From assembly GCA_903905475.1 (NCBI GenBank), contig CAIVGK010000267.1, positions 1 through 44,140 on the forward strand: 44,140 nt of DNA, written 5' to 3'. The position numbers and the translations under genes were made by a program. Positions 1 through 44,140 of this stretch are shown piece by piece; positions within the stretch are counted from its first letter, which is position 1, and each line of letters begins with the position of its first letter. A model generated the notes under the pieces. The model was not told where the DNA came from, searched no databases, and saw nothing but the letters and a program-made list of their open reading frames with translations. The DNA is from an uncultured Burkholderiales bacterium. Its GTDB lineage: Bacteria; Pseudomonadota; Gammaproteobacteria; Burkholderiales; Burkholderiaceae_C.

Positions 1-141
1 CAGACCCAGCAGCTCGCCGAGTCGGTGAGCCGTGCAGCGAAGGTGCCGATCACCAACGCTGCGGACGCTGACACGTTGACGCAGGCCATCCTCGTGGCCG
101 CCAACAACATCGCGGGCCTCGAGGTCGTCGTCGCAAACATC
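1..141. repeat. Terminal direct repeat, left copy (identical to 44000-44140)
   Basis: Exact identity read at both ends. Confidence 0.95.
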
Positions 142-855
142 AGCGACATCCAGACCGTGGCCGATGACTTGAACGAAGCCACCAGCGAAATCAACACGGT
201 GGCAGTCAGCATCGCCAACGTGAACATCGTGGGCGCTGACATCAGCAACGTGAACGCCGTCGCTGCAAACGCGACAAACATCGACACCGTCGCTGCAAAC
301 GAGACCAGCATCGACACGGTCGCTGGCATCGCTGCCAACGTCACGACCGTAGCGGGCGTCGCTGCCAACGTGACGACTGTGGCGGGCGTCGCTACTAACG
401 TGACGACCGTGGCTGGCATCTCCACTGCGGTGAGTGCCGTGGCGGCGAACACCACCGACGTGAGCACGGTGGCCGCCAACGTCACCGACGTGGGCACCGT
501 GGCCGACGACATCGCAGACATCAACGCCTGCGCTGACAACATGGCCGCCATTCTGGACGCACCAGCTCAAGCCTCTGCCGCTGCTGCGAGTGCTGCGGCT
601 GCTGCCGCATCGTTGGACAACTTCGACGACCGATACCTCGGCTCGAAGTCCACAGCACCAACGGTCGACAACGACGGCAACGCATTGGCCGCTGGCGCCT
701 TGTACTTCAACAATGGTCTGAGCGTGGCCGACGACAAGGGCATGTATGTCTACGATGGCGGCACATGGATCGTCGCCTCTGCCGCGTCACAGGCCATCAT
801 GGTGACCTACAAGTACACGGCCACCTCTGGTCAAACTGTCTTCACGGGGCGCTGA
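1..855 (+). CDS. Tail fibre protein, middle part (continuation of the 43643 CDS); repetitive xNVxxVA fibre repeats; frame ends at 855 through an apparent frameshift
   Basis: Open from base 1 in the frame of ORF 25..855; repeats such as AANVTTVAGVAANVTTVAGVATNVTTVAG. Confidence 0.8.
   Translation, partial: QTQQLAESVSRAAKVPITNAADADTLTQAILVAANNIAGLEVVVANISDIQTVADDLNEATSEINTVAVSIANVNIVGADISNVNAVAANATNIDTVAANETSIDTVAGIAANVTTVAGVAANVTTVAGVATNVTTVAGISTAVSAVAANTTDVSTVAANVTDVGTVADDIADINACADNMAAILDAPAQASAAAASAAAAAASLDNFDDRYLGSKSTAPTVDNDGNALAAGALYFNNGLSVADDKGMYVYDGGTWIVASAASQAIMVTYKYTATSGQTVFTGR
328..417 (+). repeat. Three tandem 30-bp repeats encoding (I/V)A(A/T)NVTTVAG
   Basis: Units at 328-357, 358-387 and 388-417, read directly. 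Confidence 0.85.
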
Positions 856-904
856 CGACAGCGCTCTGACACTGAGCTACACCGCTGGCTCGATCATCGT
901 TGCA

Positions 905-1282
905 GTGGGGGGTGTGGTTCAAAGCCCTGCAACCTACACCGCGACCAACGGCAACACTGTCACCTTTTCTGGCGGTGTCTCTGCTGGCGTGGTGGTGGAC
1001 ATCTACGCGTTCAGCACCTTCGACGTCGCCAACACTTACACCCAAGCGCAGGTAGATGCTTTCGCGGTAAAGCTAACTGGCGCCCAGACTGTTGCGGGGG
1101 TTAAGACATTCAGCTCCGCACCAGTGATGAGTGCTGGCGCAAAACTCAGCGCGAGCGGCTGGTCTGTCACTGAGACAAGCAACGTCTTGTATTTTGCCTT
1201 TGGCGGTACGAACAAAGCCAAACTAGACAGCTCTGGCAACTTGACCGTGGTCGGTAACATCACAGCCTACGGCACGGTGTAA
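905..1282 (+). CDS. Tail fibre protein, C-terminal part (separated from the upstream part by a +1 frame change)
   Basis: ORF track. Reading frame is open from 848 (GADDSALTLSYTAGSIIVAVGGVVQSPATYTATNGNTVTFSGG...), the expected continuation of ...YTATSGQTVFTG. Confidence 0.75.
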   Translation: MGGVVQSPATYTATNGNTVTFSGGVSAGVVVDIYAFSTFDVANTYTQAQVDAFAVKLTGAQTVAGVKTFSSAPVMSAGAKLSASGWSVTETSNVLYFAFGGTNKAKLDSSGNLTVVGNITAYGTV

Positions 1283-1284
1283 AC

Positions 1285-2298
1285 ATGACGCTGCCCGTTT
1301 CGCCTAACGCCATTTCGTTCTCTCAGGTCAACACTGAGCTGGGGCTGTCTTCGACCGCGCAGATCAGCTTGAACGACTCAGCGGTGCGCACGCTGTTTGG
1401 CAAAGCGAGCGGTGCAATCAGCATGAGCGACGGGCACGGCAAAGCGAACCAATTTGCGTTCACGATTTCTGCAAACCAAGTAAACGCGAACTTGCGCTCT
1501 CTGGCTGTTGCCGCTGGCTGGAATCAAACGAGTGCGGTAGTCGCTACAGTCAACTCAGGCGTGTGGATTTACTCTACATCGACCGGAACGCCTGCGCTAA
1601 CAATCAATGGCAGTTTCCCAAATGGCGTAACGCTCACCAACAACGGATATATCGCCGGTATGGGCGGGGCAGGCTCCACGTATAGGCTTTCGCCCAACGC
1701 AGGTGGCCCGGCAATATCGCTTGGCGTCAACTGTACGATCATTAACAACTCGTACATTGGCGGTGGTGGCGGTGGCGGTAACACTAGCGGCCCTGTTGGC
1801 TTCGGTACAGGTTCTGGGCCGTCCGGTGGCGGCGGCGCTGGCGGCGGCAAAGGGGGAGAATTTGCTGGAGGGGGCGGTATTGGCGGGGCTGGAGGAGGTA
1901 TTGGTGCAGCTGGAGCCGCCGGAGGCATGTACTACTGGCAAAACGGCAAGAATACATACGCTATCGGTGGCGGTGGCGGTGGCGGTCGCATCTTCCCCGG
2001 CAGTGGTGGAGCGGGCGGCACTTCGCCGGGAACTGGTTTTGGCGGCGGCGCGGGCGGCGGCGGCGGCACCTTGAACGGACAAGCTGCTGGCGGCGCTGGC
2101 GGCTCAGGAGGTGCAGTAGGCGCTGCCGGTGGCGGCGGTGATTCTTGGCCTGCGGGTGGCGGCGGAGGATGGGGCGCTGCGGGCGGAATGGGCGGCACAG
2201 GCGGGGGAGCCGCTGGCGCAGGCGGTAAAGCCATTGCGCTCAACGGCTATACAGCCACACGCTCTGGTTCTGGTTCAACATACGGCGCAGTTTCGTAA
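1285..2298 (+). CDS. Glycine-rich tail adhesin / receptor-binding tip protein
   Basis: N-term SFSQVNTELGLSSTAQISLNDSAVRTLFGKASGAISMSDGHGK is a common phage tail motif; then about 170 residues of poly-Gly blocks with variable spacers; ends ALNGYTATRSGSGSTYGAVS. Confidence 0.75.
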   Translation: MTLPVSPNAISFSQVNTELGLSSTAQISLNDSAVRTLFGKASGAISMSDGHGKANQFAFTISANQVNANLRSLAVAAGWNQTSAVVATVNSGVWIYSTSTGTPALTINGSFPNGVTLTNNGYIAGMGGAGSTYRLSPNAGGPAISLGVNCTIINNSYIGGGGGGGNTSGPVGFGTGSGPSGGGGAGGGKGGEFAGGGGIGGAGGGIGAAGAAGGMYYWQNGKNTYAIGGGGGGGRIFPGSGGAGGTSPGTGFGGGAGGGGGTLNGQAAGGAGGSGGAVGAAGGGGDSWPAGGGGGWGAAGGMGGTGGGAAGAGGKAIALNGYTATRSGSGSTYGAVS

Positions 2299-2307
2299 GG
2301 AGAAAAG

Positions 2308-2595
2308 ATGTCTAAAAAATATGCGTTCATTCATCCCACTACTCGTGAATATGAGTTCGAGCAAGACCGTGAGGTCTTGATCCAAAGGATCGCGGCTCAT
2401 GCCGCAGAAACATACAAGGATCACTACTGCAACGGTGCGCTAGTCACCATCGTCGAAACCAATGAAGACGGCTCCGAGACATGGCGTAATGCGGCGGGGG
2501 TTGAGGTGTTGTCCCCCGCGCAAATTGAGGTTGAGATGCGTCGGTTGTTCTCTCTGAATACAACCGACATCCCTGTTACTGTGGTCGGAGAATAA
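2308..2595 (+). CDS. Hypothetical protein in tail region
   Basis: ORF track; upstream AAGGAGAAAAG ribosome-binding site; collinear with late genes. Confidence 0.7.
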   Translation: MSKKYAFIHPTTREYEFEQDREVLIQRIAAHAAETYKDHYCNGALVTIVETNEDGSETWRNAAGVEVLSPAQIEVEMRRLFSLNTTDIPVTVVGE

Positions 2596-2596
2596 G

Positions 2597-2986
2597 ATGA
2601 GTGCATTGCCAGAAGGTCCAGAGGTCGCCATCGGTTGCGTTTCCAACATGTGGTCAAAGATGATGCACTTCAAAAAAGCAGGGCATACAGAGTACGGTCA
2701 CACGCATACGTTCGACCACATGACGTTGCTTGCACGGGGTTCTCTGCGCGTAACTGTAGAAGGCGTGCCGACAGATTTTTCTGCGCCGCACATGATTTTC
2801 ATCAAGGCTGGGAAGATGCACGAGCTTGTGGCGCTCGAAGACGACTCGCTGGCCTACTGCATCCACGCGCTCCGCGACGCTGAGGGCGACATCCTTGACC
2901 CGACGATGATTCCGAAAGGCATCAACAAAGATAACGTGTTCAGTATTGCTGCGCCGTTAATTTCGAGTACGCCAGATGCTTTGTAA
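2597..2986 (+). CDS. Cupin-fold protein
   Basis: EYGHTHTFDHMTLLARGSLRVTVEG ... HMIFIKAGKMHELVAL matches the two-motif cupin pattern. Confidence 0.65.
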   Translation: MSALPEGPEVAIGCVSNMWSKMMHFKKAGHTEYGHTHTFDHMTLLARGSLRVTVEGVPTDFSAPHMIFIKAGKMHELVALEDDSLAYCIHALRDAEGDILDPTMIPKGINKDNVFSIAAPLISSTPDAL

Positions 2987-3068
2987 TTCGTCAATGATCC
3001 CCGCAGGCGTTGGTGACCCGCTGGCCTCTGGCTTAGTTAAACCCCTATAAGAAAGGCAGGGCCGATGT

Positions 3069-3455
3069 TTGGCACTCACTAAAGTACCCCTCTCCATGGC
3101 CGACACACAGAACGGCATTGGCTACCAAGCAGGCGACGGCGGCGCCGTCACACAGGCCACCAACAAAGGCACTGCGGTCACGCTGAACAAGGCAGCAGGG
3201 CGCATCACGATGAACGCCGCTGCGCTGGCCGCGAACACCACGGTGCAGTTCATCTTCAACAACTCGTTCGTCACGGCGGGTGACTTGATTCTTGTGACGA
3301 TCTATCGCTCTGGGATCGCCTCCTCGGCGAACTATCTTGTGTGGGCTGACGTTGGTGCTGGCTCCGCGTTAATTAACCTGCGCAACATCTCTGGGGGCTC
3401 GCTCTCTGAGGCTGTCATCATCAACTACGCAGTCATTAAAGGCGCAGTGGCGTAA
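3069..3455 (+). CDS. Phage appendage/tail-associated hypothetical protein (TTG start)
   Basis: MALTKVPLSMAD...GGAVTQATNKGTAVTLNKAAGRITMNAAALAANTTVQFIFNNS resembles tail-associated modules in many phages. Confidence 0.65.
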   Translation: MALTKVPLSMADTQNGIGYQAGDGGAVTQATNKGTAVTLNKAAGRITMNAAALAANTTVQFIFNNSFVTAGDLILVTIYRSGIASSANYLVWADVGAGSALINLRNISGGSLSEAVIINYAVIKGAVA

Positions 3456-3466
3456 GAAAGTAGCAT

Positions 3467-3706
3467 GTGGATAACCAACAACTATTTAACCTAGTCGTAG
3501 CGATCGCAGGCTTCTTGGCCGTGTTCATCTTCTACCAAGTCATGCAACGTCTGCAAAAGTCGGAAGACAAAATCGCAGAGCTCGAGCGCAACCTGCCGCA
3601 CGATTATGTGCAAAAGGACGACTACCGCAACGACGTGCGCGAGCTGAAGGAGATGCTGCGCCAGCTCTTCGACAAGCTCGACAACAAGGCCGACAAGGCA
3701 GCGTGA
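3467..3706 (+). CDS. Small membrane-anchored coiled-coil protein in lysis/tail region
   Basis: N-terminal TM helix then charged helix ending FDKLDNKADKAA; GTG start. Confidence 0.6.
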   Translation: MDNQQLFNLVVAIAGFLAVFIFYQVMQRLQKSEDKIAELERNLPHDYVQKDDYRNDVRELKEMLRQLFDKLDNKADKAA

Positions 3707-3707
3707 T

Positions 3708-4442
3708 GTGGGGCCAGAGATCATGCTCGCCTTGCAAGCAATGCGTGCCGCATACAGCGGTATTCAGTATTGCTGCGAGGCTTTGCGTGAAGGCACGGTC
3801 GAGATTCAACGGGTTAAGAAAACTGTCGAAGGCGGCGTCGCTGACGCTAAGAAGATTTACGCAGAGGTCACGGGTATCTGGGGCTGGCTCAAAAGTTTGT
3901 TGGGACCTAAACCCAGTGCACCTAAGCCAGCACCAACCAGTGCCTCGGCCGCAGCTCCCGAGCCTGTGGCAAAAAAGAAAGCCGATGAGTACGTCGACCA
4001 CATCCCAACCCAAGATGAAGTTGTCCAGCAATTCATCGGCCATGTTGGCGACTGGTTCGACAAGTACGCTTTTCTAAAGTCGTACACCGAGAAGCGCTAC
4101 GCAGAAGTTTTTGGAAAGGACGTCATCGATCAAAAGGAAGTGCTAGAGCTCACGCAGCTGCAGGTCGAAGTCGACGCTGCATACCCCGCGTTGATGAGCC
4201 TGATGACCAGCAACGCGCCGTGGCAGCTCGGCCCCATCTGGTCCCAGTTCAAAGACATGCAGGACAAGGTGAAGGCGGGGCAGGCGGCGCGGCAGTTAAA
4301 GGCTAAGCGCGAGAAGGCACGCAACGATGCCCTCGCGTTTCGCCAGCGCAACGACCGCATCGACCGCAACGTCACGGTGTTCTTGCTGGCGCTCATGGTG
4401 GCTTACTTTTGGTTGTTGATCGGGATCGTGGCAAATGTCTAA
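3708..4442 (+). CDS. Hypothetical protein with C-terminal TM helix
   Basis: ORF track; C-term VTVFLLALMVAYFWLLIGIVANV; GTG start, or ATG at 3723. Confidence 0.6.
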   Translation: MGPEIMLALQAMRAAYSGIQYCCEALREGTVEIQRVKKTVEGGVADAKKIYAEVTGIWGWLKSLLGPKPSAPKPAPTSASAAAPEPVAKKKADEYVDHIPTQDEVVQQFIGHVGDWFDKYAFLKSYTEKRYAEVFGKDVIDQKEVLELTQLQVEVDAAYPALMSLMTSNAPWQLGPIWSQFKDMQDKVKAGQAARQLKAKREKARNDALAFRQRNDRIDRNVTVFLLALMVAYFWLLIGIVANV

Positions 4443-4659
4443 ACCAGAAAATCTTGGTGTGATTGTTTTCCTTGGCTTGCTGGTCATGTGCCTGTGCACG
4501 GTCGTGTTTTGGATGCTGCTCAAGTTCGCCAAACAAGAGGGGCAGAACGAGCACAACCGACGGGAGGCCAACAAGGCCGCAGTGGTTTTGCGCGAAGAGC
4601 GGGAGAAGTTCGAGCGTTTATTGAAGACGGTGCAAGACACCGAGAAAGGCAAAGAGTGA
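4435..4659 (+). CDS. Small membrane protein (possible spanin/lysis component)
   Basis: One TM helix plus charged coil; overlaps neighbouring CDSs. Confidence 0.55.
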   Translation: MSKPENLGVIVFLGLLVMCLCTVVFWMLLKFAKQEGQNEHNRREANKAAVVLREEREKFERLLKTVQDTEKGKE

Positions 4660-4961
4660 ACAGCTTTAAAGAAATTATTTTGGCGTGGATCAACCGACCA
4701 CGTCGCACCGAGGAAGAGATCGAAATCGATACGTGGTCCTTCGTCGTGAAGTCCATCACCGCCATGGTGTTGGTCATCGCCTTCGGCGTGCTCTGGCTCA
4801 TCGGCTTTGAGAAGCAGGACGAGGTGCTCGCACCGATCGACGCGGTATTCCTCGAGATCCTCAAAGCCATCGCCTTCATGGGCGTGGGCGCCATGGGTGC
4901 CATCTCTGGCCGCAAGGGCGGCGGCAACAAACCGAAAGCCGAAGATGGACAAGCTACTTGA
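4656..4961 (+). CDS. Small membrane protein, holin-like
   Basis: GTG start in GTGA overlap at 4656; two hydrophobic segments; same frame as ORF 4488..4961. Confidence 0.5.
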   Translation: MNSFKEIILAWINRPRRTEEEIEIDTWSFVVKSITAMVLVIAFGVLWLIGFEKQDEVLAPIDAVFLEILKAIAFMGVGAMGAISGRKGGGNKPKAEDGQAT

Positions 4962-5445
4962 AATCCTTAAGAGCGCGGCACCTGCTCTTGCTACTGCTGT
5001 GGCTGGCCCTCTGGGTGGTGCAGCAGTCAACGCGATCGCCTCTAAGCTCGGGGTCGAGTCATCGGTCGCGGCGGTAACCGCAGCGCTCGAGGGCAACCCT
5101 GAGCTCGCACTCAAACTCAAAGAGATCGACCTCAAAGAGTTCGAGCTGCACAACGCCAACACCGACAGCGCACGCAAGATGAACGCCGAGATTCAAAGCT
5201 CGGCCAGCGCCTCGTGGCTGGCGAAGAACACGGCCTACACCTTGGACATCGTCATCGTGTCGGCCACGATCTTCTTGGCTTGGTTCGCCTTCATGAAGGG
5301 CGTGCCTGAGCAAAACAAGGAGCTCGTCTACATGGCGCTGGGCTCGCTCATCACCATGAGCGGCACGGTGCTCAACTTCCACCGTGGCTCGAGCCAAGGC
5401 AGCAAAGACAAAAACTCTGAACTAGAAAAACTGAAAGGCAAGTAA
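4945..5445 (+). CDS. Holin (resembles the 3-TM GTA-type holin family)
   Basis: MDKLLEILKSAAPALATAVAGPLGGAAVNAIASKLGV... with two TM helices; directly upstream of endolysin; ATG at 4945 in frame of ORF 4807..5445. Confidence 0.7.
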   Translation: MDKLLEILKSAAPALATAVAGPLGGAAVNAIASKLGVESSVAAVTAALEGNPELALKLKEIDLKEFELHNANTDSARKMNAEIQSSASASWLAKNTAYTLDIVIVSATIFLAWFAFMKGVPEQNKELVYMALGSLITMSGTVLNFHRGSSQGSKDKNSELEKLKGK

Positions 5446-5915
5446 TGGCAAACCTCACCCCACACTTCACCTACGAGGAGCTGACCCACACGGATCACCG
5501 CACGCTCGACAACACCCCGACCGAGCACGAGCGCTGCATCGTCGACGGCAAAGAGACCACCGTCAACGCGGTGGCGAACCTGCCGCGCTTGGCGGACTTC
5601 CTCGAGCAACTCAAGGTCGTGCTGGGCAACAAGCCCATCATGGTCAACAGCGCCTTCCGCTCCGAGGCGGTGAACAACTCGGTGGGTTCGAGCAACAAGA
5701 GCGATCACCGTCGCGGCTGCGCGGCGGACATCCGCGTGCCGGGCATGACGCCCGACCAAGTCACCCGCGCCATCATCGCGAGCAACCTGCCGTATCAGCA
5801 GGTCATCCGCGAGTTCGACCGCTGGACCCACGTGGCGATCACCACCAACGAGGGCGACGTGCCCAAGAAGTCCAAGCTCATCATCGACGGCCAAGGGACA
5901 CGCGCTTTTGCGTGA
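5445..5915 (+). CDS. Endolysin, peptidase M15 family
   Basis: Zn-ligand motifs SAFRSEAVNNSVGSSNKSDHRRGCAADIRV and WTHVAI. Confidence 0.85.
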   Translation: MANLTPHFTYEELTHTDHRTLDNTPTEHERCIVDGKETTVNAVANLPRLADFLEQLKVVLGNKPIMVNSAFRSEAVNNSVGSSNKSDHRRGCAADIRVPGMTPDQVTRAIIASNLPYQQVIREFDRWTHVAITTNEGDVPKKSKLIIDGQGTRAFA

Positions 5916-6390
5916 CCTGCGGCTCGGGCGGATGCAGGCCCGGGCGGGGCGCTACGGCAGGCTCAGGCTGGGGCTGTAGCGCTCTTGGATCGGTTGCCCA
6001 TACCGCCATATCATTTGCCGCAGGATCGAGGCTCTTGGCCTGTTTGGCGAGCTCCTGCACCATGTCCTGCAGCCGGGTCACCTCGGCCTGCAGGTTCTTG
6101 ATGCGCTGGCGGTCCCAGTAGCTGGCACGAATGTCACCAACGGTGAACTCCCACACGAAATCCGGCGGGATCAGCTTGCCCTTGCAAAAGCTCCAGCCCT
6201 CCCACTCCTTGCCCGCACCGGGCAGCCTGCGCCCGGCGAGCGCACGCAGCACATCCATGGTGGCTTGACTGGGTTTGGTGGCACCAGAGCGCCAGCGCAG
6301 TAGCGTGGTGCGGTGCACGTTGAGCGCGCGCTCGACGTAGCCGGGTCCGCCGATCAGGTCGATCAGCTCCTCGAGCTCGTGATTTAGCAT
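5881..6390 (-). CDS. DUF3653-like putative DNA-binding regulator with coiled coil
   Basis: HTH-like ...VERALNVHRTTLLRWRSGATKPSQATMDVLRALAGRRLPGAGKEWEGWSFCKGKLIPPDF...; convergent with endolysin, 3' ends overlapping. Confidence 0.65.
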   Translation of the reverse strand: MLNHELEELIDLIGGPGYVERALNVHRTTLLRWRSGATKPSQATMDVLRALAGRRLPGAGKEWEGWSFCKGKLIPPDFVWEFTVGDIRASYWDRQRIKNLQAEVTRLQDMVQELAKQAKSLDPAANDMAVWATDPRALQPQPEPAVAPRPGLHPPEPQVTQKRVSLGRR

Positions 6391-6404
6391 TTGCCAAGTA
6401 TGCC

Positions 6405-6420
6405 TTTAGCAGGTGGTAAA
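6405..6420 (-). promoter_or_regulatory. Operator-like dyad upstream of the DUF3653-like gene
   Basis: TTTAGCAGGTGGTAAA; one mismatch to TNTAGCA-NN-TGCTANA. Confidence 0.5.
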
Positions 6421-6452
6421 GGCAACTCACGGGGGCATGCCGCATAATAGTG

Positions 6453-6490
6453 AAAAAATCTAGTGCCTGTTCGTAAAAGAATCAGGCACT
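6453..6490 (-). terminator. Rho-independent terminator for the minus-strand operon ending with the HD hydrolase
   Basis: 8-bp stem AGTGCCTG/CAGGCACT (6462-6469 / 6483-6490) followed on the minus strand by TAGATTTTTT. Confidence 0.7.
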
Positions 6491-6554
6491 TAGGCTGTGC
6501 ATCTTGCACAGGCCCTGCCCCAGCGGGAGTCGCTGGGAGCAGTATGCACAAGGC

Positions 6555-7010
6555 TCAGGGCTTTGACAAATTGGCGCCGAGGATGGCGGCGCGGGCGAGC
6601 TGGTACTTAATCTCGAGGCGGGCGGCCAGACCGGGGTTGGTCTTGGCTACCAGAGCAAGCCGCTCTAGGTCGGCGTTGTCCTCGATGTCGGCGAGCTTGA
6701 CCCTCCACGCGGGGCTGTTGGCGACCCGCTCGATGTAGTCGCTGTAGAGATTCCACGCCTTGCAGTTCAGCAGCTCGAGCATCTCCATGAGCTCGGGCTC
6801 CGCACCCATCTCCACCAGCTTGTTGTACATCGCCTTGCCAGAGTCCTCGAGGGCATCGTGCAGCAGCGCGGCCTTCATCTCCAGCTCGGTGGCGTCGGCG
6901 GGTAGCCGCAGCATGGTGCGGAACAAGTGGCCGATGTAGGGGCGGCCCGCCTTGTCCACTTGGCCTGCGTGGATGATGCAAGCTACATCGATCGCTTGGT
7001 AGAGATTCAT
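6555..7010 (-). CDS. HD-domain hydrolase of RelA/SpoT type (small alarmone hydrolase-like)
   Basis: HAGQVDKAGRPYIGHLFRTMLRL...KAALLHDALED...VKLADIEDNADLERL carries the H, HD, ED and distal D motifs of RelA/SpoT HD domains. Confidence 0.75.
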   Translation of the reverse strand: MNLYQAIDVACIIHAGQVDKAGRPYIGHLFRTMLRLPADATELEMKAALLHDALEDSGKAMYNKLVEMGAEPELMEMLELLNCKAWNLYSDYIERVANSPAWRVKLADIEDNADLERLALVAKTNPGLAARLEIKYQLARAAILGANLSKP

Positions 7011-7011
7011 A

Positions 7012-7158
7012 CTAACCTTTCAATTTTCTTACTAACGCATAGATGGGGTCGGGCACTGCGGCGTGGGCGAGGTAGCGGGGCAGGCCATCGAAGCCGATGT
7101 ACTCGGCCATCCAGATGGTGGCGTTCTGAGTGTTGCGCAGCATGCTGATGCGGTACAT
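7012..7158 (-). CDS. Small hypothetical protein
   Basis: ATG at 7158 directly after the upstream stop; MYRISMLRNTQNATIWMAEYIGFDGLPRYLAHAAVPDPIYALVRKLKG. Confidence 0.5.
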   Translation of the reverse strand: MYRISMLRNTQNATIWMAEYIGFDGLPRYLAHAAVPDPIYALVRKLKG

Positions 7159-7159
7159 C

Positions 7160-7558
7160 TTAGGCCGCCACTTTCTGGTAGACACCCTCGCCGTTGCTGA
7201 AGCTGCCGAGCTTGGCGTAGACGCCACCGAAGACCCCTGCCACGACCTTCTGGAACTTGGCGTTGATCCGGTTAGCGAAGCCCTTGCCGAGCTCGTAATA
7301 CTCATCGTCGTTGGGCACGACGCTGACCGAGACCAGTCCGCAGTATTCAGCAACCACGAACTGGACCAGTCTGTTGCTGGCAACCACGGCGCCCTCCCGG
7401 CCAACATAGCCGCTGTCTTCGCTCACGCTTGGAAAGGCGGCCTCGAGGCTGGCGACCAAGTCCTCCATCAGCATGTCGTACTCGAAAGAATCTTCGCACT
7501 CGACGCTGGCGTAGGCTACAACCTCGGCACCACTTGGAACATAAACGCTTCTGCCCAT
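7160..7558 (-). CDS. Hypothetical protein
   Basis: ORF 7160..7594 with start moved to ATG at 7558, preceded by CAGGAGATCGAA. Confidence 0.65.
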   Translation of the reverse strand: MGRSVYVPSGAEVVAYASVECEDSFEYDMLMEDLVASLEAAFPSVSEDSGYVGREGAVVASNRLVQFVVAEYCGLVSVSVVPNDDEYYELGKGFANRINAKFQKVVAGVFGGVYAKLGSFSNGEGVYQKVAA

Positions 7559-7562
7559 TTCG

Positions 7563-7629
7563 ATCTCCTGTCTGTCGTGGTCAATATCAACCACGACTTG
7601 ACTTTAGCACATGCTAAAACCCAAGTCAA
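7563..7629 (-). promoter_or_regulatory. Regulated promoter, copy A (-35, operator, extended -10, 5' hairpin)
   Basis: Minus: TTGACT-17-TAAAGT, dyad TTTAGCATGTGCTAAA (7603-7618), then TCGTGGTTGATATTGACCACGA hairpin and RBS. Confidence 0.75.
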
Positions 7630-7644
7630 CCGTAGGGGTATATT

Positions 7645-7660
7645 GTTGCAAAAATACAAC
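7645..7660 (-). promoter_or_regulatory. Second-class dyad GTTG-N8-CAAC
   Basis: GTTGCAAAAATACAAC, upstream of promoter copy A. Confidence 0.4.
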
Positions 7661-7663
7661 GGT

Positions 7664-7846
7664 TTACGGCAATTTATATTTGTCGCGGCAGGGGGCGCAC
7701 ACGCCGCCGATGAGGCGGCCCGACCACTCCCCGCACAGCTCGCACTCGCCCGGCACGCCGGGCTGGATGTCACGCGAGGCCACGCGGATGGCCTCGGCTG
7801 TCTGGCTCTCCACCTCTTGGGCGGCGCGGTCTGCTTCATCAGCCAT
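7664..7846 (-). CDS. TraR/DksA-like zinc-finger RNAP-binding protein
   Basis: MADEADRAAQEVESQTAEAIRVASRDIQPGVPGECELCGEWSGRLIGGVCAPCRDKYKLP; DEAD-like N-terminus and C-x2-C...C-x2-C as in small phage TraR proteins. Confidence 0.75.
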   Translation of the reverse strand: MADEADRAAQEVESQTAEAIRVASRDIQPGVPGECELCGEWSGRLIGGVCAPCRDKYKLP

Positions 7847-8012
7847 GGCTCGCCTCCGTGATTGCTATCGGCACCCAACGCATCACCGTCTGGTCGTAAA
7901 TCATGGGCTGCAAAACGGGGTGGGTAATCACCACCTCGTTGGCGGGCGTCAAGCCCACCGTCGTTTGCTCGTCGTAGCCAAACGGCAAGTCGGTCACGTA
8001 CTGGGCTTTCAT
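7839..8012 (-). CDS. Small hypothetical protein (57 aa)
   Basis: Translated by hand: MKAQYVTDLPFGYDEQTTVGLTPANEVVITHPVLQPMIYDQTVMRWVPIAITEASHG; overlaps TraR-like start and DUF3310 end. Confidence 0.55.
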   Translation of the reverse strand: MKAQYVTDLPFGYDEQTTVGLTPANEVVITHPVLQPMIYDQTVMRWVPIAITEASHG

Positions 8013-8302
8013 GCTTGCTCCCCGTAACGCTTCTCCATCTCGATCAGCAGGTCGATCTCGTGCTTGATCTTCTCGAGGTCCTCGAAGCGATCAGCCGCCG
8101 CCTTGTCGCGCCAGCGCGTGATGCGCTTGACGATGCAACCCTCCAAAAAATTGAGGTTGTTTGCGGCGATGTACTCCACGGGCTGGATGCGCTTGGTCTT
8201 GTAGTGGCCGCCTGCCACCTGCACGTTCAGCGCGCTCGAGGCCTGCTGCGCTAGTGCCAGCTCGATGGGGCTGTTCACTTCGCGAATTTCTCCGGGTTTC
8301 AT
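8009..8302 (-). CDS. DUF3310-family protein
   Basis: VAGGHYKTKRIQPVEYIAANNLNFLEGCIVKRITRWRDK...DLEKIKHEIDLLIEME. Confidence 0.8.
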   Translation of the reverse strand: MKPGEIREVNSPIELALAQQASSALNVQVAGGHYKTKRIQPVEYIAANNLNFLEGCIVKRITRWRDKAAADRFEDLEKIKHEIDLLIEMEKRYGEQA

Positions 8303-9705
8303 TTTGATTTTCCTTTCATGTAATCAAGCAGGAGGTCCTGCACTTCGCGCTTGGTCTCGCGCCTTGCCATCACCAGCTCGTCGACGGTGTCGCGCGCTAC
8401 GATGTAGTGGATGAACACAGGGCGGTCGTAGCCAGCTTGGAGCTGGCGCACGGGCCCGATGCGCTCAATGATTTGGTCGTGTTGCTCGAGGTCCCACCAC
8501 TGGGAAAAGAACACGATGATGTTGCCGCCGTCCTGCAGGTTCAGGCCATGGCCTGCGCTCGCTGGGTGGGCGAAGAGCAGCGGGATGAGCCCGTTGTTCC
8601 AGTCCGCGATCGTCATCGGGTCGGCGTCGAGCACGCGGCCTTGCTTGAAGGCGCGCTTCAAGCGCTCGAGGTCTGACTTGAAGTGGTAGGCCACCAGCAC
8701 GGGCATACCTGCCGCCTCGTTGATGATCGACTCCAGTGCGTCGAGCTTCTCGTAGTGGGTCTCAACCCACTGGCCCTCGCCGTAGCGCTCGGCGTCGAGG
8801 TACACCGCACCGCTGGCGAGCTGCAAACACTTCGAGCTCTTGGACCCGGCGCTGAAGGCCTCGACCTCCACGCCGTTGTCCAACTCGATGAAGAGGTCCT
8901 TCTCCATGTCGCGGTAAAGACTGCGCGCACGGGTAGGGAGGTCCACCTTGATGATGTTGACGATAGGCTCTTGCAGGTCGAACCAGTCAGCCGGGTCGAT
9001 GGTCAGGCAGATGTCGGCGAGCCGCTCTTGGATTTCCTCTTGCGCGTGCTCGGCCACCACCCACTTGGTGAACTTGTCGTTCTTGGTGGGCCTGAACCAG
9101 CGGCTCTGGAAGGAGCTGTAGGTGCGGCCAAGGCGTACCCCCGCATCGAGGAACCAAGTCTGCCCCCAGAGGTCATCCAAGCCGTTTGGCGAGGGGGTGC
9201 CAGTGAGGTTGACCCAGCGCTCAACTTCGCTGTGCGCGAACTCGGCGAGCGACTGCGCGCGCACTGCACCTTGGCGCAGGCGAAAGCCCTTGAGCTTGGT
9301 GGACTCATCGGCGATCACGGTGGCGAAGGGCCAAGCCTTTTTGTTCTTGGCGTACCACTCGCGCAACCACACGATGTTGTCGTAGTTCATGGCGTACACG
9401 GGCACGTCGCGCTTCAAGGCGGCCTCGCGCTCTTTGGCGTCGCCCGTCACCGAGGCGACCTCGAGCCCGCTCAGGTGGTCCCACTTCTTGACCTCCTCCG
9501 GCCACGTGCTCCTCGCCACCCGCAGGGGGGCGAGCACTAGCGTGGGCCTGTCCTCGCCGATGAGGTTGTGCAGGTGGTCCAAGAAGGTGAGGGTGGTCAC
9601 CGTCTTGCCCATGCCCATGCCCGCCCAGAGCGCGCAGCGCTCGACGTTGGCGAGGTGGGACATGCCGATGTTCTGGTAAGGGCGTGGGGTGAACTGCTTA
9701 CGCAT
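8299..9705 (-). CDS. SNF2-like / superfamily 2 DNA helicase
   Basis: FTPRPYQNIGMSHLANVERCALWAGMGMGKTVTTLTFL (Walker A), IADESTKLK (Walker B-like), C-terminal helicase motifs; start MRKQF within ORF 8299..9729. Confidence 0.85.
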   Translation of the reverse strand: MRKQFTPRPYQNIGMSHLANVERCALWAGMGMGKTVTTLTFLDHLHNLIGEDRPTLVLAPLRVARSTWPEEVKKWDHLSGLEVASVTGDAKEREAALKRDVPVYAMNYDNIVWLREWYAKNKKAWPFATVIADESTKLKGFRLRQGAVRAQSLAEFAHSEVERWVNLTGTPSPNGLDDLWGQTWFLDAGVRLGRTYSSFQSRWFRPTKNDKFTKWVVAEHAQEEIQERLADICLTIDPADWFDLQEPIVNIIKVDLPTRARSLYRDMEKDLFIELDNGVEVEAFSAGSKSSKCLQLASGAVYLDAERYGEGQWVETHYEKLDALESIINEAAGMPVLVAYHFKSDLERLKRAFKQGRVLDADPMTIADWNNGLIPLLFAHPASAGHGLNLQDGGNIIVFFSQWWDLEQHDQIIERIGPVRQLQAGYDRPVFIHYIVARDTVDELVMARRETKREVQDLLLDYMKGKSK

Positions 9706-10069
9706 CTTGCTGGGTGGGCCATGGGCCACGGATAGTTGTCAGCCCTTGGCGGGGGGTCTCTTCGGCTTTCTTAGCCGCGTGCCAGCCAGCGGTGTAGGCG
9801 CGGTGGTATTCCTTGAGCTCCTCCTCCGTGCGCTTGGCCCGCGCAGGGCGGGGGCAGTCCTCGGGCACCTCGACGGCGCAGTACACCGCAGCGAGCGGGC
9901 CTTGGCGGGGGAACTCCCAGCGGTCGATGTACACGTCAGGCATGCTGCCCAGCGAATGGCGCACGCTCTTGTCGCTCGCCTTAGTGGCGACGACTAAGTC
10001 GCGGGTGGTCAGGCCATCCGGGCGCGCCAACAACAGTGCGCGGATCTCTGCGCGTAAATCTCTTTTCAT
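9698..10069 (-). CDS. Hypothetical protein with possible winged-helix N-terminus
   Basis: RAEIRALLLARPDGLTTRDLVVATKASDKSVRHSLGSM. Confidence 0.6.
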   Translation of the reverse strand: MKRDLRAEIRALLLARPDGLTTRDLVVATKASDKSVRHSLGSMPDVYIDRWEFPRQGPLAAVYCAVEVPEDCPRPARAKRTEEELKEYHRAYTAGWHAAKKAEETPRQGLTTIRGPWPTQQDA

Positions 10070-10362
10070 GACAACAAACTTTCTACAGCTTCGATTGAAT
10101 CAATAACCTCGACCCGTTGGCCGAGAGCTCGCATGCGCGCGTGCTCGCGCAGTTGGTAGTCTTCCGCCGGTACGCCCGGCGCCTTGAGCTCTACCCATGT
10201 TGTGGCCGTGCGCATGCGCAAATAACACACGCCATCGGTCGGGGGGAGCATCACCAAGCGATCGGGCGCACCACGGCGGCCGATCCACTCCACCTTGCGC
10301 ACTTCCCCGCCGAGCTGCTTCACGCGCTTGACGAGGTGGCGCTCGATGTCGCGCTCTCTCAT
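10066..10362 (-). CDS. VRR-NUC domain nuclease
   Basis: RERDIERHLVKRVKQLGGEVRKVEWIGRRGAPDRLVML...TTWVELKAPG...QLREHARMRALG. Confidence 0.85.
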   Translation of the reverse strand: MRERDIERHLVKRVKQLGGEVRKVEWIGRRGAPDRLVMLPPTDGVCYLRMRTATTWVELKAPGVPAEDYQLREHARMRALGQRVEVIDSIEAVESLLS

Positions 10363-10550
10363 GCCAGTTGCTCCACGATGTAGAGCACAGCCACGGCGAA
10401 GGCGGCCACTGCACAGGCGATCACAACGAATTTGTCTTGGGAGTCCATTTGTTCATCCTCTTCGATAGTTAAGATTGCGTAGGGCCCGAAGGCCTGTTCC
10501 ATGGTGCGGGGGTAGATGTAGGTGAGCGGGTCGTACATCGCGCACCTCAC
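10359..10550 (-). CDS. Small membrane protein
   Basis: ORF track; C-terminal TM segment KFVVIACAVAAFAVAVLYIVEQLA. Confidence 0.5.
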   Translation of the reverse strand: MRCAMYDPLTYIYPRTMEQAFGPYAILTIEEDEQMDSQDKFVVIACAVAAFAVAVLYIVEQLA

Positions 10551-10843
10551 AGGTCGTACAGCGCGACGCTGTAGTAGGGGGCCCGCACCTTGGTGGCCTT
10601 GTTGATGATCCGCTTGGGGACCTCAACGGCTAAGAGCTCGACGACTTTCTTGTAGTCGACGCTTGGGGCTGGCTCGCTGAACTTGACGACAGCTTTGTAG
10701 GCGTCGCTCGAAATCACTTCAACGCCGCTGGCGATGAGCACTTCTTTGAGGGCCTTGGCCTCATCGTTCAGAGCTTTGAGCTCAGCGTTTACTTGGGCAA
10801 GGCGGTTGACAGAACTGGCGAGTGCAAGGTCATTGGGTTTCAT
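10547..10843 (-). CDS. Hypothetical coiled-coil protein
   Basis: First gene after promoter copy B; RBS AGGAGATCGAG-ATG. Confidence 0.65.
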   Translation of the reverse strand: MKPNDLALASSVNRLAQVNAELKALNDEAKALKEVLIASGVEVISSDAYKAVVKFSEPAPSVDYKKVVELLAVEVPKRIINKATKVRAPYYSVALYDL

Positions 10844-10844
10844 C

Positions 10845-10913
10845 TCGATCTCCTAAAGGTCGTGGTCAAAATCAACCACGCCTTGACTTTAGCACATGCT
10901 AAAGACTTGTCAA
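10845..10913 (-). promoter_or_regulatory. Regulated promoter, copy B
   Basis: Minus: TTGACA-16-TAAAGT, dyad TTTAGCATGTGCTAAA (10888-10903), CGTGGTTGATTTTGACCACG hairpin, RBS. Confidence 0.75.
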
Positions 10914-10916
10914 CAA

Positions 10917-11102
10917 CTATTTGTTTTGGTTGTTGTTTTTTGGAAACACTCCGCCGTGTCTCCCGCCGTGCAGTACGTTGTTCACCCACTGCTTGCGCTC
11001 TGCGTCGATGGCCTCGCCCAGTAGCGCTGCCTCCTGCGTGCGGCCCTCGATGTAGGCCAAGCGCTCGCGCTCTTCGAGTGTTGCGTTGATTGGTAATTGC
11101 AT
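10917..11102 (-). CDS. Small hypothetical protein
   Basis: ORF track; MQLPINATLEERERLAYIEGRTQEAALLGEAIDAERKQWVNNVLHGGRHGG... Confidence 0.55.
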   Translation of the reverse strand: MQLPINATLEERERLAYIEGRTQEAALLGEAIDAERKQWVNNVLHGGRHGGVFPKNNNQNK

Positions 11103-11105
11103 GGT

Positions 11106-11309
11106 TTACGCCACCCATTTCTGTTCGATGCTGCACCAGACAACGTGGTCTGACTCTGTGATGACGTAGCCTGCCATGACCTCGTCGACCTGCCCGCCGA
11201 GGCGGTAAAAGTGGTCGTCGTTGAACGCCATGAGCTTGTCGTTGGTGTCGAGCTCGACGGTCACCTCGCGCTTGCCGCGCCTGTTGATTTTTTCTCTGAT
11301 GATCTTCAC
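11106..11309 (-). CDS. Small hypothetical protein (67 aa)
   Basis: GTG at 11309 directly after polymerase stop; MKIIREKINRRGKREVTVELDTNDKLMAFNDDHFYRLGG... Confidence 0.5.
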   Translation of the reverse strand: MKIIREKINRRGKREVTVELDTNDKLMAFNDDHFYRLGGQVDEVMAGYVITESDHVVWCSIEQKWVA

Positions 11310-11311
11310 GG

Positions 11312-13399
11312 TTAGTCCTTTCGGTAGCGGGTTGTCTCGAAGCCAGCGGCAGAGAGCGGCAGGCCCTCCGCCCATGGCGGTACGTTCGACATCAGGGCAG
11401 CGAGCCTGTGGTGATTCCACAGGTCCTTGTCTGGTGTCTCTGTCAAGAGTTCGTCGTGCACGCTGAGCACGATGTCGAAGCCGTGCTCCTCGATCGCGGG
11501 CATGTTGTAGCCGAGCACGTCGCGGGCGATCGCCTGCACGATGTTCTCCACCAGCTTGCCGCCGTAGGTCTTGATGCGGCCCCAGCGTCGGGTGTATTGG
11601 TTCACACCCATGTAGGTGATCTGCTCGTTCTCCTCGACGCGCGGCTGCAGGTAGCAGAGGTATCGGCCAGAGGGCAGGCGGATGCGCAACCACGCACCGT
11701 CGCGGCGAATCTTGAGCATGCGCACGTCGAAGGTGACGCCCGGGTTGGTGATGGCTGCGCGCACTGCGTCGCCTGTGTCTTTCCACAACGCTTTGGTCTG
11801 CGAGTGAGCGGTGCGCCAAGAGGCCTTCAGGACCTCACAGGCGACGTAAATGTTCTTGGGTAGGCCAAGGGTGCGTCGCTTCTTTTCGGCCCACTCGTAG
11901 ATGTTGTAGGCCTGCGCAATGGCATCCTTGGGTGCGGTGGTGTGCACCGCGTCGGCCAGCTCCTCGAGGTCCATCTGATACACGGCAGCGAAGGTCAAGA
12001 ACGCCGCGACGCCACCCTCGTAGCCGAGGCCCAGCTCCATCACCTTACCGATCTGGCGCTTCTGCCCGACCGCGTCCTTCGGGTCGATGTTGAACGAGCG
12101 GCCATAGGCCACCTTGTACAAGTCCTCGCCCGTGCCTGCGTCGAAGTCAGCGAACGCTTTGAGCTTCCAGCCCTCGCCAGCCACCCAAGCGAGCACGCGG
12201 CCCTCGATGTTGGACAAGTCAGCGATGCACAACTTCTTGCCCTGCGGCGCGACGATGCACCCGCGCACCGTGTTGGCGGTCAGGCGCATCACGTTGTCGA
12301 AGGTGAGGTCGGCCACGCCAGCCTTGAGGGCCTCGACGCCGAGGTCGATTTGGTCCTGCTTCATGTCTGGGCGGGGCATGTTCTGCGGCTGGAACACGCG
12401 GCCAGCCCAGCGCGCTGTGCGCTGTGCACCTGCAAACTGCAGCGTGTTGCGCAGGCGACCGTCTTCGCTGGTTGCGTTGGTCAGTGCCTTGTACTTGGCG
12501 GTCGATGTCTTGGTGGCCTCGAGGCGGATCGAGAGCAGGAGCTTCACGCCCTCGGGGAGCTCTGGGTCCTCGATGCGGCGCTTCAAGGTGTCGGCCTTGA
12601 GGTCTGGCAGCTCGACGCCGTAGAACTCAACGATGTGGCGCAGCAGCTCATCGCGCTTGGACACGCTGCTCACGTCACCGTAGCTGGCCTCGTAGGCCTT
12701 GATCTTCAGTCGATCTTTTTCGCGCTCTGCTGCGGTGGTAGCTGCATGTGCGAGCTCGAGATCGACAGCAAAGCCGCGATCGTTGATGCGCTGGTCAAGG
12801 TGCCAGAGCGATAGCTCGCTGCCTCCCTCGCGGTAATTCCAGACAGGGAGGCGCCTGTCGATCTCGCGCATGGCGATGACGTCTTGGTACGAGTAGTCAA
12901 GGAACTCTTTCCATTCTGCGGGGTGGGTCTCACGGGTCTTTCTCCGAATCTTGCTGCCCTTGGGGGCGGGTTTACAAAACATTTGAATCAGCTGCTTGCC
13001 GCGCTTGTCTTTCGCCAAGTCGGTGGGCAGGCCGAGCACGTCGCCGATCTTGTCGAGACCGCCGGGCAGGCCATGGGCCATGGCCTTAATCATGGTGTCG
13101 CGCCAGCGCTCGACCGGGATGTCGATACCCCACACGTGCTTGAGCAACGTGCGGTCGAAGTGGCTGTTGTGCGCAACGACGATGACGTTGGGGTCCTTGA
13201 GGTAGGACCAGAGCACCGCCATCGGGTTGTCGCACACGTCGACCTCGGCTGTGCAGTCGAGCACGGTCGGCTCTTCGTCGTTCAAGGCCCACTGCGCGAC
13301 GGTGATTTCCGTGCTGGGGTGCGCGGCGTAGCGGTGGGTGCTGTGCTTTTTTAAATCGAGCTCCGAATAGGTCTCGCAGTCAAACCAAAGAATGTTCAT
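11312..13399 (-). CDS. Family A DNA polymerase with 3'-5' exonuclease
   Basis: Exo motif ILWFDCETYSELDL; polymerase motifs CIADLSNIEGRVLAW, QIGKVMELGLGYEGGV and VHDELL. Start taken at ATG 13399 rather than ORF start 13510. Confidence 0.9.
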   Translation of the reverse strand: MNILWFDCETYSELDLKKHSTHRYAAHPSTEITVAQWALNDEEPTVLDCTAEVDVCDNPMAVLWSYLKDPNVIVVAHNSHFDRTLLKHVWGIDIPVERWRDTMIKAMAHGLPGGLDKIGDVLGLPTDLAKDKRGKQLIQMFCKPAPKGSKIRRKTRETHPAEWKEFLDYSYQDVIAMREIDRRLPVWNYREGGSELSLWHLDQRINDRGFAVDLELAHAATTAAEREKDRLKIKAYEASYGDVSSVSKRDELLRHIVEFYGVELPDLKADTLKRRIEDPELPEGVKLLLSIRLEATKTSTAKYKALTNATSEDGRLRNTLQFAGAQRTARWAGRVFQPQNMPRPDMKQDQIDLGVEALKAGVADLTFDNVMRLTANTVRGCIVAPQGKKLCIADLSNIEGRVLAWVAGEGWKLKAFADFDAGTGEDLYKVAYGRSFNIDPKDAVGQKRQIGKVMELGLGYEGGVAAFLTFAAVYQMDLEELADAVHTTAPKDAIAQAYNIYEWAEKKRRTLGLPKNIYVACEVLKASWRTAHSQTKALWKDTGDAVRAAITNPGVTFDVRMLKIRRDGAWLRIRLPSGRYLCYLQPRVEENEQITYMGVNQYTRRWGRIKTYGGKLVENIVQAIARDVLGYNMPAIEEHGFDIVLSVHDELLTETPDKDLWNHHRLAALMSNVPPWAEGLPLSAAGFETTRYRKD

Positions 13400-13406
13400 G
13401 TTGCTG

Positions 13407-13467
13407 TCCTTTGGTGAGGGCCCGGGGCAGCCCCCTGAAAAATCAGAGGCGGGCCCTCGCCAAAGGA
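13407..13467 (-). promoter_or_regulatory. Long hairpin sequestering the polymerase ribosome-binding site
   Basis: Arms 13407-13423 and 13451-13467, 16 of 17 pairs; on the minus-strand RNA AAAGGA pairs with TCCTTT, 7 nt from ATG. Confidence 0.7.
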
Positions 13468-13637
13468 GCTCGTCTTTCCGAGCCGTCAAGCCTGTGTCCA
13501 GATTCCCCATTCATATTTGCTGGGCTCTATGGGTTTGCGCATCTTGCACCGCTGGTTTCTACGTACGGGAGCTGTGCAAGTAGCCATCTGGTCTTTGTCG
13601 CCGAGCGGCCAGCCCAGCAAGAGGAGTAGAGCCCCCC

Positions 13638-13737
13638 GTTGTTGGAAATGTGGCCGGGTCCGGGGTGGGTGATAAGTCCGGTCCCCTTTGGTTATCAGCC
13701 CGCGCTCATTCGCGCGCCCAGCCACATTTCCAACAAC
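13638..13737. repeat. 17-bp perfect inverted repeat with a nested shorter dyad in the polymerase 5' leader
   Basis: GTTGTTGGAAATGTGGC (13638-13654) and its exact reverse complement (13721-13737); inner GGGTGATAA...TTATCAGCC. Confidence 0.8.
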
Positions 13738-13755
13738 AGGGCCGAAGCCCTGTTG
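13734..13755 (-). terminator. UUCG tetraloop hairpin after the DUF2815 gene (attenuator or 3'-end element)
   Basis: Minus: CAACAGGGC-TTCG-GCCCTGTTG, 9-bp stem, 5 nt past the stop; no strong U tract. Confidence 0.45.
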
Positions 13756-13759
13756 CGCT

Positions 13760-14338
13760 TTACGCGATGTCGTCCGCGTCGGCGCCCTCGGTCACCTCCT
13801 CGAACTCGTCGGAGTCGGCTGGGCGGCCAGCGCTAAATGCGTCGCCGTCACGCAGGAACTGCACGCCGCGCAGCTGTGCGTTCACGCGCTTGCCGTAGGC
13901 GTTGTCCTGAGCCCAGAAGTCTAAGCTCACGTTGACGTAGCAACCCGCGTAGATTTTGCCGTCACGGTCAGTCAGTGCCGACTTGTTGGTGTCGATCACG
14001 GTTGGGCGTGCGCTGGCTTTCGCGCTGGCGCTCACGAACAGGTTGCCGGGGAAGCCGTCGTAGTTGGGCTTCTCGTCGCCGTCGTGCAGCGCGATCTTGC
14101 CGGTCTTCTCGAGGGCCTTGATCTGTGCGTCGGCCTTGTCCTTCCACTTCTCAGTGGCGACGGCCTTGATCTTGGCTTGGATTTCCTTGATCTGTGGGTG
14201 GTCGGTTGGCAGGATGAGCGCGGCGCTGTAGCGTGGCTCGCCTTCACCTGCGACTGTCGATGGCTCGAACAGGTTAGGGAATGCGAGGCGCACGTTCTTG
14301 AGCATGATGCGGCCAGCTGGAGCGGTAGTGTTTGACAT
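13760..14338 (-). CDS. DUF2815 family, single-stranded-DNA-binding-like protein
   Basis: GRIMLKNVRLAFPNLFEPSTVAGEGEPRYSAALILPTDHP... Confidence 0.8.
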   Translation of the reverse strand: MSNTTAPAGRIMLKNVRLAFPNLFEPSTVAGEGEPRYSAALILPTDHPQIKEIQAKIKAVATEKWKDKADAQIKALEKTGKIALHDGDEKPNYDGFPGNLFVSASAKASARPTVIDTNKSALTDRDGKIYAGCYVNVSLDFWAQDNAYGKRVNAQLRGVQFLRDGDAFSAGRPADSDEFEEVTEGADADDIA

Positions 14339-14377
14339 GGTCATTTCCTTTGAAGATTGAAGTTTGCGGGTCGGGTT

Positions 14378-15649
14378 TTAAGCTAAGTCATCTAACGACT
14401 CGACCACGAAGTCGTCGGTGACTGGTTTCAAATCCAGCGCTGGGCGTGGGTCTGATTCTGGGGCGACGTGCGGTTTGCCGTCGGCCTGTGTGATGAGCGC
14501 CTTGAGCTTGGGCCATTGACGTGGGCCGATGGTCCCGTCCTTGGTTAGCTTCTCGGCGGCAGTAGGTGTGATGAGCTTCAGCGAGTACATCTCCTCGGTC
14601 TTCAAGCGCATGGACTTCATGAGCTCTTCAACCTCGGTGGCGTTACCCCATGAGCGGTGGCCCTTCTTGCCTGCGACGACCTTGTACCCGCGCACAGGCT
14701 CACCGTTGAGCAAGCGACGATCGGCGTCAGCACGGATCGCTTTGCACCAGTCCTCGATCAGGTCCACCTTGTTCAGGCAGGCCGCGACCCAGTCGGCGTC
14801 TTGCGATGCGTAGCTCGTGTAGGGCAACTCGGCCTCTGCAAATTCATCGGGCGAGGCGGCTGTCGTTTCAAAAACGGTAGCGGCCACCTCGTCGCGCAGC
14901 TTTGGGCACTTGGCCTTTGCCTTGCAGAATTTGCATTGGTCCTCGCCGGGGCGCAGGAAGGTCTCTTGCCAAGTCGCGTCGCCCTTCAAGTCGGCGTTGC
15001 CTTCAGCGGTACGGCAGGTGTTCACGACACTGCGCGCAGTGCTGCGACCCCATGCCTCGAGCTTCTCAACGGTGGTGTCCCACTCGCTGGGCTTCTCACT
15101 GATGCGGGGCTGGTCGATGACCAAGCGCACGCGGGTGAAGTCGCCTGCAATGCCGTTGAACTTGTCGAGCGCGCCCAGTCCGTAGAGCGAGAGCTGTGGG
15201 TTTTCTTTCACGTCAACCCACTGGCCCTTGCCGTACTTCAGGTCGATGACGATGATCTCGTCACCGCGAGCGATCACGACGTCGCCGGTGCCCCAGCCCT
15301 CTTCGCGAGGCACGCCGATGTAGTCCGCGTAGCAGAGCTTCTGCTCCACGAAGAGCACGCCGTCGTCGCCTTGGTAGTCCTTGACGCGGTCAGCCACGCC
15401 TTGGATGTACTCGGCCATCTCGTCGGTGACTTCGATGTCGAAGCCGTCGGCTTGGATGATGCGGCCAACGTAGCCAAGAGCTGGCACCTCGTTGGTGAGC
15501 ACCATCTCCAGCAGCTCGTGGGCGGCTGTGCCCTCGGCTGCGTAGATGCTAGTGTTGTCAGGTTGGCCGACTTCGAGGACCTTGCTGCCGGGGCAGAGCA
15601 TGATCTTCTTGAAGCCGGAGGCCGACCATTTGCTGTGAGCTTCAGGCAT
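14378..15649 (-). CDS. DUF2800 family (PD-(D/E)XK-like) protein
   Basis: HSKWSASGFKKIMLCPGSKVL...AEGTAAHELLEM...GTGDVVIARGDEIIVIDLKYGKGQWV...CKFCKAKAKCPKL; start at ATG 15649. Confidence 0.85.
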   Translation of the reverse strand: MPEAHSKWSASGFKKIMLCPGSKVLEVGQPDNTSIYAAEGTAAHELLEMVLTNEVPALGYVGRIIQADGFDIEVTDEMAEYIQGVADRVKDYQGDDGVLFVEQKLCYADYIGVPREEGWGTGDVVIARGDEIIVIDLKYGKGQWVDVKENPQLSLYGLGALDKFNGIAGDFTRVRLVIDQPRISEKPSEWDTTVEKLEAWGRSTARSVVNTCRTAEGNADLKGDATWQETFLRPGEDQCKFCKAKAKCPKLRDEVAATVFETTAASPDEFAEAELPYTSYASQDADWVAACLNKVDLIEDWCKAIRADADRRLLNGEPVRGYKVVAGKKGHRSWGNATEVEELMKSMRLKTEEMYSLKLITPTAAEKLTKDGTIGPRQWPKLKALITQADGKPHVAPESDPRPALDLKPVTDDFVVESLDDLA

Positions 15650-15774
15650 TAGTAACCTCGCACAACTTTGCGCACAGCCTCGAAGGCTGCGGCAACAAAC
15701 CAAATCGCGAGAGCCCACGTGCCGATCAAGATCGCCAGTACCCAGAGGTCGCCCATGAGTGGTACATCAAACAT
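15649..15774 (-). CDS. Small membrane protein (41 aa)
   Basis: Hand translation MFDVPLMGDLWVLAILIGTWALAIWFVAAAFEAVRKVVRGY; TAATG overlap with DUF2800 start. Confidence 0.5.
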   Translation of the reverse strand: MFDVPLMGDLWVLAILIGTWALAIWFVAAAFEAVRKVVRGY

Positions 15775-15777
15775 GGC

Positions 15778-16200
15778 TTACTCCGTGGCGGCGGTGACCG
15801 CTGCCAATGCGTCGGCGTACTGCTCAGCAGCGAGCTCCTTGGCGGAGTTCACGTTGAACTTCTCTTTGAGCAGGCCGACCACGGCGTCGCGGCCCTTGGC
15901 GTTAGCCAGTGCGAACACGGCCTTCTGCAGGGTAGGGTAGTCGACTGAGCTCGAGCCCTCGCTTGAGGAGGCACTCGACGCAGCGGGGGAACCTGTCGCG
16001 GTGTCCGCAGGGGTGGACGTGGGCGCTGGGGTCTCCGCCTTGGCCTTCTCCGCTTTTGGGGCGGCGGTTTCCTTCTTGACGGCGGTCTCTGCCTTTGGCG
16101 TTTCGACCTTCACGGTGGCAGAGGCGTTGCCGCCCTTGCCTGTGAAGTACGCCAGCATCTCTTCCGTGTTGGTGAACGAGAGGGTGACTTGTACTGACAT
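15778..16200 (-). CDS. Hypothetical protein with Ala/Pro/Ser-rich linker
   Basis: ATG at 16200 within ORF 15778..16266. Confidence 0.65.
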   Translation of the reverse strand: MSVQVTLSFTNTEEMLAYFTGKGGNASATVKVETPKAETAVKKETAAPKAEKAKAETPAPTSTPADTATGSPAASSASSSEGSSSVDYPTLQKAVFALANAKGRDAVVGLLKEKFNVNSAKELAAEQYADALAAVTAATE

Positions 16201-16225
16201 GAAAATATCCTTTCGGGGGTTTGGT

Positions 16226-16447
16226 TTAAGCGGTGGGGGCGATGATGCTGGAGTGCACGCTGCCACCCTTGGCGTTGAGCTCTGCGTTCAGAGCCTCGGC
16301 GCCCTCCAACGAGGTGCACTCGTGGGTGTTGATGACGTGCAGGCCAGCCTTCTCGACGACGGCGTAGTTGCCACGGGCGATGATCCCGGTGAGGGCGCCC
16401 TCGACGGCTTGCTGGTTCTGCTTCTCAATGACGTTGATGTCTTGCAT
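16226..16447 (-). CDS. Hypothetical protein (73 aa)
   Basis: ORF track; preceded by RBS GAAAGGAAA and promoter D. Confidence 0.6.
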   Translation of the reverse strand: MQDINVIEKQNQQAVEGALTGIIARGNYAVVEKAGLHVINTHECTSLEGAEALNAELNAKGGSVHSSIIAPTA

Positions 16448-16477
16448 GGTAGTTTCCTTTCAGAGTGGTTTTGGAAG

Positions 16478-16536
16478 ATTGTAGCAGATGCTACAGTGGT
16501 TGAGAAAAAAATTTGTAGCTGTTGCTAAACTACAAC
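16478..16536 (-). promoter_or_regulatory. Regulated promoter, variant D with two operator-like dyads
   Basis: TGTAGCAGATGCTACA (16480-16495) overlapping an extended -10 TGC-TACAAT on the minus strand; TGTAGCTGTTGCTAAA (16514-16529); GTTGCTAAACTACAAC (16521-16536). Confidence 0.6.
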
Positions 16537-16743
16537 ACGTGACTCGGCCACCAGTACAGCGGCGTTGAGCAGCTCGACCGTGGTGAACTTCTCGACGTCA
16601 CCGCCAGCGGCTTCGCACACGAGGTTCACATAGTAGCGAGCTTGGTTTTTTGAGCTCTTGCGTTGCGCCTTGTCCACACTGCGTTTGCGGTCTGGGTCGG
16701 TGGCTCTCGCCACCATGGCGAGGGTTACTGATCGTTCGTTCAT
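16525..16743 (-). CDS. Small hypothetical protein (72 aa)
   Basis: MNERSVTLAMVARATDPDRKRSVDKAQRK...; ATG at 16743. Confidence 0.55.
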   Translation of the reverse strand: MNERSVTLAMVARATDPDRKRSVDKAQRKSSKNQARYYVNLVCEAAGGDVEKFTTVELLNAAVLVAESRVVV

Positions 16744-16946
16744 GGTGTCTCCTTGATGAGTTCTGCTACCAAACCGGGGTAGCGCTGGCACGGTATGCGA
16801 CTGCAGCGAATCTTTGTCTTGATGAATGAGCGGAAGGCGCAGCCATTGCACCCGCCTGTGCTGCCGTTCTTGTCTGGCGTACCCGGCACAAAGCGGTAGT
16901 CTGGGATCGGCGGATCGCCGGGGCGGTCTTGTGTCGTGTAGCTCAC
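16740..16946 (-). CDS. Small Cys-containing hypothetical protein
   Basis: MSYTTQDRPGDPPIPDYRFVPGTPDKNGSTGGCNGCAFRSFIKTKIRCSRIPCQRYPG... Confidence 0.55.
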   Translation of the reverse strand: MSYTTQDRPGDPPIPDYRFVPGTPDKNGSTGGCNGCAFRSFIKTKIRCSRIPCQRYPGLVAELIKETP

Positions 16947-17029
16947 AGCGGTGCGTCCTCAAAGTTGTCTGGGTTGAAGCGGGGCGGCTTGCCGCCCGCA
17001 GGGGTTGGTTGAGTTGGGAAGGGCCACAT
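16943..17029 (-). CDS. Very small hypothetical protein (28 aa)
   Basis: MWPFPTQPTPAGGKPPRFNPDNFEDAPL; start and stop overlap both neighbours. Confidence 0.35.
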   Translation of the reverse strand: MWPFPTQPTPAGGKPPRFNPDNFEDAPL

Positions 17030-17445
17030 TACGCTGCCACCGCCATGTCTGGCTCGACGTCACCAAAGGAGGTGAAGAAGTCGAGGTCGAAGCTGCCCCA
17101 GCTCGCTGCCTCTGGGCCCACCAAGCGGCCAACGCCTTGGTTCACCCAGTAGACCCCGATGCAGTCTTGGCTCAGGTTCTGCGCCAAGCGGTACGCGAGG
17201 TAGGGGATGCGACGGTAGACCACGCTCATGGTGTTGAGCTCTAAGCGCACGATGAGGGTGTCCTCGAGCACGAGGCCATTAGGGCCCTCGTACTGCACCT
17301 GCGCTCTGCGGGTCTGCACTGCCTCACGGCCAAACTGGTTGATGAGGTAGGTGATCGCTTGGATGGCGCGCTCACCGCATGCTGCGAGGGAGTTGGACTC
17401 CCCGCGTACGTCGAGGCCGACGTTCATTTCAATTACTGCTGTCAT
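17029..17445 (-). CDS. Hypothetical protein
   Basis: ATG at 17445 overlapping the upstream stop; MTAVIEMNVGLDVRGESNSLAACGERAIQAITYL... Confidence 0.6.
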   Translation of the reverse strand: MTAVIEMNVGLDVRGESNSLAACGERAIQAITYLINQFGREAVQTRRAQVQYEGPNGLVLEDTLIVRLELNTMSVVYRRIPYLAYRLAQNLSQDCIGVYWVNQGVGRLVGPEAASWGSFDLDFFTSFGDVEPDMAVAA

Positions 17446-17789
17446 GCTGCTACTGCTTTCTCTTGGTAGAACGCGATCGCGTTCGCTTTGATTTCCTCGA
17501 TGCGGGTGAGGGCGAGTTCTTGTTGGGCGCGGACCACCTTCTCGGTGCACACGCGGGGCTTGCTGATTTCAACGCGGACGTTGAAGTCTTGGAACATCAC
17601 AAAGCGAGTGATGCTGATGCCGGGGGTGCCGCTCTCTTCGACTTCGACCACGCTGGCGAGGGTCTGGAGGTAGCCGCTGTCGCTCTTCATGGTGGTGACC
17701 TCGAGGACCTGCTTGCCTTGCAGAGCTACGCGGCTCTTGGCGACCCACTTGCCGTAGTAGTCTTTCTTGGTGTTGATCTGAACTTGCAT
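17442..17789 (-). CDS. Hypothetical protein
   Basis: MQVQINTKKDYYGKWVAKSRVALQGKQVLEVTTMKSDSG...; ATG 17789 with RBS AGGAGTTCAC. Confidence 0.65.
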   Translation of the reverse strand: MQVQINTKKDYYGKWVAKSRVALQGKQVLEVTTMKSDSGYLQTLASVVEVEESGTPGISITRFVMFQDFNVRVEISKPRVCTEKVVRAQQELALTRIEEIKANAIAFYQEKAVAA

Positions 17790-17790
17790 G

Positions 17791-17859
17791 TGAACTCCTG
17801 TGTTGTCGTGGTCAATCTCAACCACGACTCGACTTTAGCACATGCTAAAACGATGTCAA
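17791..17859 (-). promoter_or_regulatory. Regulated promoter, copy C
   Basis: Minus: TTGACA-16-TAAAGT, dyad TTTAGCATGTGCTAAA (17834-17849), TCGTGGTTGAGATTGACCACGA hairpin, RBS. Confidence 0.75.
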
Positions 17860-17861
17860 TA

Positions 17862-17885
17862 GAAAACCCCACGCGAAGGTGGGGT
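17862..17885 (-). terminator. Rho-independent terminator after the repressor operon
   Basis: ACCCCAC-N6-GTGGGGT hairpin followed on the minus strand by TTTTC; T-rich on the other side too. Confidence 0.65.
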
Positions 17886-17888
17886 ATT

Positions 17889-17904
17889 GTTGTTTTGCTA
17901 CAAC
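17889..17904 (-). promoter_or_regulatory. Second-class dyad GTTG-N8-CAAC
   Basis: GTTGTTTTGCTACAAC. Confidence 0.35.
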
Positions 17905-17907
17905 AAG

Positions 17908-18063
17908 TTAGCTTAGCAGCTGCGCCAACTCGAGTAGCGCGACTAGGGCCAGCATGCCTATGACGACCCAGTCCCTTGACCTTCGCGTGCAGGGCTCCTC
18001 TGGGTAGGCGCCCCCGTGCTCTATGAGGTAGTGAATCCGTTGTCTCAGCGCTTCGCGTTGCAT
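17908..18063 (-). CDS. Small membrane protein downstream of repressor (51 aa)
   Basis: Hand translation MQREALRQRIHYLIEHGGAYPEEPCTRRSRDWVVIGMLALVALLELAQLLS. Confidence 0.5.
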   Translation of the reverse strand: MQREALRQRIHYLIEHGGAYPEEPCTRRSRDWVVIGMLALVALLELAQLLS

Positions 18064-18070
18064 GTTGTTC

Positions 18071-18484
18071 TCACTTCAGCAGGTTGATTAGTCGGCGCGC
18101 ATAGGCTTGTTGATTGGTGTTGGTCTCGGCGGCCCGCTCATACACGAGGTTGACTACCTCGGTGAACTTCTCTTTCGAGAGCTTCACGTTGCTGCCTTGC
18201 AGCAAGTCTTGCACCAACGCCACGACCTCGATGAGCAGATTTGTATCTGGCTGGCCCGGTGCGGTTTTGTGCTGCTGGTCCAACCACATAGGGGAGAGCC
18301 CTAGCTTCCTCTCGATCTCCCTCGCGACCTTCTCCGACACGTCGCGACTCGGGTGTGGCCCGGCGAGCTGTGCGAGGTAGCTCCCGTTGCTGTGCCCGAG
18401 CTTGACCGACAGAGATGTCGGCCCACCCCACTGCTCCATGAGTTTTCGCAGGTTGCCCCTGCGCGTATCGAAGACAGATTTCAT
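18071..18484 (-). CDS. XRE/CI-like transcriptional repressor
   Basis: NLRKLMEQWGGPTSLSVKLGHSNGSYLAQLAGPHPSRDVSEKVAREIERKLGLSPMWLDQ; divergent from a small HTH gene. Confidence 0.7.
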   Translation of the reverse strand: MKSVFDTRRGNLRKLMEQWGGPTSLSVKLGHSNGSYLAQLAGPHPSRDVSEKVAREIERKLGLSPMWLDQQHKTAPGQPDTNLLIEVVALVQDLLQGSNVKLSKEKFTEVVNLVYERAAETNTNQQAYARRLINLLK

Positions 18485-18507
18485 AGGGCCAGCACGCTAC
18501 AGGAACT

Positions 18508-18555
18508 GTTGTGTTTTTGCAACTTGCTGTAGTCCTTTAGCAAAGTGTACAATCG
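18508..18555. promoter_or_regulatory. Repressor/Cro-like intergenic control region
   Basis: GTTGTGTTTTTGCAAC dyad (18508-18523); plus-strand TTGCTG-18-TACAAT promoter-like pair; degenerate TTTAGCA half-site. Confidence 0.5.
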
Positions 18556-18585
18556 CGCCCACCTTCAACTATTCTTTTCAGCAAC

Positions 18586-18918
18586 ATGAGCACAATGTCA
18601 ATCTTCAAACTCTGGATGCGAGCCGCGACAGCGAGCGAGCAAGAGCTCTTAGCAAAGCGTGTCGGCACCACCCGCACCTACCTCTACCACATCGCGGGCA
18701 ATTTCCGCTCCGCCTCCCCAGAGCTGGCGGCTGCCATCGAGCGCGCCACCACCGAGATGCACAAGGCCTCCAACGGGCGCCTGCCACGCATCTACCGCAC
18801 CGACTTGGCTACCGCCTGCGCCTCCTGCGAGTTCGCACAGAAGTGCCTTGGTGCAGCTGCCGTGCGTGCTGAGTTCCCGCTCGTGTCGGAGGACACAGAG
18901 GGCGGCTCGATCGATTAA
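18586..18918 (+). CDS. Cro/YdaS-like small DNA-binding protein with Cys pair
   Basis: EQELLAKRVGTTRTYLYHIAGNFRSASPELAAAIERAT...CASCEFAQKC; divergent from XRE repressor. Confidence 0.6.
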   Translation: MSTMSIFKLWMRAATASEQELLAKRVGTTRTYLYHIAGNFRSASPELAAAIERATTEMHKASNGRLPRIYRTDLATACASCEFAQKCLGAAAVRAEFPLVSEDTEGGSID

Positions 18919-18936
18919 ACAAACTGGGAGATTCTT

Positions 18937-21144
18937 TTGAGTGATACAACAAAAAAGCCGTGGGGTGCAGCGGCTGAGGAGTGGACCCACTTCGCTGACA
19001 AGCTGAACCTGCGTGAGGACCTCCTGCCCGTGGTGAGTAACCCCAAGGCGGAGATTAGCCCCAACAGCAAGATGCGCGACCTCGGCAAGACCCCATCGCG
19101 CTTTGACAAGCAGCACCAAGTGGTGGGCATCCCGCAGTGGACCCAGAACGTGAGCAGCGAGCGCGACATCGCGCGGTGGCAGCGTGACTCTGACCTCGGC
19201 ATCTGCCTGCAGACACGCGTCGTGCGCGCCTTCGACATCGACATCGACGACCCGGTGCACTCGCAGGCGGTGCAGGACATGGTCGAGCTGGCGCTGGGCT
19301 CGCTGCCTGTGCGCTCACGCAACAACACGGGCAAGCGCCTGCTGGCCTTCAACATGGCGGGCGAGTTCGCCAAGCGCATCATCCGCACAGAGCACGGCGC
19401 TATTGAGTTCTTGGCTACGGGCCAGCAGTTCATCGCGATCGGCACACACCCAAGCGGTGTGCACTATGAGTGGGAGGGGGGCCTGCCCTCATCGTTCCCA
19501 GAGGTGACCCCCGCCGAGTTCGAGGTGGTGTGGCAGGCGCTGGTCGAGGCCTTCGCGCTCGAGGACGGCGACGTGCGCACACGCAACGGCTTGGCCCCGG
19601 TCAAGCCACGACTGCGCGACGACATCCAAGACCCAGCTGTGGCATACATGCAGGACAACGGCTGGGTCAAGGAGTGGGGGCGCGACGGACGCATCCACGT
19701 GACCTGCCCGTGGGAGGACCACCACACCACCGACACAGGCCCGAGCGCGAGCTCTTGGTTCCCTGCTGGTGTGGGCGGCTTCGCTCAGGGCCACTACAAG
19801 TGCCTGCATGCCCACTGCGCATCACGCACCGACGGCGACTTCCTCGAGGCGATTGGGTATTTGTCTGAGGACTTCGAGAACCTCCCCGCCGTGGTGGGTG
19901 AGGACGGTGAGGAGGGCGAGCCATGGCCCGCATTCACACGCGATCGCCAAGGGCGCATTGAAAGCACAGCGGGCAACGTGCAGAAGGCGCTGATGCGCCC
20001 TGACATCGGCGGCGCACGCATCGCCTACGACCAGTTCAAGGACCTCGTGCTCGTCGCCTACACCAACGACAGCCAGTGGCGCCCACTGCGTGACACCGAC
20101 TACTTCCGCCTGCGCATTGAGCTCGAGAAGCGCGGCTTCAAGAGCCCCGGCAGCGACATCATCCGAGAGGGTGTGCACCACGTCGCCGAGGTCAACGAGT
20201 TCGACTCCGCCATCGAGTGGGCCAAGGGCCTGACATGGGACGGTGTGCCACGCGTTGAGGGCTTCCTGCACAACTACTTCGGCACAGAGCACAGCGACTA
20301 CGCCAAGAGCGTGAGTGTGTACCTCTGGTCCGCGCTGGCTGGGCGCTGCCTCGAGCCCGGCGTCAAGGCCGACATGACCCCCATCTTGGTGGGTGACCAA
20401 GGTGCTGGCAAAACCCGTGGCGTGAGCGCTCTATCCCCGGAGGAGGGCAGCTTCGTTGAGGTCAACCTCGAGCACCGCGACGACAACTTGGCTCGCTCCC
20501 TGCGCGGCAAACTCATCGGCGAGCTCGGTGAGCTGCGTGGCCTGATGACGCGTGAGGCTGAGTCCATCAAGGCTTGGATGACACGCACGCATGAGGAGTG
20601 GATTCCAAAGTACCGCGAGTTCGCCACACGCTTTCCTCGCCGTCTGGTGTTCATCGGCACCACCAACGATGACGAGTTCTTGGGCGACGCCACAGGCGAG
20701 CGCCGCTGGCTTCCTATCCGTGTCGGCAAGGTCGACGTGGCAGCTATCGAGCGAGACCGCGACCAACTGTGGGCTGAGGGCATCGAGCTCTTCAAGCGCG
20801 AGGGGGTGCAGTGGCGCAACGCTCAGCACTTGGCGAAGGATGAGCACGCCAACTACAAGGTGCACGACACGTGGGAGACAGCGATTGGCGGGTGGCTCGA
20901 ATCGGATGACATGGACGGCCAAGAGGGCGTCAAGCGGGGGGATCGACCCTTCAAGCTGCAGGACATCATGGTGTCGGCCTTGGGCATGAACGTGCAAAAC
21001 ATTGCACGTAAGGATGAGCTGAGGGCGGGGCGGGTGCTGCGCACGTTGGGGTTTGAGAAGCGCGCGGTGCGAGAAGGGTCACACTTTTTCAAGGGTTGGG
21101 TGCGTGCAAAAAACTGCACGTTGGGGTTTGACGACCTCGCTTGA
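18937..21144 (+). CDS. VapE-type primase/helicase (bifunctional primase-polymerase-like N-terminus, P-loop ATPase)
   Basis: AFDIDIDDP; CPWEDHH...HYKCLHAHCASRT; Walker A VGDQGAGKTRGV; FIGTTNDDEFLGDATGERRWLPIRV. TTG start. Confidence 0.85.
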   Translation: MSDTTKKPWGAAAEEWTHFADKLNLREDLLPVVSNPKAEISPNSKMRDLGKTPSRFDKQHQVVGIPQWTQNVSSERDIARWQRDSDLGICLQTRVVRAFDIDIDDPVHSQAVQDMVELALGSLPVRSRNNTGKRLLAFNMAGEFAKRIIRTEHGAIEFLATGQQFIAIGTHPSGVHYEWEGGLPSSFPEVTPAEFEVVWQALVEAFALEDGDVRTRNGLAPVKPRLRDDIQDPAVAYMQDNGWVKEWGRDGRIHVTCPWEDHHTTDTGPSASSWFPAGVGGFAQGHYKCLHAHCASRTDGDFLEAIGYLSEDFENLPAVVGEDGEEGEPWPAFTRDRQGRIESTAGNVQKALMRPDIGGARIAYDQFKDLVLVAYTNDSQWRPLRDTDYFRLRIELEKRGFKSPGSDIIREGVHHVAEVNEFDSAIEWAKGLTWDGVPRVEGFLHNYFGTEHSDYAKSVSVYLWSALAGRCLEPGVKADMTPILVGDQGAGKTRGVSALSPEEGSFVEVNLEHRDDNLARSLRGKLIGELGELRGLMTREAESIKAWMTRTHEEWIPKYREFATRFPRRLVFIGTTNDDEFLGDATGERRWLPIRVGKVDVAAIERDRDQLWAEGIELFKREGVQWRNAQHLAKDEHANYKVHDTWETAIGGWLESDDMDGQEGVKRGDRPFKLQDIMVSALGMNVQNIARKDELRAGRVLRTLGFEKRAVREGSHFFKGWVRAKNCTLGFDDLA

Positions 21145-21350
21145 GAGTTCGTGACCCTTTGCGAAGGGTCACAGGCGAGGGGATGGGTCACGAAAAAACC
21201 TAGTGTTTATGCGGCTTGTACCCCTTGTTACCCTTGTGACCCTTGTTTGTATATGGAAAGGAATAAAGCGTAATAAGTTAGTAGCCACTAACTAAGAGAG
21301 AAGCGTAGGGGGTTTATGGGAAAAGAGGGTAACAGGGTCACAAGGGTCAC
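21074..21350. repeat. Iteron-like cluster of AAGGGTCAC / GTGACCCTT 9-mers
   Basis: Exact copies at 21074, 21151, 21164, 21236, 21342; degenerate copies at 21183, 21218, 21227, 21325, 21333. Confidence 0.75.
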
Positions 21351-21378
21351 ACGCAAAGTTTTGCAAGAAAGGAAAGAC

Positions 21379-21624
21379 ATGGAGCAAGTAACACTGACGT
21401 TGAATGAGCGGCGGTACAGAATCGGCGAGTCGCATCATCGCGCCAAGCTCACAGATGAGCAAGTCGACCAAATGCGCGAGCTGCACGAGGAGCAGGGCGT
21501 TGGGTATCGAACCCTCGCCAAACAGTTCAACGTGAGCAAGCGCACGGTGCGCGACATCGTGCACTACAAGACCAGAGCACAGACACCTGAGTTTTGGGTC
21601 AAGGCGAAGGGCGGTGGGCAATGA
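21379..21624 (+). CDS. Small HTH protein
   Basis: GYRTLAKQFNVSKRTVRDIVHYKTR; internal ATG 21379 has RBS AAGAAAGGAAAGAC. Confidence 0.65.
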   Translation: MEQVTLTLNERRYRIGESHHRAKLTDEQVDQMRELHEEQGVGYRTLAKQFNVSKRTVRDIVHYKTRAQTPEFWVKAKGGGQ

Positions 21625-21947
21625 GCAACGTCATCGAGTTCGGCAAGAAGCCCAAGGCAGCGCCACCAAAGCCACCAGAGGGCGACCTGAGCGCCTACGC
21701 AGCATCACGGCGCATTGCCACCCACTTCGGCATCGCGGTGTCGACAGAGGACGCAGTGAAGCTCGAGCTCCAACTGCAGCGCATGATGGCGCACGCCTAC
21801 CACCAAGGCCACTCGGATGGCACAGCGTGGCGTGGCCTGATGGCTGGCGTTCGGGTCGATGGCCCCAACGTGGTCATCGCGGTCAAGGGCGGCAACGAGG
21901 GCGCACGCCTGCTGTGCGGTGAGCTGGTGAAGGTGATAGACCAATGA
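21621..21947 (+). CDS. Hypothetical protein
   Basis: ATGA overlap; MSNVIEFGKKPKAAPPKPPEGDLSAYAASRRIATHFGIAVS... Confidence 0.65.
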   Translation: MSNVIEFGKKPKAAPPKPPEGDLSAYAASRRIATHFGIAVSTEDAVKLELQLQRMMAHAYHQGHSDGTAWRGLMAGVRVDGPNVVIAVKGGNEGARLLCGELVKVIDQ

Positions 21948-22078
21948 GCGCCCGCGACATCGGCTTCATCGTGTTCACGGTCGGCGTCGGCTTGGTGCTC
22001 TGCGCTGACAGCATCGCGGCCTCCGACGCTGGCCTCATCATGCTGGGCATCGGGCTGGGCTCAATCGCTCGGGGGTAG
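21944..22078 (+). CDS. Small membrane protein (44 aa)
   Basis: ATGA overlap; MSARDIGFIVFTVGVGLVLCADSIAASDAGLIMLGIGLGSIARG. Confidence 0.5.
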   Translation: MSARDIGFIVFTVGVGLVLCADSIAASDAGLIMLGIGLGSIARG

Positions 22079-22087
22079 GCCTACCCC
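22072..22087. other. 16-bp perfect palindrome upstream of terminase small subunit
   Basis: GGGGTAGGCCTACCCC, read directly. Confidence 0.7.
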
Positions 22088-22133
22088 TTGAGGGTGCGGA
22101 TAACAGGCCTTGACGTGCCCAGAATGTGCGTCA

Positions 22134-22673
22134 ATGAGCCAATATGCCCCATGGGTTAAGCCCTTCCTCGACCACCTGCGCACGTCCTGCAACGTCGCGG
22201 GTTCGTGCCGCGCTGCCGGGATAAGCCACACCGCTGTCTACGCCCTGCGCGACAAAGACGCCGACTTCGCCGCCGCGTGGGACGACGCGCTCGAGGAGAG
22301 CTACGACCACCTCGAGGCCGAAGCGCGACGCCGCGCCTTCGAGGGCGTCGAAGAGCCCGTTGTCTACCAAGGCCAGCTCACCCCAGTGTGGGAGCGCAAC
22401 CCAGACGGCACCGTGGTCAAAGACGACGAGGACAACTGGGTGCAGGCCAAGAACCCGGATGGCTCCCCCAAATACCTGACCGTCAAGAAGTACAGCGACG
22501 GCCTCGCTCAGTTCCTGCTCAAGGGCTACCGACGTCGCAAGTTCGGCGAGAAGCTCGAGCTCACAGGCAAGGACGGCGGGCCAGTCACCATCGACGAGAC
22601 CGCACGCGCTGCGCGAGTTGCACAGCTCATGGCGCTGGCCGCCAAGCGCAAAGAGTTCGAGGACCTCGCTTGA
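22134..22673 (+). CDS. Terminase small subunit
   Basis: HTH-like N-terminus SCNVAGSCRAAGISHTAVYALRDKDADFAAAWDDALEESYDHLEAEARRRAFEG; directly before TerL. Start may be 22110. Confidence 0.75.
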   Translation: MSQYAPWVKPFLDHLRTSCNVAGSCRAAGISHTAVYALRDKDADFAAAWDDALEESYDHLEAEARRRAFEGVEEPVVYQGQLTPVWERNPDGTVVKDDEDNWVQAKNPDGSPKYLTVKKYSDGLAQFLLKGYRRRKFGEKLELTGKDGGPVTIDETARAARVAQLMALAAKRKEFEDLA

Positions 22674-24208
22674 ACGCAGTAGAAGCAACCGAGCTCGCCA
22701 AGTACCTCACACCCGAGGAGCTGGCCGAGCTCGACGACCTGCTAGTGGCCGACATGAACGTGAGCGTATGGCGCCCACTGCCCGGCCCCCAGACCATGGC
22801 GTACGAGTCCAAGGCAGATGTCGTGGGCTACGGCGGTGCAGCGGGCGGTGGCAAGACCGACCTCGCAGTAGGCAAGGCGCTCACCAAGCACACCAAGGCC
22901 GCCATCTTCCGACGTGAAGCGACCCAGCTCTCTGGCGTGACCGACCGCCTGACCGAGCTGCTGGGCAACCGCGATGGCTACAACGGGCAAGAGAAGATTT
23001 GGCGCAACGCTGGGCCACGCGAGATGCAGATTGAGTTCGGCTCTGTGCCCAACTTGGGCGACGAGACCAAGCACCAAGGCCGGCCGAAAGACTTCCTCGT
23101 GCTCGATGAGACCGCCAACTTCCTCGAGCAGCAGGCACGATTCCTCATGGGCTGGGTGCGCACGACTGTGCCGGGCCAGCACTGCCAAACGCTGATGACC
23201 TTCAACCCGCCGACCTCTGCAGAGGGCCGCTGGATTATTGAGTTCTTTGGCCCATGGCTGGACAAGAAGCACCACCTCTACCCCACGCCACCGGGCGAGC
23301 TGCGCTACGTCGCGGTGATCGATGGAAAGGACGTGTGGGTCGAAGACGGCAGCGAGATCGAGCACAACGGCGAGATCATCAAGCCACAGTCACGCACCTT
23401 CATCCCCTCGCGAATCAGCGACAACCCATTCCTGATGGGCACGGGCTACATGACCACGCTTCAGGCTATGCCCGAGCCACTGCGCTCGCAGATGCTCTAC
23501 GGCGACTTCCAAGCAGGCATGGAGGACGACCCATGGCAGGTGATCCCGACCGCGTGGGTCGACATCGCTATGGCACGATGGAAAGAGCGCGCACCCAAGG
23601 GCGAGATGATGAGCTTGGGCGTCGACGTCGCACGAGGCGGCAAGGACAACACCACGATCGCCGCCCGCCACGAGGGCATGTGGTTCGATCAGCCGATGGT
23701 CCACCCCGGCTCACAGACGCCAGACGGCCCCAAGGTTGCGGGCCTCGTCATCGGTTGCATTCGCGACCGCGCGCCCATTCACATCGACGTCATCGGTGTG
23801 GGCGCGTCACCCTACGACTTCCTCAAGCACGCACGCCAAGACGTGTACGGCGTGAACGTGTCAGAGCGCGCCACCATGATGGACAAGTCCGGGCGACTCG
23901 GCTTCTTCAACCTGCGCAGCCAACTGTGGTGGAAGTTCCGCGAGGCGCTCGACCCATCCAACGATACGGGCATCGCGCTGCCACCAGACAAGCAACTCGC
24001 CGCCGAGCTGTGCGCGCCCAAGTGGACGATGTCTGGCACCACCATCAAGGTGGAGTCACGCGACGACATCATCTCCCGCATTGGCCGAAGCCCCGACCGC
24101 GCGACCGCCTACATCATGGCGCTCATGGACACGCCCAAGCGCCACAACCTAGAGCGCGGTGCGGATAACACAGCCACTCTTGCCTACGATCCCTACAGTT
24201 CAATCTGA
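22670..24208 (+). CDS. Terminase large subunit
   Basis: GYGGAAGGGKTDLAVGKAL (Walker A), LVLDETANF, nuclease-domain SLGVDVARGGKDNT; TTG start at 22670 overlapping the TerS stop. Confidence 0.85.
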   Translation: MNAVEATELAKYLTPEELAELDDLLVADMNVSVWRPLPGPQTMAYESKADVVGYGGAAGGGKTDLAVGKALTKHTKAAIFRREATQLSGVTDRLTELLGNRDGYNGQEKIWRNAGPREMQIEFGSVPNLGDETKHQGRPKDFLVLDETANFLEQQARFLMGWVRTTVPGQHCQTLMTFNPPTSAEGRWIIEFFGPWLDKKHHLYPTPPGELRYVAVIDGKDVWVEDGSEIEHNGEIIKPQSRTFIPSRISDNPFLMGTGYMTTLQAMPEPLRSQMLYGDFQAGMEDDPWQVIPTAWVDIAMARWKERAPKGEMMSLGVDVARGGKDNTTIAARHEGMWFDQPMVHPGSQTPDGPKVAGLVIGCIRDRAPIHIDVIGVGASPYDFLKHARQDVYGVNVSERATMMDKSGRLGFFNLRSQLWWKFREALDPSNDTGIALPPDKQLAAELCAPKWTMSGTTIKVESRDDIISRIGRSPDRATAYIMALMDTPKRHNLERGADNTATLAYDPYSSI

Positions 24209-24221
24209 CAGAGGTACACCC

Positions 24222-24434
24222 ATGTGCTTAAGCTCGCCATCCGCTCCACCACCTCCACCACCTCCTGAGAAACCAGCAGAGGTCAAGCAAGCCGAGACCA
24301 TCGATGCTGTGCGCGTGAAGCGCAAGGATCAAGCAGCGGCAGGCGGCATGGGCTCAGGCACCTTGCTCACAGGCCCCGGCGGCATCCAGACAGGCGCTCT
24401 CAACGTAACGAAGCCGACCCTGCTCGGCCAATAA
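24222..24434 (+). CDS. Small Pro-rich virion-region protein
   Basis: MCLSSPSAPPPPPPPEKPAEVKQAETIDAVRVKRKDQ... Confidence 0.6.
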   Translation: MCLSSPSAPPPPPPPEKPAEVKQAETIDAVRVKRKDQAAAGGMGSGTLLTGPGGIQTGALNVTKPTLLGQ

Positions 24435-24437
24435 GCC

Positions 24438-26117
24438 ATGCAAGCTCAAACCCCACGCGAGCGCAAGCTCCAACGCAAGGCCGCCCTCTACAACGAGCGG
24501 TCTAGCTGGGACTCGCACTGGAAAGAAATCAGCGAGTATCAACTGCCACGCGCGGGGCGATTCTTCACGAGCGACCGCAACAAGGGCAAGAAGCGCCACA
24601 ACAACATCTACGACAACACCGCATCGTTCGCGATCCGCACGCTGTCTGCCGGGATGATGGCGGGCATGACCAGCCCAGCGCGCCCATGGTTCCGACTCGG
24701 TATCTCCGACAAGGACCTCATGGAGTCCGGCCCAGTCAAGGCTTGGTTGCACCAGACCGCTGAGCTCATGCGCGCGATCTACGCATCGAGCAACACCTAC
24801 CGCGCACTGCACGGCCTCTACGAAGAGCTCGGCGTCTTCGGCACAGCGGCCACCTTTGTGCTGCCCGACTACGACAACGTGCTGCACCACTACCCGATGA
24901 CCATCGGGGAATACGCGCTCGCGACCGACCACAAAGGCAACGTGAACACGGTAGTGCGCGAGGTCGACATGACCGTGCAGCAGATCGTCGAGCAGTTCGG
25001 TTTGAAGAACGTGTCGAGCACGGTCAAGAACATGTGGGACATGCACAAGCACGACCAGTGGGTGACCATCATGCACATGGTCGAGCCACGCTTCGACCGC
25101 GACGTGCGCAAGATGGACGCCCTCAACAAGCGCTTCTCTTCCTGCTACTTCGAGCCAGCGAACGACGACACAAGCAAGTTCCTGCGCGAGTCGGGCTTTA
25201 ACCGCTTCCCGGCGCTGACCCCGCGCTGGCAGGTGACAGGCAACGACGTGTACGGCCAGAGCCCCGGCATGGAGTGCTTGGGCGACGTCAAGCAGCTCCA
25301 GCACGAGCAACTGCGCAAGGCGCAGGGTATCGACTACCAAACCAACCCACCACTGCAGGTGCCCAGCGCGTACAAGGATTACGCCAAGGCTCGCCTGCCC
25401 GGCGGTGTGTTCCACGTCGACGCCACGGCAGCGGGGCAGGGCGTGCGCTCCGCCTTCGAGGTCAACCTCAACCTGCAACACCTGCGCGAAGACATCGTCG
25501 ACGTGCGCGAGCGCATCCGCTCTGCGTACTACGCCGACCTCTTCCTCATGCTCGCCAACGACACCCGCAGCGGTATCACCGCCACCGAGGTGGCAGAGCG
25601 CCACGAAGAGAAGCTGCTGATGCTCGGCCCAGTGCTCGAGCGTCTGCACAACGAGCTCTTGAGCCCGATGATCGACATCACCTTCGACTACTGCAAGGAG
25701 GCAAACATCCTGCCACCTGCACCGAAGGAGCTGCAGGGCATGGACCTCGACATCGAGTTCATCTCCACGCTGGCTCAGGCTCAGCGCGCGGTGGCCGCCC
25801 AAGGCATGGACCAGCTGCTGGCCCGCGTTGGCAACATCGCTGCGGTCAAGCCCGACATCATCGACAAGATCAACTTCGACCAGATCATCGACGACACGGG
25901 CGAGATGTTTGGGGTCAACCCCAAGATCATCGTGCCAGACGACGAGGTGGCGAAGATGCGCGACGCACGCGCACAGCAGCAGGCCCAACAGCAAATGCTC
26001 GCCGCAGCTCAACCCATGGTTGAGACCGCCAAGTCCGCAAGCGAGATCGACACCGCAGGCCTGACCGAGGTCATGAACATGTACCAAGGTTACGGCACCT
26101 CAAGCCCACAAGTCTAA
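24438..26117 (+). CDS. Portal / head-tail connector protein
   Basis: WDSHWKEISEYQLPRAGRFF...NNIYDNTASFAIRTLSAGMMAGMTSPARPWFRL. Confidence 0.9.
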   Translation: MQAQTPRERKLQRKAALYNERSSWDSHWKEISEYQLPRAGRFFTSDRNKGKKRHNNIYDNTASFAIRTLSAGMMAGMTSPARPWFRLGISDKDLMESGPVKAWLHQTAELMRAIYASSNTYRALHGLYEELGVFGTAATFVLPDYDNVLHHYPMTIGEYALATDHKGNVNTVVREVDMTVQQIVEQFGLKNVSSTVKNMWDMHKHDQWVTIMHMVEPRFDRDVRKMDALNKRFSSCYFEPANDDTSKFLRESGFNRFPALTPRWQVTGNDVYGQSPGMECLGDVKQLQHEQLRKAQGIDYQTNPPLQVPSAYKDYAKARLPGGVFHVDATAAGQGVRSAFEVNLNLQHLREDIVDVRERIRSAYYADLFLMLANDTRSGITATEVAERHEEKLLMLGPVLERLHNELLSPMIDITFDYCKEANILPPAPKELQGMDLDIEFISTLAQAQRAVAAQGMDQLLARVGNIAAVKPDIIDKINFDQIIDDTGEMFGVNPKIIVPDDEVAKMRDARAQQQAQQQMLAAAQPMVETAKSASEIDTAGLTEVMNMYQGYGTSSPQV

Positions 26118-26126
26118 GGACCCACC

Positions 26127-26450
26127 ATGATCGACATGAAGAACACCAAGGCCTCCACCGAGTCAACGCTTGTTGCTCAGGACATGGTCGAGGAGTACCC
26201 CTACGGCTTGCGCATCCGACTCGGCAACGAGGAGCTCGCCAAGCTCGGCATCAAGGAGATGCCTGCGATCGACACCGAGATGAAGCTCACCGCATTGGTG
26301 TGCGTGATTGGGATCAGCCAGAGCGACTCCGCCGACGGCGAACCCTATCGCAGCGTCGAGCTGCAGATCGAACAGATGTCTTTGGCGCCCGCCAAGGAAG
26401 AAGACAATTCGGCCACCGCCAAAGCGCTCTATCCAACGATGCTCGCTTGA
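26127..26450 (+). CDS. Small capsid-associated protein
   Basis: EEYPYGLRIRLGNEELAKLGIKEMPAIDTEMKLTALVCVIGIS; conserved between portal and MCP in related phages. Confidence 0.6.
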   Translation: MIDMKNTKASTESTLVAQDMVEEYPYGLRIRLGNEELAKLGIKEMPAIDTEMKLTALVCVIGISQSDSADGEPYRSVELQIEQMSLAPAKEEDNSATAKALYPTMLA

Positions 26451-26473
26451 CGGTGCGTTTAAGGTAATTCCCA

Positions 26474-26812
26474 ATGAGTAAAGTCCAACACAACAACAAC
26501 ATGCGAAGAGACCCGACCGACATTCGTCGTCAAGAAGCAGAAGCACAGCGCGATGAGCGCGCCGCCAAAGCGAAACGCGACAAAGAGGTTGAGGACTTCA
26601 AAGAAGTTGTACGTACCAAGCAAGGCCGTCGCTTCATTTGGCGACTGCTCGAAGAGGCAGGCGTTTATCGCTCCAGCTTCACGGGCACCAGCCAGACGTT
26701 CTTCTTGGAGGGTCAGCGCAACATGGGTCTCTTGTTGATTCGAGAGATCCACGAGATCTGCCCCGATGTGTACACACTAATGCTCAAGGAGCAAGAGTCA
26801 CATGACAACTGA
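26474..26812 (+). CDS. Bbp19-like phage protein
   Basis: FKEVVRTKQGRRFIWRLLEEAGVYRSSFTG...FFLEGQRNMGLLLIREI. Confidence 0.65.
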   Translation: MSKVQHNNNMRRDPTDIRRQEAEAQRDERAAKAKRDKEVEDFKEVVRTKQGRRFIWRLLEEAGVYRSSFTGTSQTFFLEGQRNMGLLLIREIHEICPDVYTLMLKEQESHDN

Positions 26813-27464
26813 ATCGTTGGTATCCGGCCAAGACACACCTAATGCCGGGGGACAACAAAGTGCTGATGGCGTAAAGCCTGACAGCGCGGGCGCACAGCCC
26901 AATGGTGGTAATGCACCTGAAGCGAACGCAGACGGCCAACAGGCTGGCGCGAACGCAGACGGCGCACAACCCAAAGGCGACGAGAAGCCAGCGGACGATA
27001 AGGGCGCGAAAGCACCTGAGTCCTACGACTTCAAGATGCCCGAGGGCGTCGCACTCGACTCGGCAGCTGCCGAAGAGTTCAGCGGCATCGCGAAAGAGTA
27101 CGGTCTGACACAGGAGCAGGCGCAGAAGGTTGCAGACGTTGGTGCCAAGATGGTCCAACGCCAACTCGAAGCACATGCCGCTCAGGTAGCAGAGTGGACT
27201 GAAGCGGTGAAGACCGACAAGGAGATCGGGGGCGATAAGCTCAACGAGAACTTGGCGATCGCACGCAAGACGATCGACACCTTTGGTTCACCCGAGCTGA
27301 AGAACGTGCTTAACCAAACGGGTTTGGGCAACCACCCCGAGATCGTTAAGCTGGCTTACAAAATCGGCAAAGCGATTTCTGATGACGGCTTCGTGCGCGG
27401 TGGCAACACCACAGCACCTCGCTCGGCAGCAGAGATCATGTACCCCTCAATGGCAAAAAACTGA
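26802..27464 (+). CDS. Scaffolding-like protein
   Basis: Acidic/low-complexity N-terminus and helical C-terminus directly upstream of MCP. Confidence 0.7.
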   Translation: MTTESLVSGQDTPNAGGQQSADGVKPDSAGAQPNGGNAPEANADGQQAGANADGAQPKGDEKPADDKGAKAPESYDFKMPEGVALDSAAAEEFSGIAKEYGLTQEQAQKVADVGAKMVQRQLEAHAAQVAEWTEAVKTDKEIGGDKLNENLAIARKTIDTFGSPELKNVLNQTGLGNHPEIVKLAYKIGKAISDDGFVRGGNTTAPRSAAEIMYPSMAKN

Positions 27465-27475
27465 AAGGTTAAATC

Positions 27476-28471
27476 ATGGCAACTTTAAATACATTCATGC
27501 CTACGCTCGCCGATTTGGCAACGCGTATGGACCCCGACGGTTCGGTCTCGAAAGTGATCGAACTCTTGCAACAAACCAACCCAATCTTGGACGACATGAG
27601 CTGGGTCGAAGGTAACCTGCCAACAGGTCACAAGACGACTATCCGCTCTGGTTTGCCAACTGGTACTTGGCGCAAGCTGAACTACGGTGTGCAACCTGAG
27701 AAGAGCACAACCGTGCAAGTCACAGACACCTGCGGCATGTTGGAAAGCTACGCTGAAGTCGATAAGGCTTTGGTGAAGTTGAACGGCAACGAAGCTGCAT
27801 TCCGTTTGTCTGAAGACCGCGCCTTCATCGAAGGCATGAACCAGACAATGGCAAGCACATTGTTCTACGGCGACAGCTCTTTGGACCCTGAAAAGTTCAC
27901 TGGCTTGGCCGCACGCTACAGCCAGAAGTCTGGCGTTGAGAACGGCGAGAACATCTTGCTGGGCGGTGGCTCTGGCTCTGACAACACCTCGATCTACTTG
28001 GTGATTTGGGGCGACAACACCATCCACGGCATCTATCCAAAAGGCTCCAAGGCTGGTTTGGACGTGCAGGACCTCGGCGAAGAGACATTGCTCGACGCCA
28101 ACGGTGGCCGCTACCAAGGTTACCGCACTCACTACAAGTGGGACTGCGGCGTGACTTTGCGCGACTGGCGCTACGTTGTTCGCATCGCGAACATCGACGT
28201 GTCTGACTTGACCAAGAACGCTGCCTCTGGCGCCGACTTGATCGACCTGTTGAGCCAAGCTGTGGAAATCCCACCTAACCTCAACATGGGCCGCGCTGTG
28301 TTCTACGCGAACCGCACCATCACTAGCTTCTTGCGTCGCCAAATCGCGAACAAGGTCGCTGGTTCTACCTTGACCATGGACGATGTCGCTGGCAAGAAAG
28401 TGTTGAGCTTCGACGGTATCCCGTTCAAGCGCACCGACGCTCTGTTGAACACAGAAGCCGCCATCTCCTAA
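27476..28471 (+). CDS. Major capsid protein
   Basis: MATLNTFMPTLADLATRMDPDGSVSKVIELLQQTNPILDDMSWVEGNLPTGHKTTIRSGLPTGTWRKLNYG. Confidence 0.85.
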   Translation: MATLNTFMPTLADLATRMDPDGSVSKVIELLQQTNPILDDMSWVEGNLPTGHKTTIRSGLPTGTWRKLNYGVQPEKSTTVQVTDTCGMLESYAEVDKALVKLNGNEAAFRLSEDRAFIEGMNQTMASTLFYGDSSLDPEKFTGLAARYSQKSGVENGENILLGGGSGSDNTSIYLVIWGDNTIHGIYPKGSKAGLDVQDLGEETLLDANGGRYQGYRTHYKWDCGVTLRDWRYVVRIANIDVSDLTKNAASGADLIDLLSQAVEIPPNLNMGRAVFYANRTITSFLRRQIANKVAGSTLTMDDVAGKKVLSFDGIPFKRTDALLNTEAAIS

Positions 28472-28498
28472 TCAACCGCCTGACCGAAAGGACAAATC

Positions 28499-28915
28499 AT
28501 GATTATCGATAAAGCCCTCCAAGTGTCCGACGCGCAGGCTGTTACCAGCTCTGCCGCTTCGACAGACGTGATCGACACGGGCGTTGCAAACCGCGCCATC
28601 GGCGATGTGACCAGCTTGGCTGCTGTCATCACCGTGGACGAGTCTGCAACCGCTTCGGGTTCGGCCACCGTGACCTTCAGCTTGCAAGACTCTGCTGACA
28701 ACTCCAGCTTCGCTGACGTGGTGGCTTCTGCCGCCATCGGCAAGGCTGCGTTGACAGCGGGCACTCAGGCTGCAGTGTTCAAGCTGCCACCTAACCTGCG
28801 TCGTTACGTTCGCGTGTACTACACGGTCGCCACTGGTCCTCTGACCGCTGGCAAGTTCAGCGCCCAAGTGGTGATGGACTACAACCGTCAACGCGCATAC
28901 CCCAACGCAGTCTAA
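28499..28915 (+). CDS. Capsid cement/decoration-like protein (Bbp16-like)
   Basis: MIIDKALQVSDAQAVTSSAASTDVIDTG...LPPNLRRYVRVYYTV. Confidence 0.65.
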   Translation: MIIDKALQVSDAQAVTSSAASTDVIDTGVANRAIGDVTSLAAVITVDESATASGSATVTFSLQDSADNSSFADVVASAAIGKAALTAGTQAAVFKLPPNLRRYVRVYYTVATGPLTAGKFSAQVVMDYNRQRAYPNAV

Positions 28916-28925
28916 GGGGTAGGCC

Positions 28926-29180
28926 ATGAGCATCAAAGTACGCGCAACTACACGTGGCTACTATGGTGGCGTGGTCCGCGAAGCGGGCGATGTGTTTGAG
29001 GTGGAAACCAAAGAGCACGTCGGCAGCTGGATGGACCCAGCCGTCGAAGAGAAGGGTCCTGCAAAGGAACCTGCTAAAGGCGGCAAGGGCAAAGGCGGTA
29101 AAGCCGCTGACGCCACAGCCACCAAGGGCAACGCCGAGCAAAACGGCGATGCTCAAGGCGACACTGCTGACCTAGCCTAA
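28926..29180 (+). CDS. Hypothetical virion-region protein
   Basis: MSIKVRATTRGYYGGVVREAGDVFEVETKEHVGSWMDP... Confidence 0.6.
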   Translation: MSIKVRATTRGYYGGVVREAGDVFEVETKEHVGSWMDPAVEEKGPAKEPAKGGKGKGGKAADATATKGNAEQNGDAQGDTADLA

Positions 29181-29250
29181 ACACTGGGCCAGCAACCAAA
29201 GCAACATGGCCGCCACGAGCGGCCATGTTCGTAACTGATGGAGAGATAAC

Positions 29251-29880
29251 GTGGCAAACGCTGTAGAAATCTGTAACCTCGCCTTGGGCCACCTCGGTTC
29301 AGAGGCCAACGTCGCATCAATCTCTCCTCCAGATGGGAGCGCCGAGGCAGGCTACTGCGCTCGCTATTTCCCAATCGCACGCAAGCTCACGATCGCGATG
29401 GCTCAGTGGTCATTCGCCACTAAGCGCGCCGAGCTCGCTGAGGTAGACAACCCCAGCAAGGTGTGGATGTTCGCGTACTCGCTGCCATCCAACTGCGTCA
29501 AGCCCTACCGCATTCTGAAGTCTGGCGCCACGACCGAGCAGGACGGCGCCGCCTTCGCCATAGAAGACAACATCATCTTCACCAACGAGTCAAACGCGGT
29601 GCTGGTCTACACCCGCGACGTCACAGACACCACCCGCTACACCCCCGAGTTCATCTCGGCAATGAGCTGGGTGTTGGCCTCCTACTTGGCTGGCCCGATC
29701 ATCAAAGGCAACGAGGGCGCAAACGCTGCCCTCAAGCTGCGCGAGCGCGGCCTCGCCGAGACACGCATGGCCTCCGCAGGCGACGCCAACCGCAGCTCTG
29801 AAACACACGGCGCTCTGCCAATCAGCCTCGACAACGTCACAGGCGTGCAGATTCCCGCAATGGTGAGCTTCCGCCAATGA
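29251..29880 (+). CDS. Tail tubular protein A-like
   Basis: MANAVEICNLALGHLGSEANVASISPPDGSAEAGYCARYFPIARKLTIAMAQWSFATKRAEL. Confidence 0.85.
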   Translation: MANAVEICNLALGHLGSEANVASISPPDGSAEAGYCARYFPIARKLTIAMAQWSFATKRAELAEVDNPSKVWMFAYSLPSNCVKPYRILKSGATTEQDGAAFAIEDNIIFTNESNAVLVYTRDVTDTTRYTPEFISAMSWVLASYLAGPIIKGNEGANAALKLRERGLAETRMASAGDANRSSETHGALPISLDNVTGVQIPAMVSFRQ

Positions 29881-31925
29881 GTATCAAGACCCTCACCCGA
29901 TCCTTCGCTGGTGGTGAGATCACCCCAGAGCTGTTCGGTCGTATCGACCTCGGCAAGTTCCAGACGGGCCTCTCTGTCTGCCGCAACTTCATCCCGCTGC
30001 CTCACGGCCCAGTGGCGCGACGCCCGGGCACGAAGTACGTCAACGAGGTCAAGACCAGCGCCAACTACACGCGCCTGATTCCGTTCGCCTTCAGCGCGGA
30101 CCAGACCATGGTGCTCGAGTTCGGCAACCAGTACCTGCGCTTTCACACGCTTGGCGGCACCCTTGTATCGGGCGGCTCGCCCTACGAGATCGTCACCCCA
30201 TTCCTGACGGCCGACTTGGCTGACCTGCACTTCACGCAGTCGGCAGACGTGCTCACCATCACGCATCCAGCCTATGGCATCCGCGAGGTGCGCCGTCTTG
30301 GCGCCACCAACTGGACTATCGGCACGGTGTCGTTCGCACCCTCTCTGGCCGCACCGACCGGGTTGTCGATCAGCAAGGTAGGCACAGGCTCCATCACCTA
30401 CGCCTACGTGGTGACCGCGCTCGCGAGCAACGGCGTGGACGAATCGGTCGCTTCTGCGGAGGTGAACACCACCAACAACCTGTCGACCGCAGGCAACAGC
30501 AACACCATTACGTGGAGCGCTGTGACTGGCGCTGTGCGCTACAACGTCTACAAGAAGACGGGCGGCGTGTACGCCTACATCGGCCAAGCCGACACTACCC
30601 GCACCTTCAAGGACGACAACTTCTTGGGTGACCAGACCAAGGTGCCGCCCGAGGCCTTCATTGGCCTGAACGACGCATCGAACAACTACCCCTCGACCGT
30701 CACCTACCACGAGCAGCGCCGCTGGTTCGCTGGCACCAACAGCAAACCGCAGACCGTGTTTGCAACACGCACGGCCACCGAGAGCAACCTCACGAGCTCC
30801 ATCCCCAGCCTGTCGGACGACGCGCTCGAGGTGCGCTTGGCCGCTCAGCAACAGAACCGCATCCGCCACTTGGTCCCGCTCTCGGACTTGATCGCGCTCA
30901 CCGCAGGCGGTGAGTGGCGCATCTTCAACCAAGGCGGCGAGGCGATCACGCCCACCACCATCTCTATCAAGCCACAGGGCTACTCTGGCGCCAGCAACGT
31001 GCAGCCCGTGGTGACTTCTGGCTCGATCCTGTACGTGCAGGCGCAAGGCTCCCGCATCCGCGAGCTCGCCTACAACTGGGAGAGCAGCGCCTACCGCTCG
31101 GTCGACATGACCATCATGTCGCCCCACATGGGCAACGGCTACACCTTGCAGGATCTCGCGTACTCACGTGCGCCAGACCAGATCCTGTGGGTGGTACGCA
31201 GCGACGGCGCGCTGCTGTCCATGACCTACGTGCCCGAGCACCAAGTCTACGCATGGGCACGACACGACACCGACGGCCTCGTGGAGTCCATCTGCGTGGT
31301 GGCCGAGGCGGGGGAGGACGCCCTCTACGCGGTGGTCAAGCGCACGATCAACGGCAGCACCAAGCGCTACGTTGAGCGCCTCGAGTCGCGCATGTTCACC
31401 ACCCTCGAGGACGCCTACATGGTCGACTGCGGCGCCACCTACGACGGCGCGCCCAACGACACGATCACCGGGCTTAGCTGGCTCGAGGGCAAAACCGTCA
31501 ACATCTTGGCGGACGGCGCGGTGCACCCACAACGCGTCGTGACCTCTGGCGCGATCACTCTCGACTACGAGGCGAGCAAGATCCACATCGGTCTGCCCAT
31601 CGTGGCCGACATCAAGACACTGCCGCTCGCATTCGAGGGCGCGCAGGCAGCGGGGCAGGGCACCCTCAAGAACATCAACAAGGTCCACCTGCGCGTGTAC
31701 CAAAGCTCTGGCGTGCAGGCTGGCCCCTCCTTCGAGAGGCTCACGACCTACCCAGCGCGCTCGGTGGACGACCCCTACGGCTCGCCCCCAGCGCTGCGTA
31801 CGGGCGAGCTCGCCATGGCGATCGGCCCATCGTGGAATACCGACGGCGGCGTGTGCGTGCGCCAAGTCGAGCCCTTGCCGCTGACCATCCTCTCGATGAC
31901 TCTGGAGGTCGCGACTGGTGGGTAA
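29877..31925 (+). CDS. Tail tubular protein B / nozzle-like protein with Fn3/Ig-like insertion
   Basis: SFAGGEITPELFGRIDLGKFQTGLSVCRNFIPLPHGPVARRPGTKYV; insertion APTGLSISKVGTGSITYAYVVTALA...WSAVTGAVRYNVYKKTGG. Confidence 0.85.
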   Translation: MSIKTLTRSFAGGEITPELFGRIDLGKFQTGLSVCRNFIPLPHGPVARRPGTKYVNEVKTSANYTRLIPFAFSADQTMVLEFGNQYLRFHTLGGTLVSGGSPYEIVTPFLTADLADLHFTQSADVLTITHPAYGIREVRRLGATNWTIGTVSFAPSLAAPTGLSISKVGTGSITYAYVVTALASNGVDESVASAEVNTTNNLSTAGNSNTITWSAVTGAVRYNVYKKTGGVYAYIGQADTTRTFKDDNFLGDQTKVPPEAFIGLNDASNNYPSTVTYHEQRRWFAGTNSKPQTVFATRTATESNLTSSIPSLSDDALEVRLAAQQQNRIRHLVPLSDLIALTAGGEWRIFNQGGEAITPTTISIKPQGYSGASNVQPVVTSGSILYVQAQGSRIRELAYNWESSAYRSVDMTIMSPHMGNGYTLQDLAYSRAPDQILWVVRSDGALLSMTYVPEHQVYAWARHDTDGLVESICVVAEAGEDALYAVVKRTINGSTKRYVERLESRMFTTLEDAYMVDCGATYDGAPNDTITGLSWLEGKTVNILADGAVHPQRVVTSGAITLDYEASKIHIGLPIVADIKTLPLAFEGAQAAGQGTLKNINKVHLRVYQSSGVQAGPSFERLTTYPARSVDDPYGSPPALRTGELAMAIGPSWNTDGGVCVRQVEPLPLTILSMTLEVATGG

Positions 31926-32379
31926 GGTTGTCATGCGCGCGGTCGAGCCGGGCGATGCCGAGAACCTCGCCCACCGCCTGCGCCAAGACGACATCAACGA
32001 GATCTCGGCTGCCAGCAACCTTACACCCTTGCAAGCGCTCGAGCACGGAGCCTCCCGCTCTGTGCTGTCGTGGACCGCAACGATCGACGACGAAATCATC
32101 TGCATGCTGGGGGTGACGCCGGTCTCAATGCTGTGCGGTATCGGGTGCCCATGGCTGCTGGGCAGTGACTTGATCGACAAGCACGCGGGTGCGTTTATCA
32201 AAACCTCGGCGGCTTACATTCCTCGTATGTTGGAGGTCTTTCCGCACCTGTTCAACCTCGTCGACGCGCGCAACAAGAAGTCCATTCGGTGGCTCAAGCG
32301 CGCAGGCTTCTTGGTTCATGAACCGATCGTGCACGGACCCCACGACATGCTGTTCCACCCCTTCGAGATAAAGATCTGA
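31918..32379 (+). CDS. Internal virion protein with GNAT-like fold (T7 gp13-position)
   Basis: Position between nozzle and gp14-like genes; ...LVDARNKKSIRWLKRAGFLVHEP resembles the GNAT C-terminal motif. Confidence 0.65.
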   Translation: MGKVVMRAVEPGDAENLAHRLRQDDINEISAASNLTPLQALEHGASRSVLSWTATIDDEIICMLGVTPVSMLCGIGCPWLLGSDLIDKHAGAFIKTSAAYIPRMLEVFPHLFNLVDARNKKSIRWLKRAGFLVHEPIVHGPHDMLFHPFEIKI

Positions 32380-32382
32380 GCC

Positions 32383-32982
32383 ATGTGTGATCCCGTATCT
32401 ATCACGATTGCCGTGATCTCGGCCTACTCGGCGTACAACCAGTCTGAGGCCGCCAAGGATCAGGCGAACTATAACGCTGTCGTCGCCGACAACAACTCCA
32501 AGATGGCCGAGTATCAGGCAGAGGACGCGCTCGCCCGTGGTGAACAGGACGCAATGAACGTGCGCCGCAAGGCGGCAGCCATCGGTGCAGACCAGCGCGC
32601 CACCATGGCGGCTCGCGGCCTCGACTTAGGCGAGGGCACGGCGCTCTCGCTGTTGGACCAGACAGATTTCTTCGGCGCAACAGACGTCGCAACCACACGC
32701 GGCAACGCAGGCAAAGAGGCGTACGCCCTCAAAGCCCAAGCCAACAACTTTGCCACCGAGGCGGTCGCAGCGCGCGCCTCTGCCGACGCCCAGAACTCTT
32801 GGCTGTCCGCAGCTGTTGCAGGCGCTCAAGGCTACGCCGCAGGTCAATCAATCAGCAAGGGCATGTCCGGCATGCTCGGCGGCGGTGGCGCTGGCGTGTC
32901 CGATAAGTGGTCCATCTACAGCAGCGGATCGGCAAGTGGCGCCCCCGGTTTGAAAGCAACGCCATCCTCTGTGAAGTGGTAA
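32383..32982 (+). CDS. Internal virion (ejection) protein, gp14-like
   Basis: AYNQSEAAKDQANYNAVVADNNSKMAEYQAEDALARGEQDAMNVRRKAAAIGADQRATMAARGLDLGEGTALSLLDQT. Confidence 0.75.
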   Translation: MCDPVSITIAVISAYSAYNQSEAAKDQANYNAVVADNNSKMAEYQAEDALARGEQDAMNVRRKAAAIGADQRATMAARGLDLGEGTALSLLDQTDFFGATDVATTRGNAGKEAYALKAQANNFATEAVAARASADAQNSWLSAAVAGAQGYAAGQSISKGMSGMLGGGGAGVSDKWSIYSSGSASGAPGLKATPSSVKW

Positions 32983-32985
32983 GCC

Positions 32986-34662
32986 ATGGCAACTATCCCA
33001 GTCTATGACGGCCCCCAAGTAAAGGAAGCCCCGCTGCGCGGCGGCTTCCAAGAGCCTATCCGCAGCGCCGACGCCTTCGGCGCGGTGCAAGCGCGCCAGC
33101 TCGGCGAAGTCGCAAACGCAGTTACCAAAGTAGCTCAAGTCGTTGAGTACGAAAACGCACGCAACGACGCCGACGCGGTGTTCCGTGCAGAGACCAACCT
33201 GCGGGCGGGCTACCTCCAGTTCGAGGCCAACACCAAGAAGACCCGCCAAGGCCGCTCGGCTGAGGGCGTGCTCGAGGACACCGACAAGTGGTGGGCGGAG
33301 CAAGAGAAGGCCTTCACTGAAGGCATGGCGAACGATCGCCAGCGCGCGTTGCTGGCCCGCTCTGCCTCCCGCCTGAAGCTGCAGAGCCAAGCCCAGATGA
33401 GCGAGTTCCAGAACGTGCAGCTCGAGCGCTCGCACGACGAGAGCTGGAACGCGAGCAAGGCAATCGTCATCAGCAACACCGCCACGAACCCAACGCCCGC
33501 CAACGTGCAAAGCGCCATCGCGGAGCTTAAGACCAAGAACGCCTACCAAGGCGCACGCAAGGGCTGGGACTCGGATCAGATGACTGTGCAGAACATGAAG
33601 GACATGACGATCCTGCACACGAGCGTGGTTCAGAATCTGGCCGACAAAGACCCGGCAGCAGCGGAAAAGTATTTCACGCAGATTCCGCAGGACGAGTTTG
33701 ACGGCACACGCCGCGACGCCCTGAAGGACTCTATCGAGCGCGCTCGCACGCACCTCGACGCCAAGCGCCGCCAAGCGGTATCGCTGGCGGAGAGCGATGC
33801 GGAGAAGCGCGTGTGGGGTGCTATCGCCAAGGGCCAGACCCCGCGCGACATTGACCTCAACTCGATGAACCAAGAGAAGCGCGTCAAAGAGGTGGGGGGC
33901 TACTTCAAAGCGTTGCAAAAGGCCGAGGCCAAAGACGGTCGCATGCACGCCAAGGAAGACAACTACGAAGCGCTGGACTTAGCCGAGAAGGCCATCCAGC
34001 AGGGCGACGTCACCAGCGAGCGCGACCTCGATCGCTACGCTCCCTTCCTGCGCCCCGAGACATTCCGCACCCTGCGCAAGTCCTTCGAGAAGCGCGGCGA
34101 CGTTCCCGAGAAAGAGATCGAGCGCGCCTTCAACGAGCGCATGGGCGAGCAGCGCGCGAAGTGGATTAAAGACGAAGACAAGGTCAAGCAGTGGACCGCG
34201 TTCAAGAGCTACATCCTCGATGACGTGCGCGAGAAAAAGCGCCCAGAGGACATCGACGCTCTGGCCGATCGCTGGTTCACGAAGGGCTACGGCAAGGACG
34301 ACAGCGCCTTCCGCAACGACCCCGACACCTACGGCGAAGCACGCATGAAGGGGCGTAAGGACTTTGTCATTCCAGTGCCCGAGTCGAACAAAAAAGAGAT
34401 CGACAGCGCCCTTACAATTCTCAAGAGCGCGAACGCTGCTGCGCCAACAGGCAAAGCGGCAGCGGACGAGTTCTACACCAACTTTTACATGGACGCCTCA
34501 CGTTGGTTTGCCGCACGCAATGAGCCAGTCACTGGTGCGCGCGCAGCAGCCTTCGCGATTCTCAAGCAAAACAACAAACCAGTCACGGCTGCGAACATCA
34601 ACGCCGTGATGCAGCAACTGAAAGGCGCCCCAAGTGCTGGACCTCAACAACCTTCCCGATAA
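32986..34662 (+). CDS. Internal virion (ejection) protein, gp15-like
   Basis: Long helical protein in canonical position; QPAPKE-like N-terminus ATIPVYDGPQVKEAPLRGGFQEPIRSADAFGAVQARQLGEVANAV. Confidence 0.75.
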   Translation: MATIPVYDGPQVKEAPLRGGFQEPIRSADAFGAVQARQLGEVANAVTKVAQVVEYENARNDADAVFRAETNLRAGYLQFEANTKKTRQGRSAEGVLEDTDKWWAEQEKAFTEGMANDRQRALLARSASRLKLQSQAQMSEFQNVQLERSHDESWNASKAIVISNTATNPTPANVQSAIAELKTKNAYQGARKGWDSDQMTVQNMKDMTILHTSVVQNLADKDPAAAEKYFTQIPQDEFDGTRRDALKDSIERARTHLDAKRRQAVSLAESDAEKRVWGAIAKGQTPRDIDLNSMNQEKRVKEVGGYFKALQKAEAKDGRMHAKEDNYEALDLAEKAIQQGDVTSERDLDRYAPFLRPETFRTLRKSFEKRGDVPEKEIERAFNERMGEQRAKWIKDEDKVKQWTAFKSYILDDVREKKRPEDIDALADRWFTKGYGKDDSAFRNDPDTYGEARMKGRKDFVIPVPESNKKEIDSALTILKSANAAAPTGKAAADEFYTNFYMDASRWFAARNEPVTGARAAAFAILKQNNKPVTAANINAVMQQLKGAPSAGPQQPSR

Positions 34663-37600
34663 GTCTGCAACTCCAAACGGTGTAGCGCGGGAGAATGTTG
34701 GTTCCTCTCTGGACTTTTTACCAGATACGAACTCTGACACTCTCCGCTCGCTGTACCGTCAGCAAAAGGTAAACCCCGACGAGTACGCCAAAGCGCGCAG
34801 CTTGTCGAAAGCCACGGGGCTGCCCACACCGACGGTGCAGAGCAACCCAGCGCAGGCTACCGAGCTGGTGAACGAGCCCGACTGGAACACTGTCGAGCAG
34901 CTCTCGCCGAAGGCCGCCGCCGCTCTGGTCAACAACACAGAGCTCTTCAACCTCGCCAAAGACGACACCGCCAACCTCGCTCAGTGGGAGCGCGGGCTGG
35001 ACCTGTCCAAGCGCAAGGACCAAGAGCTCGCCGTGCAGAAGATGCCCGGCAAGCAGGACGACACCGTGGGCGCCGCGTTCAAGCGTGGCGTCACCGCGTT
35101 GGGTGTGTTCGGTGAAGCCTCCGCCGTCAAGATCGATGAGTTGCTCACTGCGGTGGGCACCATGTTCTTGCCTGAGCCAAAGAAGGGCCCAATGGGCTTG
35201 GCTCAGCAGGGCCCGATCGATGCGTCGAACCAAACCGCTAAGAGCTCCCTCACCGACGTAGCCAAGGCCTACTCCGCCCTCCCGCGCGACAAGCGCCTCG
35301 AGGTAGCGGGCAAGATTTTCGAGCAGGCCTACGACAACGATAAAAGTATCAGCGGCGCAGTGGACGCGCTGGGCTACATCGTGCGCAACCCAGACGCCGC
35401 CTTCAATTTCATGGTTGAGATGGGCGTGCAGGCCGCGCCGTTCGCCCCGGTCGGTGGCGCAATCGGTGGCGCTGTAGGTGGCTCTGTCGCCTCCCGCATC
35501 GCGAGCCAGAAGTTCGCCGAGTACGTCAGTGGCGCAGCCACCATGGCGGGCGTGAACTTCACGGCCAACTACGGCCCAACCCTCGCTGGCGAGATCGCGC
35601 AAAAAATCGCAGAGGGTCTGCCCTTTGAGGACGCGTGGGAATACGCCAACACCAAGGCCCTGACCGAGGGCGGCGTCAACGCTGCATTCGCGTTCGTGCC
35701 CGTGCCGGGCGGGGGCAAGGGCTCCTCGTTCTTTAGCAAGGTCGGCAACATCGCAGGCGAGGTGGTAAAGCAGGGCGTAGCAGGCGCTACAGGCGCTGCC
35801 GCTGCCGCTGCCTCCGTTGGTGAAACCGCCAGCCCGGCCGAGCTCTTCCTCGAGGCGGTCGGTGAGGGCTTCGGCGCACCGACCGACGTCGCATGGGCCG
35901 CTGTCACCAGCGGTGCGCGCAAGCTCACCAGCGACTCCACCAAAGTGCGCGAGTCGCAGGAGGAGTTCGACAAGCTCGTCAACATGGTGCAGATCGCCAC
36001 CGAGTCAAAGCTGCGCGCACGCGCACCAGACACCTTCGCTCAGTTTGTCCAGCAAGTCGCGGACGAAACCGAGGGCGCCGTCACTGAGGTGTACGTCGAC
36101 GCCCGCACTTTGGTCGACGTGCTCGCCCAGTCTGGTGTGGAGCAGGGCGCCTTCATCGGCCAAGTGCCGAGCGTTGCGGAGCAGCTGCAGGATGCGGTCA
36201 CCGCTGGCGAGGCGGTATCGATCCCGGTCGGTGAGTTCATGGGCAACGTGGTGGGCACAGGCCTCGAGGCCGCGCTGCTGCCGCACTTGCGCGCATCGGA
36301 GACCAGCCTCAGTCAGACCGAGCTGCAGGAGGCGGGCAAGCTCGCTGGCGAGTATCTGCAACAAATGGCAGAGAAGGTCGTCACCGAGGTCAACGACGCC
36401 ACCGCGTTCCAAACGAGCGCCGACGTCGTCAAGGGCAAGGTGCTCGAGCAGCTCAACGCTGGCAAGCGTTTCACTGCGGACGTCAACGAGACCTACGCCA
36501 CGCTGATTCGCAACTTCTACGCGGTCCTGAGCTCGCGCTACAAGATCACGCCCGAGCAGATGTGGGAGGGCGGATGGGCCGATGCCAGCGGCAAGGTCCA
36601 GCCAGCTCGCCGCTTAGCTGTCGGCGCAGAGGGCGTTCCAAACTTCGCCCCCGATGTGTTGCAGAAAAACAACACATTGAAAAATATTGTTGGCACCGAC
36701 ACCGCAGCAGAGGTGCAGGCCGCCACCCAGAGCTTCGAGCAAGTTCAGCCCGGCGCAAACGACCCTATTACGACGGAGCAGCGCTCGCAGGCCGAGCAGG
36801 TACTCGCACCCCTAGCCGAGCGCGCAAACGCAGCCAAGCCCGAATTTGACGCCTTGGTGACCCGAATTAACCAGCTCTTCGGTCAAGAGCCGAAGCTGGC
36901 CCCGATCAAGAGCCTCAAACGCGCAGCTGAGAAGCTGGTGATGGAGGCGGGCGGGGATGTGAACCTGATTCGCGACATGCTGCGCGCCACGATCGTGGTG
37001 CAAAAGCTCAGCGACGTGCAGCGCGCGATCGAGCAGGTGCAGCAGAACTTCGAGATCGTGCGGATTAAGAACCGCTTCGAGACCCCTACGGAGTCTGGCT
37101 ACCGCGACGTGCTAATCAACGTGCGCATGCCTGACGGCACTGTGGGTGAGATACAGGTGAACCTGCCCCAGATGCTGGCCGCGAAGGCCGAGGGGCATAA
37201 ACTTTATGAGATGGCGCGAGTGCTGCCTGCGGGCGACCCCCGCCGTGTGCAGCTCGAGGAGCTGCAGGCCCGGCTCTACGCCGAGGCTTTTGACTCTGCG
37301 ACCAACGCCTCGAACTCCGCCGCCTCAACAGGCGCGCCGTACGAGAACACTTTGGCGGAGTCGGGGAATGGTCTTGGCCCTGCCGCGCTGAACGCTACGC
37401 AAGAGCCGTCTGGCAATCTCGCTACCGGGATGCCATCGACATCGAACAACTTTGCACCGTCTGGGATTTCTAACATAACTGGAACCTCCGACCAAAGTAT
37501 AGCAGATGCTGAAACCGCCAACCAAGTAGTGCTGCAACAAAGCATTGACGCGGTCTTGGAGGCCCAGCCAGCGCCCGCCGCCGCGACGTTGGACGACTTC

Positions 37601-40600
37601 ACACCCGCCGCGCTGCCCGAGCTGCTGAGCAAGCAGGGCTGGGCGGTGCTCACCGCAGAGGACCCCGGCGCCGCCAAGGCGACCCCAGAGGCGAACGCGA
37701 TCGCGACCGCCAACCTGCGCGCTGACCTCGACGCCATGGGCGTTGACTACATCGAGGTGTCGGGCAAGTACGGCGACGTGCAGGGCGCCTTCATCATCAC
37801 GGGCTTGACCGAGCAGGAGGCCCTCGAGCTGGGCCGCAAGTACGGCCAAGAGTCGGTGCTGACCCGCAGCGGCTTGCTCTACGGCGACGGCTCCATCGTG
37901 CCCGCAGTGGGCATGGAGGTGTACGACACCGCGCCCGAGGACTTCTACACGACGGTGCCAACCACTGGCGCCTTCTTCAGTGTGGTGCTTGACTTCAACG
38001 CGGGCACTGGCGAGGCCTTCGCGCAGGGCAAGCCTGTGCGCGGCTTGGGCAAACCCAAGAGCGCGGTCAAGGCCGCGCCCGTTGTGGCGCTGCCAGACAC
38101 CCTTACCACGACCACCGCGATCGACATCCGCAACGGCGAGAAGGGCAACCTCTCGATCACGCAGGTCGGCGAATACTTCGACCGCATCACGGGCCAGCGC
38201 GACCCTGCAGACCCTGCAGAGTTCCAACGCGCGCTCGACACCTTGGTGGCCGAGATTCAGCACCAGCTCGCCCAAGAGAAGAGCGGCCTCGACTGGTACG
38301 AGGAGGACATCGCACTCGCCTTCGGAGAAACCCAGAAGCTCATTCCAGAGCTGAAGGACCCCGGCCAGCGCCAGCTCTTCTCCGTGATCGCGGGCATTCT
38401 CTCGCCACAAACCACCGCACGCGATAACTGGTTCATCGCTGCGAAAGCATTCCGCCACTTCAAGCAGACAGGCGTTGTGCCCGGTCGCAACCCAGAGACA
38501 GGCTCTCTGTGGCAGGGCGGCACGACATCGGTCAACAAAGAGAAGGCCCTCGTCTTCCTGAACAACATGATTCAGGACATCGGCGAGGCCGCCACCATCG
38601 AGTGGCTGATGGGCACCCACACCGTCAAAGAGCTCAACGCCGCACGCAAGACGTGGGGCAACATGGGCCCGGGCGTGGACGGCAAGATGACAGACACCGC
38701 CATGGGTGTGCGCGCGTTTGGTCCGAAGGTCGGCCCATTCGTGATGAACATCAACGGCATCCACGACATCACCGTGGACATGTGGGCAACCCGCACGTTT
38801 AACCGTTACTTCGGTCGCATGATCGGCCCGGATGGTAAGATCGTCGACGCGCCTACGGAACCCCAACGTAAGGTAGTAAAGGACCTCTTCAATGAAGCAG
38901 CAAAGCAACTCGGCATCAAGGGCTACCAAGTCCAGTCCGTCATCTGGTTCTTCGAGCAACAGCTCTTCAACCAACTCGGCACAGGCGCCCAAAGCTACGG
39001 ATTCAGCGACGGCGCCTTCCGATTCGCAGGAGAAATCGCAAGTGACGGCGGAGCTGTCACAGGCGGACCAAGCGCTGTCGGAAGCGCTCAAGCGTCAGAG
39101 GTCCTAGCCCAGAGCGCGCTGGACACCGGGATCAACCTCACCGGGGTCCACTTCAGCAAAGCAGCACGCACCTCCCTCGACGGCGTCTTCTACGGCACAG
39201 GCCTCAAAGGCCTCGAGGCCGAGCGCCTCAAAGAAGTCACCGACTCACGACTCAAGAACCGCGTCTACTTCTACGTGGACGAGGGCAAGGGCATCCGCCC
39301 AGAGTCTGGCATCGGCGGCATCGCGCACAGCGCAGACCTCACCAACCTCTACGACGCGAAGGCCGACCCCCTGCGTCTGTGGAGCGGCGACGTCAACACG
39401 ATCGAGTCGCGCATTCTCGATGCGGGCTTCAACGGCTACTACATCCGCGACGCCTTCAACAAGCAGGGCGCCGCTGTGGTGTTGGGTAACGCCTCCAAGG
39501 GCATCCCCGCCCAGCAGATCGCCAACCCAACGACAGGCGCGCCCGCGCAGGCTGCAGCCCCTACGCAGTACCGCCGTGGCTTGCTCTCCTACGAGCTCAA
39601 CAAGCTAGACCTCCCCGCCATCCAAGCGGTGGCACCGAGCGCCAACCTGCGTGCGGGCGTGTTTACTGTGGACGAGGCAGAGCTCGGTGCAGCTCGCGGC
39701 GTGCTGAGCAAGCAGGGCATCGCCCTGCCCGGCAAGTTCGCGCAGACACTGGCCGAGGACATGGAGGGCCAAGCCCCATTCCTCGAGCAGCGCGCCAAAG
39801 AGGCGGGCTACGACACGGTGGACGACTGGGCCGCCAACGATGTGGGCGCCTTCATGAAGGCTGCCGAAGAGTGGCGCCAGATGAACCCAGCCGAGACGCT
39901 GGCGCAACCTAAGCGCGGCACCTTCAGCCCTAGCCAGATGCGCATCGAGCTGCTGAAAGACGCAGACCTCTCGACCTTCCTGCACGAGGCGGGGCACTTT
40001 TTCCTCGACATGATGGCGGACTTGGCTGCACAGCCGGGCGCGCCCGAGGACATCAACAACGACATGGCCGCGCTGCTCAAGTGGTTCGGCGTGCCAGACC
40101 TGCAAACTTGGCAGGGCTACACCCTCGACCAGAAGCGCCCCTACCACGAGAAGTTTGCCGAGTCCTTCGAGCAATACCTCTTCGAGGGCAAGGCCCCCAA
40201 CGTCGAGTTGAAGCCACTGTTCCGCCGCTTCCGCGAGTTCATGACCAGCGCCTACAAGTCCCTCAAGGACTTCATGGCGCGCTACAACACGGGGCTCTCC
40301 GACGAGGTGCGCTCGGTGTTCGACCGCATGATCGCCACCGAGGACCAGATCAACGAGGCCGAGCGCGTGGCTGGCATGCTGCCAGACTTCGACGCCACCA
40401 ACGAGGCGATCGAGAAGCTCGGCGCCCGCAGTCTGCGAGACCTCAAGTGGGTGGTCAACGCCCGCAGCAAGCTGCTCAAACAGCTGCAGAAGGACGTCAA
40501 CGAAAAGCGCAAGGCCATGAAGGAGGAGGTCACCGCCGAGGTGCGCGCGATGCGCGAGTACGCGGTGCAACGCTTCCTGAAGTTCGGCGAGCTCGACGGC

Positions 40601-43582
40601 GCCAAGGTCGAGGGCGGCAAGCTCTCGCTGCCTGTGCTCAAGGAAATCTACGGCGAAGGCCCTGCAGCTCCATGGCGCTACCTCGCCACCAACATGGTGA
40701 CCAAGGACGCCGAGACAGGGCTGCACCCCAACATGGTGGCCGAGCTCTTCGGCTTTACCAACGGCGACGAGATGACCCGCGCGATCATCGGCGCAATGCC
40801 AGAAGACAGCACGATCGACGGCATGACCGACCAGCGCCTGCTCGAGCGTTACGGTGACTTGGTCACCGAGAAGGGCATTGAGCGCGCAGCCAACGAGGCG
40901 ATTCACAACGAGGCGCGAGCCCGCTTTGTGGCGACCGAGCTCAAGGCCATGCAAGAGGCCATGAACCCCCGCGAGCGCACGCCCGCAGGCGGCTCCGTCA
41001 ACGTGCTCTTGCGTGCTGCCAAGGACTTCGCCGAGAACCTCGTAGCACGCCGCAAGGTGCGCGATCTGAAGGCTGGCGCCCACACCTCGGCCGAAGCCCG
41101 CGCTGCACGCCGCGTGAGCCAAGCACAATCGAGCGGCGACACGCAGGCCGCGATTACGGCTAAGCGTGACCAGCTCTTAAACCACTACGCCGCCCGCATG
41201 ACGACCGAGGCGCTGACCGAGATCGACAAGAAGGTCGACTACCTGCGCAAGTTCGACAAAGACAGCGTGCGCAGCAAGCTGCCGCCCGAGTACCTAGCAC
41301 AAATCGACAAGCTGCTCGAGCGCGTTGAGTTGCGCCGTGGCACGACACTGCGGGAGCTGGACAAGCGCGCCAAGCTCGCTGAGTGGATCACCGCCCAGCA
41401 GGAGCTCGGCCTCGACCCAGCGATCCCAGACTACCTGCTCGAGGACGTACAGCTCAAGTCTTACAAGGACATGACAGTCGAAGAGTTCCGTGGCTTGGTT
41501 GACACAGTGCGCAACATCGAGCACTTGGGCCGACTCAAAGACAAGCTGCTGACCCTGCAAGACAAGCGCGCATTCGCTGCGGTGGTGCAGGAGCTCGAGG
41601 CATCCATCCGCGAGAACGCCACCAGCTCGCGCCCTGTGCGCGTGAACGCGCCGACCAAGCTCGACCGTGCGACCGACGCGGTTCGCGGCTTCTTCAGCGC
41701 CCACCGCAAGATCGCCAGCCTGATTCGCCAGTTCGACGGCATGAAGGACGGCGGCGTGTTCTGGGGCGTGTTCAACCGCTCCATGAACGCTGCGGGCGAC
41801 AAAGAGGCGGTGATGCGCGAGCAGGCCACCAAGGCGCTGTCGAAGATTTTCGAGCCCATCATCAAGGGCGAGAAGCTCAAGACCTTGGCCTTCATCCCAG
41901 CGATCAACATGAGCCTCTCGCTCGAGACCCGCTTGGCGGTTGCACTGAACTGGGGCAACGAGGCGAACCGCCAACGCGTGATGGACGGCGACAAGTGGAG
42001 CTCGCAGCAGGTCGACGCCATTCTGTCGACGCTCACCGCTGAGCAGCTCACCTTCGTGCAGAAGGCTTGGGACTACATCAACGGCTACTGGCCTGAGATC
42101 GCCGCCAAAGAAGAGCGCGTGAGCGGCATTGCACCCGAGAAGGTGCAGGCCTCCGCCTTCACGGTAACGCTCGCTGACGGCACAGAGATGCAGATGCGCG
42201 GCGGGTACTACCCCATCAAGTACGACCCCGACCGCTCGAGCAAGGCAGAGGCAGACACCGCCGCTGAGTTGACCAAGCAGATGATGATGGGCCAGTACAC
42301 CCGCGCCACCACACGACGCGGCCACACCAAGGGCCGTGCCGACACGGTCAACCGTGCGGTGCGCAAAGACATCGGCGTGATTTTCCAGCACGTCGATCAA
42401 GTCATCCACGACTTGGCTTGGCACGAGTGGCTCATCGACGCCACCCGCATTCTGCGCGCTGGCCCGATCGACGCCGCGATCCGCGAGACCGCCGGGCCAG
42501 AGGTGCTGCGCGAGATGAAGAAGACGATCGAGGACATCGCTGCAGGTGATGTGCCTGCGCAGTCTGAGTTCGAGAGCGCCGTCAACCACCTGCGGGTGGG
42601 CACCACGATCGCTGGCATGGGCTGGAACCTGATGACCTCCCTGATGCAGCCTCTGGGCCTCACACAGTCGATGGTCCGCATCGGCCCTAAGTGGGTGGGC
42701 AAGGGCTTGGCGCGCTGGATTGGCGACGCTACCCGCATGGAGAACACCGTCAAGGAGGTGTACGAGAAGTCCGACTTCATGCGCCTGCGCGGCCAGACCA
42801 TGCAGCGCGAAATCGCTGAAATCCGCAACAAGGTGCAAGGCGAGATGGCGGGCCCTGTGAAGGAGACCTTCTTCTATCTCATCCAGAAGGGCCAGCTCAT
42901 CGCTGACTTGCCCACTTGGCTGGGCCAGTACGAGAAGGCCATGGCCGACATCGTGGACGAAGAGCGCGCCATCGCGTTGGCAGACCAAGCCGTGCGCGAC
43001 TCGCAAAGTGGCGGCCAGATTATGGACCTCGCCCGCGTGCAGCGCGGCGGCCCCTTGCAGAAGCTCTTCACCAACTTCTACTCGTACTTCAACACGACCT
43101 ACCAGCTCACGGCGGAGCGCTACAACACCACCAGCTTCAAGGACCCGCTGCAGGTTGGCCGCTTCATGGTCGACATGCTGCTGCTCTACACCGTGCCTGC
43201 GGTGCTTGGCTTCGCGATGAAGGAGGCACTCAAGGGTGGGGGCGATGACGACGACTTGGCAAAGCGCCTCGCCGCTGAACAGCTCAACTACATGCTGGGC
43301 ACGATGGTCGGCCTGCGCGAGGTCGGCGCCGCTGTCGCTGGCTTCAACGGCTACCAAGGCCCGGCTGGCACCCGCTTCTTCAGTGAGCTTGGCAAGTTCG
43401 GCAAGCAGGTGGAGCAGGGCGACGTGGACGGTGCATTGCTCAAGTCGCTCAACAACGCGGCGGGCATTCTCTTCCACTACCCAGCGGGGCAGGTCAACCG
43501 CACGGTGGAGGGCTTCAACGCTCTCGTCGAGGGCAAGACCGCTAACCCACTGGTGCTCGCCTTCGGGCCCCCGCGCGAATAA
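34634..43582 (+). CDS. Giant polyvalent internal virion/ejection protein (2982 aa)
   Basis: Single ORF; includes RelA/SpoT-synthetase-like region (36830-37260), DUF3293-like (37620-38040), HhH-glycosylase-like (38100-39050), ART/InPase-like polyvalent domain (39118-39510), HEAGH metallopeptidase (39983-39997) and C-terminal ejection-core region with TM segments. Confidence 0.85.
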   Translation: MLDLNNLPDKSATPNGVARENVGSSLDFLPDTNSDTLRSLYRQQKVNPDEYAKARSLSKATGLPTPTVQSNPAQATELVNEPDWNTVEQLSPKAAAALVNNTELFNLAKDDTANLAQWERGLDLSKRKDQELAVQKMPGKQDDTVGAAFKRGVTALGVFGEASAVKIDELLTAVGTMFLPEPKKGPMGLAQQGPIDASNQTAKSSLTDVAKAYSALPRDKRLEVAGKIFEQAYDNDKSISGAVDALGYIVRNPDAAFNFMVEMGVQAAPFAPVGGAIGGAVGGSVASRIASQKFAEYVSGAATMAGVNFTANYGPTLAGEIAQKIAEGLPFEDAWEYANTKALTEGGVNAAFAFVPVPGGGKGSSFFSKVGNIAGEVVKQGVAGATGAAAAAASVGETASPAELFLEAVGEGFGAPTDVAWAAVTSGARKLTSDSTKVRESQEEFDKLVNMVQIATESKLRARAPDTFAQFVQQVADETEGAVTEVYVDARTLVDVLAQSGVEQGAFIGQVPSVAEQLQDAVTAGEAVSIPVGEFMGNVVGTGLEAALLPHLRASETSLSQTELQEAGKLAGEYLQQMAEKVVTEVNDATAFQTSADVVKGKVLEQLNAGKRFTADVNETYATLIRNFYAVLSSRYKITPEQMWEGGWADASGKVQPARRLAVGAEGVPNFAPDVLQKNNTLKNIVGTDTAAEVQAATQSFEQVQPGANDPITTEQRSQAEQVLAPLAERANAAKPEFDALVTRINQLFGQEPKLAPIKSLKRAAEKLVMEAGGDVNLIRDMLRATIVVQKLSDVQRAIEQVQQNFEIVRIKNRFETPTESGYRDVLINVRMPDGTVGEIQVNLPQMLAAKAEGHKLYEMARVLPAGDPRRVQLEELQARLYAEAFDSATNASNSAASTGAPYENTLAESGNGLGPAALNATQEPSGNLATGMPSTSNNFAPSGISNITGTSDQSIADAETANQVVLQQSIDAVLEAQPAPAAATLDDFTPAALPELLSKQGWAVLTAEDPGAAKATPEANAIATANLRADLDAMGVDYIEVSGKYGDVQGAFIITGLTEQEALELGRKYGQESVLTRSGLLYGDGSIVPAVGMEVYDTAPEDFYTTVPTTGAFFSVVLDFNAGTGEAFAQGKPVRGLGKPKSAVKAAPVVALPDTLTTTTAIDIRNGEKGNLSITQVGEYFDRITGQRDPADPAEFQRALDTLVAEIQHQLAQEKSGLDWYEEDIALAFGETQKLIPELKDPGQRQLFSVIAGILSPQTTARDNWFIAAKAFRHFKQTGVVPGRNPETGSLWQGGTTSVNKEKALVFLNNMIQDIGEAATIEWLMGTHTVKELNAARKTWGNMGPGVDGKMTDTAMGVRAFGPKVGPFVMNINGIHDITVDMWATRTFNRYFGRMIGPDGKIVDAPTEPQRKVVKDLFNEAAKQLGIKGYQVQSVIWFFEQQLFNQLGTGAQSYGFSDGAFRFAGEIASDGGAVTGGPSAVGSAQASEVLAQSALDTGINLTGVHFSKAARTSLDGVFYGTGLKGLEAERLKEVTDSRLKNRVYFYVDEGKGIRPESGIGGIAHSADLTNLYDAKADPLRLWSGDVNTIESRILDAGFNGYYIRDAFNKQGAAVVLGNASKGIPAQQIANPTTGAPAQAAAPTQYRRGLLSYELNKLDLPAIQAVAPSANLRAGVFTVDEAELGAARGVLSKQGIALPGKFAQTLAEDMEGQAPFLEQRAKEAGYDTVDDWAANDVGAFMKAAEEWRQMNPAETLAQPKRGTFSPSQMRIELLKDADLSTFLHEAGHFFLDMMADLAAQPGAPEDINNDMAALLKWFGVPDLQTWQGYTLDQKRPYHEKFAESFEQYLFEGKAPNVELKPLFRRFREFMTSAYKSLKDFMARYNTGLSDEVRSVFDRMIATEDQINEAERVAGMLPDFDATNEAIEKLGARSLRDLKWVVNARSKLLKQLQKDVNEKRKAMKEEVTAEVRAMREYAVQRFLKFGELDGAKVEGGKLSLPVLKEIYGEGPAAPWRYLATNMVTKDAETGLHPNMVAELFGFTNGDEMTRAIIGAMPEDSTIDGMTDQRLLERYGDLVTEKGIERAANEAIHNEARARFVATELKAMQEAMNPRERTPAGGSVNVLLRAAKDFAENLVARRKVRDLKAGAHTSAEARAARRVSQAQSSGDTQAAITAKRDQLLNHYAARMTTEALTEIDKKVDYLRKFDKDSVRSKLPPEYLAQIDKLLERVELRRGTTLRELDKRAKLAEWITAQQELGLDPAIPDYLLEDVQLKSYKDMTVEEFRGLVDTVRNIEHLGRLKDKLLTLQDKRAFAAVVQELEASIRENATSSRPVRVNAPTKLDRATDAVRGFFSAHRKIASLIRQFDGMKDGGVFWGVFNRSMNAAGDKEAVMREQATKALSKIFEPIIKGEKLKTLAFIPAINMSLSLETRLAVALNWGNEANRQRVMDGDKWSSQQVDAILSTLTAEQLTFVQKAWDYINGYWPEIAAKEERVSGIAPEKVQASAFTVTLADGTEMQMRGGYYPIKYDPDRSSKAEADTAAELTKQMMMGQYTRATTRRGHTKGRADTVNRAVRKDIGVIFQHVDQVIHDLAWHEWLIDATRILRAGPIDAAIRETAGPEVLREMKKTIEDIAAGDVPAQSEFESAVNHLRVGTTIAGMGWNLMTSLMQPLGLTQSMVRIGPKWVGKGLARWIGDATRMENTVKEVYEKSDFMRLRGQTMQREIAEIRNKVQGEMAGPVKETFFYLIQKGQLIADLPTWLGQYEKAMADIVDEERAIALADQAVRDSQSGGQIMDLARVQRGGPLQKLFTNFYSYFNTTYQLTAERYNTTSFKDPLQVGRFMVDMLLLYTVPAVLGFAMKEALKGGGDDDDLAKRLAAEQLNYMLGTMVGLREVGAAVAGFNGYQGPAGTRFFSELGKFGKQVEQGDVDGALLKSLNNAAGILFHYPAGQVNRTVEGFNALVEGKTANPLVLAFGPPRE
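37498..37513 (-). promoter_or_regulatory. Cryptic operator/extended -10-like site inside the giant gene
   Basis: TATAGCAGATGCTGAA; one mismatch to operator consensus; minus strand TGC-TATACT with TTGGTT 18 bp upstream. Confidence 0.3.
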
Positions 43583-43642
43583 AGGTGCGGATATGAGACA
43601 CCCATTTTTTGATAATCCCAACAACTCCCGAGGGCCCCACAA

Positions 43643-44140
43643 ATGACTGTACCTGCCGCCGAGCGAAAGGCTGGCCCGTTCAACGGGAACGGGTCGACCA
43701 CCGCATTTCCATTCACCTTCAAAGTCTTCACCACTGAGGACATCGAAGTCATCTTCGCCGACACCGATGGTGTTGAGACCGTGCTCGAGCTCGACTCCGA
43801 TTACTCGGTGTCGCTGAACGCGGACCAAGACGAAGACCCGGGCGGCACGGTCACCTACCCGATCAGCGGCACCGCTCTCGCCACAGGCGAGAAGCTCAGC
43901 ATCGCTGGCGCTTTGCCCTACGAGCAAGAGACAGACATCCCCACAGGCGGCAACTTCAACCCAACCGTGTTGGAAAACGCGCTCGACAAACTGAGCATGC
44001 AGACCCAGCAGCTCGCCGAGTCGGTGAGCCGTGCAGCGAAGGTGCCGATCACCAACGCTGCGGACGCTGACACGTTGACGCAGGCCATCCTCGTGGCCGC
44101 CAACAACATCGCGGGCCTCGAGGTCGTCGTCGCAAACATC
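43643..44140 (+). CDS. Tail fibre protein, N-terminal part (T7 gp17-like N-terminal domain); continues in frame at position 1 of the window
   Basis: ATG at 43643; translation MTVPAAERKAGPFNGNGSTTAFPFTFKVFTTEDIEVIF... is typical of podovirus fibre N-termini. Open to window end; base 44000 equals base 1 and the frame is preserved. Confidence 0.85.
   Translation, partial: MTVPAAERKAGPFNGNGSTTAFPFTFKVFTTEDIEVIFADTDGVETVLELDSDYSVSLNADQDEDPGGTVTYPISGTALATGEKLSIAGALPYEQETDIPTGGNFNPTVLENALDKLSMQTQQLAESVSRAAKVPITNAADADTLTQAILVAANNIAGLEVVVANI
44000..44140. repeat. Terminal direct repeat, right copy (identical to 1-141)
   Basis: Exact identity read at both ends. Confidence 0.95.

Follow-up and report, generated by a model that had tools for sequence, protein, structure and literature searches.

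The phage genome described here encodes, on opposite strands, a RelA/SpoT-type synthetase domain within a giant protein of 2982 amino acids and a small alarmone hydrolase of the Aph1 type. Since a domain of the alarmone-synthetase family and an enzyme of an alarmone-destroying type share one genome, the phage seems to carry both the "on" and the "off" enzyme for one nucleotide signal. The explanation favoured here, with somewhat better than even confidence, is that the domain acts as a nucleotide 3'-pyrophosphokinase delivered by the virion, with (p)ppApp as its probable product, and that it is paired with a phage-made hydrolase acting as its antidote. Support comes from the fold, from the conserved catalytic residues of both enzymes, from the presence of both genes in one phage and their joint absence from a sister phage, and from a statistical association between the two. 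The features concerned are listed in Table 1.

Table 1. Coordinates of the synthetase-bearing protein, the hydrolase operon and associated elements in the window.
Feature	Position	Strand	Basis
Small alarmone hydrolase, 151 aa, Aph1-like	6555..7010	-	phmmer, profile, AlphaFold2, Foldseek, invariant residues
48-aa ORF, second gene of hydrolase operon	7012..7158	-	Read directly from sequence
132-aa ORF, first gene of hydrolase operon	7160..7558	-	Relatives in only two phages (Alishewanella, 31%)
63-bp promoter/operator/RBS repeat heading the hydrolase operon, with palindrome TTTAGCACATGCTAAA	7556..7618	-	Repeat search; promoter-like scan
Second copy of 63-bp promoter repeat, 89%	10841..10903	-	Repeat search
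Third copy of 63-bp promoter repeat, 79%	17787..17849	-	Repeat search
2982-aa polyvalent protein, probable internal virion/ejection protein	34634..43582	+	Uninterrupted frame, GTG start; LPD22 and phrog_9880 matches
N-terminal framework, aa 1-645, with LPD22 at aa 42-121	34634..36568	+	77% identity to sister phage
Variable cargo slot, aa 646-1749	36569..39880	+	RelA domain, DUF3293, DUF7178; other cargo in sister phage
Recurring synthetase module, aa ~665-960 (domain and Ser/Asn/Thr-rich tail)	36626..37513	+	BLASTP of window protein against L011-L032
RelA/SpoT-type synthetase domain, aa 718-889	36785..37300	+	Pfam, phmmer, AlphaFold2, Foldseek, profile; D781, E839, Q841, Y823, K759, K851, H855, Y858
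C-terminal framework, aa 1750-2982	39881..43579	+	81% identity to sister phage, 45% to BPP-1 Bbp10
Candidate self-processing protease with zincin-type HEAGH motif, aa 1784-1788	39983..39997	+	Sequence; BPP-1 equivalent is HESGH

The window, meaning the whole stretch of 44,140 nucleotides that was analysed, is an entire contig (G000:C267) within a 2.86-Mb bin. Because an exact 141-bp direct repeat is present at both of its ends and the tail-fibre frame reads on through the junction, the simplest reading of the window is a complete, circular phage genome about 43,999 bp long, and on account of the repeat an integrated prophage fragment was rejected as the identity of the contig. No integrase was recognised among the window ORFs scanned. 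The portal, major head and tail genes match those of the BPP-1 group; the phage is BPP-1-like and short-tailed. Two ORFs at 5881-6390 and 18071-18484 resemble HTH regulators, as judged by eye and from weak Pfam matches.

The giant gene comes after genes with matches to internal virion proteins of phages and to an endolysin family, occupies the genome position held by Bbp10 in Bordetella phage BPP-1, and is followed by a tail protein ORF at 43643. On the strength of this gene order and of the position and homology shared with Bbp10, the 2982-aa protein is probably an ejection protein that is packaged in the virion. No virion proteomics of Bbp10 was found, and the BPP-1 structural paper, in which mass spectrometry identified the two main capsid proteins, has no mention of it. 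Bbp10 aligns with residues 448-627 and 1761-2978 of the window protein at 35-45% identity (45% across the latter), the middle being absent from Bbp10. The corresponding protein of a sister phage (IMGVR_UViG_3300033067_000400; major shared DNA blocks 81-84% identical to the window, others 73-77% and a few above) matches at residues 2-645 (77%) and 1750-2982 (81%), and between them carries a different cargo of 924 aa that includes an ART-PolyVal domain but lacks a RelA domain. As the sister protein keeps both framework halves but holds different cargo between them, the alignments place the synthetase in an exchangeable cargo slot.

A Pfam scan of the whole 2982-aa protein returned LPD22, DUF3293 (residues 1006-1075), DUF7178 (residues 1362-1439) and RelA_SpoT, together with a weak match to GldB_lipo and nothing further. 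The first four agree with the definition of polyvalent proteins as several catalytic or LPD domains joined in one phage protein, and both DUF domains lie inside the cargo slot, where an ART-like stretch was also read by eye. The HEAGH motif is situated directly past the slot; the scan gave no family match at it, and the zincin or protease identity of this segment is therefore putative. BLASTP found the module at residues 665-960 again in many other giant proteins of phages, the longest of 4978 aa, with identities of about 32-39%; several further polyvalent protein lineages are among them. Its Ser/Asn/Thr-rich tail (window 37300-37513, residues ~890-960) is conserved even where the frameworks of these giant proteins differ, and possibly acts as a linker or in processing.

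An earlier note, made from the sequence alone, had proposed a RelA/SpoT-synthetase-like domain at 36830-37260, and the peptide quoted is encoded exactly there, on the plus strand, within the 2982-aa ORF; the boundaries were good, with the folded domain extending over about 36785-37300. The likeness itself is borne out at several levels. The excised piece matches Pfam RelA_SpoT (PF04607) at E 9.1e-7 (29.6 bits, the cut-off being 27; 23.6 bits, under the cut-off, when the whole protein is scanned), a phmmer search of the PDB matches it to Tas1 at E 9e-10, and a profile built from 44 relatives reaches Tas1 at 1.6e-31, with the next chain at 4e-10. The AlphaFold2 model of residues 718-889, built with 44 relatives, has a mean pLDDT of 97.2 and a pTM of 0.89, and its top Foldseek match is Tas1 (6ox6; E 6e-11, probability 1.00, TM 0.73), followed by SaEAS and SAS1/SAS2, all 50 best matches being alarmone synthetases. 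Structure prediction thus gave an alarmone-synthetase fold and not a non-nucleotidyltransferase one, and residues of about 718-889 are, in this model, a RelA/SpoT-superfamily synthetase fold.

The catalytic D/E/K constellation on which the earlier note had staked its claim is intact in nearly all homologues. The Mg-binding aspartate, the E-x-Q motif, the acceptor-site tyrosine and the basic residues are all present in the domain; among 48 non-redundant homologues, D781, E839 and Q841 are found in all 48, Y823 and K851 in 47, K759 in 45, K767 and Y858 in 44, and H855 in 43. The E-values, the fold and the invariant residues rule out chance similarity as the origin of the domain. A scan of viral contigs with the single domain sequence returned no relatives, and one with a four-sequence alignment then returned 70; in bacterial and archaeal genomes the scan turned up just four loci, so the comparison rests mostly on viral contigs. 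A second synthetase-domain protein, 45% identical, is encoded on the minus strand of a short contig of the same bin (L002; G000:C53:369-797), beside a ferritin-like ORF, and this contig is probably another phage. A second hydrolase near this other copy was considered, and the window hydrolase alone was found in the bin with the query used.

Sequence and fold together place the domain beside the (p)ppApp synthetase Tas1 and not with the (p)ppGpp synthetases or the tRNA-modifying toxSAS. In alignments, the syn2 motif is R-A-T, which is of the Apk R-x-T type and not the AVR of RSH enzymes, and syn4 is EIQVN, as in Tas1. Syn3 reads GYRDVL, which is neither the G-x-N of Apk enzymes (motif definitions from PMC12226406) nor the SxH of RSH enzymes, and for this reason the acceptor nucleotide may differ. 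Given the closeness to Tas1, the R-x-T and EIQVN motifs and the Aph1-type partner hydrolase, the predicted product is most likely (p)ppApp, with (p)ppGpp as second choice.

The hydrolase was recovered by phmmer as a relative of the (p)ppApp hydrolase 7smg (E 1.3e-12), and a profile of its family matched 7smg at 4.7e-52, the next chain being at 2.5e-23; the Pfam HD_4 match was marginal (E 0.027). Its AlphaFold2 model (pLDDT 96.6) superposes on 7smg with a TM of 0.79-0.88 (Foldseek E 6e-7), and the HD catalytic residues H28, H51, D52, E55, D56, D108 and N112 are invariant in a set of 84 sequences. Position 19 is an aspartate, as in 7smg and in 70 of the 84, and an arginine in host RSH and PHB04-type hydrolases; the residue pattern is suggestive, and only suggestive, of Asp19 marking a preference for adenine.

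The hydrolase is the third gene of a predicted operon behind a 63-bp repeat, with promoter-like hexamers at 7629-7601. Each of the three copies of this cassette contains the palindrome TTTAGCACATGCTAAA and terminates at a start codon, all are in the early-type region, and no copy was found in the sister phage. The hydrolase shares its strand with genes for a helicase, a DNA polymerase, an ssDNA-binding protein and an exonuclease and sits among the early-type genes of the window; in G004, the hydrolase has Sak4 and Cas4-type exonuclease genes beside it. As for the first gene of the operon, a role as direct inhibitor was considered, and its two distant phage relatives were uninformative on function.

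The sister phage is without the RelA cargo and also without the hydrolase operon of about 1.1 kb: the sequences flanking the operon are separated by about 1.1 kb in the window but by some 65 bp in the sister phage. Across the 70 viral records with the synthetase domain, many of which are fragments, whole-record searches detected a hydrolase in 25 (10/48 plus 15/22). When restricted to records of at least 28 kb, it was detected in 16 of 35 and undetected in 19, whilst 28 control records found through the portal protein contained neither synthetase (0/28) nor hydrolase (0/28, or 0/21 at 28 kb or longer). Fisher's test gives p 1.3e-4 when the long records are compared and p 6e-5 when all are, with counts that ignore the relatedness of the phages. 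In 10 of 10 cases of unlinked genes (nine records and the window), synthetase and hydrolase occupy opposite strands, at a distance of 13-21 kb. In the reverse direction the association is weak, a synthetase being detectable in 8 of the 50 records that carry a hydrolase. Phages widely encode small alarmone hydrolases, in most cases with no detectable synthetase, and relatives of the window hydrolase occur in 180 INPHARED records.

In INPHARED, both phage lineages with a homologous domain (PHB04 and MT835636) have a hydrolase close to it. In phage vB_BbrM_PHB04 (L004:9080-12040), the portal gene is followed by the synthetase-domain protein, a small ORF, the hydrolase and a Ser/Thr phosphatase gene. 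In IMGVR_UViG_3300025308_000073 (L018:5864-20482), one frame of 4873 aa holds a RelA-type synthetase and a downstream hydrolase domain (L018:16292-16681) that is intact, with all HD catalytic residues present, and which possibly unites synthetase and antidote in a single phage polypeptide.

From these observations we infer virion delivery, catalytic activity, product, timing and the antidote role of the hydrolase as parts of the favoured explanation. An active 3'-pyrophosphokinase domain would ride as exchangeable cargo in the giant polyvalent protein, which would probably be packaged and then ejected along with the DNA, the delivery of polyvalent proteins with the genome having been proposed earlier (Iyer et al., 2017; PMC5512222). 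By analogy with the same source, release of the cargo may be the work of the protease-like HEAGH segment. Once in the new host, the synthetase would most likely move pyrophosphate from ATP onto ADP or ATP to give (p)ppApp, by which the purine nucleotide pool would be drained or reprogrammed. The Aph1-type hydrolase, made from a promoter-led operon among early-type genes, would then clear the product and so serve as antidote and off-switch, for which there is precedent in the pairing of Apk2 with Aph1 (PMC12226406) and of FaRel with its SAH antitoxin, a hydrolase (PMC11782079). A possible, though doubtful, elaboration is that the virion-borne synthetase acts as a pulse at entry, before phage transcription, and that the early-region hydrolase ends it, so that rival invaders or the defences of the host are hit but the infected cell, on which the phage depends, is protected; the distinct syn3 motif GYRDxL/M may in addition point to an acceptor nucleotide as yet undescribed for the superfamily.

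The chief rival explanation is that the hydrolase is an independent counter-defence against (p)ppApp or (p)ppGpp made by the host, through the stringent response, toxSAS or T6SS effectors, and that its presence alongside the synthetase is incidental. The early-type location of the gene fits this, as do the 180 INPHARED records with a relative and the 42 of 50 hydrolase-carrying phage records that have no detectable synthetase. We nevertheless regard it as unlikely, in view of the enrichment of the hydrolase in synthetase-carrying phages (16/35 against 0/21), the absence of both from the sister phage, the adjacent pairs of the PHB04-type lineage and the joining of both domains on one polypeptide in L018. 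Similarly improbable is that the domain makes (p)ppGpp and brings about a stringent-like host state favouring the phage. The fold is common to (p)ppGpp synthetases, the hydrolase that accompanies relatives such as PHB04 is of the arginine type, and some toxic relatives, for example SaEAS, produce both nucleotides (PMC12691689); yet the profile similarity to Tas1 is far above that to (p)ppGpp synthetases, the SxH of RSH syn3 is missing from the domain, and the hydrolase of the window belongs to the aspartate (Aph1) type.

The earlier note's reading is supported in part: the synthetase fold and the catalytic constellation were recovered, and entry into the cell with the virion and an alarmone product are predicted. 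The note had also allowed for an enzyme acting on tRNA. A tRNA CCA-end pyrophosphokinase such as FaRel2, PhRel or CapRel would belong to the same superfamily, and viral toxSAS of that kind do exist (PhRel of phage Phrann; PMC12691689). It is nonetheless very unlikely, as the nearest relative is a nucleotide-specific enzyme and no tRNA-targeting toxSAS appeared among the profile matches at E 0.01 or the 50 best structural matches; it was accordingly rejected as the identity of the domain. That the domain is inactive and merely a structural part of an internal virion protein would suit its location in a large structural-cassette protein, and is just as hard to credit, given that 48 diverged homologues of many architectures all keep the catalytic D, E and Q and that BPP-1 and the sister phage manage without the domain.

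Phage polyvalent and MuF proteins with RelA/SpoT domains are already known, as are MuF synthetase/hydrolase pairs. The RelA/SpoT domains were described, in the portion of Iyer et al. (2017; PMC5512222) used here, from polyvalent proteins and MuF fusions of Spirochaetes and epsilonproteobacterial phages and prophages, and the window protein resembles them in having the domain inside a phage polyvalent protein; that portion mentions neither BPP-1-like podoviruses nor a phage-encoded paired hydrolase. The Apk2/IapK/Aph1 toxins of MuF prophages (PMC12226406) likewise combine a head-cassette synthetase protein with a phage-encoded Aph1-type hydrolase. Unlike Apk2, the window protein has no MuF family match in the Pfam scan of the whole protein, its domain is internal and not C-terminal, its syn3 differs, and no adjacent iapK or aph1 is found in the window, the Aph1-like gene being 13 kb off on the other strand. 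Tas1 (Apk1; 6ox6), the T6SS (p)ppApp synthetase, is the closest solved relative, with the R-x-T syn2 and EIQVN syn4 in common, but the window domain is phage cargo and not a T6SS effector, its syn3 is GYRDVL against GYSGVN, no PAAR domain was found in the Pfam scan of the window protein, and no Tis1-like gene was identified.

The closest solved relative of the window hydrolase is Aph1 of Bacteroides caccae (7smg), which shares its catalytic residues and the GQxDKAG motif, but the two are about 31% identical and the window gene is apart from the synthetase gene. Bordetella phage vB_BbrM_PHB04 (MF663786) also has a homologous synthetase domain and a small alarmone hydrolase, whereas its synthetase is a 493-aa protein encoded next to the portal gene and its hydrolase, an enzyme of the arginine type, is encoded almost alongside. 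Bbp10 of BPP-1 is the same framework protein in the same genome position, but without cargo segment or RelA domain, and no hydrolase was detected in that genome.

The earlier note overlooked the hydrolase gene (6555-7010) and the cargo-slot architecture, as well as the 2017 description of RelA/SpoT domains in polyvalent proteins (PMC5512222). The domain by itself joins the known RelA/SpoT phage domains, and what is new is an Aph1-type hydrolase in the same phage as a polyvalent synthetase; no report was found, in the literature searched, of a BPP-1-type internal-protein synthetase paired with an unlinked hydrolase on the opposite strand. The range of these enzymes is thereby extended to giant internal proteins of short-tailed phages. 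As synthetase and hydrolase lie in separate regions and on opposite strands of one small genome, and a close sister phage is without both, the role of alarmone synthetases of the phage particle, of which the Apk2-type MuF toxins have so far been characterised as enzymes, becomes testable at this locus.
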